This document shows, in pieces, positions 1 through 64,000 of a stretch of DNA of 64,000 bases. This DNA is from Agarivorans sp. TSD2052 (GTDB lineage: Bacteria; Pseudomonadota; Gammaproteobacteria; Enterobacterales; Celerinatantimonadaceae). The position numbers and the translations under genes are program-made. The stretch is taken from positions 3,142,501 through 3,206,500 of the forward strand of contig NZ_CP096670.1 in NCBI RefSeq assembly GCF_023238625.1. The letters run 5' to 3'. Positions within the stretch are counted from its first letter, which is position 1. Every line of letters begins with the position of its first letter. The notes under the pieces are model-generated. The model searched no databases and was not told where the DNA came from. It worked only from the letters and a program-made list of their open reading frames with translations.

Positions 1-459
1 AATCATTAACTTACTTATATACCTACTAGTTATAACCGACTCGAAACTAAAAGATAAAGCGCTATTGAGCAAATTTACACTGAAATCACCGAATAAATGA
101 CCCAGTGGCATGGCTAATGATAAGTTTGGCTGATAAATGAACTAATATAGAAGAGACAACCAAAAAGAGTGAAGAAATAAACAACACAGAGAAGATTAAC
201 AGACGCAACAAAGGCGAATGGCGATTTAGTTCGCGGTCGAAGTGACCCAGTAACTTGCCTTGTTATCTTTTCAAATGTGCCGAATAAAGCCTTCGGATTC
301 AAGCATTATTGTGTTATTTATCCTACTTTTCGCTAGATAGTCACATTCAAGCTTGAGGAAACTTTAAGGCTTATAAAAAAGTGATCTAGAACTGGTTTTT
401 TATTTTTAGAGATCGTATTCTGAACTTGAAATAATTACTACAGAGTCTTTGGGAGGCTT
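1..459. other. Non-coding flank upstream of raiA
   Basis: No convincing gene is visible in this AT-rich stretch. The longest reading frame (minus strand, 114-302) would start at a TTG, has no ribosome binding site and resembles nothing I recognise. The last 30 bases hold the raiA ribosome binding site (GGGAGG). The raiA promoter probably lies here, but I could not assign -35 and -10 boxes with proper spacing. Confidence 0.5.
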
Positions 460-834
460 ATGATTATTGATATTACCAGCAAGAATATTTCTATTACCCC
501 AACCATTCGTGAGCACATTGCCGCGCGCTTTGAAAAATTGGAAAAAAATCAAATTCCGCTCATCTCACCAAAAGTGATCATTACCACCGACAACAAGAAG
601 GTAAAAGTAGAAGCGAAGATTAACCTGCCAAACGGACAACTGTTTGCCAGCGATGAGCACCAAGACCTGAGTGTGGCGATTAATAACTTAGGACAGAAAT
701 TGGAGCGACAACTGCACCGTTTCCAAGACAAGCCTAATGCCCACCGCTCTAGCCGTTCAGGGAAAGATTTCTTAAGAGAGCCTGCCGAAATTGATGACGG
801 CGAGCCTAATCCAGAGGATGAACAAGCCGCATAA
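460..834 (+). CDS. raiA: Ribosome-associated inhibitor RaiA (YfiA, HPF family)
   Basis: This is a 124-residue protein of the short hibernation-promoting-factor family, which binds the 30S decoding centre and stabilises idle 70S ribosomes in stationary phase or cold. The N-terminal 95 residues form the beta-alpha-beta-beta-beta-alpha fold expected of the family, starting MIIDITSKNISITPTIREHI. The acidic, proline-containing tail (EIDDGEPNPEDEQAA) is typical of RaiA rather than of the shorter Hpf. The start follows GGGAGG by 6 bases. Its position immediately before the pheL-pheA attenuator is the same as in enterobacteria, which supports the RaiA name. Confidence 0.92.
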   Translation: MIIDITSKNISITPTIREHIAARFEKLEKNQIPLISPKVIITTDNKKVKVEAKINLPNGQLFASDEHQDLSVAINNLGQKLERQLHRFQDKPNAHRSSRSGKDFLREPAEIDDGEPNPEDEQAA

Positions 835-850
835 GGCTTAGTTAATAAAA

Positions 851-881
851 GTAATACCAAGGATTAATCTCTTGGTATTAC
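851..881 (+). terminator. Hairpin after raiA, possible terminator
   Basis: A perfect 11-bp stem (GTAATACCAAG / CTTGGTATTAC) with a 9-base loop begins 16 bases after the raiA stop. It is followed by TTGACTTTA rather than a clean T-run, so termination may be inefficient. The following bases also form the -35 box of the next promoter. Confidence 0.5.
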
Positions 882-910
882 TTGACTTTAACATGATTGC
901 TTTTTAGTCT
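882..910 (+). promoter_or_regulatory. Candidate promoter of pheL-pheA
   Basis: TTGACT (882-887) and TAGTCT (905-910) are separated by 17 bases. The -35 matches consensus at 5 of 6 positions and the -10 keeps the T, A and final T. Transcription would begin near 916-918, almost on the pheL start codon, implying a leaderless or near-leaderless leader peptide. This is inferred from sequence only. Confidence 0.45.
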
Positions 911-916
911 GATCGC

Positions 917-973
917 ATGAAAATATTCAACACCCGATTTTTGTTTGGTTTCTTTTTTATTCCACCCTTATAG
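917..973 (+). CDS. pheL: Phe operon leader peptide PheL
   Basis: An 18-codon reading frame encodes MKIFNTRFLFGFFFIPPL, with six phenylalanines, three consecutive at residues 12-14. It lies directly upstream of pheA and is followed by a terminator/antiterminator pair, the classic arrangement of phenylalanine attenuation. The stop codon (971-973) touches the GGAGGC segment (974-979), so a ribosome finishing the peptide would mask that segment. No Shine-Dalgarno sequence precedes the ATG, and an in-frame TAG at 905-907 rules out an upstream start. Confidence 0.85.
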   Translation: MKIFNTRFLFGFFFIPPL

Positions 974-1020
974 GGAGGCGGACGGAATTGGTGTAAAAAA
1001 GAAAACACACAGAATTCATA

Positions 1021-1047
1021 AAGCCTCCTTCTTAGGAGGCTTTTTTT
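1021..1047 (+). promoter_or_regulatory. Phenylalanine attenuator: terminator with competing antiterminator
   Basis: The terminator stem pairs AAGCCTCC (1021-1028) with GGAGGCTT (1035-1042) and runs into seven Ts (1041-1047). The same GCCTCC arm (1023-1028) can instead pair with an identical GGAGGC at 974-979, directly after the pheL stop. Stalling at the Phe codons leaves 974-979 free, forms the antiterminator and lets pheA be transcribed. Completion of pheL covers it and allows termination. A further stem, CCACCC/GGGAGG (962-978), can act as the protecting hairpin. The mechanism is established for enterobacterial pheA; the pairings are read directly here. Confidence 0.85.
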
Positions 1048-1065
1048 ATAGACAGGGAATACAAC

Positions 1066-3069
1066 ATGGCAGACTTAGAGCAGATCCGAACAAAAATAAC
1101 AGAGCTCGATCAATCGCTATTATCTTTACTCACTGAGCGTCGCCAACTCAGCGTTGAAGTGGCTAAAAGCAAAATAGAAAACCCCAAAGCTATTCGCGAC
1201 CAAGAGCGCGAGCAGCTATTGCTGGTAAAGCTGATCAATAAAGGCCGCGAATTAGGCTTAGATGCGCACTATGTAACGCAGCTTTACCACACAATTATTG
1301 AAGACTCGGTGCTCTCTCAACAAGCCTTTCTGCAAGGTATTACTAACCCTGATAAACATACGCCGGCGGTACGTGTCGCATTCTTGGGTAATAAAGGGTC
1401 ATACAGTAATATTGCCACCCATCAATACTTCTCTCGTTACAAAAAACAAATTGTTGAGTTTGGCTGTAGTGGCTTCCAAGACATTGTAGATACCGTTGAA
1501 TCTGGCCAAGCTGATTACGGTATGTTGCCGATTGAAAATACTAGCTCTGGCAGTATTAATGAAGTTTACGACGTCATGCAGCATACCAGTTTGTCTATTG
1601 TGGGTGAGTTATCGATAGCTATCGACCACTGTGTTTTAGCACACCCTAACGCTAATTTAGAACACATTACGACCTTGTATGCGCACCCTCAACCTTACGC
1701 GCAATGCAGTGCTTACCTACGAACTTTAGCAAGCACTCGAGTTGATTTTGTTGATAGTTCATCAAAAGCAATGGAAGTGGTCGCCAGCGGCGACGACTTA
1801 ACGGTTGGTGCGATTGGTAGTCAGGTCGGCGGCGAAATGTATGGCCTACAAGCGCTAAAAACAAACATTGCCAATCAGCAACAAAACTATACTCGTTTCA
1901 TTGTGGTATCTCGTAAACCGGTCGATGTTGCTGAACAAGTGCCAGCTCGCACGACCTTTATCATGTCTACTGCACAACAGGCAGGCTCGTTGGTTGAAGC
2001 GTTGTTGGTATTGCGAGAGCATGATATCAACATGAGTAAGCTAGAATCTCGCCCAGTACAGGGTAATCCTTGGGAAGAGATGTTTTATGTTGACGTATCC
2101 GCCAATGTGAAATCTGCGCAAATGCAATCTGCTTTGGCCGAGTTAACCCGTTTAACTCGCTATATCAAAGTCTTAGGTTGCTACCCAAGTGAAAATGTAG
2201 ACCCCACCTTAATTCCGCTCGAAGCGTTAGCCCATCAGCAGATGACCGGCAATGAAGCGCCTAGCTTAATCAATACCGTGCAAGCTGATGGAGCCCTATC
2301 AAGTCGTTCTCATAAATCAAGTAACACCGTAGTCCGTGTTGGTGATGTAAAAATAGGTGATGGTGGATTTATTACCTTCACGGGACCAGGCGCGGTTGAG
2401 TCAGAGCAACAGATACTCCATTGTGCGGGCGCAGCTAAAGAAAGTGGTGCGGCTGTATTAGCCGCAGGTTGCTTCAAGCCTCGCAGTTCTCCTTATAGCT
2501 TCAAAGGTTTAGGTGAAGAAGGGTTAAATTACCTAAACGTTGCGGGTAAAAAATACAAGTTACCCACAATGACCGAAGTCAGTGCGGTAGACCAAGTAGT
2601 CATGTTAGCTGCTAAAGCTGATATTTTGCATGTTCGCTCTCGCCATATGAAGAACTTCAACCTATTAAAAGAGTTAGGTAAATCAACGCGCCCTATTCTG
2701 CTAGAGCGCAACAATATGGCTTCGATAGATGAGTGGCTGCATGCCGCAGACTACATTTTGGCGCAAGGTAATCAGCAAGTCATTTTATGTGAAGCCGGAG
2801 TGAGAACTCTAGAAGGTAAAAACAAGCTTACTTTGGATCTAGGTGCTATTAGCTTACTTCGTCAACGCACCCACCTACCTATTGTAGTGAATCCAGGCGA
2901 AGCCGTTGAAGATTTAAGTGCGGTAGCCCCAATGGCTAAAGCGGCCAAATTGTTAGGTGCTGACGGTATCGTGCTTTGCGCCCACCCTTCACCTAGCGAC
3001 GCCAGTGTAGACGCGGATAAATCTCTCGACTTTAATCAGTTACAACAACTAATGTCAGCGCTTTATTAA
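1066..3069 (+). CDS. pheA: Chorismate mutase/prephenate dehydratase PheA with C-terminal degenerate DAHP-synthase domain
   Basis: PheA converts chorismate to prephenate and then phenylpyruvate in phenylalanine synthesis. Residues 1-90 are an AroQ chorismate mutase. Residues 102-285 are prephenate dehydratase with the catalytic TRF motif (276-278). Residues 295-375 are an ACT domain keeping LESRP and GNPWEEMF, so feedback by phenylalanine is likely. The protein is 667 residues against about 390 in E. coli. Residues about 420-665 match a type I-beta DAHP synthase (FKPRSSPYSF, KNFNLL, ILCEAGVRT), but the GPC metal-ligand cysteine is Gly442, the KRG lysine is Glu547, the metal histidine is Glu612 and the EVHP glutamate is Cys638. 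That domain is therefore probably inactive. AGGGAA precedes the start. Confidence 0.93.
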   Translation: MADLEQIRTKITELDQSLLSLLTERRQLSVEVAKSKIENPKAIRDQEREQLLLVKLINKGRELGLDAHYVTQLYHTIIEDSVLSQQAFLQGITNPDKHTPAVRVAFLGNKGSYSNIATHQYFSRYKKQIVEFGCSGFQDIVDTVESGQADYGMLPIENTSSGSINEVYDVMQHTSLSIVGELSIAIDHCVLAHPNANLEHITTLYAHPQPYAQCSAYLRTLASTRVDFVDSSSKAMEVVASGDDLTVGAIGSQVGGEMYGLQALKTNIANQQQNYTRFIVVSRKPVDVAEQVPARTTFIMSTAQQAGSLVEALLVLREHDINMSKLESRPVQGNPWEEMFYVDVSANVKSAQMQSALAELTRLTRYIKVLGCYPSENVDPTLIPLEALAHQQMTGNEAPSLINTVQADGALSSRSHKSSNTVVRVGDVKIGDGGFITFTGPGAVESEQQILHCAGAAKESGAAVLAAGCFKPRSSPYSFKGLGEEGLNYLNVAGKKYKLPTMTEVSAVDQVVMLAAKADILHVRSRHMKNFNLLKELGKSTRPILLERNNMASIDEWLHAADYILAQGNQQVILCEAGVRTLEGKNKLTLDLGAISLLRQRTHLPIVVNPGEAVEDLSAVAPMAKAAKLLGADGIVLCAHPSPSDASVDADKSLDFNQLQQLMSALY

Positions 3070-3103
3070 AGCTGGTGAGTTAACAGAAAACTACCGCTAA
3101 ATA

Positions 3104-3132
3104 CGCGGCCTTGGTATTTCACCGAGGCCGCG
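3104..3132 (+). terminator. Hairpin after pheA
   Basis: A strong GC-rich 12-bp stem (CGCGGCCTTGGT / ACCGAGGCCGCG, one G-U pair) with a 5-base loop lies 35 bases after the pheA stop. The following sequence is AATCTTT, a short T tract, so it is a plausible but not ideal intrinsic terminator. Confidence 0.6.
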
Positions 3133-3331
3133 AATCTTTCCCCCTAAGACAGCCCTACCCACCACCCAGCGACTATCATTGATACCTTCCCCCCCGAAAA
3201 CTGATTAAAGCCACATTATTTAACCATTCGCTTACTTTTCACCTATATGGGTGATGTAGCAAAACGGACGATTTTATATATTAGTTCAATGGGTTTGACG
3301 TCTTTAGATAATGACTAATAAAGGGACGATG

Positions 3332-3766
3332 ATGAACATCTTATATCCTTTGGCTCTCGCCCTAGGGGGGGCGATACTGGTTAGTACTGACCAACGTGAA
3401 CAGCTTGAGCAGCCAACCATCCCATCAAAACTGGAAATCATAGCCATTGATGGCAAACTCGAAAATGCTCAAGTCTGGCTAGACCGCAACAACAATTTTA
3501 TTTGCGACCTTGACGAACCTAGCGCAACGTCAAATAAATTTGGCAAAGCTTCGCTCAATATCACCGCTTACCCTGAGTACAGCAAATCCCCAATAGTGGT
3601 GATGGCGATTGCAGGCCAAACCATCGATCAACACTTACCGAATAAAACGATAAGCCATTCATACTTGATGTCGGCCCCCGCAGGACAAACAGAAATAAGC
3701 CCTTTGTCGACCTTAGTACATTTAGAGATGATAAACCAAGGCGGCCAAACACTCAGCAGCAATTGA
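3332..3766 (+). CDS. Small exported or membrane-anchored protein of unknown function
   Basis: I do not recognise a named family. The start at 3332 (with 3329 as alternative) is chosen because AAGGGA lies just upstream; a longer frame from 3311 has no such site. The protein is about 144 residues. It opens with a hydrophobic segment (MNILYPLALALGGAILVSTD) resembling a signal peptide or anchor without a lipobox. Residues about 40-75 contain AQVWLDRNNNFICDLDEPSA, which looks like the calcium-binding-type loop (WLDxNxNxxxDxxEP) seen in repeat modules of large secreted adhesins. It may be a single detached module. Its neighbours give no functional clue. Confidence 0.6.
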   Translation: MNILYPLALALGGAILVSTDQREQLEQPTIPSKLEIIAIDGKLENAQVWLDRNNNFICDLDEPSATSNKFGKASLNITAYPEYSKSPIVVMAIAGQTIDQHLPNKTISHSYLMSAPAGQTEISPLSTLVHLEMINQGGQTLSSN

Positions 3767-3879
3767 TCTAGATGCTAATCTATGCCGATTAGGCACCGCT
3801 TTCGCTTTATTTTTCGCCCTCATGCCGTTAACGTTATTTTACAATCTGCTTGTCATTTTAATTGGATAACAATGACGTT

Positions 3880-5670
3880 ATGCGTAACACGGAACCGTTA
3901 CCCGAAACTCTAATAGGCAAAATTTACGATACCTCCTTAAACCCTGCTCAATGGCCGGAGCTATTGGAGCAGCTGGTAGAATACCTTCCTCTACAGGCTC
4001 AACAACTTACTGGCGAACACGCCATGTTGGGGAGCGAAGGACAACTAAGTACTTGTGTGGTGCCATCCCCAAACAAAGTGTTAGACGAACTAGTCGCACA
4101 CCTTGAGCGCAGTGCTCACATTTGCCAACAAATCGCGAAGGGCCAAGACCAGCAGCTTTTGCAAAACAAGCTGTTTGAACAACTCCCTCTTCCGGCCTTG
4201 TTGCTTTCATCAACAGGGCAAGTACTGCAAACCAACCAGCAAGCACGTAATACGCTTGAAAAAACCACGTCGTTAAAAGTCAGTGATGCCAAAGTCGTCA
4301 TGGCGCAACGGCAAGTTCAACGCCAATTTAACCAAGCAATGGAGCAACTGTGCGCTCCAAACCCTAAACATAGCTCGATAAGCTTACAGGTGGGAGAAAG
4401 CTTCCAACCAAACAGCATTAGCTTAAATTTATCTCGAGTGGTTGATGTATGGCAGCAAGGTGGCCAGGTTCTGGTGTTAATCGCTTGCGCAGAAGCTTTA
4501 GTGGAGGTTGATTTAGACAGTTTCGCTGCACGTTATAGATTAACGCCGGCTGAAGTACGCATCATGGCTCAACTTCTAAAGGAGCGCACCCTCAGTCAGA
4601 TAGCTAGCAACAACACCATTTCAATCAATACGGTGCGAACTCAACTAAAGGCTATCTTTGCTAAAACCGCTTGCCACCGACAAAGTGAGCTAATAAAACT
4701 GGCTTTAACCCATGGTAGCACCAAAACTGCTAAACCTCAGTTAACGCCCAGCTTATTGCAACAACAGCACCTTAGTGCGCCATGTTACCATCAGCAACTG
4801 CGCTTAGATGACCGCCAACATGCCTATAGCGATGTGGGCTTAAGCTCTGACTTACCCGTGTTAATGTTTCACCCCAGCACTGGCTCTCGCTTACAACAAC
4901 ACCCAAATAAAAATACAGTATTCGAACAAGGGGTAAGGCTCATCACCGCTGACAGAGCAGGTTTTGGTTTAGCCAGCACAAATTATAAGCCGAGTTTACA
5001 ACAGTCTGCTAAAGATAGCTTACGTCTGGCTGACCATCTAAAGTTAGATCGGTTTTGTGTTGCCGGTTTTTGCGGAGGAGGGCCTTTTGCCTTGGCGTTA
5101 GCAGCATTAGCACCTGATCGGGTGATTCATACTACGCTGATTAGCAGCGTGACCCCTTACCAACCCATAAAACTTTTGCACGGGGTAAAAGCAAGCAACA
5201 AGCTGCTTGCCTATATTGGCTTAAATGCACCGAATATAATGCACCCCTTGCTAACCTTTCTTGCTCGTAATGTAATGAGTGACCCTGAGCGCTACTTCGA
5301 TCAGGTCTATCCATTTTTATGCGAAAGTGATGCTGCGGCCCTTTCTGAACCGGAAGTAACCAGCAACTTTCTATTAGCTTTTAGGGAGGCAATGCGACAA
5401 GGACCATCAGCATTTGCCAATGAATTATCTTTACTCAGCCAAGACTGGTCGCTGAATCTGTCTGAGATAAACTCCCCCATCAGTATTTGGCATGGGGCTC
5501 AAGATCAGCATGTGCCGATTCAACTAGCTCGCTTACTTTGTAGCGCCCTACCCAATGCAAAACTGCATGAATTACCAGCACATGGTCATTTGCTTATCTA
5601 TCACTGCTGGGAGCAAGTGCTAAACAATATAAAGCGCAGTGCTAAACGACCCCAAACCTGTCTAGCTTAA
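3880..5670 (+). CDS. LuxR-type HTH regulator fused to an alpha/beta hydrolase
   Basis: The 596-residue protein combines three parts. Residues 1-205 carry a sensory-like region with a PAS-like stretch (LPLPALLLSSTGQVLQTN). Residues about 215-280 form a LuxR/GerE helix-turn-helix (YRLTPAEVRIMAQLLKERTL...NTVRTQLKAIFAKT). Residues about 325-590 are an alpha/beta hydrolase. The nucleophile elbow reads GFCGGG, so the expected serine is Cys398; the likely acid is Asp542 (GAQDQH) and the base His570 (HGH). A cysteine at this position occurs in dienelactone-hydrolase-like enzymes. It may sense or process a small ester or lactone and regulate transcription, but ligand and targets are unknown. A TTG at 3862 is an alternative start; neither start has a good ribosome binding site. 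Confidence 0.75.
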   Translation: MRNTEPLPETLIGKIYDTSLNPAQWPELLEQLVEYLPLQAQQLTGEHAMLGSEGQLSTCVVPSPNKVLDELVAHLERSAHICQQIAKGQDQQLLQNKLFEQLPLPALLLSSTGQVLQTNQQARNTLEKTTSLKVSDAKVVMAQRQVQRQFNQAMEQLCAPNPKHSSISLQVGESFQPNSISLNLSRVVDVWQQGGQVLVLIACAEALVEVDLDSFAARYRLTPAEVRIMAQLLKERTLSQIASNNTISINTVRTQLKAIFAKTACHRQSELIKLALTHGSTKTAKPQLTPSLLQQQHLSAPCYHQQLRLDDRQHAYSDVGLSSDLPVLMFHPSTGSRLQQHPNKNTVFEQGVRLITADRAGFGLASTNYKPSLQQSAKDSLRLADHLKLDRFCVAGFCGGGPFALALAALAPDRVIHTTLISSVTPYQPIKLLHGVKASNKLLAYIGLNAPNIMHPLLTFLARNVMSDPERYFDQVYPFLCESDAAALSEPEVTSNFLLAFREAMRQGPSAFANELSLLSQDWSLNLSEINSPISIWHGAQDQHVPIQLARLLCSALPNAKLHELPAHGHLLIYHCWEQVLNNIKRSAKRPQTCLA

Positions 5671-5709
5671 GCGCCCCCCTTTTATGCTGATAGCCGCGTT
5701 CTAAAACAA

Positions 5710-5736
5710 CAAAGCCCAGTTTTCTACTGGGCTTTG
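5710..5736. terminator. Bidirectional terminator between the LuxR-hydrolase gene and ffh
   Basis: An 11-bp perfect stem CAAAGCCCAGT / ACTGGGCTTTG with a TTTCT loop sits between two convergent genes. It is flanked by A-rich sequence on the left and a short T/A stretch on the right, so it could stop transcription from both sides. Confidence 0.75.
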
Positions 5737-5760
5737 AGAATTAAATGACCTGAAATATAG

Positions 5761-7161
5761 TTAGAAACGACCGCGGCCACCACCGCCCATTCCACCCATA
5801 CCGCCCATTCCACCCGGAGGCATCATGCCTTTCATTTGGCTCATCATCTTACGCATGCCACCTTTACCCGACATTTTTTTCATCATTTTTTGCATCTGAG
5901 TAAATTGTTTAAGCAACTTATTCACATCTTGAATCTGAGTACCTGACCCCATCGCAATACGACGCTTACGCGAGCCTTTAATAATTTCAGGACGTTTGCG
6001 TTCACCAGGCGTCATTGAATTGATGATCGCTTCCATTTGATTGGTTAGCTTATCATTCATTTGATCTTTAACATTGTCAGGAACTTGGCCCATACCAGGC
6101 AATTTATCCATCATGCCCATCATGCCGCCCATACTTTTCATTTGTACTAGCTGTTCACGGAAATCTTCTAAATCGAAGCCCTTACCTTTTTGAACTTTTT
6201 TGGCTAGCTTTTGAGCTTGGTCTTTATCAACCTTACGCTCTACTTCCTCAATTAAAGAGAGAACATCTCCCATACCCAAAATACGAGATGCAATACGATC
6301 AGGGTGGAACGGTTCTAACGCGTCGGTTTTTTCACCCACACCCATAAATTTAATCGGCTTGCCAGTAATATGACGAATCGATAGTGCAGCACCACCACGT
6401 GCGTCACCATCGGTTTTAGTCAAGATAATACCGGTTAATGGCAGCGCTTCGTTAAAGGCTTGAGCGGTGTTTGCAGCATCTTGCCCCGTCATGGCGTCAA
6501 CCACGAATAAGGTTTCTACCGGCGTGACTGCTTCATGTAAGGCCTTTATCTCGCTCATCATGTCTTCGTCAACATGCAAACGACCCGCAGTATCCACTAA
6601 CAATACATCGGCAAATTGCTTACGCGCTTCTGCAATAGCACCGTTGACAATATCGACTGGATTTTGGTTTTCATTACTCGGGTAAAAAATGGCATCAACT
6701 TCAGTCGCTAAGGTCTCAAGCTGTTTGATTGCAGCGGGGCGATAAATATCGGCGCTCACTACCATCACTTTTTTCTTTTCACGCTCTTTTAAGAACTTAG
6801 CGAGTTTGGCTACAGAAGTAGTTTTACCAGCCCCTTGCAGGCCAGCCATCATCACCACCGCCGGAGGCTGAGTCGCTAAATTTAGGCTTTCGTTAGAGTC
6901 GCCCATAGCCGCTTCAAGCTCTTGCTGGACAATTTTAACGAATACTTGACCAGGACTAAGGCTTTTATTGACTTCTTGGCCCAGCGCACGTTCTTTTACT
7001 TTTTTGACAAACTCACGAACCACCGGCAAGGCTACGTCGGCTTCTAACAAAGCCATACGAACTTCACGTAGCGTATCTTTGATGTTGTCTTCAGTTAAGC
7101 GGCCACGGCCACTAATATTCTTTAATGTTTTCGAGAGTCGATCAGATAAGTTTTCAAACAT
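5761..7161 (-). CDS. ffh: Signal recognition particle protein Ffh (SRP54)
   Basis: Ffh is the GTPase of the bacterial signal recognition particle. It binds 4.5S RNA and hydrophobic signal sequences and docks with FtsY at the membrane. The N domain is followed by a G domain with P-loop GLQGAGKTT (107-115), the DTAGR switch and TKTDGDARGG. The methionine-rich M domain (about 300-466) includes the RNA-binding stretch around KGSRKRRIAMGSG. At 466 residues it is slightly longer than E. coli Ffh because of a Gly-Met tail made of GGM repeats ending GGGGRGRF. It is divergent from ypjD, as the ffh-ypjD-corB locus is in relatives. Confidence 0.97.
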   Translation of the reverse strand: MFENLSDRLSKTLKNISGRGRLTEDNIKDTLREVRMALLEADVALPVVREFVKKVKERALGQEVNKSLSPGQVFVKIVQQELEAAMGDSNESLNLATQPPAVVMMAGLQGAGKTTSVAKLAKFLKEREKKKVMVVSADIYRPAAIKQLETLATEVDAIFYPSNENQNPVDIVNGAIAEARKQFADVLLVDTAGRLHVDEDMMSEIKALHEAVTPVETLFVVDAMTGQDAANTAQAFNEALPLTGIILTKTDGDARGGAALSIRHITGKPIKFMGVGEKTDALEPFHPDRIASRILGMGDVLSLIEEVERKVDKDQAQKLAKKVQKGKGFDLEDFREQLVQMKSMGGMMGMMDKLPGMGQVPDNVKDQMNDKLTNQMEAIINSMTPGERKRPEIIKGSRKRRIAMGSGTQIQDVNKLLKQFTQMQKMMKKMSGKGGMRKMMSQMKGMMPPGGMGGMGGMGGGGRGRF

Positions 7162-7304
7162 GCTATTTCCTGTTGATCATATAGCGAGCATAGTTCAGCC
7201 GGCACATTATACCTTAGCAACGAGATTCTAAAAGCTAATTCTAGCTCTAGCTGATTAGGCCGAGTATACTGAATGTCCAACAATCAGTTAGTTAACTTAA
7301 AATC

Positions 7305-8096
7305 ATGAATGTATTGGTACTTCCTACCACCATATTTTATCTGTTAGCCGCCTATGTTTGTATTACCGGTTTAGTAAACAAACAAAGTGGCCCTAATAAA
7401 TGGTTATGGCTCAGCGCAGGCTGCGCCATTGTACTGCATGGCGTTTGGGTTGCTGAACATTTATTTTTAGCCCAAGGGCAAGATTTAAGTATTTTTAATG
7501 TGGCAGGTTTAGTGAGCTTGCTGATCGCCATCACTGTCACCTCTTTGACCCAACATTTTAAGTTGTGGTTTATTCTCCCTGTGGTTTACCTGTTCTCGAT
7601 TATCACCATGCTGCTAGCGGTAATGATCCCCAGCGATTACATTATTCATCTGGAGCTTAAACCCGAAGTATTAATCCACATCAGTGTCGCCTTAGCTGCT
7701 TTTACGGTATTGATGATAGCGAGTCTTTATGCGCTGCAAATGGCTTATTTAGACTGGACCTTAAAACGGCATAAACCCGGTGCTATTCACCCGGCAATGC
7801 CTTCGTTAATGAGTATTGAGAAACAACTATTTTTGTTGATTCGAGTTGGTGTCATCTTACTGAGTGTTTCACTGCTCAGTGGTTTCTTTTTCTTGACCGA
7901 CTTTTTTACCGGCGGTAGAGGCCATAAAGCTATCTTTAGCTCTGTTGCTTGGCTGATCTACGCGGGTTTATTGTGGGGTCACCACTATCGGGGCTGGCGA
8001 GGCAAGATAGTGGTAATAATGACGGTAATTGCGTCGATATTGCTGTCTTTAGCTTATTTTGGTTCACGCTTTGTTAAGGAAATTATCCTTAGCTAG
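7305..8096 (+). CDS. ypjD: Inner membrane protein YpjD, CcsA/cytochrome c assembly-like
   Basis: This 263-residue polytopic membrane protein has about eight hydrophobic segments spread over its length, beginning with MNVLVLPTTIFYLLAAYVCI. It belongs to the YpjD/HemX family, related to the CcsA/ResC haem-handling proteins of cytochrome c maturation. Its exact role is not established. It lies beside ffh and upstream of corB, as in E. coli, and this synteny is the main support for the name. Confidence 0.85.
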   Translation: MNVLVLPTTIFYLLAAYVCITGLVNKQSGPNKWLWLSAGCAIVLHGVWVAEHLFLAQGQDLSIFNVAGLVSLLIAITVTSLTQHFKLWFILPVVYLFSIITMLLAVMIPSDYIIHLELKPEVLIHISVALAAFTVLMIASLYALQMAYLDWTLKRHKPGAIHPAMPSLMSIEKQLFLLIRVGVILLSVSLLSGFFFLTDFFTGGRGHKAIFSSVAWLIYAGLLWGHHYRGWRGKIVVIMTVIASILLSLAYFGSRFVKEIILS

Positions 8097-8168
8097 CAAA
8101 CTCACCTTGACAGCCCTTTGAGCCAACATATAAATTAGAGGGCTTATACTAATCAAGGATTCTCCTGC

Positions 8169-9452
8169 TTGGACGACATCTCTACGAGTAGCTTATTATT
8201 ACTGCTCGTGTTCCTCATTATTTGCTCTGCATTTTTTTCTAGCTCTGAAACTGGCATGATGTCGCTTAATCGCTACCGTCTGCGGCATCTAGTTAATACG
8301 AAGCACAATGCAGCCAAACGAGTCGACAAACTACTGCAACGCCCAGATCGCTTAATTGGCCTGATTCTTATCGGTAACAATCTAGTGAACATCTTTGCCT
8401 CGGCTATCGCAACGATTATTGGATTACGTTTATTTGGTGATGTAGGTGTCGCTATTGCTACTCTTGCCCTTACTTTTGTGATTCTTATTTTTGCCGAAGT
8501 CACACCAAAAACCATGGCCGCGCTCTATCCTGAAAAAATAGCGTTTCCTGCATCATTGTTGTTACGCCCGTTGATGAAGCTATTGTTTCCAGTGATATGG
8601 GCCACTAATGGGGTTACCAATGGTTTACTTCGCCTGCTGGGCGTAAACCCTGAAAACAAAGATGGAGAGGCCTTAAACTCAGATGAGTTACGCACGGTTG
8701 TAGACGAAGCGGGCACGATGATACCCAAGCGCCACCAAGATATGTTGTTAAGTATTCTCGATCTTGAGAAAGTGACGGTAGACGACATCATGATCCCGCG
8801 AAATGAAATTGCGGCTATCGACATCAACGATGATTGGGAAAGTATTCTACGCCAACTAACCCAAAGCACTCACACTAAAATCTTGTTGTTCCGCGATACC
8901 ATTGACGATTCGGTGGGTTTTGTTCATTCGCGTGACGCCTTACGCCTGCTTTCGCGTGAGCAGTTTGATAAGACCTCCATGCTACGAGCAGTTAAAGAAA
9001 TTTACTTCATTCCTGAAGGCACTCCGCTTAACGTTCAACTATTAAAGTTTCAACGCCGCAAAGAACGCATTGGTTTAATCGTGGACGAATATGGCGATAT
9101 TCAAGGCTTAGTCACCCTAGAAGATATTCTGGAAGAAATCGTTGGTGATTTCACCACCAGTATCGCGCCCGCACTGAGCGATGAAATTCACCCACAAATT
9201 GACGGTAGTTATTTAGTTGAAGGCACGGTAAACGTTCGAGACCTGAATAAGGAAATGACCTGGAAGCTGCCCACCGATGGTCCTAAAACGCTTAATGGGC
9301 TGATCGTAGAGCATTTGGAAGACATTCCAGACGCCAATCTCTGTCTTCGCCTCGCGGGCTACCCCATCGAAATTGTGGAAACAGAGAACAATACAGTGAG
9401 CCTCGCTCGAGTGATGCCGGCGTTTTACACCAAGCCTAAAGAAAAGCAATAA
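8169..9452 (+). CDS. corB: CNNM/CorC-family transporter CorB (YfjD)
   Basis: The protein (427 residues) has an N-terminal CNNM (DUF21) membrane domain (about 1-190) with the conserved SSSETGMMSLNRYRL segment. A cytoplasmic CBS pair follows (about 200-330; IMIPRNEIAAID and GLIVDEYGDIQGLVTLEDI), and then a C-terminal CorC/HlyC domain. The family is implicated in magnesium and cobalt resistance or efflux. The start is a TTG at 8169, supported by AAGGA (8155-8159) nine bases upstream and by the absence of an ATG before the first membrane helix. Confidence 0.9.
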   Translation: MDDISTSSLLLLLVFLIICSAFFSSSETGMMSLNRYRLRHLVNTKHNAAKRVDKLLQRPDRLIGLILIGNNLVNIFASAIATIIGLRLFGDVGVAIATLALTFVILIFAEVTPKTMAALYPEKIAFPASLLLRPLMKLLFPVIWATNGVTNGLLRLLGVNPENKDGEALNSDELRTVVDEAGTMIPKRHQDMLLSILDLEKVTVDDIMIPRNEIAAIDINDDWESILRQLTQSTHTKILLFRDTIDDSVGFVHSRDALRLLSREQFDKTSMLRAVKEIYFIPEGTPLNVQLLKFQRRKERIGLIVDEYGDIQGLVTLEDILEEIVGDFTTSIAPALSDEIHPQIDGSYLVEGTVNVRDLNKEMTWKLPTDGPKTLNGLIVEHLEDIPDANLCLRLAGYPIEIVETENNTVSLARVMPAFYTKPKEKQ

Positions 9453-9497
9453 GGGGTGAAAAACCGCTGAACCGCAAGGTGCTTTATTGCAGCGATA

Positions 9498-9524
9498 AAA
9501 AAACCAGCATACTGCTGGTTTTTT
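9498..9524. terminator. Bidirectional terminator between corB and luxS
   Basis: The stem AAACCAGCA (9501-9509) / TGCTGGTTT (9513-9521) with a 3-base loop is preceded by an A-run and followed by a T-run. It therefore works as an intrinsic terminator on both strands for the convergent corB and luxS. Confidence 0.85.
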
Positions 9525-9540
9525 ACCTTAAGCAGTCCGT

Positions 9541-10050
9541 TTACAGCTTACCTAAGATCTCATCAGACAAACCCAGTTGGTCATTTTGGTTTACGCTGAT
9601 ACCGCGATCAATGATGTTCTTAGCAATACTTTTGGCTTCATCCAGCGAGTGCATAGAGTAAGTGCCACATTGGTACTCATTAAGCTCAGGGATGTCGCTT
9701 TGATTAGCGACAGCCAATACGTCATGCATCGACGCTAACCATGCTTCTGCTACTTGCTGTTCGTTAGGGCTACCAATTAAGCTCATGTAAAAGCCGGTAC
9801 GACAGCCCATTGGTGAAATATCAATGATTTCTACATCGGCAGAGTTTAAATGCTGACGCATAAAGCCAGCATATAAGTGCTCTAGGGTATGGATCCCTTT
9901 CTCTGACAATATTTCTTCGTTAGGTACGCAGTAACGTAAATCAAAAACAGTAATGGTATCTTTGCTCGGCGTAGACATGGTTTTGGCTACTCGAACCGCA
10001 GGTGCGTGCATGCGCGTGTGATCAACGGTAAAACTATCTAATAAAGGCAT
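9541..10050 (-). CDS. luxS: S-ribosylhomocysteine lyase LuxS
   Basis: LuxS cleaves S-ribosylhomocysteine to homocysteine and DPD, the precursor of autoinducer-2, within the activated methyl cycle. The 169-residue protein has the metal-binding HTLEH motif (His54, Glu57, His58), the catalytic Cys83 in [10 protein letters not shown], and a third zinc ligand cysteine in EYQCGTY. It sits next to gshA, as in enterobacteria and shewanellas, downstream of the SLT lipoprotein gene on the same strand. Confidence 0.97.
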
Positions 10051-10102
10051 GATTTTCTCTCTTCATCTCCCAGCGGAACTGGGCTTACATAATTGGATGT
10101 AT

Positions 10103-10729
10103 TCAACCAAAAAATAGCCGCCAAAGCCAGCTACTATCTAGATCGTCTTTACACTTATTATACTGTGCCGCATAACGTTTAGAACGTTGGTCTACGGTAC
10201 CAGCAACTTTCACTAACCATTGTTTTTGTCGATACGTACCGCGCTTATAGCCGCCCCACCCTTCGTGGTAGTTGAGGTACTGATTACGCGCGTCCCATTT
10301 AGAAACACCGTTTATGGTGTGTGTTTTGGTGGTAAACCAACCCATAAAATCGATAGCATCATCAAAATTGGTGCGTGAAGACCAAGAGTTACCGGTCTCT
10401 TTGACATAATCATCCCAGGTCATGGTTTTAGCTTGGCTATAGCCATAAGCGCTGCTTGCTCGCCCTACCGGAATAAAACCTAACCAATATTGCATAGGTG
10501 GCCGAGCATTATGTTTAAAGCTTGATTCTTGATACATCATCGCCATGGGAACATGCACCGGTGTTCCCCATTTCTTGTTCATTTTTTTGGCCGATTTATA
10601 CCAATCTCGCTTTTCTTCAAAAATACTACACAAGTTTTCAGGGTCTTGTGGCGGTGCGCTACTGCATCCAGCCAAAATAGCTAAACCAGAAACTAACAAC
10701 ACTACCCTGGCAACCCTAACAACAATCAT
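10103..10729 (-). CDS. SLT-domain lipoprotein, putative lytic transglycosylase
   Basis: The product is a lipoprotein with signal MIVVRVARVVLLVSGLAILAGC (lipobox LAGC) followed by a lysozyme-like SLT domain. The likely catalytic glutamate is in MMYQESSFKHNA, and SSAYGYSQAKTMTWDDY matches the second SLT motif. Such enzymes cleave murein glycan strands from the outer membrane side. The ATG at 10729 is preferred: AGGGA overlaps the gshA stop just upstream. A TTG at 10753 and an ATG at 10747 would instead spoil the signal peptide. The gene starts 4 bases after gshA, so it is probably cotranscribed and translationally coupled. Confidence 0.85.
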   Translation of the reverse strand: MIVVRVARVVLLVSGLAILAGCSSAPPQDPENLCSIFEEKRDWYKSAKKMNKKWGTPVHVPMAMMYQESSFKHNARPPMQYWLGFIPVGRASSAYGYSQAKTMTWDDYVKETGNSWSSRTNFDDAIDFMGWFTTKTHTINGVSKWDARNQYLNYHEGWGGYKRGTYRQKQWLVKVAGTVDQRSKRYAAQYNKCKDDLDSSWLWRLFFG

Positions 10730-10733
10730 TTCC

Positions 10734-12311
10734 CTATTTATTGGCATTCTCAAAATACTTCGCTAAAAAGTGATCAAAATCGAGGTCATCACTGGCTTCT
10801 ATTGCTTGTTGATCAATAAAGCTTTGCTCAGCCATCGCGCTAAAGTCATGAGCTTGCCAGTTAATACTCGAATGACCAAGCATCTCATCGCGATACTGTG
10901 CAGCCCATTGCAAGCCTAAGCCACTGTTGTCTTCGGCTTGCTCTTTTAATAACCGCAAAAAGCGCGAAGAATAAGTATTGTCGTTGACAACATCAGCGAA
11001 TACTTCGTCTAAGGCATCAGAAAAATCACGACTCTCGCGTTGTATATCGAGTAATTCGGCAGCTTGCGCCATCTGAGCGAGCAGCGTGTCGATGTGTTCA
11101 GGTAGCCGCTTGGTACTTTGCCCAATGCTAAGCGCTAACTCAGGATTACGCCCCTGAATCGCCACCGAGTTAAAGTTATTTCGGCATTGCTGCAACTCAG
11201 CTTGATCCATTTCTGGCGAATCCATTAATACACAGGCGAGTAACAAACTATCAATAACCCGCACTTGTGACTCCGTGACACCGACAGCACTATACGGGTT
11301 AACATCCAAGGCACGAATTTCAATGTACTCAATGCCATCTTCTGCTAAAGCTTGTGAGGGAGTTTGCCCAGGCTTGGCCACGCGTTTCGCGCGGATCGGT
11401 GCGTAAAGTTCATTTTCAATTTGTAATATATTGGCATTTAACTGGCGGTACTCACCATCCACTTTAACGCCAATTTTAGCAAACTCATCTGAGTGACTAC
11501 TAACGGCTTTGCGAACACTTTTCACATATTCACTAACGCTATTGTAGTTAACGTATAACGCGTTTTGCGCCGAACTGGTATAACCCAAATCACTTAAACG
11601 TAATGAGGTAGCGTAAGGGAGGTATAAGGTGCCACGGCCCATACTCTCAAACGCTAGTTCGCTTTCGCCAGCGTTCATAAACGAACCACATAAGGCCGGT
11701 GAAGCACCATACAAATATGCCACTATCCAACCGAAACGGTAAAAGTTACGGATTAGCCCCATATAACGCTGCGAGATATACGCTGATAGAACTTGTGTAT
11801 CACCTTCAACCTGCTGCAGGGTTTGCCAAAACTCTAGAGGTAATGAAAAATTATAATGAACCCCAGAAATAACCTGCATGGCACTGCCATAGCGGTGATG
11901 TAAGCCTTGGCGGTAGGCATGTTTCATTTTACCAATATTTGATTGACCATAATCAGCCAAGACAATATCTCGGTCGTTGCCGATATAACAAGGCATACTT
12001 AAGGGCCATAAGCGCTGACCATCAAGTTGTTTCAGCGTTTCATGGTGAATATCCGTAAGCCTTGATAACACCTGTTCTACGCTATCAGAAACTGGCGTAA
12101 TAAACTCGAGTAAGGTTTCGGCGTAATCAGTCGTAATTAAGGGGTGAGTTAAGGCTGCCCCAAGAGCTTTAGGATGGCCATTAGGCGCTAACTTCCCCTG
12201 CTCACAAATACGTAATGCTTCACGTTCAATACCGCGCTTTATGCCTAGCACACCGGTATCTGCTAATGCTGCGCTTAATTGCGTCAGCCGAGTCGTAAAT
12301 TGTTGAGTCAA
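10734..12311 (-). CDS. gshA: Glutamate-cysteine ligase GshA
   Basis: GshA carries out the ATP-dependent first step of glutathione synthesis, joining glutamate and cysteine. The 525-residue protein matches the proteobacterial type: the N-terminus GIKRGIEREALRI, the VISGVHYNFSLPL segment and the EYIEIRALDVNPY segment are all family hallmarks. Its length is close to E. coli GshA (518). The gene lies between an M16 peptidase gene and the SLT lipoprotein gene and is read with luxS. Confidence 0.97.
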   Translation of the reverse strand: MTQQFTTRLTQLSAALADTGVLGIKRGIEREALRICEQGKLAPNGHPKALGAALTHPLITTDYAETLLEFITPVSDSVEQVLSRLTDIHHETLKQLDGQRLWPLSMPCYIGNDRDIVLADYGQSNIGKMKHAYRQGLHHRYGSAMQVISGVHYNFSLPLEFWQTLQQVEGDTQVLSAYISQRYMGLIRNFYRFGWIVAYLYGASPALCGSFMNAGESELAFESMGRGTLYLPYATSLRLSDLGYTSSAQNALYVNYNSVSEYVKSVRKAVSSHSDEFAKIGVKVDGEYRQLNANILQIENELYAPIRAKRVAKPGQTPSQALAEDGIEYIEIRALDVNPYSAVGVTESQVRVIDSLLLACVLMDSPEMDQAELQQCRNNFNSVAIQGRNPELALSIGQSTKRLPEHIDTLLAQMAQAAELLDIQRESRDFSDALDEVFADVVNDNTYSSRFLRLLKEQAEDNSGLGLQWAAQYRDEMLGHSSINWQAHDFSAMAEQSFIDQQAIEASDDLDFDHFLAKYFENANK

Positions 12312-12397
12312 GTTGAACTCACTATGTTGTTATAACGCGTAATGGGGCAAAGCATAGCGAGTTCACTGGCTTTTTGCCACCATCGGCGTAAGTGCTT

Positions 12398-15241
12398 TTA
12401 CAATGCAAGTTCTTGAACTGGCATACCTATTTTCTTTAATTCTGGTAACAGCTGCTGTTTATCCCCCACCACGACCACAATCATTTGCTCAGGCGAAAAA
12501 TACTTAGCGGCGAGTTGCTGTAACTCTGCTTGGCTAATACTGGCAGTAATTTGGTTCTGGGTGGCGACAAATTCAGGCCCTAAATCAAAGGCCAACATTT
12601 GCATCAGAAATGAGGCCTTTTGCGAAGGGGTGGCATAAGCTAGTGCCTCTTGCTGCGAAACCGCACTGCGCATATAAGCCAGCTCTTGTTCGCTTGGGCC
12701 GCTCTTTGAGTATGCCGCTAACTCTAAGAGTAATTCTTTAATCGCTGGCGCGGTAGCGTCTTGACGCACGTCGGTAGAAATCACAAAGCTTCCACTGTCT
12801 TTAAAACCACCAAAGCCACTACTTACGCCGTAGGTGTAACCCTTATCTTCACGTAAATTGATATTGATGCGACTATTAAAATTGCCACCAAAGTTAAAGT
12901 TCATCAAATTCGCTTTAAAGTATTCACCGGTTGCATCGTAAGGCATCGCTGAGCGACCTATACGAATAACCGACTGCACAGCACCAGGTTTATCTAACAG
13001 GTAAATAGTATTACTCGTCGCGGATGGTTTCGTTGCCAAAGAAGCTATTTGGCTGGCCTGGCCTTGCCATTGCTGAAGCACTTCAAGTGCCAACTCTAGC
13101 TCTGTTTGGCCTAAATTGCTCACCGCTACCAGTTGGCTACCATTGGGTTGATAATGACCTAACCAAAACTGTTTAACATCGTCAAGAGTGATGGACGCTA
13201 CACTATCTCGGCTACCAGCACTCGATGTTGCTAACCGGCTACCTTCACCAAAAAACAAACGTTGGCTAGCGATACTGGCCAACCAACTTGGTTGATTAAA
13301 CTTTTGTTCAATACTTTGTAAATGACGCGCTTTTTCTCGGGCAAATTCTTGTTGATCAAACGCTGGGGTAAGTAAGCGTTGTTGTAAAATATCTAAAGCC
13401 TGAGGCAAAGTTTCAGTTAACGAGGTCAGGTTAATGTTCTGGCTATACAAACCACCGCTAAAACTCACCGATGCCCCTAGTTCTTCAAGCTGATCGGCTA
13501 AATCGGCGGCTTTGGATTGCTGGGTGCTTTGCATCAGCATTTGGGCAGTTAATTTAGCTAAACCTTCTTTACCTACAGGTTCTGATATGCTGCCACCGGG
13601 CATTCTAAACTGCAGTGTAACGGTCGGCGTATGCTGCTCTGAGGTCGCTAATATTTGTAAGCCATTACTTAGCGTGGTTTGCCATAACTCGGGCAGTTTA
13701 ACCGTCACTGCGGGGCCTGACGCAGGCTCAACACTTCTATCAAACTTATCATGCACTTCACGCAACGCTAGCTGCTGGTCATCAAGATGTTGATACTCTG
13801 GCAGCACCCTCGGTTCTGGTTGATAATTGTCTCGCCCAGCAACAAGCTGAGTTTGCCCTTTCGGCACCACACTCATTACTACCCTAGGTTTATTCAATAT
13901 GTAGTGTTGATAGGCCTGCTGTACGTGTTTATCGTCTACATTTTTGAACTGTTCTAGCACTTGGCTGATATATAAAGGTTGGCCAAAGAACGTTTCGCCA
14001 AACGCCAGTTGGGTCACCACATCAGAGACACTTTCTAAGCTATAAATGGTTGACGCTTTGAGTGAAGCACGCACCCGTTGTAAATCGTCAGCGTTTACCC
14101 CTCTAGCCGCAAAATCATTAATCGCTTGGTCAACCTCACTTTGTAGCTGCGCCAAGGTTAAACCTGCTTGTGGGTTGGCTCTTACATAAATCGACAAGGT
14201 ACAGGCCATCTCTCGGCAATAGTGAGAGCTACCAGCCGATAAAGCCTTGCCGCTTTCTACTAAAGATTGGTATAGCAAAGAGCTTTTTCCCCCACCCAAA
14301 ATTTCGGAGAACATATCCAAGGCGACCTCGTCTTCAGCGCCTGCGTATACGGTGGGGTAGCTAATGTAAAGCAGCGGAATGTGCACTCTGTCTTCTAGAG
14401 AGATATAACGCGTTTCGCTTAGCTGTGCTGGTTGCGGCTCGATAGGAGGAACGTCAGGGCCGCTAGCAATACTGCCAAAGTATTGGTTAATCCAGGCAAG
14501 CGTTTGCTGTTCATCGATATCACCGCCAATGCTTAATACTGCATTATTAGGTCCATACCACCGCAAGAAAAACGCTTTTAGGTCATTAACATCCACCCGA
14601 TTAAGGTCTTCGACGTAACCAATTGGTTGCCATGAATAGGGGTGTTCACGCGGATACAAGGCTTCATCAACCCGCTCCGACAACAAACCGTAAGGGGCAT
14701 TATCAACTCGCTGAGCGCGTTCATTTTTTACTGTGTCACGTTGAATTTCAAATTTCTTCTGGCTTACGGCATCCAATAGAAAGCCCATCCGGTCCGCTTC
14801 TAACCACAGTACTTTTTCCAGTTGGTTTGCCGGCACGGTTTGATAATAGTTAGTACGATCTTTAGAGGTAGAGCCATTCATGGTTCCACCGGCTTCGTTA
14901 ATAATGCGAAAATGTTCTTGGTCACCGACGTGTTTAGAGCCTTGAAACATCATGTGTTCAAAGAAATGAGCAAAGCCAGATTTGCCGGGTTCTTCACGAT
15001 TAGAACCTACATGATAAGTCACATCTACATGCGCTAGTGGCGCATTATCGTCTTGATATAACAATACGGTTAAGCCATTGGCTAAACGATATTTTTTATA
15101 CGCAATTTGAATGTCACTATTATTGGCCTGTGATGCCTCAATTAGCTCAATGCCTTTTGGTAGCAGGGTATCTTGCTTGGAATCTACCTGGGTACACCCC
15201 ACTAAGCTCAAAATGCTAAGCACACTTAACCATCTAAGCAC
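12398..15241 (-). CDS. M16-family zinc metallopeptidase lipoprotein
   Basis: This 947-residue protein starts with a lipoprotein signal (MLRWLSVLSILSLVGC) and has two M16 modules. The first carries the inverted zinc motif HFFEH (His92, Glu95, His96) and a downstream NERAQRVDN segment supplying the distal glutamate. The C-terminal module has no HxxEH and is structural, as is normal for pitrilysin-like enzymes. It probably degrades peptides in the periplasm. The start is GTG, supported by AGAGAGG eight bases upstream. It is read towards gshA with an 86-base gap that shows no clear terminator. Confidence 0.92.
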   Translation of the reverse strand: MLRWLSVLSILSLVGCTQVDSKQDTLLPKGIELIEASQANNSDIQIAYKKYRLANGLTVLLYQDDNAPLAHVDVTYHVGSNREEPGKSGFAHFFEHMMFQGSKHVGDQEHFRIINEAGGTMNGSTSKDRTNYYQTVPANQLEKVLWLEADRMGFLLDAVSQKKFEIQRDTVKNERAQRVDNAPYGLLSERVDEALYPREHPYSWQPIGYVEDLNRVDVNDLKAFFLRWYGPNNAVLSIGGDIDEQQTLAWINQYFGSIASGPDVPPIEPQPAQLSETRYISLEDRVHIPLLYISYPTVYAGAEDEVALDMFSEILGGGKSSLLYQSLVESGKALSAGSSHYCREMACTLSIYVRANPQAGLTLAQLQSEVDQAINDFAARGVNADDLQRVRASLKASTIYSLESVSDVVTQLAFGETFFGQPLYISQVLEQFKNVDDKHVQQAYQHYILNKPRVVMSVVPKGQTQLVAGRDNYQPEPRVLPEYQHLDDQQLALREVHDKFDRSVEPASGPAVTVKLPELWQTTLSNGLQILATSEQHTPTVTLQFRMPGGSISEPVGKEGLAKLTAQMLMQSTQQSKAADLADQLEELGASVSFSGGLYSQNINLTSLTETLPQALDILQQRLLTPAFDQQEFAREKARHLQSIEQKFNQPSWLASIASQRLFFGEGSRLATSSAGSRDSVASITLDDVKQFWLGHYQPNGSQLVAVSNLGQTELELALEVLQQWQGQASQIASLATKPSATSNTIYLLDKPGAVQSVIRIGRSAMPYDATGEYFKANLMNFNFGGNFNSRININLREDKGYTYGVSSGFGGFKDSGSFVISTDVRQDATAPAIKELLLELAAYSKSGPSEQELAYMRSAVSQQEALAYATPSQKASFLMQMLAFDLGPEFVATQNQITASISQAELQQLAAKYFSPEQMIVVVVGDKQQLLPELKKIGMPVQELAL

Positions 15242-15275
15242 TATACTGACCTCTCTATATCTAAAATAATGGCAA

Positions 15276-15707
15276 TTAAATACTGGCTATCGAGCTGCCG
15301 AGCAGCAATAGCAGAGTGTAACGAATCGTTTTTCCAATCAACATCGCCAACGTACATTGCCAAACGGAAAGCTTGGCAGCGCCAGCAATAAAGCACAATG
15401 CGTCGCCAATCACCGGGGCCCAACTCATTAATAAGCTCCAAGCACCGTATTGACTCAACCAAGGCTTTGCTTTGGTTTGTTCACTAATATTAGGTAACCA
15501 CGTGAACCGTCGATTGCCGTAATTAAATGCGCCCCAGCCCATCGCAAAAGTGACTAAACCGCCAATGGTGTTTCCGACACTGGCCACCACCAACAAACTC
15601 AACCATTGCTCTGGCACTTGCGTCGCTAAGCTGAGTAATAATACTTCGGAGCTGCCCGGCAACAACGTGGCCGACACAAATGCACTAACAAACAGTAAGA
15701 CTAACAA
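15276..15707 (-). CDS. yqaA: Small DedA-type membrane protein YqaA
   Basis: The protein has about 143 residues and four to five hydrophobic segments, with the family-typical start region SATLLPGSSEVLLL and the WAPVIGDALCFIAGAAKL motif. It is a YqaA/DedA (SNARE-associated) family protein of unknown transport function. No ATG is available: the only reasonable start is TTG at 15707, with a weak TAGG eight bases upstream. The frame is continuous with yqaB, from which it is separated only by the yqaB TAG and three sense codons. Confidence 0.82.
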   Translation of the reverse strand: MLVLLFVSAFVSATLLPGSSEVLLLSLATQVPEQWLSLLVVASVGNTIGGLVTFAMGWGAFNYGNRRFTWLPNISEQTKAKPWLSQYGAWSLLMSWAPVIGDALCFIAGAAKLSVWQCTLAMLIGKTIRYTLLLLLGSSIASI

Positions 15708-15716
15708 TAGAACGGC

Positions 15717-16322
15717 CTACTCAACAAAATAGTTCGCTGGCCACAAATCTCTTACATCGATGACGTCCATGCCGGCCGCCTGCGCAGCAGCGACTCCAGC
15801 GTCAGCATCTTCGAATACTAAGCAAGCTTGCGGCGGCACCTGCATTAATTCGGCACACTTCAAAAAGGTATCGGGTGCCGGTTTATGCTCTGCGACTAAA
15901 TCAGCCCCAACAATCGCCTTAAACTTGTCGGCAATCCCCAGCTTAGCTAACAGCAATTGGGCCTGTTGCTGACTCGCACCAGTACCTACCGCCATTGGCT
16001 TTTTACCGAGGTAGTACTCAAACACCTCAATCAAAGGCGTGGCAAGCACTTCATTATTCACTAATTGGTGGTAATGCTGTTCTTTAGTTTCAACCACCGC
16101 AGCAACATCAACATTAGTGATATGGGCATCCGCCAGCAGTTTTTCAACCGATAGCCCCGTTGGCATGCCACTCATGGCTAACATTTGTTCGGCGGTATAA
16201 GGAATATTGAATAACTGTAAAGCAAACTCCCAAGCAGATTGGTGTTGCTTCATAGAGTCGATGAGCGTTCCGTCCATATCAAAAATAAAGGCTTGGTAGT
16301 TTTGGTATTGTTGGATATTCAT
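15717..16322 (-). CDS. yqaB: HAD-superfamily fructose-1-phosphate/6-phosphogluconate phosphatase YqaB
   Basis: The 201-residue HAD hydrolase carries motif I FIFDMDGTLIDS, with the aspartate nucleophile and general acid, motif II AVGTGAS, a lysine in VAEHKPAPDTF and motif IV VFEDADAGVAAA. The E. coli homologue dephosphorylates fructose-1-phosphate and related sugars; the substrate here is inferred. It keeps the gshA-yqaA-yqaB order known in E. coli. The normally neighbouring tRNA/csrA block is displaced by the oad operon. Confidence 0.9.
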   Translation of the reverse strand: MNIQQYQNYQAFIFDMDGTLIDSMKQHQSAWEFALQLFNIPYTAEQMLAMSGMPTGLSVEKLLADAHITNVDVAAVVETKEQHYHQLVNNEVLATPLIEVFEYYLGKKPMAVGTGASQQQAQLLLAKLGIADKFKAIVGADLVAEHKPAPDTFLKCAELMQVPPQACLVFEDADAGVAAAQAAGMDVIDVRDLWPANYFVE

Positions 16323-16581
16323 TGAGTACTCTTTGATTACTAGGGCTAAACATCTGCCGATTCAGCCAGCATCATACCAATAACCATAAACAATAGTTTA
16401 CTAAATTTGGTTTGAGCTAAACTTATATTAAAACCTCATTCAACTCTGATCACGAATACTGGGGGGTTGCTTGATTGTTCTTTGAAGGTTAACGCAGAAG
16501 CCGCTTAAAGCGCTTCGCAACAATTGCTTCAGCAGGTAAACTACCAATAGCTCAATTACTTAAGTGGACAGTGGAAATACT

Positions 16582-16749
16582 ATGGTTCGTTTCTTCTTAA
16601 TTCCTTTGTTACTCACTTTGCTTTGGACACTATTTTTATTCCATTTCGGTTTAAGTTTTAAGCAAGGGAGAAAAGGCTATTATTGGATAATTGGCGTGAG
16701 TAGCCTACTCATTGGTTTTTTCAGTTTAATGATTTGGCTTACTCATTAA
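16582..16749 (+). CDS. Small two-helix membrane protein
   Basis: A 55-residue reading frame encodes two predicted membrane helices (about 5-25 and 33-53) joined by a basic turn (KQGRKGYY). The ATG at 16582 follows GTGGA at a spacing of about 6 bases, and a strong terminator follows the stop. I do not recognise a family. The clean start, hydrophobic pattern and terminator make it likely to be a real gene despite its size. Confidence 0.55.
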   Translation: MVRFFLIPLLLTLLWTLFLFHFGLSFKQGRKGYYWIIGVSSLLIGFFSLMIWLTH

Positions 16750-16755
16750 AGCAAA

Positions 16756-16783
16756 AAAAAAGCTTGCCGAAGCAAGCTTTTTA
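16756..16783. terminator. Bidirectional terminator between the small membrane protein gene and oadB
   Basis: The stem AGCTTGC (16761-16767) / GCAAGCT (16772-16778) with a CGAA loop is extended by an A-run on the left and Ts on the right. This fits intrinsic termination on both strands, including the end of oadGAB. Confidence 0.85.
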
Positions 16784-16802
16784 AGTGATGTCATTGCGGC
16801 AA

Positions 16803-17936
16803 TTAGCCACCCACTAACGAAAGCAGCACACCGGCAGCAACCGCACTACCAAGCACACCAGCCACGTTTGGCCCCATAGCGTGCATTAGCAGGAAGTTAT
16901 GAGGGTTAGCTTCAAGTCCAACTTTGTTTACCACACGAGCAGCCATAGGAACCGCCGATACACCAGCAGCGCCAATCAATGGATTAATCTTACCACCACT
17001 CATTCGACTCATTAATTTCGCCATCAATACGCCAGAGGCAGTACCAATCGCAAAAGCCACCGCGCCCAAACCAAGAATACCCAAAGTTTCTACGGTTAAG
17101 AACTTGTCAGCAGACAACTTAGAACCCACCGCCAAACCGAGGAAAATGGTGACAATGTTAATCAACTCATTTTGTGCAGTTTTGCTCAAACGGTCAACCA
17201 CCCCACTTTCACGCATCAAGTTTCCTAAACAAAACATCCCAACTAGTGGGGTAGCTGCGGGTAAGAATAAGATGGTGAGGCCAAGCACAGCGATAGGGAA
17301 AATGATTTTCTCACGCATGCTTACTGGACGAAGTTGCTCCATCTGAATTTCGCGCTCTTCTTTGCTGGTAAGAGCTTTCATAATTGGAGGCTGAATAATC
17401 GGCACCAACGCCATGTATGAGTATGCCGCTACGGCAATTGCACCGAGCAAGTCTGGCGCTAATTTCGACGCCAAGAAAATGGCTGTAGGGCCATCCGCTC
17501 CACCAATAATGGCGATAGCAGAAGCATCGGCTAAGGTGAAATTAAAACCAGGAATCACATTAAGCGCAATCGCACCAAATAGTGTGGCGAAAATACCAAA
17601 CTGCGCAGCAGCTCCCAATAGCAACATTCTGGGGTTCGCAATAAGCGCACCAAAGTCAGTTAGTGCACCAACCCCCATGAAGATCAGTAGTGGGAACACC
17701 CCCGTTTCGATACCAACATGGTAAATGTAGTAAAGCAAACCGCCTTCATCATTGAAACCCGCATTGGGTATGTTTGCGAGAACTGCACCAAAGCCAATCG
17801 GTAGCAATAACAACGGCTCAAACTTTCTAACAATTGCCAAATAGAGTAATAACAGGCCAACGGCCATCATCACCAACTGACCCACCTCGAAATTAGCGAT
17901 GCCTGTTTCAAGCCAAAGCTTCTTTAATCCTTCCAC
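16803..17936 (-). CDS. oadB: Oxaloacetate decarboxylase beta subunit, Na+ pump
   Basis: OadB is the integral membrane subunit that decarboxylates the carboxybiotin carried by OadA and couples this to sodium export. The 377-residue protein is highly hydrophobic, with the conserved [17 protein letters not shown] segment carrying the functionally important aspartate and the [25 protein letters not shown] region. The start is GTG at 17936, with AAAGGAG seven bases upstream. It is the last gene of the oadGAB operon, 12 bases after oadA. Confidence 0.96.
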
Positions 17937-17948
17937 GTTTCGGCTCCT

Positions 17949-19724
17949 TTACGCGATGCTAAGTAGGACTTCACCTACCGCAACCGCATCACCTTCTTTA
18001 ACCAGAACCTCATCAATAACTCCGGTTTTAGCGGAACGAATTTCGGTTTCCATTTTCATTGCTTCCATTATCAGCAATACATCACCTTCTTGTACGCTAG
18101 CGCCTGGCTTAGCCAGTACCTTGAAGATGTTACCCGCTAGAGGAGCCGGTACAGCCTCTCCTTTGCCACCCGCTGATTTAGCTGGGGCTGCGGCAGGTGC
18201 TGCATTAGCCGCTGGCGCTACGCCGTCAATTGAGCCTTCAGGCCCAACATCTACCGTATACAATTGACCGTCTACTCGTACCGAGTAGGTTTCTACTGCA
18301 CCCGGCTTAACCGCAGCAGCAGGTTTAAGATCATCGGCACTTGGTACCGGTTCAAAGGCTTCAGGGTTACCGCGATTGTCTAAGAACTTCAAACCAATTT
18401 GCGGGAACAGAGCATACGTTAGTGCATCGTCAATGACCGCATCAGCCAACTTAAAGCCTTTATCTTTGGCATGTTGCTTAATTTCAGCTTCTAAACGCTC
18501 CATTTCAGCTTCTAGAAGGTCTGCCGGTCGACAAGTAATTGCTTCTTCACCGTTTAACACTTTAGCCTGTAATTCAGCGTTCAGCTCGCCCGGTGCTTTA
18601 CCATAGTGACCGCTTAATATACCGGCAGTCTCTTTGGTAATCGTTTTATAGCGTTCACCAGTGAGAACGTTAAGTACCGCTTGGCTGCCAACAATTTGCG
18701 AGGTAGGCGTTACTAACGGAATGTAACCTAAATCTTTACGTACTTTAGGGATCTCAGCTAATACTTCGTCAAGCTTATCGGCCGCGCCTTGTTCTTTCAG
18801 TTGACCTTCCATGTTGGTTAACATGCCGCCAGGCACCTGCGCGATAAGAATACGCGAATCGATCCCCTTTAAACTACCTTCAAACTTAACGTACTTCTTA
18901 CGAACTTCACGGAAGTAAGCAGCAATAGACTCAAGCTTACCTAGATCTAAGCCTGTGTCACGCTCTGTACCTTCTAACATCGCTACGATGGTTTCTGTAG
19001 GGCTATGACCATAAGTACAGCTCATTGACGAAATGGCGGTATCGATGATATCAACGCCTGCTTCAATGGCTTTTATATGAGTGGGTAAACTCAAGCCGGT
19101 AGTCGCATGACAGTGCAAAGCAATCTCTACATCAGTTTCAGCCTTAAGGCGCTTAATTAAGGTTTCAGCTTCGTAAGGTTTTAATAGACCAGACATATCT
19201 TTGATAGCAATTGAGTGACACCCAAGGTCTTCTAAACGCTTGGCAAGGTCTACCCAGTTATCAGTAGTATGTATCGGGCTAGTCGTATAAGAAATGGTGC
19301 CTTGAGCATGAGCACCGCAATCTAACGCTGCTTTAACCGCTGTTTGGAAATTGCGAGGATCATTCATCGCATCAAAAATACGGAATACATCCATCCCATT
19401 TTTTACTGCACGCTCAACAAAACGCTCTACCACATCGTCAGCATAATGGCGGTAACCTAATAAGTTTTGACCGCGTAATAGCATTTGCTGTTTAGTGTTT
19501 GGCATCGCTTTTTTAAGCTCACGTAAACGTTCCCAAGGATCTTCGCCCAAGTAACGAATACATGCATCAAAAGTTGCTCCACCCCATGTTTCTAAAGACC
19601 AGTAACCAATTTGGTCGAGTTGCTCAGCAATAGGCAACATATCTTCGATACGAAGGCGGGTTGCTAACAATGATTGATGCGCATCGCGCAATACAACATC
19701 GGTTAATGCAAGTGGTTTAGACAT
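17949..19724 (-). CDS. oadA: Oxaloacetate decarboxylase alpha subunit, biotin-containing
   Basis: OadA transfers the carboxyl group of oxaloacetate to biotin. Residues about 1-460 form the carboxyltransferase domain ([14 protein letters not shown] near the start, [32 protein letters not shown]). A linker rich in alanine and proline leads to the biotinyl domain with the biotin-accepting lysine in EAMKMET (Lys557). The 591-residue length is normal. The operon order gamma-alpha-beta matches other Na+-translocating decarboxylases. Confidence 0.97.
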
Positions 19725-19743
19725 TGCGTTAAATCCTCTTTAG

Positions 19744-19986
19744 TTATTGGGCCTTCCGGTACTGTTGAACAGCAGCTGTGATAGCTGCTAAAACAGTCGC
19801 ATTATTGGCTGGTTGGGTCGAAGTAGTTGAAGATTGACTAGATTCAGGTAATTCTGCGATTGGTGGGGCAAGTTTAGCTAAGCCCATTACCGCAACAATT
19901 AGCAATGATAGAAAAGCGAATACAGAGACCATCCCGATCCCCATCAATGAAGCCGCTTCTATTAACAGCGCAGTCATATCCGTCAT
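19744..19986 (-). CDS. oadG: Oxaloacetate decarboxylase gamma subunit
   Basis: OadG is the small membrane subunit that assembles the alpha and beta subunits and can bind zinc in homologues. The 80-residue protein has one N-terminal membrane helix (about 9-32; MGIGMVSVFAFLSLLIVAVM) followed by a proline/serine/threonine-rich tail. The start at 19986 is chosen because a GGA lies upstream at workable distance and because longer frames add sequence unlike the family; ATG at 19977 is also possible. Confidence 0.9.
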   Translation of the reverse strand: MTDMTALLIEAASLMGIGMVSVFAFLSLLIVAVMGLAKLAPPIAELPESSQSSTTSTQPANNATVLAAITAAVQQYRKAQ

Positions 19987-20056
19987 AATATTTAATCCAC
20001 GTCCTTTAAGATTGGCGTAAGAATTACATGCTAACCAATAAAAATCAAACTGGAAT

Positions 20057-20074
20057 TTTGAATAAATATTCAAA
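20057..20074 (-). promoter_or_regulatory. Candidate ArgR operator (ARG box) at the oadGAB promoter
   Basis: The perfect palindrome TTTTGAATAAATATTCAAAA (20056-20075) contains TGAAT-AAAT-ATTCA. This fits the enterobacterial ARG box consensus WNTGAATWWWWATTCANW at every defined position. It begins directly downstream of the -10 box and would cover the transcription start. ArgR usually binds two boxes 3 bp apart, and no second good box is visible, so the assignment is tentative. Confidence 0.5.
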
Positions 20075-20104
20075 ACTATAGGGTTGTTAATTTTATATTA
20101 TCAA
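20075..20104 (-). promoter_or_regulatory. Candidate sigma-70 promoter of oadGAB
   Basis: Read on the minus strand, TTGATA (20104-20099) and TATAGT (20080-20075) are separated by 18 bases. Transcription would start near 20068, inside the ARG-box-like palindrome and about 80 bases before oadG. Confidence 0.5.
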
Positions 20105-20336
20105 TGACAAAAACTGCAATAAGCCGGGACATTAGCCTGTATATAGCGAAAGATCCGGCGCGCAACAATCAATTAACAGACCGTTAACACAGCTCAGTCA
20201 ACAAACATCTATATGTAATTTAGCAGTTTAGCGAAGCCAAAAGTAGCCATTGAGATCACAAGAGTTAGAAATTGAAGATGAATAAGGAGTGAATATTGGA
20301 TTGCCGTTAGATGGCATTGAATGAGAAGCAGAAAAA

Positions 20337-20413
20337 TGGCGCGCGTGGAAGGATTCGAACCTCCGACCGCCTGGTTCGTAGCCAGGTACTCTATCCAGCT
20401 GAGCTACACGCGC
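20337..20413 (-). tRNA. tRNA-Arg (ACG), copy 1
   Basis: A 77-base cloverleaf with encoded CCA, acceptor stem GCGCGTG/CACGCGC and anticodon loop CTACGAA (anticodon ACG, read as ICG). It is the last tRNA of the cluster in transcription order. Confidence 0.96.
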
Positions 20414-20467
20414 GTATTGGGTATGACACAAGCCTAGATGACAATAGGCAAAGCTTCAAATAAAAAA

Positions 20468-20544
20468 TGGCGCGCGTGGAAGGATTCGAACCTCCGACCG
20501 CCTGGTTCGTAGCCAGGTACTCTATCCAGCTGAGCTACACGCGC
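20468..20544 (-). tRNA. tRNA-Arg (ACG), copy 2
   Basis: Same 77-base tRNA-Arg sequence as the neighbouring copies, CCA encoded. It follows the tRNA-Ser at 20556-20648 by 11 bases and forms with it one arm of the 181-bp duplication. Confidence 0.96.
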
Positions 20545-20555
20545 GTTGAAATCGA

Positions 20556-20648
20556 TGGCGGTGAGGGAGGGATTCGAACCCTCGATAGGGCTACAAACCC
20601 TATACTCCCTTAGCAGGGGAGCGCCTTCGGCCACTCGGCCACCTCACC
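20556..20648 (-). tRNA. tRNA-Ser (GCT), copy 1
   Basis: A 93-base class II tRNA with a long variable arm, acceptor stem GGTGAGG/CCTCACC, encoded CCA and anticodon loop CTGCTAA (anticodon GCT). It is identical to the copy at 21160-21252. Confidence 0.96.
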
Positions 20649-20694
20649 TCGACTTCGCTTCAGAAAACCTGCATTGCTGCAAATTTAAGAAGAA

Positions 20695-20771
20695 TGGCGC
20701 GCGTGGAAGGATTCGAACCTCCGACCGCCTGGTTCGTAGCCAGGTACTCTATCCAGCTGAGCTACACGCGC
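20695..20771 (-). tRNA. tRNA-Arg (ACG), copy 3
   Basis: Same 77-base tRNA-Arg with anticodon ACG and encoded CCA, located 46 bases upstream (in transcription) of the tRNA-Ser at 20556-20648. Confidence 0.96.
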
Positions 20772-20818
20772 GCAAAAACTTGTTGTAACAAGAATGACGA
20801 ATCATTCCCTTAAATATA

Positions 20819-20895
20819 TGGCGCGCGTGGAAGGATTCGAACCTCCGACCGCCTGGTTCGTAGCCAGGTACTCTATCCAGCTGAGCTACACGCGC
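20819..20895 (-). tRNA. tRNA-Arg (ACG), copy 4
   Basis: Same 77-base tRNA-Arg with anticodon ACG and encoded CCA. It lies just downstream of a terminator-like hairpin (20912-20943), so its transcription may depend on readthrough. Confidence 0.96.
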
Positions 20896-20911
20896 ACAGG
20901 TAACACTCAAT

Positions 20912-20943
20912 AAAAAAAGCTCACATTAACTATGAGCTTTTTA
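20912..20943 (-). terminator. Terminator-like hairpin inside the tRNA cluster
   Basis: On the minus strand AAAAAGCTCA pairs with TGAGCTTTTT around a loop of about 9 bases and runs into Ts. It sits between Arg copy 5 and Arg copy 4, where it would separate a three-tRNA leader part from the remaining five tRNAs, or act as a processing hairpin. Confidence 0.6.
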
Positions 20944-20948
20944 AATAA

Positions 20949-21025
20949 TGGCGCGCGTGGAAGGATTCGAACCTCCGACCGCCTGGTTCGTAGCCAGGTA
21001 CTCTATCCAGCTGAGCTACACGCGC
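20949..21025 (-). tRNA. tRNA-Arg (ACG), copy 5
   Basis: Same 77-base tRNA-Arg with anticodon ACG and encoded CCA, followed in transcription by the hairpin at 20912-20943. Confidence 0.96.
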
Positions 21026-21071
21026 ACAAAACACTTTGTAAACAGTGAAGCGATGCTTCACCTTTTTAATA

Positions 21072-21148
21072 TGGCGCGCGTGGAAGGATTCGAACCTCCG
21101 ACCGCCTGGTTCGTAGCCAGGTACTCTATCCAGCTGAGCTACACGCGC
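21072..21148 (-). tRNA. tRNA-Arg (ACG), copy 6
   Basis: Same 77-base tRNA-Arg with anticodon ACG and encoded CCA, 11 bases after the first tRNA-Ser. It belongs to the second arm of the 181-bp duplication. Confidence 0.96.
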
Positions 21149-21159
21149 GTTGAAATCGA

Positions 21160-21252
21160 TGGCGGTGAGGGAGGGATTCGAACCCTCGATAGGGCTACAA
21201 ACCCTATACTCCCTTAGCAGGGGAGCGCCTTCGGCCACTCGGCCACCTCACC
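21160..21252 (-). tRNA. tRNA-Ser (GCT), copy 2
   Basis: A 93-base class II tRNA with anticodon GCT and encoded CCA. It is the first gene of the tRNA operon, a few bases after the predicted start site. The cluster position beside csrA corresponds to serV-argVYZQ in E. coli. Confidence 0.96.
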
Positions 21253-21268
21253 GCGATTTCGGATGCAG

Positions 21269-21296
21269 ATATTACTGCTTCCGAAAATATAGTCAA
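21269..21296 (-). promoter_or_regulatory. Promoter of the tRNA-Ser/Arg cluster
   Basis: On the minus strand TTGACT (21296-21291) and TAATAT (21274-21269) are separated by 16 bases. The start would fall near 21262, about 10 bases before tRNA-Ser copy 2. Both boxes match consensus well, as expected for stable RNA genes. Confidence 0.7.
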
Positions 21297-21476
21297 ACCT
21301 TTTTTGTCACTTTTCATTTGTTCGTTCAGCTTTCGAACAGATGACTGTATTTTTAGTCATAATAAGTACGAAAATACAGCATACACTGCATGAGCACCGA
21401 ATAAATAAAAACCAGCAAAATAGTGATCATAGGCTGCAAGAACAGAGCAACAAAAGTCTTACAGACTTCATAAACA

Positions 21477-21505
21477 ACAAAAGGAAGCAAGAGGCTTCCT
21501 TTTGT
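21477..21505 (-). terminator. Intrinsic terminator of csrA
   Basis: A perfect 12-bp stem ACAAAAGGAAGC / GCTTCCTTTTGT with a 5-base loop lies 25 bases after the csrA stop and is followed on the minus strand by TGTTT. It isolates csrA from the tRNA cluster. Confidence 0.85.
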
Positions 21506-21530
21506 AAAATCTTGCTATAGCGATATGAAA

Positions 21531-21710
21531 CTAGGCGCTAGCATTTTTCTCAGCTTGAATGCGCATGTAAATTTCTTCACGGTGCACAGAAACTTCTTTA
21601 GGTGCGTTAACACCAATACGTACTTGGTTTCCTTTCACGCCTAATACTGTAACAGTAACTTCGTCCCCAATCATCAACGTTTCGCCTACACGGCGAGTCA
21701 AAATTAGCAT
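21531..21710 (-). CDS. csrA: Carbon storage regulator CsrA
   Basis: CsrA is a small dimeric RNA-binding protein that blocks or modulates translation by binding GGA motifs. It controls carbon storage, motility and biofilm, and is antagonised by small RNAs induced through BarA/UvrY. The 59-residue sequence starts [18 protein letters not shown], continues [20 protein letters not shown] with the conserved Arg44, and ends [17 protein letters not shown] stands six bases before the ATG. Its neighbours lysC-alaS upstream and the Arg/Ser tRNAs downstream are the standard arrangement. Confidence 0.98.
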
Positions 21711-21818
21711 TAACTATCTCCTTTAAATTCGTATTCTTGTTCTCTAGCGACTTTAGAAAGCTATTATTTTTTTAGTATTCAGCGTATAGACTAGCTTGTT
21801 TCGGTCGCAGAGTCATTA

Positions 21819-23033
21819 TTATTGCTCTAGGTTGTAAGCACTATGCAAAGCACGCACTGCAAGCTCTAAATACTTTTCATCAACCACGACCGATACTTTG
21901 ATTTCAGAAGTAGAAATAAGTTGCATATTAATGCCTTCTTCACCCAAAGTTTCAAACATCGTTTTTGCGACACCAGGGTGATTCATCATCCCTACGCCTA
22001 CAATTGATATTTTAGCTAACGAATCTTTACCTTGCACTTCACGTGCACCTAAACGCTCAGACGTGGCTTCCAGTAATTCTTTAGCTTTTTTATAGTCGTT
22101 ACGGTGCACGGTAAAAGTAAAGTCTGCGGTGTTATCACCCATCGAGTTTTGGATGATCATATCCACGTCGATGTTAGCGTCACCAATAGGGGCTAAAATA
22201 GATGCAGCGACAGACGGTTTATCAGGCACACCCAAAATTGTTAAACTCGCCTCATCACGATTGAACGCGATGCCTGAAATAACCGGTGACTCCATTTTAT
22301 TAACCTCATAACTAATTAAAGTGCCATTACCTTCTGTGAAACTCGATAATACACGCAGTGGAACATTGTACTTACCCGCAAACTCTACGGCACGGATCTG
22401 TAAGACCTTAGCCCCTAAGCTGGCCATTTCAAGCATTTCTTCAAAAGTAATGCTTTCTAAGCGGCGGGCTTTAGGTTCAACCCGCGGATCAGTCGTATAA
22501 ACACCATCTACATCAGTGTAAATTTGGCATTCGTCCGCTTTAAGCGCCGCTGCAATCGCCACTGCTGTGGTATCAGAACCACCACGCCCTAAGGTAGTGA
22601 TATGGTTTTCAGGGCTACGACCTTGAAAACCCGCTATAACCACTACTTTGTTTTGCTTTAAATGCGCTTGGATGTTTTGGTCATCAATACTGGTGATGCG
22701 AGCCTTACCATGTGAATTATCGGTATGCATACGAATTTGGTCGCCAGTCATTGACACCGCATCACAGTTTTTCTTCTGTAACGCGATACTTAGCAAGGCA
22801 ATCGTTACCTGCTCGCCAGTAGATACCAACACATCTTTTTCGCGCTCACTGGCGTTCTCGTCAATTTCTTGCGCTAAACCTAACAAACGGTTAGTTTCAC
22901 CAGACATTGCAGAGAGAACGACCACAACGTCATCCCCTGCTTCTTTACTGCGGATAACACGATCTGCGACTGCTTGAATACGTTCAATCGTCCCTACCGA
23001 GGTACCGCCATATTTCTGAACAATTAGTGCCAC
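21819..23033 (-). CDS. lysC: Aspartate kinase
   Basis: Aspartokinase phosphorylates aspartate, the first step towards lysine, threonine, methionine and diaminopimelate. The 404-residue monofunctional enzyme begins VQKYGGTSVG, has the catalytic GRGGSDTTAVAIAAAL stretch, and ends with two ACT domains (ILGVPDKPSVAASILAPIGD and SIVGVGMMNHPGVAKTMFE) that bind the feedback amino acids. Start is GTG at 23033 with AAGGA six bases upstream. It lies 37 bases after alaS. No lysine-riboswitch-sized leader is present. Confidence 0.95.
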   Translation of the reverse strand: MALIVQKYGGTSVGTIERIQAVADRVIRSKEAGDDVVVVLSAMSGETNRLLGLAQEIDENASEREKDVLVSTGEQVTIALLSIALQKKNCDAVSMTGDQIRMHTDNSHGKARITSIDDQNIQAHLKQNKVVVIAGFQGRSPENHITTLGRGGSDTTAVAIAAALKADECQIYTDVDGVYTTDPRVEPKARRLESITFEEMLEMASLGAKVLQIRAVEFAGKYNVPLRVLSSFTEGNGTLISYEVNKMESPVISGIAFNRDEASLTILGVPDKPSVAASILAPIGDANIDVDMIIQNSMGDNTADFTFTVHRNDYKKAKELLEATSERLGAREVQGKDSLAKISIVGVGMMNHPGVAKTMFETLGEEGINMQLISTSEIKVSVVVDEKYLELAVRALHSAYNLEQ

Positions 23034-23070
23034 TTGCTTTCCTTTTTCCTTAACACTTAATGCTTATTGC

Positions 23071-25695
23071 TTAAAGCTTCTCTGTTAACCACTGTTTTAC
23101 CTGCTCGAGCGCGTTAGGTAACCCATCTGGGTTATTGCCGCCAGCTTGCGCCATATCAGGGCGACCGCCACCTTTTCCGCCGACACACTGAGCCGCAATA
23201 TTCACCATCTCACCCGCTTTAACGCGACTGGTTAAATCTTTGGTTACACCGGCAATCAGACTTACTTTACCGTCGTTTACCGCGCCTAATAACACCACGC
23301 CACTTTCCAGTTTAACTTTCAGCTCATCGACACTGCTGCGGAGTGCTTTACCTTCAACGCCATCGAGGAAGCCAACCAATACTTTCACACCGTTGATGGT
23401 TTGTATTTGATCTAACACATCATTACTGGCTGCACTGGCAAGCTTGGCTTTTAGTTGAGCAACGTCTTTTTCAAGCATCTTATTCCGGTCGACTAACTGC
23501 ATCACTTTTTCGCCGATACTGAACTGGTCGCCTTTCACTAAATTGGCGGCCTTTTCCATTTCTTCGGCAATACGGTGTATGAGGTCGATAGCGAATTGTC
23601 CAGTTACTGCTTCAATTCGGCGAACCCCTGCAGCGATACCCGCTTCGCTGGTAATCTTGAAAAATCCGATATCACCGGTATGGTTTACATGAGTACCACC
23701 ACATAGTTCGGTAGAAAAATCGCCCATACTCACAACACGCACGTCATCATCATACTTCTCACCAAACAAAGCCATCGCACCGGCTTGTTTAGCTTCATCC
23801 AAGTTCATAACCTTGGTAATCACTGGTAAATTACGACGGATCTGCTGGTTAACAAGATGTTCAACTTGACGGATAGAATTCATCGATATGGCTTCAAAGT
23901 GCGAGAAATCGAAACGTAAACGTTGCGCCTCTACCAACGAACCTTTCTGGGTAACATGCTCACCCAAGGTTTGACGTAATGCTGCGTGCAATATATGCGT
24001 CACAGAGTGGTTTAGCGCGGTATTCCAACGACGACGTGAATCAACTTTAGCAGTAACCACTTTATTCAAGCATAAGTCACCACCCTGCACATACCCCTTA
24101 TGCACAAAGGCTTTGCCTACTTTGATGGTATCTTCAACCACAAAGCTGCCGCCCTCGTACATTAACTCGCCGGCATCACCTGCCTGGCCGCCCGATTCGG
24201 CATAAAACGGCGTTTTATCCAACACAATGATGGCTTGATCTCCACCAGCAAGTGACTGCTGAGATTCGCCATCTTTATAGATATCGACAATTTGAACTTC
24301 TGCATCTAAGTGCTGGTAACCTAAAAATTCGGTTTCGCTATCGATGATCAAATTATCGTTGTAATCAGTACCAAAATTGCTGGCCTTTTTGGCTCGCTGT
24401 CGCTGAGCGTGCATAGCTGCTTCAAACTCAGCTTCATCAACACTCAGTTCGCGTTCGCGAGCGATGTCTGCGGTTAAATCGGCAGGGAAACCGTAGGTAT
24501 CGTATAACTTAAATACTAAATCGCCAGGAATTACTGAGCCTTTTAGTTCGTTTAACGCTTCATCAAGAATCAGTAAGCCACGGTCTAAAGTTTTAGCGAA
24601 TTGCTCTTCTTCTAGCTTCAAAACTCGCTCAATAACGGGTTGTTGCGTTTTCAACTCTGGGTAAGCTTCGCCCATCTCTTGAATAAGAGCGGGGAATAAC
24701 TTGTAGAAGAACCCTTCAGTTGCTCCAAGCTTATTACCATGGCGAACAGCACGACGAATAATACGACGTAATACATAACCACGGCCTTCATTAGCCGGCA
24801 TGACGCCATCGGCGATCAAGAAACCACAAGAACGGATGTGATCAGCAATAACCCGCAAAGACTTGTTTTCTAGGTCGCTAGTACCAATGATTTTGGCAGC
24901 CGCAGCGATCAGATTTTGAAAGATATCGATTTCGTAGTTTGAATGAACACCTTGCAAAATAGCCGCAATACGCTCAAGACCCATGCCAGTATCTACCGAA
25001 GGATTTGGTAGAGCTTCCATGGTACCGTCAGCTTGGCGATTAAACTGCATGAATACCACGTTCCAAATTTCAATGAAACGGTCGCCGTCTTCTTCTGGAG
25101 ACCCTGGAGGACCGCCCCAAATATGCTCACCATGATCATAGAATATTTCGGTACACGGACCACACGGCCCGGTGTCACCCATTTGCCAAAAGTTATCTGA
25201 CTCAAACTTTTTCTCAGGCGACTTGTCACCGATCCGAATGATGCGATCTTCTGGTACACCAATTTTGTTGGCCCAAAGTGCAAACGCTTCGTCGTCAGTT
25301 TCATAGATGGTGACTAACAGCTTATCTTTAGGAAGCTTAACTACGTCGGTCAAAAACTCCCACGCATAGCTAATCGCCTCTTCTTTGAAATAATCTCCAA
25401 AGCTAAAGTTACCCAACATTTCAAAGAAAGTATGGTGGCGAGCGGTATAGCCTACATTTTCTAAATCGTTGTGTTTACCACCGGCACGAACACAGCGTTG
25501 TGACGTAGTGGCCCTAGTGTAATTGCGCTTATCAATGCCAAGAAATACATCTTTGAATTGATTCATACCCGCATTGGTAAATAGTAACGTGGGATCGTCG
25601 TGGGGAACTAACGAACTACTAGCAACGATTTGGTGATTTTTGCTGTTAAAGAAGCTTAAAAATGCATCTCTTACTTCAGCTGAAGTCATCTTCAT
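23071..25695 (-). CDS. alaS: Alanyl-tRNA synthetase
   Basis: AlaS charges tRNA-Ala and edits mischarged serine and glycine. The N-terminal catalytic domain is typical class II ([31 protein letters not shown], the [15 protein letters not shown] segment). The editing domain has HSVTHILH and the [13 protein letters not shown] zinc/editing motifs, and a C-Ala domain follows. The start at 25695 is chosen because AGGA lies nine bases upstream and the family begins at this point; a longer frame to 25761 adds unrelated residues. The length is 874 residues, normal for the family. Confidence 0.97.
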
Positions 25696-25836
25696 GAAAC
25701 TCTTTCCTGGGGGTTTGTAGCAACTCGACTTAGCGGTAAAATGAGGATTACTCGTCGACAAGCGCTTAAAAAGGTGAAACTCTAATTAATCGCGATAATA
25801 TAGCACGCAGATCCATGCAGGCAAAGTGTTCAACAG

Positions 25837-26286
25837 TTATTGATGTTTGAGCTCGCTATACAGAATATTGATCAAATCAAATTCAAAACCGCGGCGATAA
25901 AGGTAGGCAGTACATTTTTGTTGCAAACTGCGTTCATTAGGAAGGCCTTGCTTGTATTTACGCTCGAAGCTTAAGCAGAGGGATTGATACCAGTCCCAGT
26001 CGGGAAGCGCTAACACTTCACTGGCTATGTCTTTTTTAATCCCCTTAGCCATTAAGTATTGTTGCAGATAATTACGTCCATAGCCTCTTTCCAAGCGGGA
26101 ACGGACTAACTGCATAGCGTAATTTCTATCATCAAGCCACGCATTTTGCAGAGCGTATTCAAGAGCATCTGCAATTTCGCTCTCAGGGTAGCCTTTTTGT
26201 TGTAGCTTTAGTAACAGCTGCTGTTGGCTATATGAGCGTCGGGATAAAAGGTCAATTACACTATTAAGCGCACTGCGATTGGTCAT
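25837..26286 (-). CDS. recX: RecA regulatory protein RecX
   Basis: RecX binds RecA filaments and limits their extension. The 149-residue protein has the tandem three-helix repeats of the family (IDLLSRRSYSQQQLLLKLQQ, NAWLDDRNYAMQLVRSRLER, YRRGFEFDLI). It begins only a few bases after the recA terminator hairpin and has no recognisable Shine-Dalgarno site. It is probably expressed by readthrough from recA, as in E. coli. Confidence 0.95.
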   Translation of the reverse strand: MTNRSALNSVIDLLSRRSYSQQQLLLKLQQKGYPESEIADALEYALQNAWLDDRNYAMQLVRSRLERGYGRNYLQQYLMAKGIKKDIASEVLALPDWDWYQSLCLSFERKYKQGLPNERSLQQKCTAYLYRRGFEFDLINILYSELKHQ

Positions 26287-26288
26287 AA

Positions 26289-26311
26289 CAAAAAGGAGCC
26301 TCTCGGCTCCC
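26289..26311 (-). terminator. recA terminator/attenuator before recX
   Basis: On the minus strand GGAGCC (26310-26305), loop GAGA and GGCTCC (26300-26295) run into TTTTTG. This hairpin ends most recA transcripts while allowing low readthrough into recX. Confidence 0.85.
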
Positions 26312-26319
26312 CTCTCTAA

Positions 26320-27372
26320 TTACGCTTCAGTATTCACTGGTGCGTCTTCAGTGGTGGCTGCATCTATCGTTTCTTCTACCACTTCAGGCGTCAGCAAATT
26401 CTTACGTATAGTCATTTCAATTTCTTGAGCCATTTCTGGGTGCTCCTTTAAGTAAGTAGAAGCATTAGCCTTACCTTGACCAATTTTTTTACCTTTATAG
26501 GAGAACCAAGCGCCGGCTTTATCAACCAGTTTTTCTCTTACACCAAGGTCAACCAGCTCACCATAACGGTTAAAACCTTCACCGTACATGATTTGGAATT
26601 CAGCTTGTTTGAATGGCGCAGCAATCTTGTTTTTAACCACTTTAACGCGTGTTTCATTACCCACTACTTCATCACCGCTCTTCACGGCGCCAATGCGGCG
26701 AATATCCAAGCGAACTGACGCGTAAAATTTCAATGCATTACCACCAGAGGTGGTTTCTGGATTACCAAACATAACCCCGATCTTCATACGAATTTGGTTA
26801 ATGAAGATACACATACAGTTAGTTTGCTTTAAGGTACCGGTAAGCTTACGTAGTGCTTGTGACATTAAACGCGCTTGCAAACCTACGTGACTATCGCCCA
26901 TGTCGCCTTCAATTTCGGCTTTAGGAGTCAGTGCTGCTACCGAGTCAATAACGATCATATCTACGGCACCAGAGCGAGCTAACATATCGGTAATTTCTAA
27001 GGCTTGCTCCCCAGTATCAGGCTGTGACACCAAAAGGTTGTCAACATCAACACCCAATTTTTTGGCGTAAATAGGGTCTAAGGCGTGCTCAGCATCAACA
27101 AAGGCACAAACTTTACCTACTTTTTGTGCTTGAGCGATGGCTTCTAAAGTTAAGGTGGTTTTACCTGAACTTTCTGGGCCATAGATCTCTACAACTCGCC
27201 CCATAGGCAAGCCGCCAGCGCCTAAGGCAATATCAATCGACAAAGAACCAGTAGAAATCGTTTCAATATCCATGGTACGGTTATCGCCGAGCTTCATGAT
27301 TGAGCCTTTACCAAATTGTTTTTCAATTTGGCCTAGGGCCGCAGCTAATGCCTTTTGTTTGTTCTGATCCAT
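26320..27372 (-). CDS. recA: Recombinase RecA
   Basis: RecA forms ATP-dependent filaments on single-stranded DNA, drives strand exchange and triggers LexA self-cleavage. The 350-residue protein has Walker [10 protein letters not shown] (65-73), the [10 protein letters not shown] Walker B region, loop L2 around [21 protein letters not shown], and a C-terminal acidic tail. It is preceded by a LexA-box-containing promoter and followed by a terminator and recX. Confidence 0.99.
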
Positions 27373-27412
27373 ATCGCCCTCGTAGGTGCTTTTAACTATC
27401 TTAATGACCAGT

Positions 27413-27440
27413 AGTATACTGGGTATTCATACAGTATCAA
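27413..27440 (-). promoter_or_regulatory. recA promoter with LexA (SOS) box
   Basis: On the minus strand TTGATA (27440-27435) and TATACT (27418-27413) are separated by 16 bases. The 20-mer TACTGTATGAATACCCAGTA (27436-27417) fits the LexA consensus CTG-N10-CAG with matching flanks. It fills the spacer exactly, so LexA binding would block RNA polymerase. Confidence 0.92.
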
Positions 27441-27540
27441 GTTTATTCCAAAAAATTAATAAAAGAGTTTTGCCTATTCGGCTGCCAGCTTTTATCCTTG
27501 CTGCTTCGTTTAACCATTACTAAACAATTCGATAAGCCTA

Positions 27541-30114
27541 ATGACTGAAACTAATCTAGAAAAGCACACTCCTATGATGCGCCAATACTTAACGTTAAAG
27601 GCCCAGCATCCTGAGATTCTATTGTTCTATAGAATGGGTGATTTTTACGAACTGTTTTACGATGACGCCAAACGCGCCTCAGAGTTAATGGACATATCGT
27701 TGACCAAGCGTGGTCAATCGGCGGGTACCCCTATCCCTATGGCAGGTATTCCATATCACGCAGCTGAGAACTATTTATCTCGCTTGGTCCAATTAGGCGA
27801 ATCTGTTGCCATTTGTGAACAAATAGGTGACCCCGCAACCAGTAAAGGGCCGGTTGAACGTAAGGTTGTGCGAATCATCACCCCTGGTACTGTCAGCGAC
27901 GAGGCTTTATTAGAAGAAAAACAAGACAATCTGCTGGTGAGCGTGATCAACCAACAGCAACAAATTGGTTTAGCCTACTTAGATATAGCCAGTGGTCGCT
28001 TTGTCATTAACCAATTTATTGGTGAGCAACAGCTACAAGCCGAGCTGCAACGTCTAAATCCTGCAGAATTGCTATACCCAGATGATTTTGAGTTCTTCCC
28101 TGCCCTGCAAAGCTACAAAGGTTTACGTCGTCGAGGCGAATGGGAATACGATTTAGCCAGCGCCCAAAAAGCCTTGAATCAGCAGTTTGGCACCCGTCAT
28201 TTAGATGGTTTTGGCGTAAGTGAGTACCCATTGGCCCTCGCCGCTGCCGGTTGTTTGATGCAATACGTACAAGATACTCAACGTACCGCGCTGCCTCACA
28301 TTAATGCCATTATCGTCGAGAGCCAAAACCAGTTCATTCAACTTGATGCCGCCAGCCGTAAAAACCTCGAGCTCACGCGCAATCTAGCGGGAGGCTTTGA
28401 AAACACCCTTAGCTCAATTCTCGACCATAGTTCAACGTCTATGGGAAGCCGCTTACTGAACCGCTGGTTACACCAACCTTTAAGTAACCAACAACAAGTG
28501 ATTGACCGCCAAGATTGTATTGCAGAAATATTGGCAGCAGATTTGTATACGCCAATCCAAGGCATTCTCAAATCCATTGGTGATATCGAACGAATACTGG
28601 CTCGCTTAGCACTACGCTCTGCCCGCCCCCGTGATTTAGCACGCTTACGTAACGCATTTAGTCTTCTGCCAGACCTACAAAGCGACTTAGCTCATTGCAG
28701 CGCGCTCGGTTCAATCGCTAAAAGTATTGGCGAGTTTCCTGAAACACTAAGCCTATTAGAACGGGCAATTATCGATAACCCTCCGGTTTTAATACGTGAT
28801 GGTGGCGTGATTGCAGAGGGTTACAATCAGGAGCTTGATGAGTGGCGCAACTTAAGTGACGGTGCCACCCAATTCTTGAAAGGCATCGAGCAACGCGAGC
28901 GGGAACAAACGGGCATTGCTAATCTAAAGATTGGCTACAACAAAGTGCATGGCTTTTATATTGAAGTTAGCCGACTACATTCAGAACAAGTGCCAGAGCA
29001 CTATATTCGCAGGCAAACGCTGAAAAATATGGAACGCTATATTATCGCTGAGCTAAAAGAGCACGAAGAAAAAGTACTCTCTAGCCAAGGTAAAGCGCTA
29101 GCACTTGAAAAACAACTGTATGACCAACTGCTCGATTTATTATTACCCAGCTTGAGCCAAATGCAGCGCAGCGCACAGGCCATTGCACAACTAGACGTGC
29201 TGTGTTGTTTAGCTGAACGTGCCGAAACCTTAAATTACGTGCGACCAAGCTTTACTGACCAAGCCGGTATTAATATTGAAGGTGGCCGTCACCCCGTTGT
29301 TGAACACGTCAACGACACGCCTTTTATCGCTAACCCCGTTAAATTGAACCAGCAGCGCCAACTGTTGATAGTAACCGGTCCGAACATGGGCGGTAAGTCA
29401 ACGTATATGCGCCAAACGGCCCTGATTTGCTTAATGGCTTATATGGGAAGTTTTGTGCCTGCAGAAGCCGCTGAACTGGGCCCTATCGACAAAATATTTA
29501 CCCGAATTGGAGCCTCAGACGATTTAGCCAGTGGCCGCTCAACCTTCATGGTAGAGATGACTGAAACCGCCAACATTTTACACAATGCGACGCCACATAG
29601 CCTCGTTCTGATGGATGAAATAGGTCGTGGAACCAGCACCTATGACGGAATGTCGCTCGCTTGGGCGGTAGCCAAAGCGCTCAACAAGCTTGAATCTCAA
29701 ACCTTGTTTGCTACTCACTATTTTGAGTTGACCCAACTACCAGAACTGCTACAAGGAGTGGCAAATGTGCACTTAGATGCTGTTGAGCATCAAGACACTA
29801 TTGCCTTTATGCATCAAGTACAAGATGGGGCGGCCAGTAAAAGTTATGGCCTACAAGTTGCTGCACTGGCTGGCATACCAAAATCGGTAATTACTCAAGC
29901 TAAAAGTAAGCTAAAACAACTCGAAGCCAATGCTCCCACTCCCGCTAAAGGCATTGAAGCAGACGGCGACCTAAGCGCTCAATTAGCGATGGACTTAATG
30001 CAAGAGACTGAACACCCGGTGCTGACACAACTTAAACACTTGGATCCCAATGACTTGTCACCTAAAGCAGCATTAGATTTATTATTTAATTTAAAGCTCC
30101 AAGCTAATAGCTGA
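27541..30114 (+). CDS. mutS: DNA mismatch repair protein MutS
   Basis: MutS recognises mismatches and small loops and recruits MutL. The mismatch-binding Phe-Tyr-Glu is at 35-37 ([11 protein letters not shown]). The ATPase domain has Walker [11 protein letters not shown], the [13 protein letters not shown] Walker B/D-loop region and the [13 protein letters not shown] motif. The 857-residue length is normal. It is divergent from recA and convergent with rpoS. The stop codon lies within the first unit of a heptanucleotide repeat. Confidence 0.98.
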
Positions 30115-30157
30115 TAGCTGATAGCTGATAGCTGATAGCTGATAGCTGATAGCTGAT
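30109..30157 (+). repeat. Heptanucleotide tandem repeat (AGCTGAT)x7
   Basis: Seven perfect consecutive AGCTGAT units begin at the last sense codon of mutS (AGC TGA) and continue into the intergenic space. Unit number could change by slippage without altering MutS, because the stop is in the first unit. Confidence 0.97.
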
Positions 30158-30167
30158 TTTAGATAAT

Positions 30168-30195
30168 AAAAAAGGAAGCCTAGGCTTCCTTTTTT
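30168..30195. terminator. Bidirectional terminator between mutS and rpoS
   Basis: A perfect 13-bp stem AAAAAAGGAAGCC / GGCTTCCTTTTTT with a TA loop gives T-runs on both strands, serving the convergent mutS and rpoS. Confidence 0.9.
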
Positions 30196-30208
30196 GCTTG
30201 TTTAACTA

Positions 30209-31159
30209 TTACACTTTAAATAAAGCGTCGATAGATAGGTCTTGTAAAGACAATATGTCTCGAAGGCGACGCAACGCTTCGACTTGGATTTGTCTTACTC
30301 GCTCACGGGTAAGTCCAATTTCACGGCCTACATCTTCTAAGGTTGAAGCCTCATATCCTAATAAGCCAAAACGACGAGCCAACACTTCACGCTGCTTACT
30401 ATTTAGCTCTCCCAACCACTCAACAATGCTATTTTTCATATCATCGTCTTGAGTTCTATGCTCGGGACCATGCTCGTTTTCATCAGAAATAATGTCTAAT
30501 AGCGCCTTGTCATTATCCCCACCTATAGGCGTATCCACAGAACTAATCCGTTCGTTTAAACGCAGCATTTTAGTTACGTCTTCAACTGGGCGGTCTAATG
30601 TTTCTGCAATTTCTTCTGCGGTAGGTTCATGATCCAAGCGGTGAGCTAATTCACGCGCAGTACGGAGGTAAACATTCAGTTCTTTAACCACATGGATAGG
30701 CAAACGAATAGTACGAGTTTGATTCATAATCGCTCGTTCAATAGTTTGGCGGATCCACCAAGTGGCATAAGTAGAGAAACGAAAGCCTCGCTCTGGGTCA
30801 AACTTTTCAACTGCTCGAATTAAACCAAGGTTCCCTTCCTCGATTAAATCTAACAGTGCTAAGCCTCGATTGTTGTAACGTCTTGCAATTTTAACCACTA
30901 AGCGTAGATTGCTTTCAATCATTCTTTTGCGAGCAGCATCATCGCCTCTGAGGGCGCGACGTGCGTAAAGCACTTCTTCGTCTGCGGTGAGCAAGGGCGA
31001 AAAACCAATCTCGCCAAGATATAGTTGGGTGGCATCCAAGCTCTTTGATACATCGGCTTGCATGATATCGTCTTTACTAGCGCTTTTATCAACTTTAGCT
31101 TTAGTTGCGCTGTTCGTTGAAACACTTTTTAGTTTTACAGCAGTTTTTACTTGGGTCAT
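30209..31159 (-). CDS. rpoS: Stationary-phase sigma factor RpoS
   Basis: RpoS directs RNA polymerase to general stress and stationary-phase promoters. The 316-residue protein shows sigma region 1.2 ([20 protein letters not shown]), region 2 ([37 protein letters not shown]), region 3 and region 4 ([25 protein letters not shown]). It lies after nlpD; in E. coli the main rpoS promoter is inside nlpD, and the 55-base gap here is compatible with that. Confidence 0.97.
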
Positions 31160-31214
31160 AGCATAACCTCCCTGAACAAGACCTGATTGCTATTATTATT
31201 GTGTGCAATCTAGG

Positions 31215-32018
31215 CTAGAGTGCCGGTAGATACTTACTTGGATCTACTGACTTTCCTTTGAAACGGATTTCAAAATGTAATCGCGTGTCGGTTGTTCCTG
31301 TATCGCCCATATCGGCGATATGTTGTCCTACTGCTACTTGCTGTTTTTCTTTTACACGTAATCGACTGTTGTGGGCATAAGCACTCAAGTAGTCGTCATT
31401 GTGTTTTATTATTATAAGTTTCCCGTAACCTCTTAAGGCACTCCCCGCATATACCACTCTACCAGGAGCTGACGCGATAATCTTTTGACCATGACTACCG
31501 CGAATATCTATGCCTTTATTACCATTAGCTTGATTTGAAAAGCCTTTGATAACCTTACCTTTAGTTGGCCAAACCCAGCCTTTTACTGGGCCAGTGTGTT
31601 GCTTGGCAACAACCTTAGGTGAGGTTTCAGCGTATGCCTTTGTTGACGTTGATTCAAGTTTTTTTGACGATTTCTTAACATCTTTAACTTGCACCTTCGC
31701 AGTTTTATGCTTGTTTGTAACATTCTGACCGGACTTAACTCCAGTCGTCTTCAATTTAATAGTTTGACCAACAAAGATTGTGTAGGGCGCTGAGATATTA
31801 TTTCTTTTTGCCAGATCTTCGGGGTCAAGCCCTGCACGCCAAGCAATCGAATATAAAGTCTCACCTTTTTTAACTTTATAACTGGCAGAACTGATAACCC
31901 CACGGTTTTTTTGGTTATAGGTACCTGCGTCAGTAACCGGGGCGGGGCCCCCCTCTCGACTACATCCATGTAGTAAGCTAAGCATAAATAAAAACGTTAT
32001 ATAACGCAGGTATATCAT
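31215..32018 (-). CDS. nlpD: Murein hydrolase activator lipoprotein NlpD
   Basis: NlpD activates the amidase AmiC during septal murein splitting. The 267-residue protein has a lipoprotein signal with lipobox LHGC (Cys19), a LysM domain (about 48-92; YKVKKGETLYSIAWRAG) and a C-terminal LytM/M23 domain. The M23 zinc ligands are degenerate (GIDIRG in place of HxGxD, LHFEIR in place of HxH), as expected for an activator rather than an enzyme. It starts 4 bases after the YqaA-like gene in the surE-pcm-nlpD-rpoS series. Confidence 0.95.
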   Translation of the reverse strand: MIYLRYITFLFMLSLLHGCSREGGPAPVTDAGTYNQKNRGVISSASYKVKKGETLYSIAWRAGLDPEDLAKRNNISAPYTIFVGQTIKLKTTGVKSGQNVTNKHKTAKVQVKDVKKSSKKLESTSTKAYAETSPKVVAKQHTGPVKGWVWPTKGKVIKGFSNQANGNKGIDIRGSHGQKIIASAPGRVVYAGSALRGYGKLIIIKHNDDYLSAYAHNSRLRVKEKQQVAVGQHIADMGDTGTTDTRLHFEIRFKGKSVDPSKYLPAL

Positions 32019-32022
32019 CTAG

Positions 32023-32601
32023 TTAGCGTAATAGTAAATAAGCTACCACTGCTAGCACGATGACTAACCACCCTAGGATTTCAACGTATTTGCGCAACTG
32101 CGCTTCCATTTTAGCACCGCCCCACTTCATTAAACCTGCCACAAGGTAAAAACGTAGACCTCGGCCAACCAAAGAAATAAGCACAAATGGAATAAAAGCC
32201 ATATTGAGTATTCCAGCGGTTAGGGTAAAAACTTTATAGGGAATAGGTGTGAAGCTAGCGACAAAAACAACCAATACTCCCCAACGTTCAAACCATTCAA
32301 AGGCTACTTCCATTTTGTGCTGATAACCAAACGAATTAATCAGTGGCTCTACCACGGGTTCATAAAAAAACTGGCCTAAAGCGTATCCAAGCATTGCGCC
32401 CAATACTGAGAAAATAGTGGCTAACATAGCAAAGTGCCAAGCTTTGTTAGGACGGGATAAGGCCATTGGCGCTAACATCACATCTACCGGTATCGGCCAA
32501 AAGATAGACTCAATGAAACTCATCCCAGAGAGGTAACGTACGGCATGGCGATGCTCTGACCAGGTCATCACTTTGTCGTATAAGGCACTAAAAATTTTCA
32601 C
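32023..32601 (-). CDS. YqaA-like DedA-family membrane protein
   Basis: The 192-residue protein has about five hydrophobic segments and the DedA/SNARE-associated signature ([59 protein letters not shown]). Its place between pcm and nlpD is known in shewanella-like genomes. Members are proposed to move lipids or to affect membrane potential; the function here is unknown. It overlaps pcm by 4 bases, so the genes are likely translationally coupled. It is a distant paralogue of yqaA at 15276-15707. Confidence 0.85.
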
Positions 32602-33239
32602 GCTAATTCACCATTAATTAAAGGAACAAAACGCACTGGCTCTAAATGTTGTTGAGTAAAACCCTGTGCTTGTTTTTCGATAAGAATAAGAGCTTGTTGC
32701 TGTTGTTGCTCGCCAACGGGGATGATCATTCTCCCGCCAACACTTAACTGCTCGATTAAGGCGGAAGGAACAGCGCTGGCAGCGGCCGTAACCAAAATCG
32801 CATCAAACGGCCCCTTACTTGCCCAGCCTTGCCACCCATCACCGTGCTTGGTAGCAACATTATGTAAATCCAGTAACTTCAAACGCCTTTTTGCTTGAAA
32901 CTGCAGGGTTTTAATCCGCTCAACTGAATACACCTGATCCACCAAGGAAGCTAACACCGCCGTTTGGTAGCCAGACCCGGTACCAATTTCCAACACTTTT
33001 TTAGGTTGCGTTTGCAGCAGAATCTCGGTCATTTTGGCAACGATGTAGGGCTGAGAAAGCGTCTGCCCCTGACCAATAGGCAAAGCCGTATTATCCCAAG
33101 CTTGATGAGCCAGTGCTTCGTCGATGAAATACTGCCGCGGTAGTTTTGCAATCGCATTCAATACCGCAGAATTTTGAATCCCGTGCTGACGTAATTGACT
33201 TACCAATTTCAAACTATTAGGGCTTTCGCCAATTTGCAT
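32598..33239 (-). CDS. pcm: Protein-L-isoaspartate O-methyltransferase Pcm
   Basis: Pcm repairs isoaspartyl residues in ageing proteins using S-adenosylmethionine. The 213-residue protein has [19 protein letters not shown], the SAM-binding [17 protein letters not shown] and the post-I motif VYSVERI. The ATG at 33239 overlaps the surE stop by one base (TAATG) and follows GGGAGG, so it is preferred to an upstream frame at 33266. Confidence 0.96.
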
Positions 33240-33994
33240 TACTCTGCCTCCCAATCCTTGACCCAAGAGTCTAGTTTGCCAATAAAGCTGTGAGCTGTCA
33301 TATCAATTGTTAAAGGAGTGATGGATACGTACCCTTTAGCAACAGCTGCAAAGTCAGTTCCTTCCCCGGCATCTTGCATCTCGCCAGGTGGTCCCAACCA
33401 ATAAATGTCATGTCCCCGCGGGTCCTTTTGCTTGACCATAACTTCAGCGCGATGACGGCTGCCAAGCCGTGTCACTTTAAAACCTTTAATCTCGGCCAAG
33501 GGTAAATCGGGTACGTTCACATTAAGTATTTGATTACTCGGTAGCGCGTGCTCCCTAAGTTGCTCTAATAACTTCAAGGTAACACTCGCGGCGCTATCAT
33601 AATGCTTACCCTCGTGACCCACTAGGGAAACAGCAATAGCTGGCAGGCCTAAGTTACGCCCCTCCATAGCGGCAGCAACAGTACCCGAATAAAGCACATC
33701 ATCCCCTAAATTGGCGCCGGCATTAATCCCGGCGACAACAATCTCTGGCAATTCATCAACCAGTTCGTTAATCGCAAGGTGCACACAATCAGTTGGCGTA
33801 CCTTTCACCGAAATAGTTTGCTCATCCAAATAGACGATACGAAGCGGGTTTTCTAGGGTCAATGAACTGCTAGCACCGCTACAGTTTCGATCGGGCGCCA
33901 CCGTTAGTACTGGCGCTAAGGTTTTTAATGCGGCAGCCAAGCAAATGATGCCAGGCGCATGCACGCCATCATCATTACTCACTAATATGGTCAT
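33239..33994 (-). CDS. surE: 5'/3'-nucleotidase SurE
   Basis: SurE is a metal-dependent nucleotidase and exopolyphosphatase linked to stationary-phase survival. The 251-residue protein starts [16 protein letters not shown] with the metal-binding Asp-Asp pair, followed by NRSG-like [10 protein letters not shown] and the [22 protein letters not shown] core. ATG at 33994 is chosen (AAGG about nine bases upstream; family N-terminus); a GTG at 34009 is less likely. It overlaps the end of truD by about 20 bases. Confidence 0.96.
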
Positions 33995-35030
33995 TACTTT
34001 CGCCTTCACAATTTACAATTTCGCGTAGAATACTGGTGGCGTAGTTACCCGCCGTTAAAAAGAAGCTAAGCACGAGGTCGTTCGCGTCGGCATGATAGCT
34101 AAATTGCTGTGGCTTAAGTGCTAAAGCACGACGCTCCATTTTCAGTCCCGCCTCGGACAATCCGCTGACAATCTCCGGATAGCTTGCCAACACAGATGTT
34201 TCAAATGCCAATGCCTTATCTAGGCAGGCCAACTCGCCCTTACCGACCATTGGAGCTGATAATTCAATTTCTGCTTGTTCAAAACGTTCTAGAATGGCTT
34301 GGTCAGCTTGCTCTGCCACAAAATAGGCATTACTAGTAGCAAACTTCATCACATCACCATCAAGCACCTGCTTAAACAACTGCTGCTCTATCCGCTGACT
34401 AATGGCTTGGTTAAACACCAAGCTACGAGCTGCTGACAAATACATGCTGCGCTTTTCTCGACTTTTAACACGTCTGCCTGCAAACATAGCTAACGCGTTA
34501 TCTATGTTGCTAGCACCGCGACCAAAACGTTGTGAACCAAAATAGTTGGGGACACCTTCGTTGGCTACGTGCTCAGCTCGCTGTAAAGCTTGCTCAATAT
34601 CAGATACATTACGAAGGCGAATAACAAAATGATTACCCGATAAGGCGCCACGTTTTAGTTTTCGGTTATGCCGAGCAGTAGCGATTACTTTTACCCCTTC
34701 ACCCAAATTTTCGGCTAACTGAATATTAGCCTTCCCTGGTAACTGAATGCTAAACCATTGGGTGGTAACCGCGTGGCGATCTTTTAAACCCGCATAACTC
34801 ACCACCTTTGGACTCGCTTCGCAGGCTTCAGCCAACATTTTTGCGACCCAAGCGGTGTTCTCGCCGGTTTTTTCAATTTTCACCATCATGTGTTCACCGT
34901 CACCGCTAAATTCAAACGGCAACACTTCATCAACTCGAAAGTCGACCGCCTGTTGCTTTAACTCCCCTGTGCAACAGGGTTTACCGTGCAAATAATTCAG
35001 CTCAGAGATGATTGTTGAATAGTCGCTCAT
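33975..35030 (-). CDS. truD: tRNA pseudouridine(13) synthase TruD
   Basis: TruD makes pseudouridine 13 in tRNA-Glu. The 351-residue protein has the catalytic aspartate Asp84 in [16 protein letters not shown], the [17 protein letters not shown] region and the [12 protein letters not shown] motif, all diagnostic for the TruD family. It begins one base after the ispF stop. Confidence 0.96.
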
Positions 35031-35510
35031 TTAGCAAGCCTCCAGTAGAACGACAGCATGGCTAGAAATACCTTCTTTTCGCCCTTCAAAACCCAGCTTT
35101 TCGGTGGTGGTGGCTTTAACATTCACTTGACCAATATCGGCCGCTAAATCTTCAGCAATATTTAGCCGCATTTTTTCGATATGAGGAGCCATTTTCGGCG
35201 CTTGAGCGACGATGGTTAAATCCACGTTGCCTAACTGGTAACCACGTTGACTAACTTGCGCCATAACTTGTCGCAGTAAAATACGAGAATCAATTCCTGC
35301 ATAGGCTTGATCATTGTCGGGAAAATGATGACCAATATCGCCTAAAGCCAAAGCACCCAGTAGCGCATCACACAGGGCGTGTAAAGCCACATCACCATCA
35401 GAGTGAGCGATAAAACCTTGCTCATAAGGAATCGCCACACCCGCGACGACTAACGGTCCCTGACCGCCAAATTTATGCACATCAAAACCGTGCCCAATGC
35501 GAATGCTCAT
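35031..35510 (-). CDS. ispF: 2-C-methyl-D-erythritol 2,4-cyclodiphosphate synthase IspF
   Basis: IspF performs the cyclisation step of the MEP isoprenoid pathway. The 159-residue protein has the metal ligands in GHGFDVHKF (Asp9, His11) and the [19 protein letters not shown] segment. It overlaps ispD by 4 bases (ATGA), as is usual for this pair. Confidence 0.97.
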
Positions 35511-36211
35511 CCTACTACCTCGTTATTTTGTTGTTGGCTTAAGTACCACCTAGCTAACGCCAAGTCTTCAGGACAAGTGACTTTTATATTGTCGCTACGG
35601 CCTTCCACTAAATTCACTGTGTGGTCAGCCCATTCCATGGCCGACGCTTCATCGGTGATACTGGCACCTGCCGCCAAGGCATCACAAATATTCTGCCTTA
35701 GGGTTTGCACTTGAAACATCTGTGGCGTTAAGGCATGCCAAAGCTGCTCTCTGGATACCGTATGCTCAACTTTACCTGCAGCCCCTCGCTTCATTGTATC
35801 GCGAACCTGACAAGCTAAAATGCCACCATGATTGGTTTGTTCAACCGTCTCGATAAGTGTACTGATATCATCATGGGTGATACACGGTCTCGCCGCATCA
35901 TGCACTAGCACCCAATCGTCGGTTATAGTTTGCAAACCCGCTAATACCGAGTCGGCGCGCTCGTCACCGCCTTGCACAACGCTTACTCGACCAGAATGGG
36001 CTATCTCCAGGGCGCTAAACCACTGGTCATCGGGATGCAAAACCACGACTACTTGCGCAATTCTAGGGTGGGACAAAAATGCCAACGCCGTCGTTTCAAG
36101 AATTGTTTTGCCCGCTAAGTATAAATATTGCTTAGGAATATCTGCTTGCATGCGGCTGCCAATACCTGCCGCTGGGAGCAAAGCAGTATATTGCTTACTG
36201 TGAGAACTCAT
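35507..36211 (-). CDS. ispD: 2-C-methyl-D-erythritol 4-phosphate cytidylyltransferase IspD
   Basis: IspD attaches CMP to methylerythritol phosphate in the MEP pathway. The 234-residue protein starts with the CTP-binding [11 protein letters not shown] (11-21), has [11 protein letters not shown], and ends with [15 protein letters not shown]. It lies 26 bases after ftsB in the ftsB-ispD-ispF order seen in many gammaproteobacteria. Confidence 0.97.
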
Positions 36212-36237
36212 TAATTATTAATACTCGAGGCCAACCA

Positions 36238-36522
36238 TTATTCAGTGTCAGAGGAAGGAATGATGCGATAGAAGGTTTCACCTTGTTTAATCATTCCTAA
36301 TTCGTTTCTTGCGTGTTCTTCTGCTGCGTCTAGGCCATTACGTAAATCACCAATCTCAGCCTGTAATACACCGTTTCGCTGGGCCAATTGTTGATTCGCC
36401 AACTGCTGCTTAGCTACCTGATCCTGCAAAGAAAAATAGTCATTTATTGAGTTTTTGCCGAACCACAGCTGGTACTGCAAAAGCAAAACAATCAGTATTA
36501 GTAGAATTTTAAACGAACGCAT
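36238..36522 (-). CDS. ftsB: Cell division protein FtsB
   Basis: FtsB forms the FtsQ-FtsB-FtsL complex that activates septal peptidoglycan synthesis. The 94-residue protein has one N-terminal membrane helix (about 4-20; FKILLILIVLLLQYQLWFG) followed by a coiled coil (QDQVAKQQLANQQLAQRN) and the NELGMIKQGETFYRII end typical of FtsB. The ATG at 36522 follows GGGAGG; a frame extending to 36552 is not supported. Confidence 0.95.
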   Translation of the reverse strand: MRSFKILLILIVLLLQYQLWFGKNSINDYFSLQDQVAKQQLANQQLAQRNGVLQAEIGDLRNGLDAAEEHARNELGMIKQGETFYRIIPSSDTE

Positions 36523-36604
36523 GGCTCCTCCCTGACAGAGATAATCCCACAAAGCCGAATGTTACTCCATAAGCACTAAGCGATTTATCCAAATCCTTGG
36601 CAAA

Positions 36605-36638
36605 AAAAATCCCCAAGCACTAAGTGCTTGGGGATTTA
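36605..36638 (-). terminator. Intrinsic terminator of eno
   Basis: The stem CCCCAAGCAC (36611-36620) / GTGCTTGGGG (36624-36633), extended by AAAT/ATTT, runs on the minus strand into TTTTTTG. It separates eno from ftsB. Confidence 0.88.
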
Positions 36639-36664
36639 AAGTGTAGATTAAGCTAATTTATGAA

Positions 36665-37978
<1,314 letters not shown>

Positions 37979-38030
37979 CTATAAATAAACAAACTACAAA
38001 CTTTCTAAAATTACGACCCGCTAATAGATA

Positions 38031-39686
<1,656 letters not shown>

Positions 39687-39796
39687 TTAAGGGCGTATCT
39701 GCGATACTTGGACGGGGGCATAGTATAGCAAAGCCTCTTTAACACCACAATCAATGTCACTCTAACAAGACTAAGTTTTCGTGTTTTTGTTGTAAA

Positions 39797-40609
39797 TCAA
39801 TTTTTGTAATTTTCTTTCACTTTATCCCACAAAGAATCCATTTCTTGGAGGTTCATTTGTTCCAATTTTTTACCATCAAGCCTTGCTAGGTCCTCTACAG
39901 AGCGGAATCTACGACTAAATTTTTGATTGGCTTGGCGCAGTAAGTCTTCGGCATCAAATTCACAAGCTCGGGCTAAATTTACGCAAGTAAACAACAAATC
40001 ACCAATTTCCTCGGCAATATCCTGTTGTTTTTTTGAACTAATCGCTTGTTGAACTTCTTCCAGTTCTTCTTGAACCTTGTCAAGCACCGGTTCGACACTT
40101 GGCCAGTCAAAACCCACACTGGCACAGCGTTGCTGTAGCTTCTGCGCGCGGCTCAAGGCCGGCAAAGCCATCGGAACATCATCTAATACACTGAGCTTAG
40201 TTTTTGCTTTACTCGCGCGTTCTTTGGCTTTTTCTGCTTCCCAGTTAGCCTTTACGGCAGCTTCATTGCTAAAGGCTTGCTCAGCAAACACATGCGGGTG
40301 ACGGCGGATCAGCTTTTCACATATTCCTTCAACCACATCAGCAAACTGAAAATCGCCTTGTTCATGTGCAAATTGAGCGTAATAAACCACTTGAAACAAT
40401 AAATCGCCCAGTTCGAGCTTAACCTCGTTGAAATTCCCCGTCTCTAAAGCCAGATTGATCTCTTCTACCACTTCATAAGTTTCTTCGACAGTATAGGGAA
40501 CGATAGATTGCCAACTTTGCTTTAGATCCCAAGGGCATCCCCCTTCTGGATCGCGTAACCTTGCCATTATGGTCAACAAGGTATCAATTGTATAAGGCGG
40601 TTGCAGCAT
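39797..40609 (-). CDS. mazG: Nucleoside triphosphate pyrophosphohydrolase MazG
   Basis: MazG hydrolyses NTPs to NMPs and can lower ppGpp-linked stress responses. The 270-residue protein shows two tandem MazG domains. The first has GCPWDLKQSWQSI, EETYEVVEEI and ELGDLLFQVVY; the second has EELEEVQQAI and EEIGDLLFTCVNLAR. The ATG at 40609 matches the family N-terminus (LLTIMARLRDPEGG); a frame reaching 40654 begins at TTG inside relA and is not preferred. It lies directly after relA, as in E. coli. Confidence 0.93.
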   Translation of the reverse strand: MLQPPYTIDTLLTIMARLRDPEGGCPWDLKQSWQSIVPYTVEETYEVVEEINLALETGNFNEVKLELGDLLFQVVYYAQFAHEQGDFQFADVVEGICEKLIRRHPHVFAEQAFSNEAAVKANWEAEKAKERASKAKTKLSVLDDVPMALPALSRAQKLQQRCASVGFDWPSVEPVLDKVQEELEEVQQAISSKKQQDIAEEIGDLLFTCVNLARACEFDAEDLLRQANQKFSRRFRSVEDLARLDGKKLEQMNLQEMDSLWDKVKENYKN

Positions 40610-40631
40610 ATGGCTGTTAGTGTCCCTAAGC

Positions 40632-42851
40632 TTAACGTAAACGACGCGCTTCAATAATGTGATTGAGCTGATTAATCTTTGACAGTACCCGAGACAGGGT
40701 TTCTAAGTTATATATCTCGATATCCATATCGATGGTCGCGGTTTGACTCTTGGTATCGGAGTTACTTTGCATGCCCTGCACATTCACTTTGTCATTGGCT
40801 AATACTGTAGTGATGTCACGCAGCAAACCACTTCGATCATTCGCAACGATTCGAATCGTTAAATTGTAGCCTCCCGAATCCTTTCCACCCCACACTGCGT
40901 CTATCACTCGTTCAGGTGTGCGGCTGACCAACTCAGCTAACTGCTCACAATCAACACTGTGGATTGAAATCCCTCTACCTTGGGTAATAAAGCCCTTAAT
41001 TGAATCACCAGGAATAGGCTGACAACAACGCGCAACATGGGTCATTAGGTTACCCACACCATCAACAACGATGGCATCTTTAGCGCGTTTTTTCTTTTGA
41101 CCGTGATGTTCGGCTTTTTTGGTGATTGTTTCTAAAGCTTGTCGATCAAGCTCTTCAGCAGTAGGTTTATTTAGGGTCGCTTGTAAGTAGTGCACCAATT
41201 GATTTAAGCGCACATCGCCGGCCCCAATGGCAGCCAGTAAATCATCTAATGTCTTCACATTAAAACGTTCAACACAGCTTTCAACATCACTCATTTTAAA
41301 GCCATGTTTACTTAGCTCGGCTTCAAGTAAGTCTTTACCTACAACTTGGTTTTTATCTTTATCTTGTTTCTTGAACCAAGTGGCAATTTTGGTACGCGCT
41401 CGTGATGACTTCACATAGCCCAAATTTGGGTTAAGCCAATCGCGACTGGGACTGGATTCTTTTTGGGTTATAATTTCAACTTGCTCGCCGGTACTTAATT
41501 GATAGGTAAACGGCACAATACGCCCGCCAATTTTAGCACCAATACAACGATGCCCCACTTGGCTATGCACGTAATAAGCAAAATCTAAGGGAGTAGAACC
41601 GGCGGGCAGGTCGATCACTTCGCCGCTCGGGGTAAATACATAAACGCGGTCATCAAACACTTGCGAGCGAAGCTCTTCAAGCATAGAGCCATTCTCGGCA
41701 ATATCATCTTGCCATGCGAGTAACTTGCGTAACCAAGCAATTTTGTCTTCAAAGTCAGTTCTACCGCCACTGCCGCCTTCTTTGTACTTCCAGTGCGCGG
41801 CCACCCCCAACTCAGATTCTTCGTGCATCTGCTTAGTGCGGATTTGCACTTCGATAGTTTTCCCTTCAGGGCCTACCACCACAGTATGGATTGACTGATA
41901 ACCATTAGGTTTTGGATTAGCGACATAATCATCAAATTCGCTGGGGATATGATGCCAAGATGTATGAACCACCCCAAGTATTGCATAACAATCTTGAAGT
42001 TTTTCAGCAACAATACGAATCGCTCTTACATCAAACAGTTTATCGAAGGATAAATCCTTCTTTTGCATTTTTCGCCAGATACTATAGATATGCTTAGGTC
42101 TGCCATAAACTTCAGCTTTAATATTTGCCGCGCTAATATCTTGCTGAAGCTTGTTAACAAAGTCTTCTATGTAGTCTGTTCTGGCAATCCTTTTCTCATC
42201 TAACTGTTTGGCAATCAGCTTGTAGGTATCTGGGTGCAGGTAGCGAAAAGTAAAGTCTTCTAACTCCCACTTTAATTGGCCAATCCCTAAGCGGTTCGCT
42301 AATGGCGCATAAATGTCTTGGCTTTCTTTCGCCGCCAGCACGCGAATATCTTCACTTTCATTTTTAACTTCGCGCAGGAAACAAATTCGTTCTGCAAGCT
42401 TAATTACGATTGCCCGAACATCTCCTACCATCGCCAATAGCATGCGTCTTACATTGTCAATTTGACCTGCTGACAAGCTTTTGTTTTGCCCAGTACGCAA
42501 CACTTTCATCGCGTCCATTTGCGCCGCGTCAAACTGTAGTTTTACGACCTCTTCAGAAAACTGCTGAGCGAGCTTATCTTTAGCAATTAAACCCGATTCT
42601 ACAAAGGGAAATAATAAAGCAGCTTTAAGGGTTGGTAAGTCCATATTGAGAGTGACTAAAATCTCTACCATTTCCTTACCTTTATTTAGGCAAGAATGGA
42701 TTTGTTGTTTATCGGCATCGAGTTCGCGGAAGAAATTACTGACTTCAAACAATTTTTGCTGCTCATCACTCGCCACATCCAAACTGGCAACCCATTGATT
42801 TTCATCAAATAATAATTGTTGATTGAGATGTGTTTCTCTAACCGAAACCAT
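40632..42851 (-). CDS. relA: GTP pyrophosphokinase RelA
   Basis: RelA makes (p)ppGpp on ribosomes stalled by amino acid starvation. The 739-residue protein has an N-terminal inactive hydrolase-like region without the HD pair (ALLFPFVESGLIAKDKL), a synthetase domain (GRPKHIYSIWRKMQKKDLSFDKLFDVRAI), a TGS domain (VYVFTPSGEVIDLPAGSTPLDFAY), a zinc-finger region (VARCCQPIPGDSIKGFITQG) and a C-terminal ACT domain. The family and the rlmD-relA-mazG-pyrG order are standard. Confidence 0.97.
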   Translation of the reverse strand: MVSVRETHLNQQLLFDENQWVASLDVASDEQQKLFEVSNFFRELDADKQQIHSCLNKGKEMVEILVTLNMDLPTLKAALLFPFVESGLIAKDKLAQQFSEEVVKLQFDAAQMDAMKVLRTGQNKSLSAGQIDNVRRMLLAMVGDVRAIVIKLAERICFLREVKNESEDIRVLAAKESQDIYAPLANRLGIGQLKWELEDFTFRYLHPDTYKLIAKQLDEKRIARTDYIEDFVNKLQQDISAANIKAEVYGRPKHIYSIWRKMQKKDLSFDKLFDVRAIRIVAEKLQDCYAILGVVHTSWHHIPSEFDDYVANPKPNGYQSIHTVVVGPEGKTIEVQIRTKQMHEESELGVAAHWKYKEGGSGGRTDFEDKIAWLRKLLAWQDDIAENGSMLEELRSQVFDDRVYVFTPSGEVIDLPAGSTPLDFAYYVHSQVGHRCIGAKIGGRIVPFTYQLSTGEQVEIITQKESSPSRDWLNPNLGYVKSSRARTKIATWFKKQDKDKNQVVGKDLLEAELSKHGFKMSDVESCVERFNVKTLDDLLAAIGAGDVRLNQLVHYLQATLNKPTAEELDRQALETITKKAEHHGQKKKRAKDAIVVDGVGNLMTHVARCCQPIPGDSIKGFITQGRGISIHSVDCEQLAELVSRTPERVIDAVWGGKDSGGYNLTIRIVANDRSGLLRDITTVLANDKVNVQGMQSNSDTKSQTATIDMDIEIYNLETLSRVLSKINQLNHIIEARRLR

Positions 42852-42902
42852 ACGACTTCTCTTCCGTTAATTTTTATTGCCAGTCAAACCGGTTTCACGC
42901 TG

Positions 42903-44213
42903 TTACCGCGTAAACAGCGCCATTGTTTCTACATGCTCGGTATGAGCAAACATGTCAATGAGTGCGAGCTTGACCAGTTTATACCCTGCTTGATTTAATA
43001 CTTTAGCATCTCTAGCTAAAGTCGCCGGATTACAAGACACATATACTAAGGTGCTTGGGCTAAGCTTTGCAACCTCAGAAATGGCCAGCTTTGCTCCTGC
43101 CCTAGCGGGGTCTAATAATACTTTGCTCACTTTAACATTTTTCCAATGCTTGGCGGTTTCGGGATCCTCTAAATCGCCAGTATAAGCCAATATATTGGTT
43201 AAGCCGTTAAGCTTGGCGTTGCTTAGCAGCTGTTCGCTCATCTGCGCAACGCCCTCCACGGCAATAACTTGCTTGGAATGTTGAGCCATTGCCAAACTAA
43301 AATTGCCAATGCCCGAGTAAAGGTCAAGCACCACATCTTCAGAACCAAGTTCAAGCCATTCAATCGCTTTATTGACCATTTTTTGATTCATCGATGCGTT
43401 CACTTGAATGAAGTCACCCGGCGTAAACGCCAACTTAAGTTGCTGCTCATCCAATTGATAAAATGCCTGCTCGCCACGTAACCATTGCTGTTTGTCTGCT
43501 TCCACCAACAATAGGGCAATATTTAATTGCTCCGCCAGGGCGCTTAAGCTTGCCACCCATTTGCTCGCTAGCGCTTTGGTTAGCCGTATGCGACACACCA
43601 CCATCGGTTCACAGTCTATTAAGTCAATGTGACCCAAACCCACAGCTTTAGGCCAACTACGTAATGCGTGTTGTAGAGGCACAATCAAACACGATAAGCG
43701 CTCTGTGAGTACCATGCACTCGCTGATCGGCGTGAGCTGCTTACTGGCTTTTTGCCTAAAGCCCACTAACCACCCCTGTTTATTGTCAAACCAAGTACTT
43801 AAACGGCTCACCCTGCGGTAGTGCCATTCTTGATCTGCCTCCTGCTCTACTTCAGGCAAATCTTCATAAGCCGACAATCGACTAATGAGTGAAGCGACCG
43901 CTGTTTGTTTAAATGAACGTTGATCTTGCGCGGTCAAATGCTGGACGCTACACCCACCGCAGTCGCGGTAAAATTGACAACGAGGGACAATGCGCTGCTC
44001 AGCATCGGTTAAACGTTTCAGCAGTTTAGCCGGCCCTGATTTACCCGCGGGTTGAATCTTGATTTGTTCCCCGGGTAAGGCATCAGCCACAAAATAAGTC
44101 TCACGCCCGGCCTTCACAACCCCGTGCAAATGATGGTCTAACTGAGTAACCGTGCAGTCGGTAATCGCCTTAAGGCGAATAGATTTTGGTTTTGCTTTAA
44201 AAAATTGAGCCAT
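42903..44213 (-). CDS. rlmD: 23S rRNA (uracil-1939-C5) methyltransferase RlmD
   Basis: RlmD (RumA) methylates U1939 of 23S rRNA. The 436-residue protein has an N-terminal TRAM domain, Fe-S cluster cysteines Cys79, Cys85 and Cys88 (RCQFYRDCGGC) with a fourth in ISECMVL, the SAM motif VLDLYSGIGNFSLAMAQ and the catalytic cysteine in VYVSCNPATLARD. The start has no visible Shine-Dalgarno sequence and is preceded by a run of Cs on its own strand. Confidence 0.96.
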   Translation of the reverse strand: MAQFFKAKPKSIRLKAITDCTVTQLDHHLHGVVKAGRETYFVADALPGEQIKIQPAGKSGPAKLLKRLTDAEQRIVPRCQFYRDCGGCSVQHLTAQDQRSFKQTAVASLISRLSAYEDLPEVEQEADQEWHYRRVSRLSTWFDNKQGWLVGFRQKASKQLTPISECMVLTERLSCLIVPLQHALRSWPKAVGLGHIDLIDCEPMVVCRIRLTKALASKWVASLSALAEQLNIALLLVEADKQQWLRGEQAFYQLDEQQLKLAFTPGDFIQVNASMNQKMVNKAIEWLELGSEDVVLDLYSGIGNFSLAMAQHSKQVIAVEGVAQMSEQLLSNAKLNGLTNILAYTGDLEDPETAKHWKNVKVSKVLLDPARAGAKLAISEVAKLSPSTLVYVSCNPATLARDAKVLNQAGYKLVKLALIDMFAHTEHVETMALFTR

Positions 44214-44307
44214 AGGGGGGACTTATTTAACCAGTGAATACAAAAAAGGGTGGGCTTATGTCATCATAAGCAATTGGAACCATGTCATTTTCCCATAAGA
44301 AACGTTT

Positions 44308-47085
44308 ATGACCAAGTATGGCTTACGCGCCCGTGTATATATCCTCACCATCATACCCACTTTATTTGTGGGCATCTTGCTGGCCAGCTATTTTACGTTT
44401 AATCGTAACCAACAACTAGATAACTTTGTTATTGAGCAAGGGGTCAATGTCATCGAGCCCTTGGCAATAGCCAGTGAAGTTGGCCTCAGCAGGTATAACA
44501 GAGAAAAAGTTAAATCGCTGATTAGCGTGACTCATCGCAAGATGTCGCCTCTAATAAAAAGTATTGCGGTCTATGACCAAAATAACCAGCTTTTTGTTAC
44601 CAGTAACTACCATCGTAATATCCGCCTGTTACAAAGTGATCCTGAACTGCCGCTACCGCAATCTACCCAAGTAGAAATCTATCCGAACCGAATCATTTTG
44701 AGGGCGCCGATTTGGGCAGAAGCCGAGGGTAGCTTTGCTGCATTCAGCGATGGTAAACCCGAATTACTGGGTTACATTTCTATGCAATATAACAAAGACC
44801 GAGCCTTGTTATTACAGTTTAGAGATACCACGGTTGCACTGTTCATTGTATTGTTTGGTGTGCTGATTAGTGTGTTATTTGCCTTCCAGCTGAGTAAACA
44901 AGTAACCCAACCGATTACCAATATGGTTAGTATCGTAGATAGGATCCGCCAAGGCCGTTTAGATGCGCGAGTTGAGGGCAGTTATACCGGTGAATTAGGG
45001 CTGTTAAAACACGGTATCAACTCTATGGCTAAATCGCTGGCTGAATACCATGAAGAGATGCACCAAAGTATTGACCAAGCCACCAGTGACTTGCGCGAAA
45101 CCCTAGAGCAAATTGAAATTCAAAACATTGAGTTAGACATTGCCAAAAAAGAAGCTCAGCAAGGCGCCAAAGCAAAATCAGAGTTTTTGGCTAACATGAG
45201 TCATGAGCTACGCACCCCGTTAAACGGTGTCATTGGTTTCGCTCGCCAGTTACTCAAAACTCAACTCAACAATAATCAAGCTGACTATTTGTTAACTATC
45301 GAAAAATCTGCCAATAATTTATTAGCAATCATTAATGACATTTTAGACTTTTCCAAGCTAGAAGCCGGCAAATTAAAACTCGACAGAATTGAGTTCAACT
45401 TCCGCGATACCATTAACGACGTAGTCACCCTACTCGGTCCTAGCGCTCAGGATAAAAATCTTGAACTCAATCTATTGATAGAACCCAATGTACCTGAAGG
45501 CTTACGTGGCGACCCGCTGCGCTTGCAACAGGTATTTACCAACTTATTGGGCAATGCGATAAAGTTTACCCATAAAGGACAAATAACTGTAAAAATTGGT
45601 TTGGTAAAACAGCAAGGGCAGCAAGTCATTCTTCATGCCTTGGTTCAAGATACTGGAATTGGTATATCTAAAGAACAGCAATCACAACTATTCCAAGCCT
45701 TCAAACAAGCGGATACCAGTATAAACCGTGAATATGGTGGAACCGGCTTAGGTTTAGTGATCACCCAAAAACTGGTGCAACAAATGGGCGGCGATATTAA
45801 GCTCAACTCTGAGTCTGAACAAGGCGCAGAATTTGCCTTCAACATCCACTTAGAGTTAGCAGATATGGTGCTGGGAGCACCATTACCGCTGCAAGCGTTA
45901 AATCAACTCTCGGTAGTGCTGTACGAGCCTCATGCCGTTAGCAGAGAAGTCATAGAAGGTTTAAGCCAACAGTGGCAGATGCAATTATTCAGCGCTCGTG
46001 ATAACCAACAGTGGTCAGAGGCATTAAATCAAAATCCAAGCCACTTAATTATTGGCCATAGTGATTGGCAAAACTTAACCCCTTTATTAAGCAAAATACA
46101 ACAAGCGGCCAATGAAAACCGAAATGTGATAGTACTGATCAACTCTAGTGATCCTGATATTCACCAGCAAGTATTAAATGCAGGTGCTTACCATTGCTTA
46201 ACTAAGCCGGTCAATCACCGTAAATTGGCTCAGGCCTTAGTGGGCGAACGTACCGAAAACACTCAACTATCTACTCCAAATAATGCCGTTCAACGAGACA
46301 AGCTCGTTCTTAAGATCTTAGCGGTTGATGACAATGCCGCTAACCTCAAACTTATTTCAGCCATGCTTAACGAGTTAGTGACAGAAGTAGATACCTGCAC
46401 TAACGGCTTAGAAGCGATTACTCGGGCAGAATCTAAAGCGTATGATTTAATATTAATGGATATTCAAATGCCTATTTTAGATGGCATTAGTGCGAGCCAA
46501 AAAATCCGCGAGCAAAGTCATAATCAACAAACGCCTATCATTGCCGTTACTGCTCATGCCTTAAGCGGAGAGAAACAACAATTACTCAGCCAAGGCATTG
46601 ATGACTACCTCGCCAAACCGATCGATGAATCGTCGTTAGAACAAATCATTCACCGTTGGCAACCTAACGCTGAAACACTAGTGCTTGATGCATCCAATCC
46701 CGCGCTAAACCCTTCTAACAATATTCAGTTTGAAAGTGACAGCTTATCGTGGCAGCTTGCTTTAAACCGAACCAACAACAATCAAGCGCTTGCCATTGAT
46801 ATGCTAAAAATGTTGTTAGACAGCTTTCCAGAGATGCAACAGGGTATCGATCAGGTCCTCAACAAAGCGCTAGAGTGCGCAACGTTCCTTAGCTTGATAC
46901 ACCGTTTCCGCGGGGGCTGTGCCTATAGTGGTTGTAAACACTTAGTGGCGCTAACGGCCACTATTGAGGAAACATTAAACCAGCATGCAAATGTAGACCT
47001 TGTAGAGCCTGAGCTGTTAGAGCTGTCCGACGAAATCGCGAAAGTGAAAAAGGCCAGCAAGCAGTTATTTGAGCAGCTCAATTAG
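44308..47085 (+). CDS. barA: Hybrid sensor histidine kinase BarA
   Basis: BarA senses metabolic end products and phosphorylates UvrY (not in this window), which induces the small RNAs that antagonise CsrA. The 925-residue protein has two membrane helices (about 8-28 and 175-195) enclosing a periplasmic domain, a HAMP region (196-250) and a HisKA domain with His299 in FLANMSHELRTPLNG. A HATPase follows (GGTGLGLVITQKLV), then a degenerate receiver-like stretch (540-645), a receiver with Asp718 (ILMDIQMP) and an Hpt domain with His865. The full phosphorelay is therefore intact. It is transcribed away from rlmD. Confidence 0.95.
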   Translation: MTKYGLRARVYILTIIPTLFVGILLASYFTFNRNQQLDNFVIEQGVNVIEPLAIASEVGLSRYNREKVKSLISVTHRKMSPLIKSIAVYDQNNQLFVTSNYHRNIRLLQSDPELPLPQSTQVEIYPNRIILRAPIWAEAEGSFAAFSDGKPELLGYISMQYNKDRALLLQFRDTTVALFIVLFGVLISVLFAFQLSKQVTQPITNMVSIVDRIRQGRLDARVEGSYTGELGLLKHGINSMAKSLAEYHEEMHQSIDQATSDLRETLEQIEIQNIELDIAKKEAQQGAKAKSEFLANMSHELRTPLNGVIGFARQLLKTQLNNNQADYLLTIEKSANNLLAIINDILDFSKLEAGKLKLDRIEFNFRDTINDVVTLLGPSAQDKNLELNLLIEPNVPEGLRGDPLRLQQVFTNLLGNAIKFTHKGQITVKIGLVKQQGQQVILHALVQDTGIGISKEQQSQLFQAFKQADTSINREYGGTGLGLVITQKLVQQMGGDIKLNSESEQGAEFAFNIHLELADMVLGAPLPLQALNQLSVVLYEPHAVSREVIEGLSQQWQMQLFSARDNQQWSEALNQNPSHLIIGHSDWQNLTPLLSKIQQAANENRNVIVLINSSDPDIHQQVLNAGAYHCLTKPVNHRKLAQALVGERTENTQLSTPNNAVQRDKLVLKILAVDDNAANLKLISAMLNELVTEVDTCTNGLEAITRAESKAYDLILMDIQMPILDGISASQKIREQSHNQQTPIIAVTAHALSGEKQQLLSQGIDDYLAKPIDESSLEQIIHRWQPNAETLVLDASNPALNPSNNIQFESDSLSWQLALNRTNNNQALAIDMLKMLLDSFPEMQQGIDQVLNKALECATFLSLIHRFRGGCAYSGCKHLVALTATIEETLNQHANVDLVEPELLELSDEIAKVKKASKQLFEQLN

Positions 47086-47121
47086 CCTATACAGTTCAAC
47101 AAGCGCTAATGGCCACACCAT

Positions 47122-47156
47122 AAAAAAGCCGCTCCATAGAATGGAGCGGCTTTTTT
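47122..47156. terminator. Bidirectional terminator after barA
   Basis: A perfect 16-bp stem (AAAAAAGCCGCTCCAT / ATGGAGCGGCTTTTTT) with an AGA loop lies between convergent barA and the 98-residue membrane protein gene and gives T-runs on both strands. Confidence 0.93.
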
Positions 47157-47173
47157 ATTCGGTGCAAACGCTA

Positions 47174-47470
47174 TTAATCGTTTTTAGGGGCTTCGTCCAT
47201 CAAGAACCGACCCGTCAATACTTGGCCTCGATTACGCTTACAATACCAGTTATAAAACGGGTAGCTAATCAAGCCAAAGATGGCCGTTACAAAAGCGTTA
47301 CTAAAGGGAGAAATAATCATCGGCAGCAATGCCTGTATTAAATTCCCGCCATTCATGATGGTGTAGATTAACAAGGCTAAACCTGCAATTACACCCACAC
47401 CAAAACCTACTAAAGCAAGCAGTTTCATTAAGCCAAATAAATCTAGCTGTACTCTATAACGCTCAATCAC
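47174..47470 (-). CDS. Conserved-looking small membrane protein of unknown function
   Basis: I do not recognise a named family. The 98-residue protein has two hydrophobic segments (about 14-38 and 48-70), with a short hydrophilic N-terminus and a basic, soluble C-terminus (YCKRNRGQVLTGRFLMDE). Start is GTG at 47470, supported by AGGAG seven bases upstream. It lies 15 bases after acpS on the same strand and ends at a strong terminator, so it is probably the last gene of the rnc-era-recO-pdxJ-acpS operon. Confidence 0.75.
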   Translation of the reverse strand: MIERYRVQLDLFGLMKLLALVGFGVGVIAGLALLIYTIMNGGNLIQALLPMIISPFSNAFVTAIFGLISYPFYNWYCKRNRGQVLTGRFLMDEAPKND

Positions 47471-47485
47471 TTCAATTCTCCTACT

Positions 47486-47860
47486 TCAGCGCTCTAAAAT
47501 TACCGTTGCTACGGCATAGTCACGCTCGTCACTAATACTTATAAACTGCTTACTAACACCAAGCTGTTCAGCTAAGGCTAATGCAGCACCGCTGAATATC
47601 AATATGGGTTTACCTAAGGGGTCATTGCTTACTTCAATTTGCTGAAAGCCTACGCCCTTAGCGATACCCGTGCCTAGGGCTTTGGCTGCTGCTTCTTTAG
47701 CAGCAAAACGTTTAGCTAAAAATCGCGCTGCTGAGCTATGCCCTTCAAAACGCTGCATTTCTGTAGGTGTAAGGACCCTCTTCGCTAAGCCAGAGAACTG
47801 CTTACTTTCAGCAATTCTAGCTACCCGCACAATGTCTGTCCCTAAACCTACAATGGCCAT
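47486..47860 (-). CDS. acpS: Holo-[acyl-carrier-protein] synthase AcpS
   Basis: AcpS transfers 4'-phosphopantetheine from CoA to acyl carrier protein. The 124-residue protein has the magnesium-binding Asp9 in [12 protein letters not shown] and the [17 protein letters not shown] helix with the second metal-binding glutamate. It starts 4 bases after pdxJ, the usual gammaproteobacterial arrangement. Confidence 0.97.
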
Positions 47861-47864
47861 TAAT

Positions 47865-48605
47865 CTAGCCTTCAGCTTTACGCGCTTGTACCATCAATGC
47901 TTTCATTTCACTGACGGCCTGATTCATTCCTACCAACACCGCACGCGCGATAATCGCATGGCCAATATTTAGCTCGATAACTTCAGGCATTGCCGCAATA
48001 GGTTGTACATTATGGTAGTGTAAGCCATGCCCAGCGTTGACCTTAAGTCCTTTATCACTAGCATAACTTGCCGCTGCGGCAATTTTTTTCAATTCACTTT
48101 GTTGGGCTAACTCGTTTTCTGCATCTGCGTAATGGCCAGTATGCAGCTCAATAAACGGAGCACCTGAAGCCAATGAAGCATCTATTTGGTCATCATCAGC
48201 ATCAATGAATAGTGATACTAGAATCCCTGCGTCTTTCAGTTTAGTTACCGCGGCGGTGATTTTATCCAAATTAGCCACGACATCTAAACCGCCTTCAGTA
48301 GTCAGTTCTTCGCGTTTTTCAGGCACCAAACAAACAAAGTGAGGTTTGTGCTCACAGGCAATGTCGACCATTTCATCAGTGACGGCCATTTCCAAATTAA
48401 GTCGGGTTTGCACAGTCTGACTCATTATGGCTACGTCACGGTCTACAATATGGCGGCGATCTTCTCTTAAATGAATAGTAATGCCATCAGCGCCGGCTAT
48501 TTCTGCAATACCTGCCGCTAACACTGGGTCAGGATAAGTAGTGCCGCGCGCTTGGCGTAAAGTAGCAATATGGTCAACATTAACGCCTAATAAAATTTCA
48601 CTCAC
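47865..48605 (-). CDS. pdxJ: Pyridoxine 5'-phosphate synthase PdxJ
   Basis: PdxJ condenses 1-deoxyxylulose 5-phosphate with 3-amino-2-oxopropyl phosphate to form pyridoxine 5'-phosphate. The 246-residue TIM-barrel protein has [17 protein letters not shown] at the start, [23 protein letters not shown] and the glycine-rich [12 protein letters not shown] phosphate-binding loop. Confidence 0.98.
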
Positions 48606-48630
48606 GAGATTTCCTTTTTCAACAATACGG

Positions 48631-49335
48631 TTATTTAACCGTTCTATTGGTAACTTTAATTTGTTTAAATAATGCGCGACTCGTTAACTCTCTACCATTT
48701 AACAATTGAGCAATGGCAATTCTACAGAATCGTTTGGCGCATACTAAGTGTGCTGCGTTGGTTTCATCAAAACTTAACAGCATCAAAATATCTTCTCGAC
48801 TAAAACTAGCATTAGCCAACTGAGCAGAGCTTATAAAACCTTGATCTAAACGATACTGATAATGTTGGCCTTCAGCAAGCCTCTCTGGTTCACTTAAGGC
48901 AAACCCTAGTTCAGTTAATAGACTTAACTCAAACTCTCGCAAACAGACCTCTAAGGGTTGCTGCTTGGCTAGCGCGACTAGACTTTGTTGGTATTTCTGG
49001 TACAAGCAAGGATAGGCAGTATTCTCGTCTAACAAATGGTATAGCAACTCATTAAGGTACAAGGCACTATACAAATGCTCGCCAAACAAAGGAAAAGCTA
49101 AACTACTCGCTTCAGCTTGTTTTAGGTTAAGCAATGACCCTTTCCCTGAAAGCTCAACCAGCAGCGGAACACCGGGTTGCAAAATGCCTTTCAAGCGGGA
49201 GCGCTTGGCTCTTGCCCCTCTGGCGACCACACTCACCTTGCCAGCTTCAAAGGTAAACAACTGAACCAATAAGCTGGTTTCGCGATATGGACGCGTATGG
49301 ATAACAAAAGCCGGAGTCATCGGCTGAGCAGACAA
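48631..49335 (-). CDS. recO: DNA repair protein RecO
   Basis: RecO acts with RecR to load RecA onto SSB-coated gaps. The 234-residue protein starts with an OB-fold ([40 protein letters not shown]) followed by a helical domain. The annotated start is TTG at 49335, with GGAG about 11 bases upstream inside the era 3' end. An ATG at 49320 would lack a ribosome binding site and shorten the N-terminus by five residues. Confidence 0.93.
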
Positions 49336-49338
49336 GTT

Positions 49339-50238
49339 TTACTCGTCTCCGTAACCTAAACTGCGTAAGGCTCGCTCATCATCAGCCCAGCCAGACTTCA
49401 CTTTCACCCACATTTCCAGAAACACTTTATTGTCGAACAATTTTTCCATATCTAAGCGCGCTTCTTTGCCAATGGTTTTTAGCTTCTCGCCTTTATTACC
49501 AATAATCATTCGTTTTTGACTAGGTCGCTCAACCAAAATTAGCGCGTTAATCTGATATACACCATTCTCTTGCATCTTAAACTGCTCTATTTCTACGGTA
49601 GTAGAATAAGGCAACTCTTGACCGGTAAAGCGCATCAGCTTTTCACGGACAATTTCAGCCGCCATAAAGCGAGATGAACGATCAGTAATATAATCTTCTG
49701 GAAAAAAGTGCACATTTTCAGGCAGTGTTTGTTGAGCCCAGCCGCGCAATTGTTCTATGTTCTTACCTTGCTTGGCAGAAATAGGCAAAATGTGTGAAAA
49801 ATCAAATTTTTCACTCATTAACTGCATGTGCGGGAATAACTCTTCTTTATCTTGAACGTTATCCACTTTATTAATCGCCAGCACAACCGGTACTTTTAGG
49901 TGGCGCAGTTTACCCAACACCATTTCATCATCAGTTGTCCACTTAGTGCCTTCAACCACAAAAATAACCATCGATACATCACCCAGAGAACTGGTGGCTG
50001 CGCGGTTCATTAAACGGTTAATCGCTCGTTGCTCTTCAACGTGCAAGCCAGGCGTATCAACAAAAATAGTCTGATAAATACCAGCGGTGTCGATCCCCAG
50101 AATTCGATGTCGAGTCGTTTGTGGCTTTTTCGAAGTGATACTCACCTTTTGACCTAATAGGTTATTCAGTAAGGTAGATTTACCGACATTGGGTCGACCA
50201 ACAATCGCCACAAAACCACAGCGGGTATCATAATTCAT
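49339..50238 (-). CDS. era: GTPase Era
   Basis: Era is an essential GTPase for 30S assembly that binds the 3' end of 16S rRNA. The 299-residue protein has the P-loop GRPNVGKST (14-22), DTPGLH, NKVD, and a C-terminal KH domain ([24 protein letters not shown], written here as parts of one stretch near 235-260). It overlaps rnc by 4 bases. Confidence 0.98.
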
Positions 50239-50909
50239 ACTAAACGCTCCAAAACAAGTTCAGCAGCTACTTGCTCTGCTTTACGCCTGCTAGTGCTAGT
50301 GCCGATAACGGGTTGGTCTAAACCTTCCACCTTACAGCTAACCGTAAATTGTTGATTATGTGCCTCGCCTTTTATTTCGACGACTTGATAATCAGGCAGT
50401 ACTTGTTTACGCGATTGCAAAATTTCTTGTAAACGGGTTTTAGGATCTTTTTGGCTCAGTCCTGGCTCAATGTTTTCTAAGCGCTCGTTATACCAAGTAA
50501 GCAGTAACTGCTGCGCTTGGTCGGCACCTCTGTCCAAATACACTGCGCCAATAATTGCTTCAACAGCATCGGCTAAAATAGATTCGCGACGAAAACCGCC
50601 ACTTTTCAGCTCACCAGGGCCTAACTTGATATAATCACCTAGCTCGAAGGCTCGCGCTAATTCCGCGAGGGTTTTGCCCTTTACTAAAGTAGAGCGCATC
50701 GGGCTTAAATCACCCTCTGATACATGAGGAAAACGACGATAAAGCTCATCAGCAATCACCCAGCTTAGTACCGCATCACCTAAAAACTCCAACCGTTCAT
50801 TATGAACGCCGCCAGCACTGCGATGAGTGAGTGCTAGGTGTAACAAACTCTCATCTTTAAATTGATAACCGATCGCTCGTTGTAAGCGTTCAGGATTTGA
50901 ACTATTCAT
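50235..50909 (-). CDS. rnc: Ribonuclease III
   Basis: RNase III cleaves double-stranded RNA, including rRNA precursors. The 224-residue protein has the signature [11 protein letters not shown] (38-48) with catalytic acidic residues, a second metal-site segment [14 protein letters not shown], and a C-terminal double-stranded RNA-binding domain ([15 protein letters not shown] to [16 protein letters not shown]). It sits between lepB and era, as expected. Confidence 0.98.
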
Positions 50910-50918
50910 TATCTACCT

Positions 50919-51833
50919 TTACTTAATCGCGCCAACGCGATTGAATCGAACACCCGTTGGTATCCATCCTGGCAATATTGAATCTTCGGCGCGCTCAAAT
51001 TCAAAGCTAATCCATATAGCTACGGCTTTACCCACTAAGTTGTCATCAGACACAAAGCCCCAAAACCGACCATCCATACTGTTGTCGCGGTTATCACCTA
51101 AAGCCAAATAATGGCCGGCCGGCACTATCCATTCATCTTGAGCGGTGCCCGATTGGGGATAATAACTTGATACTCTTTCTGGTCTTGCTGGGTTAACCAA
51201 TATTTCATGTTCAAAATCAGCTAACTGCTCAGTATAATTTTGTAAAGGAATCACCCCATCCCAAAACTTCCCTTGCTCACCAATACTTAGAGGAACAGCC
51301 GCCATTTTGCTACAGGGCTCATCATGGCACTTTGGCTCGATAAACAATTGTTTGTTGCGGTAAATAACGCGGTCACCTGGTAAACCAACAATCCGCTTAA
51401 TGTAGTCTACCCGGGTGTCCAGCGGGTATTTGAATACCGCAATATCACCCCGTTCAGGCGATCCAGTTTCAACGATAGTACTGCGTGTAACCGGATCTTT
51501 TAAACCATAAGCAAATTTTTCCACCAAGATAAAGTCACCAACCAATAGGGTGGGCATCATTGAACCTGATGGAATCTGGAAAGGCTCGTAAATAAACGAA
51601 CGCAAAATCATTACAATCGCAATGACCGGAAACACCGAGCGTCCATTTTCTATCCAGCTTGCAGGCGCGGTAATTTTCTCTTCTGCGTCACTAGGTAAAC
51701 TTCCACCAGCAGCACTGCGAGCTTCTTGCAGTTTAAGCTCACGCTGCTTTTCCCAACGAAATTTATCTAAAGCCCAAATGATTCCAGTTATAAAGGTAGC
51801 GATAACCAAAATCAGCGGAAATAGTGTAGCCAT
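50919..51833 (-). CDS. lepB: Signal peptidase I LepB
   Basis: LepB removes signal peptides from exported proteins at the outer face of the inner membrane. The 304-residue protein has an N-terminal membrane helix, a second hydrophobic segment (SVFPVIAIVMILRSFIY), and the Ser91-Lys146 catalytic dyad in IPSGSMMPT and VDYIKRIVGLPGD. GDNRDNSMDGR lies near the end. The ATG at 51833 follows GGAAAGGA at the end of lepA; a longer frame to 51848 is not preferred. Confidence 0.97.
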   Translation of the reverse strand: MATLFPLILVIATFITGIIWALDKFRWEKQRELKLQEARSAAGGSLPSDAEEKITAPASWIENGRSVFPVIAIVMILRSFIYEPFQIPSGSMMPTLLVGDFILVEKFAYGLKDPVTRSTIVETGSPERGDIAVFKYPLDTRVDYIKRIVGLPGDRVIYRNKQLFIEPKCHDEPCSKMAAVPLSIGEQGKFWDGVIPLQNYTEQLADFEHEILVNPARPERVSSYYPQSGTAQDEWIVPAGHYLALGDNRDNSMDGRFWGFVSDDNLVGKAVAIWISFEFERAEDSILPGWIPTGVRFNRVGAIK

Positions 51834-51834
51834 G

Positions 51835-53640
51835 TTAGTCCTTTCCAATATGTAGAACAGCTAAGAATGCTTCTTGGGGAACTTCTACGTTACCCACCTG
51901 CTTCATCCGTTTCTTACCCGCTTTTTGCTTCGCTAGTAGTTTCTTCTTACGGCTCACATCGCCGCCATAACACTTAGCGATAACGTTTTTACGTAACTGT
52001 TTAACCGTTGAACGAGCAATAATATGCATGCCAATTGAGGCTTGAATAGCAATATCAAACATCTGACGAGGAATAAGCTCTTTCATCTTATCAACCACTT
52101 GGCGGCCACGTGATTCCGAATGATCTTTATGGGTAATTAGCGCAAGAGCGTCTACTCTATCGCCATTAATCATAATATCAACTCGCACCATATTGGCAGC
52201 TTGGAAGTGCTTGAAGTTGTAATCCAGCGAAGCGTAACCACGGCTGGTTGATTTTAGCTTATCAAAGAAATCTAACACCACTTCGGCCATTGGGATTTCA
52301 TAGGTTAAAGCGACTTGCTTGCCGTGATAAGCCATATTGATTTGCATACCACGTTTTTCAACACACAAGGTAATCACGTTACCCAAATACTCTTGGGGCA
52401 CCAATATATTAACTTCAGCGATCGGCTCACGAATTTCGGCAATGTTATTGGTAGGCGGCAATTTGGCGGGGCTATCTACAAATAACTCGTCACCGTTGTT
52501 CATTTCAACCTGATACACCACGGTCGGTGCCGTAGTAATCAAATCAAGATCGTATTCACGCTCCAAACGTTCCTGAATGATTTCCATGTGCAGCATGCCC
52601 AAGAAACCACAACGGAAACCAAAACCTAGTGCGGTTGAGTTTTCTGGCTCATAAAACAATGAAGCGTCGTTTAGGCTTAGTTTACCTAAGGCATCACGGA
52701 AGTTTTCGTAATCATCAGAACTGGTAGGGAACAAACCAGCATAAACCTGTGGTTTCACTTTTTTAAAGCCCGGTAAGGCTTCGGTAGAACCATTTTTTAA
52801 GGTGGTTAATGTATCACCTACCGGCGCGCCTAAAATGTCTTTAATACCGGCGACAATATAGCCCACTTCACCGGTTCTTAGGATGCCTGTACTGGTTTGT
52901 TTAGGAGTGAAAATCCCTACTTCGTTAACTACATGGGATTGCCCCGTAGACATAACGACCATTCTTTCGCCAGCTTTCAACTCACCATTGGTGACTCGAA
53001 CCAAAGAGACAACACCTTGGTAATTATCAAACCAAGAGTCGATAATCAGTGCTTGCAATGGGCCTTCGCTGTTACCAACTGGTGGCGGAATATCTCGAAC
53101 AATAGTTTCGAGTACATCGCCGATACCTAAGCCCGTTTTAGCCGAACATACGGTAGCGTCGGTGGCATCAATCCCTACGATATCTTCAATTTCTTCTGCG
53201 ACTCGGTCAGGGTCAGCTTGCGGTAAATCAATTTTGTTGAGCACTGGAATGACTTCCAGCTCCATTTCCATGGCGGTATAACAGTTGGCCAAGGTTTGCG
53301 CTTCTACACCTTGCGCCGCGTCAACAACCAGTAAAGCACCCTCACAAGCCGCCAAAGAACGTGAAACTTCATAAGTGAAGTCAACGTGTCCTGGGGTATC
53401 AATAAAGTTAAGCTGATAGGTTTCACCGTCATTTGCGGTGTAATCTAAGGTGACACTTTGTGCTTTAATGGTAATTCCGCGTTCACGCTCTAAATCCATA
53501 GAGTCTAAAACCTGCGCTTCCATTTCGCGCGCGCTCAAGCCACCACAATGCTGGATAAGTCGATCTGATAACGTCGATTTACCATGGTCAATATGGGCAA
53601 TAATCGAAAAGTTACGAATATTCTTATTTATCAAGGGCAT
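51835..53640 (-). CDS. lepA: Elongation factor 4 (LepA)
   Basis: LepA is a translational GTPase that acts on ribosomes, with proposed roles in back-translocation and initiation or biogenesis. The 601-residue protein has the G1 box AHIDHGKST (15-23), [16 protein letters not shown]-Tu-like domains II and III, and the LepA-specific C-terminal domain ([23 protein letters not shown]). The lepA-lepB pair is conserved, with the lepB start just after the lepA stop. Confidence 0.98.
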
Positions 53641-53794
53641 ACCTTTGTAAAATCAATGGCGACAAAATTTCATTTCGCCTTTCTTAAAAATGCAGCAATC
53701 GTGCATTATATCGTTGACGCGGATACTACCACAATCCGCCAAGAACCAAAAAAAATGCGCTATATTTTCAGCACTCTGTTATTAGCGTAAAAAC

Positions 53795-53818
53795 AAAAAA
53801 CGCCCTAGAAGAAGGGCG
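53795..53818 (-). terminator. Intrinsic terminator of the rpoE-rseABC operon
   Basis: On the minus strand CGCCCT (53818-53813) pairs with AGGGCG (53806-53801) around a 6-base loop and runs into TTTTTTG. It follows rseC by about 30 bases and separates it from lepA. Confidence 0.85.
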
Positions 53819-53849
53819 CTGGGATGATTCGCATAACAAATGCTGATAA

Positions 53850-54305
53850 TTATTGGCTTCGTCGAATCATCTTAGGCTTATAACTGGCGTGCCCCATAAA
53901 ACGTTTTGTATAGAGCTTGACCATCACAAAGCCAATCAACAAGCCGCATAGTGAAGTGATGATCACGACCCCTTCACTTACTTGAGTGGCTTTACCCATT
54001 CCAGCGCCGGCAATCAACAGTAACAAGGGCAGTAAATAAACCAACAAGGCGCTATTGAGCATATTTTTTGAGTTTAAGCCCAATTCAATACTATCCCCGA
54101 CTTTGACTTCTTCAGTGATTTCGACACTTAACTGATGCGTTCTCGTTGGGAACGCTTTTGCTATTGCGCTATTTCCACAATGCTCAGCGCTACCGCAACT
54201 GCCACAAGCGCTTTTACTCACGCACTCAACCAACGCTTGGCCTTGATTAAAACCAACAACTTTAGCGGTTTCAATAATCAATTTAGGGTTGTTGTGTTGG
54301 CTCAC
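53850..54305 (-). CDS. rseC: Sigma-E positive regulator / SoxR-reducing system protein RseC
   Basis: RseC is an inner membrane protein that modestly promotes sigma-E activity and also works with the Rsx complex in SoxR reduction. The protein has about 151 residues. An N-terminal cysteine cluster (Cys28, Cys34, Cys37, Cys43 in ECVSKSACGSCGSAEHCG) is followed by two membrane helices (about 82-125). The start is taken as GTG at 54305, with GGAG seven bases upstream; a TTG at 54329 has no such site. It overlaps rseB by 23 bases. Confidence 0.9.
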   Translation of the reverse strand: MSQHNNPKLIIETAKVVGFNQGQALVECVSKSACGSCGSAEHCGNSAIAKAFPTRTHQLSVEITEEVKVGDSIELGLNSKNMLNSALLVYLLPLLLLIAGAGMGKATQVSEGVVIITSLCGLLIGFVMVKLYTKRFMGHASYKPKMIRRSQ

Positions 54306-55314
54306 TTGGGGTCTCCAAATAAGGGCCAATCTTCACCGAGTCCGCAATTTTAGAGGCCGTTTCCGGAGGGATTTCACCCACCACGGTAATCTCAACGCCT
54401 TTTCTTACTACGGTATGTAAACTGGTGGCCCCTTGACGGACTAACTGCTCACGTAAAGGATTGGTTTGGCCAATGACATTGGCGTAAACAGAGATATCAA
54501 ATAAACCATCACTGAGCTTTATGTAGTCTACTGATTCAGACAAAATTGCCAGCGAATGTTGTTCTTTTTGAGCAACTTGCATTCCACTCGGTTGCCAACC
54601 TAGACGCCAATTAATATCATGAGTCACATCATGAACCGCGTCTTTTCCTGCTACTTTACTGGGTAATTCAAGACTGGCTAACTCTTTCATCCATTCTGTA
54701 GGATGTTCAAATTCTGCCAGAGTGACCGCCATGTGCTGTTCAACCAACTCGCCATTTTGATCAACAATATCAAGCCGCAAAGGAAGCTGAGAACTATAAT
54801 CAATCCAAAAATACAAACCGTAAAGATCAGCTGATTTTGGCACAATTCGCATGACTTGAGCAGGGCGACCTGCCACCCTACTTTTTCCAGCAATGACCAA
54901 ATCGTAATTAGCGGTTAAACTGTCTATATCTACCGCAGCTAAATTACCGAACATGCCCGGCAAACGGGTTGACGCCAAACTATAAGGGGTTTGTCCCGGC
55001 TCAAAAAAAGCCACTGAGCCATCTCGGTAAACGGCTTCATTCGCTGGGCCGTTCAAATACACCCGGTGCGCAAGCTCAAGACCATCAACCACGCCGTGAA
55101 TTAATCGCTTTGGCTCTATATGACCTTGGCGCACAGTGATTGACGCTAACTCAAAATTACGTTGATGAAATGACTGCTGATATTCTTTAAGTAGGTTTAA
55201 GGCGGTTTGGGTTTGAGGAATAGAAGAAGATACAGACGTTTCTGTATCCTCGGCAAAAACAGAAAAAGATGCCAGTAATACAATTACTGGCATCCAAAAT
55301 TGGTTAAAACGCAT
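54283..55314 (-). CDS. rseB: Periplasmic sigma-E regulator RseB
   Basis: RseB protects RseA from DegS cleavage until it binds lipopolysaccharide or lipoprotein intermediates. The 343-residue protein has a signal peptide (MRFNQFWMPVIVLLASFSVFAED), a large LolA-like domain (TVRQGHIEPKRLIHGVVDG, YGLYFWIDYSSQLPLRLDIVDQ) and the small C-terminal domain (DGLFDISVYANVI, VRQGATSLHTVVRKG). It follows rseA by 11 bases. Confidence 0.95.
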   Translation of the reverse strand: MRFNQFWMPVIVLLASFSVFAEDTETSVSSSIPQTQTALNLLKEYQQSFHQRNFELASITVRQGHIEPKRLIHGVVDGLELAHRVYLNGPANEAVYRDGSVAFFEPGQTPYSLASTRLPGMFGNLAAVDIDSLTANYDLVIAGKSRVAGRPAQVMRIVPKSADLYGLYFWIDYSSQLPLRLDIVDQNGELVEQHMAVTLAEFEHPTEWMKELASLELPSKVAGKDAVHDVTHDINWRLGWQPSGMQVAQKEQHSLAILSESVDYIKLSDGLFDISVYANVIGQTNPLREQLVRQGATSLHTVVRKGVEITVVGEIPPETASKIADSVKIGPYLETPSEPTQQP

Positions 55315-55325
55315 AGCTTATATTT

Positions 55326-55862
55326 TTACTCTACAATTCGCTGCTGAAAACGATGATCCTGAAGGTACGCACTGATGCGCTTACGTTGCTCTATCACTTC
55401 AGCCTCAGTTAACTCCCGAGGTAAAGGATTAGACTGCAAGCTTACCGGGGCAACCGAACCGCCAACAGGTACTGTACTAAATACCGGCAATGGCTGCGTC
55501 GCATCACCATCGTTGTACGAGTATTGTTGCACACCAACAATCGCCGCAACGGCAACCGAAGCAGCAATGGCATATTGACCCGCGTATTTAAAGAAACTAA
55601 CCACTTTACCAGAGGGGGCTTTAGTTTCTGTCACTTGGGGTTTAGGCGCAACAATTGCTGGCTCTTGTTCAAGCGCTTGAGCGATATTGCCCGCGATATC
55701 TAAGTCAATATATTTAGGCGTTTCACCGCGAAGGACGTCACCAATCAAGTGGTAATTACTCCACTGTTCGGAATGCTCCGGCTCATTGGCTAACAGTTCT
55801 AACAAAGCTGCATCAGTTAATTCATTATCAACCAATGCTGATAGCTGCTCTTTATTTGCCAT
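55326..55862 (-). CDS. rseA: Anti-sigma-E factor RseA
   Basis: RseA holds sigma-E at the membrane until sequential proteolysis by DegS and RseP. The 178-residue protein has an N-terminal sigma-binding domain (KEQLSALVDNELTDAALLEL, WSNYHLIGDVLRGE), one membrane helix (about 95-115; YAIAASVAVAAIVGVQQ) and a periplasmic tail. The ATG at 55862 is taken; a TTG four codons upstream is possible. It lies 23 bases after rpoE. Confidence 0.94.
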   Translation of the reverse strand: MANKEQLSALVDNELTDAALLELLANEPEHSEQWSNYHLIGDVLRGETPKYIDLDIAGNIAQALEQEPAIVAPKPQVTETKAPSGKVVSFFKYAGQYAIAASVAVAAIVGVQQYSYNDGDATQPLPVFSTVPVGGSVAPVSLQSNPLPRELTEAEVIEQRKRISAYLQDHRFQQRIVE

Positions 55863-55885
55863 ATTCGTTATCAATCCCCAAAAAG

Positions 55886-56464
55886 TTACCTGCTTAACAG
55901 CGGCTGGATCCGTTTTTCAATTGCATCCCTTGCTCGGAATATCCGTGATCTCACGGTTCCAACAGGACAATCCATAACACTTGCAATTTCTTCGTAACTT
56001 AGACCATCTATTTCACGAAGCGTTATTGCAGTACGCAAATCATCGGGTAGTCCTTCTATTGTAGCAAAGACTACCTCTTTTATTTCTTCTGATAACAGCA
56101 AAGTTTCTGGCGTGTCAGCTTCTTTTAGTGCTTCTCCACCATCATAAAACTCAGCTTCATCTGCATCTACATCGTTTGCTGGGGGCCTACGCCCTTGGGC
56201 AACAATATGATTTTTAGCTGTATTAACCGCTATACGATACAACCAAGTATAAAACGCACTTTCTCCGCGAAAGTTAGGTAAAGCACGATAAGCCTTAATA
56301 AACGCGTCTTGCGTTACATCAGGAACATCACCATGATTCACGATATAACGTGATATTAGGTTAGCGACCTTGTGTTGGTATTTTTGTACCAACAAGTTAA
56401 ATGCTGCTTTATCACCGCGCTGCGTTCGTTCAACCAACGCTTGATCTGTCCATTGCTCTGACAT
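55886..56464 (-). CDS. rpoE: Envelope stress sigma factor RpoE (sigma-E)
   Basis: Sigma-E directs transcription in response to misfolded outer membrane proteins. The 192-residue ECF sigma factor has region 2 (VQKYQHKVANLISRYIVNHGD, DVTQDAFIKAYRALPNFRGESAFYTWLYRI) and region 4 (AITLREIDGLSYEEIASVMDCPVGTVRSRI). AAGGAGA stands upstream of the start, and a sigma-E-type promoter precedes it, indicating autoregulation. Confidence 0.98.
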   Translation of the reverse strand: MSEQWTDQALVERTQRGDKAAFNLLVQKYQHKVANLISRYIVNHGDVPDVTQDAFIKAYRALPNFRGESAFYTWLYRIAVNTAKNHIVAQGRRPPANDVDADEAEFYDGGEALKEADTPETLLLSEEIKEVVFATIEGLPDDLRTAITLREIDGLSYEEIASVMDCPVGTVRSRIFRARDAIEKRIQPLLSR

Positions 56465-56522
56465 CTGAAGCTACCGTCTCCTTAAATAGGAAGTTTTGGT
56501 AACTTTTTTTGCGGCACATCTC

Positions 56523-56550
56523 TTCAGACTACTTGTTTTCAAAAAAGTTC
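56523..56550 (-). promoter_or_regulatory. Sigma-E-dependent autoregulatory promoter of rpoE
   Basis: On the minus strand GAACTT (56550-56545) is followed after 16 bases by TCTGAA (56528-56523). This closely fits the sigma-E consensus GGAACTT-N15/16-TCTNA and the known rpoE P2 type. It lies about 60 bases upstream of the rpoE start codon. Confidence 0.8.
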
Positions 56551-56596
56551 TCTTTTAACTAAATAAAATTTTGCGCCTCTGTGAGACAGTGCAAAC

Positions 56597-56628
56597 TTGA
56601 GTAAGTTTCAGTTAAACTATTATATACT
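56597..56628 (+). promoter_or_regulatory. Possible nadB promoter region
   Basis: TTGAGT (56597-56602) is followed by overlapping AT-rich -10 candidates (TATTAT at 56618-56623, spacing 15; TATACT at 56623-56628, spacing 20). No single pair has ideal spacing, but this is the only promoter-like sequence before nadB. Confidence 0.3.
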
Positions 56629-56662
56629 CAAATCTTTTTAAACATCATATAAGAGCGCATCT

Positions 56663-58273
56663 ATGGAATACACTAGCGATGTTCTAATAATAGGCAGTGG
56701 CGCTGCAGGCTTAACCATGGCATTAAACCTCGCCGATTATGCCAAAGTCCACGTCTTGAGCAAAGGACCTCTAAAAGAAGGTTCAACTTATTATGCCCAG
56801 GGAGGGATAGCCGCTGTATTTGATAAGAATGACAGTGTAGAAGAACATGTCAATGATACTCTTATCGCCGGAGATGGCTTATGTGATGAAGCCGCGGTTA
56901 AATTTACTGCAGAAAACAGCAAAAAATGTATCGATTGGCTGATTAATCTAGGGGTTCCCTTCGATCAAGAAACCGCCAAAAATGGCGAGTCTCAGTATCA
57001 TCTTACTCGCGAAGGTGGGCACAGCCGTAGACGAATTTTGCATGCCGCAGACGCTACCGGAAAAGCCGTTCAACGAACCTTGGTAAGAGCGGTATTAAGC
57101 CACCCAAACATCACCATATTAGAGCGTTTTAATGCGGTAGACCTGATAACCCAAGAGCAAGCAGGTAAAGAAAAAGTCGTGGGCGCCTACGTCTGGAACC
57201 GAAATAAAGAACGAGTAGAAGTAGTAAAAGCAAAATTTGTGGCAATGGCGACAGGTGGCGCGAGTAAAGTATACCAATACACCAGTAACCCTGATGTCAG
57301 CAGTGGCGACGGTATCGCGATGGCCTGGCGAGCGGGTTGTCGCGTGGCAAATATGGAGTTTAACCAATTTCACCCCACTTGCTTGTTCCACCCAGAAGCG
57401 CGTAATTTCCTATTAACCGAAGCGCTGCGAGGCGAAGGTGCTTTATTAAAACGCCCTGATGGTAGCCGCTTTATGCCCGATTTCGATTCTAGGGAAGAAT
57501 TAGCACCTCGAGATGTCGTCGCCCGCGCTATTGATTACGAAATGAAACGCCTAGGAGCCGATTGTGTATACCTCGATATCAGTCACCGTGATGATGAATT
57601 TATCGAGCTGCACTTCCCTACCATTTTAAAGCGTTGTTTAGAGCTAGGTATAGATATTCGCACCCAGCCTATCCCTGTAGTACCGGCTGCGCATTATACT
57701 TGTGGTGGTGTTGTCACCAACCTTGAAGGCCAAACCGATCTAGCCAATCTTTACGCCATAGGTGAAGTGGCCTATACCGGCTTACACGGTGCCAATCGTA
57801 TGGCGAGCAACTCTCTACTTGAGTGTGTGGTATTTGCGCATGCTGCTAGCGAACACATTAAACGGCATTTAAACGATGTTCAGCTAACGGCTGAAATAGA
57901 ACCATGGGATGACAGTCAAGTGAGTGACTCAGATGAAGAAGTGATTATTAATCACAACTGGCACGAGTTAAGACTATTCATGTGGGATTACGTGGGAATT
58001 GTTAGAACAAACAAACGCCTAGAGCGGGCTATGCGCCGCATTCAATTATTGCAACAAGAGATTTTTGAGTATTACTCAAACTTTAAAGTAGGCAATAATT
58101 TGCTAGAGTTACGTAACTTATTGCAGGTGGCTGAATTGATTGTAGGTTGCGCGATGCGCCGCCATGAAAGCCGTGGATTACATTACAACTTAGATTATCC
58201 AGAAAAGCTTGAGACCATTAAGCCTACCATTTTAGACCCTAATACCTTCTACTTAGAAGATAACGAGCTGTAA
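56663..58273 (+). CDS. nadB: L-aspartate oxidase NadB
   Basis: NadB oxidises aspartate to iminoaspartate in de novo NAD synthesis and carries FAD. The 536-residue protein has the FAD-binding [20 protein letters not shown], the YAQGGIAAV and [17 protein letters not shown] segments, and the [12 protein letters not shown] and [16 protein letters not shown] motifs of the succinate dehydrogenase flavoprotein superfamily. It is divergent from rpoE, as in E. coli. Confidence 0.97.
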
Positions 58274-58281
58274 GCCAACCA

Positions 58282-58313
58282 AGAAGCAATGCTAGTAAAG
58301 TAGTATTGCTTCT
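58282..58313. terminator. Hairpin between nadB and ygfX
   Basis: A 13-bp stem AGAAGCAATGCTA / TAGTATTGCTTCT (one G-U pair) with a 6-base loop lies between these convergent genes. It lacks a T-run after it on the plus strand, so it is a weak terminator candidate. Confidence 0.45.
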
Positions 58314-58340
58314 GCGTCTATTGACCCTAGCAAAGCATTT

Positions 58341-58763
58341 TTAGGTAGATTCAAGGTCGCTAGCTTGTTTAGGAAAATTAATAATGAAGCAGAGTTTGCG
58401 ATAAATATCGTCACTGATGCTATCCGCAAAAATGACTTTAATAGCGAGCTTATCTTGCCGAATAGCGACCACCAAGCAACAGCCCAAAGCCACTCGAGAA
58501 TTAGCCAACCACCGATACCCTAGCCACTCGTCTGCATGCTTAAAGGCTAATTGTTCGGCACTAAAACACATCTCTGGCTGATAGTGCCTCCAGTGCCACA
58601 ACAGGCTTGCAATCGCGACCAAGCAAAACGCCGATAAAGGCAGTAATTGTGGAAAACACCATAGCAACACTAGCTGTAAGGTCGCACAGCTCGCAATAAG
58701 CGCTAGATAAGTGCGAGAGCGAGTCGCCGCAAATTTATACTTTGACGCGTTTAAGAATGACAT
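58341..58763 (-). CDS. ygfX: YgfX (CptA)-like membrane protein
   Basis: The 140-residue protein has a short basic N-terminus, two membrane helices (about 17-50) and a soluble C-terminal part, the YgfX layout. In E. coli YgfX is encoded with SdhE and was reported as a toxin affecting cytoskeletal proteins; that role is debated. The start ATG at 58763 overlaps the end of sdhE by 29 bases, so translation is probably coupled. Identification rests on topology and on the neighbour, because sequence conservation is low. Confidence 0.75.
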   Translation of the reverse strand: MSFLNASKYKFAATRSRTYLALIASCATLQLVLLWCFPQLLPLSAFCLVAIASLLWHWRHYQPEMCFSAEQLAFKHADEWLGYRWLANSRVALGCCLVVAIRQDKLAIKVIFADSISDDIYRKLCFIINFPKQASDLEST

Positions 58764-58980
58764 CAACCATATCAGCTAGTTGCTTATCTTCGCATTGTTT
58801 GTGACCCATAAACCAAGAGAATAAATCCGGGTCGTCACACGCCAGTAAACGTTTAAACGTTAGTTTTTGTTCATCACCTAAATCATCATAAGCTTCATCT
58901 ACAAAGGGCATAAATAACACGTCAAGTTCTAACATACCTCGACGACAGGCCCATTTTAAACGTGATTTATTTTCCTGCAT
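58735..58980 (-). CDS. sdhE: FAD assembly factor SdhE
   Basis: SdhE helps attach FAD covalently to succinate dehydrogenase and fumarate reductase flavoproteins. The 81-residue protein has the diagnostic RGMLELD motif (14-20) with the functional Arg-Gly and Glu, plus FKRLLACDDPDLFSWFMGH in the helical bundle. It is read with ygfX and lies back to back with ygfZ. Confidence 0.94.
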   Translation of the reverse strand: MQENKSRLKWACRRGMLELDVLFMPFVDEAYDDLGDEQKLTFKRLLACDDPDLFSWFMGHKQCEDKQLADMVDVILKRVKV

Positions 58981-59136
58981 GTTGTTCCTTGTTTACATGA
59001 GTTACACTGGTAAATACGGCTATCGCCTAATAAATTATCCAGTTATAAGTTGATGAAAGCGTGTCTTCGAAGATACCATTTCAGCAACAAAATTACATCT
59101 TAATAAGCTTGACCTAGCTCTCAATGGAAGTCGACT

Positions 59137-60081
59137 ATGTCTCAACAAACATTATGCACCCTACCTCCACTTTTAGTTCAACCTCTTGATCAATGGCACC
59201 TTGTCAGAGTCAGTGGTGACGATGCACAGAGCTACCTGCAAGGCCAGTTGAGCTGTGATGTAAATAGCTTAGCGCCAGGCCAACAAACCTTGGCTGCACA
59301 CTGTGACCCTACCGGTAAAATGTGGTCTGTATTACGCTTACTGCGTCTTCAAAGTGACTACCTCTACCTACAACCAAAATCCCTGGCCGAGTCACAACTC
59401 AACCAGATGAAAAAATACGCGGTATTTTCTAAGGTAAACATAGAGACTGAATCCTCTTTGCACACTATTGCGGTAATGGGAAGCGAAGCCCCTCATTACA
59501 TCGCCGCCAAATTTGGCGATGATATCGCCAGCCACGGCGGCCTGATAGAGCAAGGTGTTTGTATACATATTGACGGTCCAAAGCGTCGCTACTTGGTGAT
59601 AACCGAGTCAGAAAACTGGGGAGCAGACGCCCCAGCAAGTGACTTAGACGCTAATGAGTTATGGCGTGCGCTACAAATCGTTTCGGGCCTTCCGACTCTA
59701 GAGCAGGCCACCACTCAGCAATTTATTCCGCAAGCATTAAACTTACAGTACCTTGACGCCATTAGCTTTTCTAAGGGCTGCTATACAGGCCAAGAGACCA
59801 TTGCTAGGGCCAAATATAGAGGCGCCAACAAACGCGCATCTTTGCGCTTAGCCGGCCATGGCTCAACCGTACCTAAAGCAGGCGATCGCCTTGAACAGCA
59901 AATGGGCGAGAACTGGCGTGGTAAAGGCACGGTGTTACAAGCGGTACAGTTAGAGCCTGGCTATATAGAACTGTTAGCAGTCTTAAATAACGATACCGAT
60001 ACTGAAGCCAAATTTCGTTTAGCCGGAGATGAGCAAAGCTTATATACCATCGCCCAGCTACCCTATAGCCTGCAAGATTAG
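59137..60081 (+). CDS. ygfZ: tRNA-modifying/Fe-S assembly protein YgfZ
   Basis: YgfZ is a folate-binding protein needed for activity of some Fe-S enzymes, such as MiaB. The 314-residue protein has the characteristic KGCYTGQE motif (213-220) with the functional Cys215 and the aminomethyltransferase-like fold (SYLQGQLSCDVNSL near the start). It is divergent from sdhE-ygfX, the standard arrangement. Confidence 0.95.
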   Translation: MSQQTLCTLPPLLVQPLDQWHLVRVSGDDAQSYLQGQLSCDVNSLAPGQQTLAAHCDPTGKMWSVLRLLRLQSDYLYLQPKSLAESQLNQMKKYAVFSKVNIETESSLHTIAVMGSEAPHYIAAKFGDDIASHGGLIEQGVCIHIDGPKRRYLVITESENWGADAPASDLDANELWRALQIVSGLPTLEQATTQQFIPQALNLQYLDAISFSKGCYTGQETIARAKYRGANKRASLRLAGHGSTVPKAGDRLEQQMGENWRGKGTVLQAVQLEPGYIELLAVLNNDTDTEAKFRLAGDEQSLYTIAQLPYSLQD

Positions 60082-60121
60082 CGGTTTTTAGTGTGGTCTA
60101 ATGATAGGAACCAGCAGGAAT

Positions 60122-60334
60122 ATGAGTAACTCAAACATTAGCGACTCTCCTTGCATTCGTCAGTGTACCTTAGACGGTGATGACGTATGTGTAGGTTGTT
60201 TCCGTCATTTAGAAGAAATTTGTGCCTGGACCACCTTGGATGAAGATGGCAAAAATGCCATTTTGCAACGTTGTGAGCAACGCAAAAGCCAACTGAAGCC
60301 TTGGCACTTTAGCGCCACAAAATGCTCCCGTTAA
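60122..60334 (+). CDS. DUF1289 family cysteine-rich small protein
   Basis: The product has about 70 residues and four conserved cysteines in the DUF1289 pattern SPCIRQCTLDGDDVCVGCFR followed by EEICAWTTLDEDGK. The spacing suggests a metal or Fe-S site, but the function is not known. ATG at 60122 is preferred because AGGA lies just upstream (spacing is short); ATG at 60101 is an alternative. It begins 40 bases after ygfZ and is probably cotranscribed. Confidence 0.85.
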   Translation: MSNSNISDSPCIRQCTLDGDDVCVGCFRHLEEICAWTTLDEDGKNAILQRCEQRKSQLKPWHFSATKCSR

Positions 60335-60353
60335 CCCTACAAGGTATAAATAA

Positions 60354-60385
60354 GAAAACAGCGTGGCAAAAGCCGCGCTGTTTTC
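60354..60385. terminator. Bidirectional terminator between the DUF1289 gene and pstB
   Basis: A 14-bp stem beginning GAAAACAGCG (60354-60363) and ending CGCTGTTTTC (60376-60385), with an AAAA loop and one G-U pair, separates these convergent genes. T-rich ends occur on both strands. Confidence 0.85.
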
Positions 60386-60401
60386 TTAATCCAATGACTA
60401 G

Positions 60402-61151
60402 CTAACCAAAGTCACCATTCACATAACCACGTGTACGTTCATCTTGCGGAGCACTAAAAATTTGTGCGGTGTCACCGTGTTCTACTAACTCCCCCATCCA
60501 GAAAAATGCCGTTTTATCCGAAATACGTTTCGCCTGTGCCATCGAGTGAGTCACAATCACAATGGTGAATTTTTTGCGTAATTCATCCATCAATTCTTCA
60601 ATTTTATGGGTAGCGATGGGATCCAGTGCGCTAGTGGGTTCATCCATCAAAATAACATCAGGTTGAATCGCAATCGTACGGGCAATACATAAACGTTGCT
60701 GCTGCCCACCCGACAAACCAAAAGCAGGGCTATTCAAGCGATCTGCCACCTCATCCCACAGCGCAGCACTGCGTAAGGCCGATTCAACGGTATCATCGAG
60801 GATTTGTTTATTGCGGATCCCTTGAGCACGTAATCCATAGGCTACGTTTTCATAAATGCTCATCGGGAAGGGATTGGCTTTTTGAAATACCATGCCCACT
60901 TTCATGCGCAAAGCGGCAACATTACGGTCTTGGTAAATATCTTTACCTTCGAGCATAACATCCCCATCAATATGCACATTTTCAATTAAATCGTTCATAC
61001 GATTCAAAGTACGTAACAAAGTAGATTTACCGCAGCCGGATGGGCCAATCAAGGCTGTTACCTTTCTCTCTGGAATAGGTAAATTGATCCCTTTTAATGC
61101 GTGGGTATCACCGTAATGTAAATTAAGCTGTTTAACATCAAACTTATTCAT
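60402..61151 (-). CDS. pstB: Phosphate ABC transporter ATP-binding protein PstB
   Basis: PstB powers high-affinity phosphate uptake. The 249-residue protein has Walker [10 protein letters not shown] (36-44), the ABC signature [14 protein letters not shown] and Walker [14 protein letters not shown]. It is the last gene of pstSCAB: a terminator follows the stop within 20 bases, and no phoU is present where it is usually found. Confidence 0.97.
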
Positions 61152-61160
61152 ATCAATCTC

Positions 61161-62003
61161 TTAGTAAGAAGCTTTGTTGAATCGACTGGCGATCAATTTC
61201 GTTAGCAAGTTAATGGCTAGCACCAAAAAAATTAACACGGTGGCTGTAGCATAAGCCTGATTCCATTCATTCACAGTGAACAATTCTTGGGTAAGTTTAT
61301 ACAAGTGGACCGTTAAGGTTCGCCCTGAATCTAATACCGACTCAGGGATCCTCGTCACCATACCAGCGGTTAAAAACACCGGTGCCGACTCACCAATGAT
61401 GCGGCCAGTACTTAAAATAACGGCGGTGACAATACCCGGCATCGCAGAAGGTAAAATGACACGCCAAATGGTGTAAATACGCGAGCTTCCCAAGCCGTAA
61501 GAGGCTTCACGATAAGCTTGTGGCACCGCGATCAAGGCTTCTTCGGTGGTGCGAATAATAACTGGCAAGATTAAAATGGCTAAGGTCAGCGCGCCAGACA
61601 AAATAGAGAAACCTAAACCTAAGGTAACCACAAAGAAGGTCATACCAAATAGGCCATAAATAATTGACGGTATCCCGGCTAATGATTCAGTACAAAAGCG
61701 AATTACCTTCACCAGTTTGCTGCCAGGCTTGGCATATTCGGTTAAATACAACGCCGTCATGATGCCAATAGGCGCGGCAATCGAAATCGATAACACCACC
61801 ATGTACAAGGTAGAAACAATCATCGAGAAAATGCCCGATACTTCCCCTACGGTGGTGTAAGCTGAGCTAATAAACTCCCAACTTACATGGCTAAGGCCGT
61901 TACTCAATATGTGCCATAACATCCATACTAAGAACAAGATTGTCATCCCAGCCCCACCCCAAATAAGGCTTATGGCAGCCAAGTCTTCAATACGACGACG
62001 CAT
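61161..62003 (-). CDS. pstA: Phosphate ABC transporter permease PstA
   Basis: The 280-residue permease has about six membrane helices and the cytoplasmic coupling loop (EEALIAVPQAYREASYGLGSS) with the EAA-type motif. With PstC it forms the phosphate channel in the inner membrane. Its start overlaps the last base of pstC, and pstB follows after 9 bases. Confidence 0.96.
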   Translation of the reverse strand: MRRRIEDLAAISLIWGGAGMTILFLVWMLWHILSNGLSHVSWEFISSAYTTVGEVSGIFSMIVSTLYMVVLSISIAAPIGIMTALYLTEYAKPGSKLVKVIRFCTESLAGIPSIIYGLFGMTFFVVTLGLGFSILSGALTLAILILPVIIRTTEEALIAVPQAYREASYGLGSSRIYTIWRVILPSAMPGIVTAVILSTGRIIGESAPVFLTAGMVTRIPESVLDSGRTLTVHLYKLTQELFTVNEWNQAYATATVLIFLVLAINLLTKLIASRFNKASY

Positions 62004-62938
62004 TATTTAACCCTCTTACGATTAAGCACTAATAATGTTGCATTCAGCAGCATGACAAAAATCAGTAATACGATACCGGTTGAGTAAAGTGAGCTAGCAT
62101 GAATGCCTGTTGCATAAGACATTTCCAAGGCTATATTGGCGGTTAATGAACGCGCCGAATCTAACAACGAACCCGGCATTGCGGGTGAATTACCCATCAC
62201 CATAATAATTGCCATGGTTTCACCTACAGCGCGGGCCACGCCAAGTACAATACCGGCCAAAATGCCAGAACGAGCAGCAGGTAACATCACCTTAAAAATA
62301 GTGAACATTGGCGAAGCGCCTAAGGCGTAAGAGCCTTCTTTATATGTCTTGGGTATGGCTCTAATTGAGGTTTCAGTAATCGTAATTACCGTAGGTAGAA
62401 TCATTACCGCCAACACAATAATAGCCGCTAAGACTGTGCTTCCTGCGGGGATATTAAAGGTGCTCTCTATGGCTGGCACAATAATCACCAAGCCAAAAAA
62501 GCCATATACCACTGAAGGAATACCCGCCAATAACTCAACGGCTGGTCGAATCACATTCGCTAACCATTTGGGTGCCACTTCTGCCAAAAAAATCGCAGTC
62601 AGCAACGCCACCGGTACACCGATGATCACCGCCCCTAAGGCTGAAACGACCGATGCAACGATCATCGCACCAATTCCGTATAAAGCCGGTGGGTACCAAG
62701 CTGTGCCCAATAAAAAATTGCCTAAGCCGGCAAACTGAATGGCCGGTAAACCTTCTTGCACTAAAAAGTAACCAATAGTGACTACCGATAGCACACCAAT
62801 AAGGGCACTAAGCAAAAACAAAAAATTAAAAAACCTGCCAGCCCAATCAACGCGATGGGCCGACTGGCTCAAAGCATCTAATAGTTGGCTATTCTTCAAC
62901 TCAAACTCGTGAGCAGGGGCAGCTATTGCTTGATTCAT
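62003..62938 (-). CDS. pstC: Phosphate ABC transporter permease PstC
   Basis: The 311-residue permease has about six membrane helices, a cytoplasmic N-terminus and the coupling-loop sequence ETSIRAIPKTYKEGSYALGAS. The GIPSVVYGFFGL segment is shared with PstA. It is the second gene of the operon, 77 bases after pstS. Confidence 0.96.
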   Translation of the reverse strand: MNQAIAAPAHEFELKNSQLLDALSQSAHRVDWAGRFFNFLFLLSALIGVLSVVTIGYFLVQEGLPAIQFAGLGNFLLGTAWYPPALYGIGAMIVASVVSALGAVIIGVPVALLTAIFLAEVAPKWLANVIRPAVELLAGIPSVVYGFFGLVIIVPAIESTFNIPAGSTVLAAIIVLAVMILPTVITITETSIRAIPKTYKEGSYALGASPMFTIFKVMLPAARSGILAGIVLGVARAVGETMAIIMVMGNSPAMPGSLLDSARSLTANIALEMSYATGIHASSLYSTGIVLLIFVMLLNATLLVLNRKRVK

Positions 62939-63015
62939 TCTATATTTATTCCAAAATCAACACGCGGCAAAGAGGCGCTCTGTGACGCCTCTTTCAATAA
63001 TTCTCGAAGGAGAGC

Positions 63016-63831
63016 TTAGTTAACTTCGATGTAGCCTTCTTCAGCTACGATAGTTTGGCCATCAGGTCCCATAATGAAGTCAACAAACTGTTGTGCTTCA
63101 GGTGCAGGCTGGCTGTTTACTAGCAACACAAATGGACGAGCAATCCCGTAAGAACCAGCTTGAATATTAGCTTTAGTGGCTGCGGCACCTTCAATGGCTA
63201 CGGCAGTAAGCGATTCATCAACTGAACCCAGAGAAATAAATCCAATAGCGAAAGGATTATTGGCCACTAGTGTCTTGATAGCGCCATTGCCACTGGCAAC
63301 TTGGGCACGAGGCGAGATAGCTGTAACAGTGATGCCATTTATTTTTTGGGTTAAACCCATGATGTCTTCAAATGCACCGCGGGTACCAGAACCTACTTCA
63401 CGAGTCACCGCAACGATGGGCTGGTCAGCACCGCCGACCTCTTTCCAATTGTTAATCTCACCCATGTAGATTTTTTTAACTTGCTCGATAGTAAGGTCAC
63501 TGACTTGGTTTGCAGTATTTACCGCAACAGCAATGCCATCCATTGCCATCACTAATTCTTTAGTGTCAGCGTTCAACTCACCATCTTTGACCTCACGCGA
63601 AGACATACCAATCATGCTCGTGCCTTCTTTTGCTGCACGAATACCCGCAGATGATCCGGTACTTTGTACTTCAACAACGTCTTTTTGAGTGGCTTGGTAT
63701 TTCTCAGCCAATACCTCCATTATTCCTGATACGGAGGTGGAACCTGAAACGGTAACGGTATTACTAGCAAATGCATTGGCTGCAAATAGCATTGATGCAG
63801 CACTTAAGGCGGAAATGAACTTAATTCTCAT
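63016..63831 (-). CDS. pstS: Phosphate-binding protein PstS
   Basis: PstS captures phosphate in the periplasm for PstCAB. It has a signal peptide (MRIKFISALSAASMLFAANAFA) and phosphate-contacting segments SGSTSVSGIM near the N-terminus and TREVGSGTRGAFEDIMG in the middle. At 271 residues it belongs to the shorter PstS group rather than the 346-residue E. coli type. I could not find a convincing Pho box upstream. Confidence 0.95.
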   Translation of the reverse strand: MRIKFISALSAASMLFAANAFASNTVTVSGSTSVSGIMEVLAEKYQATQKDVVEVQSTGSSAGIRAAKEGTSMIGMSSREVKDGELNADTKELVMAMDGIAVAVNTANQVSDLTIEQVKKIYMGEINNWKEVGGADQPIVAVTREVGSGTRGAFEDIMGLTQKINGITVTAISPRAQVASGNGAIKTLVANNPFAIGFISLGSVDESLTAVAIEGAAATKANIQAGSYGIARPFVLLVNSQPAPEAQQFVDFIMGPDGQTIVAEEGYIEVN

Positions 63832-63944
63832 AATACTTCTCTATGCGATTGAATAATGACAAACAACTTGTCTAAGTCGAGACGCATTGAAACAAGCAAA
63901 TATGACACTAAGATTACAATGAGATATTTTAAGGAGGTTTTTAC

Positions 63945-63992
63945 ATGATAAAGCAGACAAATAATTGGCAAACAAATATAAAAACAGGCTAA
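63945..63992 (+). other. 15-codon open frame with strong ribosome binding site
   Basis: ATG at 63945 follows AAGGAGG (63931-63937) by 7 bases and opens MIKQTNNWQTNIKTG before a TAA. It is divergent from pstS. The excellent Shine-Dalgarno sequence suggests real translation initiation, but the peptide is too short to judge and the window ends just after it. Confidence 0.25.
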
Positions 63993-64000
63993 CGCACTAC

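Follow-up and report, generated by a model that had tools for sequence, protein, structure and literature searches.

The pheA gene of Agarivorans sp. TSD2052, located in the 64,000-nucleotide stretch of DNA analyzed here (the window), encodes a chorismate mutase (CM), a prephenate dehydratase (PDT) and a type I-beta DAHP synthase (DAHPS) barrel, in that order on one chain. The protein is a degenerate member of a family for which we coin the name trifunctional CM-PDT-DAHPS fusion. In the reading that we favor, with a probability of roughly 60%, the C-terminal barrel is that of an old trifunctional enzyme, catalytically dead but kept as a structural or allosteric module of the CM-PDT enzyme.

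Domain architecture of the window PheA

Features of the locus are collected in Table 1. The gene order raiA-leader-pheA is the same as raiA-pheL-pheA in E. coli. The window genome consists of one contig of 4.62 Mb.

Table 1. Features of the pheA locus, by position in the window
Feature	Position	Strand	Basis
raiA/yfiA-family gene, 5' of pheA	460..834	+	ORF; TIGR00741, 77 bits vs cut-off 40.9
Leader peptide MKIFNTRFLFGFFFIPPL, 6 Phe in 18 residues	917..973	+	Phe-rich
Phe leader/attenuator RNA, Rfam RF01859	922..1049	+	79 bits vs gathering 55
pheA, 667-aa CM-PDT-ACT-(dead DAHPS) fusion, single open frame	1066..3069	+	ORF, Pfam, NCBIfam
Chorismate mutase domain, residues 7-86	1084..1323	+	Pfam CM_2
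Prephenate dehydratase domain, residues 104-284	1375..1917	+	Pfam PF00800, 184 bits
ACT domain, residues about 305-359	1978..2142	+	Sub-cut-off Pfam match, GSLV + ESRP, fold matches
Linker, residues about 375-410	2188..2295	+	Predicted model, unfused-PheA comparison
Dead type I-beta DAHPS (beta/alpha)8 barrel, residues 411-665	2296..3060	+	TIGR01361, 1zco alignment, model
Gly442, replacing metal-ligand Cys (GPC)	2389..2391	+	Alignment
Glu547, replacing PEP Lys (KRG)	2704..2706	+	Alignment
GNQQ 568-571, alpha5-beta6 loop, face opposite catalytic site	2767..2778	+	Model, conservation
Ala577, replacing Arg of CERG	2794..2796	+	Alignment
Asn609...Glu612, replacing Asp...His (DxxH metal ligand)	2890..2901	+	Alignment
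Cys638, replacing metal-ligand Glu (EVHP)	2977..2979	+	Alignment
Asp649, sole survivor of four metal ligands	3010..3012	+	Alignment

Matches to CM_2 and TIGR01797 exceed their cut-offs, and the seven CM residues that we take to be catalytic (R8, R25, K36, D45, R48, E49 and Q85) are all present; in a 48-row alignment R48 is nearly invariant and the other six are invariant. The TRF motif of PDT is kept as T276-R277-F278. The ACT match falls below the Pfam cut-off, and the motifs GSLV and ESRP, which presumably bind Phe, are present; the predicted model matches the Phe-bound PDT structures 6vh5 and 2qmx. CM and PDT should be active and regulated by Phe. With a score of 546.7, the whole-protein equivalog model NF007910 falls short of its cut-off of 577.

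A DAHPS fold running from end to end at the C-terminus of PheA had been reported by the first-pass annotation, made from the sequence without database searches, and profile searches bear this out. The NCBIfam model TIGR01361 for I-beta DAHPS scores 270.8 bits over residues 411-665 (cut-off 267.75, E 1.1e-80), and Pfam DAHP_synth_1 scores 171 bits over residues 424-664; the match is far beyond chance. AlphaFold builds a complete barrel (mean pLDDT 84.9, pTM 0.71) with a TM score of 0.94 to the Pyrococcus furiosus DAHPS structure 1zco. In the linker pLDDT drops below 50 at residues 390-407, and unfused PheA proteins of the order terminate inside the stretch that matches it. The best fold match is T. 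maritima DAHPS, over 368 columns (more than the length of the barrel) with an rmsd of 11.5; the extra overlap is taken as the ACT-like domain of that enzyme falling on the predicted ACT domain of PheA, in an orientation that is unsure.

Degeneration of the DAHPS active site

The altered sites align with P. furiosus DAHPS (1zco, 222 bits) without gaps, and the substitutions named earlier (Gly442, Glu547, Ala577, Glu612 and Cys638) are numbered correctly. Three of the four metal ligands are replaced and Asp649, the last, is kept, again as annotated. The annotation passed over Asn609, which stands in for the Asp of DxxH, and the survival of Lys471, Arg473, Arg526 and His640; Arg548, Cys575 and Glu576 are kept as well. 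The roles assigned here to metal-ligand and substrate residues are those we take to be established for DAHPS. By these residues the canonical DAHPS site is gone, and DAHPS activity has presumably been lost.

Orthologs bear the same losses. Throughout the 12 sampled genomes of family f1, to which the window genome belongs, the Cys, His and Glu ligands are absent, Lys547 is lost to Glu547, Asn609 is present, position 612 is acidic (Glu or Asp) and Arg548 is kept. Asp649 and the KPR residues for E4P are each kept in nine of the 12, and Arg577 is still present in two. Cys638, Glu612, Asp649 and Cys575 occur together in all seven genomes of the window's genus, as would suit a barrel that is still an enzyme, with either a different chemistry or a rebuilt metal site. 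We regard this as very improbable: Cys638 is confined to that genus and replaced in three sister genera of f1, and the PEP site has lost its Lys and Arg.

The first-pass annotation proposed that the dead domain might sense PEP or E4P, bind true DAHP synthases, or serve as an allosteric or scaffold domain. With both Lys547 and Arg577 missing, sensing of PEP is unlikely, and for E4P the KPR residues are present in only nine of the 12 f1 members. A re-purposed sensor more generally, in which the old site has taken up a different metabolite, such as E4P or a sugar phosphate bound by KPR and Arg526, and passes a signal to CM-PDT, would draw on the residues that f1 does keep: KPR in most members, and Arg548 and the acidic residues at 547 and 612 in all. 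It is nevertheless improbable, given the three members without KPR, the restriction of Cys638 to one genus, and the finding described below that dead barrels are least conserved on the catalytic face.

Besides pheA, the window genome has two PF00793 genes, one for a type I-alpha DAHPS, adjoining a CM-prephenate dehydrogenase gene, and one for a KDO8P synthase; it also has one type II DAHPS. Since the other DAHPSs are of types I-alpha and II, pairing with an I-beta DAHPS is unlikely, and a heteromer with a true I-beta enzyme was rejected for this genome, which shows none. Given these two enzymes, the cell can probably spare the catalytic activity of the barrel. The fusion as sole DAHPS was likewise rejected: all 11 named genomes in which both DAHPS types were sought have another stand-alone-length type I match or a type II gene, type I DAHPS and KDO8P synthase being separated there by frame length only. 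The sequence observation of the earlier annotation is thus confirmed and its interpretation supported in part; scaffold or allosteric use of the dead barrel is our best guess.

Intact fusions in other phyla

A single-pattern barrel scan of named genomes returned 547 loci, from which the best 80 were taken; the sample is biased, having been found with one pattern and chosen by similarity to the window. A CM-PDT-like part, matching CM-PDT of the window, lies upstream of the barrel in 78 of the 80, and the other two, L078 and L117, end at contig edges. All 14 catalytic columns checked are intact in 72 loci, among which L078, L110 and L117 are shortened by contig ends. The eight loci that are not intact are L054-L057 (all f1), L081 (one change), L112, L119 and L127. 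L119, from the Ignavibacteriaceae, shows a loss of this kind beginning in another phylum.

Pfam models find CM, PDT and DAHPS in all ten fused proteins tested, eight from the scan and two from the order, and NCBIfam finds the same parts in a Dormibacterota fusion, L120. Going by record titles, most hosts are Ignavibacteriota or Bacteroidota bins; others belong to Acidobacteriota, Planctomycetota, Actinomycetota, Dormibacterota and Alphaproteobacteria. Identity of the window barrel is 48-56% with 73 named fusions (the 72 intact ones plus L081) and only 41-46% with ten stand-alone I-beta enzymes of its own order. The annotation had viewed the window protein as the reverse of fusions in which CM is attached to active DAHPS; it is not a new construct of that sort, because several phyla have CM-PDT-DAHPS proteins whose site is intact. 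The whole protein matches 58 distinct PDB sequences, none of them with a best stretch that spans PDT and barrel, and among the titles and abstracts listed in the open-licence literature none describes an intact CM-PDT-DAHPS trifunctional enzyme.

Long and short PheA proteins within the order

We searched 295 genomes of the same order with the barrel and with the PDT family (for PDT, among the matches listed). PheA frame length was re-examined in 67 of these genomes, and in f1 separately. A PheA is called long when its frame has at least 631 aa, and the counts that follow reflect frame length. A full-length open fusion frame occurs in all 12 sampled f1 genomes, and a long PheA in all 21 sampled from f6, a family that appears to be Shewanella-like (frames of 643-711 aa). 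Long PheA is also found in four of four genomes of f12, three of three of f14, one of five of f15 and two of the six f20 genomes that have a PheA. Family f25 is divided by genus, with seven of seven in g28 and none of 15 in g38. Families f10 and f8 (genus g89) contribute one genome each; in g89, the PheA frame of the second genome is cut by a contig end.

Barrels from 39 proteins of the order (38 plus L181) were aligned, and they form a graded series. Three, L015, L016 and L017, keep every catalytic residue checked; L014, L020, L022 and L127 of Ferrimonas balearica are partly altered; the remainder are dead, some of them hardly alignable, with column-level alignment unsure for the most decayed barrels (f25, f12, f10 and L181). 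The motif GNxQ is present in all 39 fused proteins and in two of ten readable stand-alone enzymes of the order, the unreadable eleventh, L024 (wrong ORF), being omitted from later counts. Its presence in the 80 named loci is not evidence for it as a mark of fused barrels, because the GNxQ pattern itself found those loci.

At 19 loci with unfused pheA, 18 of them with downstream sequence (572-1201 bases), no convincing barrel remnant was found 3' of the gene. Repeated matches downstream of L172 (best E 2e-5) proved to come from the beginning of a gene for a type I-alpha DAHPS.

Phylogeny of the fusion

In a tree of barrels, one branch with moderate support (87/95) parts 39 fused proteins from 11 stand-alone I-beta enzymes. 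A 61-row CM-PDT tree was rooted with ten PheAs that do not belong to the order (100/100). Its deep ingroup branches are fused, and 14 unfused rows, that of E. coli PheA included, fall in a 32-row clade (97/90) alongside fused rows. The tree thereby places E. coli PheA, and most PheAs sampled from the order, within the fusions. With groups named only after the tree had been seen, the AU test rejects trees in which the 37 fused rows form one clade (p 0.00015) and trees in which the 14 unfused rows do so (p 0.0014).

Rows were removed between the first and later CM-PDT trees: L165, L166, L172, L173, L179, L180 and L014. Of these, L172, L173 and L179 had long branches within the clade of the order, and L180 was unfused only through a contig end. 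For the 61-row tree eleven more rows were thinned, and L220 (branch length 10, wrong ORF) was removed. One conflict concerns F. balearica, where the two halves of PheA fall beside different families.

A profile of the fused family scores most PheA-length matches within the order at 433-535 bits and those outside it at no more than 260 bits, in both cases among the matches listed. Low-scoring exceptions inside the order are the small genome G042 (354 bits) and G011 of f11 (E 2.8e-42), and two small genomes reach E values of only 1e-14 to 1e-17. In the first CM-PDT tree, L165 (f23) and L166 (f17) stood on a long branch outside the fused family. Because L165, L166 and G011 deviate, this history does not extend to all PheAs of the order.

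The data are most simply explained by a fused ancestor followed by repeated loss of the barrel; since the barrels seem to be of single origin, gain on several occasions is less likely. Taken together, the intact fusions and the rooted tree indicate that a trifunctional enzyme was probably the source of the dead barrel, and that E. coli PheA has probably lost the barrel. Transfer of the fusion between phyla is likely.

Selection and residual conservation

Values of dN and dS were computed by Nei-Gojobori counts, with six of the seven genomes available for the window's genus (L007, being near L006, was omitted). The ratio of barrel dN to that of CM-PDT is 0.29-0.69 for 11 intact-fusion pairs, and one mixed pair, L015 with L127, gives 0.63. 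Within the window's genus the ratio is 0.80-2.23 in 12 of 15 pairs; the other three, which have a CM-PDT dN no higher than 0.009, give 3.0-5.6. Pairs from genera f1g2 and f1g4 give 0.67 and 0.93, comparisons between f1 genera 1.5-1.8, and in pairs from f6, f25 and f12 barrel dN is 1.7-5.4 times CM-PDT dN. The dN/dS of the barrel is 0.014-0.040 in the nine of 15 window-genus pairs with estimable dS and 0.039 in the least saturated of them (dS 0.22), values that are rough because dS is saturated in many pairs. These ratios, together with dN/dS in the genus, show that constraint on the barrel is relaxed relative to active barrels yet still strong. In the window's genus the full-length domain is under purifying selection and is not in free decay.

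In an alternative reading the barrel is a vestige in slow decay, useless in itself and kept only because the essential CM-PDT chain would suffer if it were truncated or misfolded. The graded series from intact barrels to hardly recognizable ones, the repeated outright losses at the linker, and the excess of barrel dN in f6, f25 and f12 and between f1 genera all suit this alternative, as does the word pseudogene applied to the Shewanella version in 2005 in the excerpted text of PMC1173090. We nonetheless consider it unlikely, if the most serious of the alternatives. The low dN/dS in the window's genus does not fit, nor does a ratio of barrel to CM-PDT dN that is only 0.8-1.1 in seven of its 15 pairs and below 1 in the f1g2 and f1g4 pairs. 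No truncation is found among the 12 f1 and 21 f6 genomes, even though sister lineages clearly tolerate a chain that is cut off at the linker.

The pattern of residual conservation was scored at 113 positions that are invariant in 21 intact fusions, across 23 dead barrels. With the catalytic face defined as beta-alpha loops and strand ends of the model, dead barrels keep 31% of its 65 positions and 59% of the 48 elsewhere, with a p of 7.5e-6 that ignores relatedness of the rows. Removal of the 14 catalytic residues leaves 33% against 59%. The alpha-beta loops keep 78% (13 positions), and GNQQ 568-571 is the best conserved stretch of dead barrels. Leu592 is Leu in 96% of dead rows; the P. furiosus structure 4c1l, an interface mutant by its title, has its changed residue at the aligned position.

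Discussion

We infer a structural or allosteric role for the dead barrel. The ancestor would have carried CM, PDT, an ACT domain for Phe and a working DAHPS barrel of type I-beta on a single chain, so arranged that Phe on ACT could control entry to the shikimate pathway and the Phe branch alike. With other DAHPS genes present, the barrel of the window lineage would have lost metal and PEP binding and been retained as a folded, non-catalytic domain. The most likely reason for its retention would be that CM-PDT-ACT relies on it for assembly or for Phe signaling. Phe would still act through the ACT domain, and the Phe attenuator controls expression of pheA.

No co-adapted docking surface was found on CM-PDT-ACT in a comparison of 37 fused with 38 unfused rows, with positions sought that are kept in at least 75% of fused rows and rarer by 40 points in unfused rows. 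The reverse test, for residues commoner in unfused rows, returned 27 positions, which we attribute to the unfused rows all coming from one order. Further observations speak against a module role. Many genera, that of E. coli among them, manage without the barrel; the dN excess of the barrel in f6, f25 and f12 resembles slow decay; and retention of non-catalytic residues may merely reflect fold stability.

A fuller version of the retained-module reading joins three claims, namely that an undescribed trifunctional CM-PDT-DAHPS enzyme spans phyla, that E. coli-type PheA is its stripped descendant, and that in several lineages of the order the dead barrel is an obligate allosteric or assembly module, a pseudoenzyme that arose when one function of a multifunctional chain was lost. 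We hold this combination tentatively, at slightly worse than even odds. The fusions offer a natural series, from intact through partly dead and fully dead to deleted, for the study of change from enzyme to pseudoenzyme. They make the role of a dead catalytic barrel for its partner domains directly testable, and suggest that the textbook E. coli P-protein comes from an enzyme with three activities.

Comparison with known systems

T. maritima DAHPS (1rzm), the closest in fold, is regulated by Tyr. Like the window PheA, it presumably has a small ACT-like domain directly N-terminal to its I-beta barrel; unlike PheA, it is an active enzyme and lacks CM and PDT. The CM-DAHPS proteins of Listeria and Geobacillus (3nvt, which we take to be the one from Listeria, and 5j6f) and the DAHPS-CM proteins of Porphyromonas and Prevotella resemble the window protein in having CM and an I-beta DAHPS on one chain, and differ in that they lack PDT and ACT and their DAHPS is active. 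In the Porphyromonas type the domains are mutually dependent, and splitting the Porphyromonas/Prevotella fusions nearly abolishes activity, according to the excerpted text of PMC12202928. The CM of M. tuberculosis is activated more than 100-fold by a DAHPS, as stated in an excerpt of PMC4281200.

E. coli PheA, the P-protein (CM-PDT-ACT), is orthologous to the window PheA by tree and by genomic place. It has 386 residues, stops in the linker after ACT and is without the barrel.

A fusion in Shewanella oneidensis was treated in a 2005 BMC Biology paper, reportedly by Song, Bonner, Wolinsky and Jensen. The excerpted text (PMC1173090) has aroQ-pheA fused to an aroA-I-beta "pseudogene", which is the same gene as in the window, with the same domain order and a dead C-terminal I-beta domain. 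It speaks there of a single pseudogene, whereas the barrel of family f1 is full length and conserved. The same excerpt of PMC1173090 calls the fusion "bizarre" and "of unknown origin"; our results offer it an origin, in support of descent from intact trifunctional fusions.

Catalytic loss in other fused PheA proteins

The fused PheA of Ignavibacteriaceae SB14 has lost the Cys, the Lys and Arg of the KPR motif (the E4P residues) and one more Arg from its DAHP synthase barrel, and keeps the remaining 10 of the 14 catalytic columns. The same kind of catalytic loss has begun independently here, in another phylum. In the Ferrimonas balearica barrel, only the Cys and the Lys and Arg of KPR are missing among these columns. 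The two halves of this protein disagree in trees, the chorismate mutase-prephenate dehydratase (PDT) half grouping with L044 of f6g31 and the DAHP synthase half with L015, the catalytically intact fusion of family f15; it is therefore possibly a mosaic produced by recombination.

Four genomes from family f12 (G012, G037, G057, G077) encode an extra stand-alone PDT of 282-298 residues besides fused PheA, whose own PDT match, at 108-125 bits, is low for the order and begins at profile position 14-20. Function has possibly been handed over to the stand-alone enzyme.

Gene neighbours

Downstream of pheA in the window, a 602-residue protein shows an unusual domain order, a LuxR-type helix-turn-helix (residues 227-281, Pfam score slightly under cut-off) preceding an alpha/beta hydrolase (residues 332-586). 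In one locus of family f8 (L025), the gene for a stand-alone I-beta DAHP synthase is followed directly by one whose product has anthranilate synthase component I domains, an adjacency that suggests a Trp-branch DAHP synthase. In two other Gammaproteobacteria, pheA lies about 1.4 kb from a stand-alone I-beta-like DAHP synthase, a linkage that might resemble the pre-fusion state.

Coordinates of the features discussed
Feature	Source	Position	Strand	Basis
Fused PheA	Ignavibacteriaceae SB14, L119	1214-3265 of locus		
Fused PheA	Ferrimonas balearica, L127	1148-3259 of locus		
602-aa protein, LuxR-type helix-turn-helix and alpha/beta hydrolase	Window	3862-5670	+	Domain matches
Stand-alone I-beta DAHP synthase and next gene	L025 (f8)	1267-3757 of locus		
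Stand-alone I-beta-like DAHP synthase near pheA	G390	C1:2359986-2363248		
Stand-alone I-beta-like DAHP synthase near pheA	G557	C8:504355-507652
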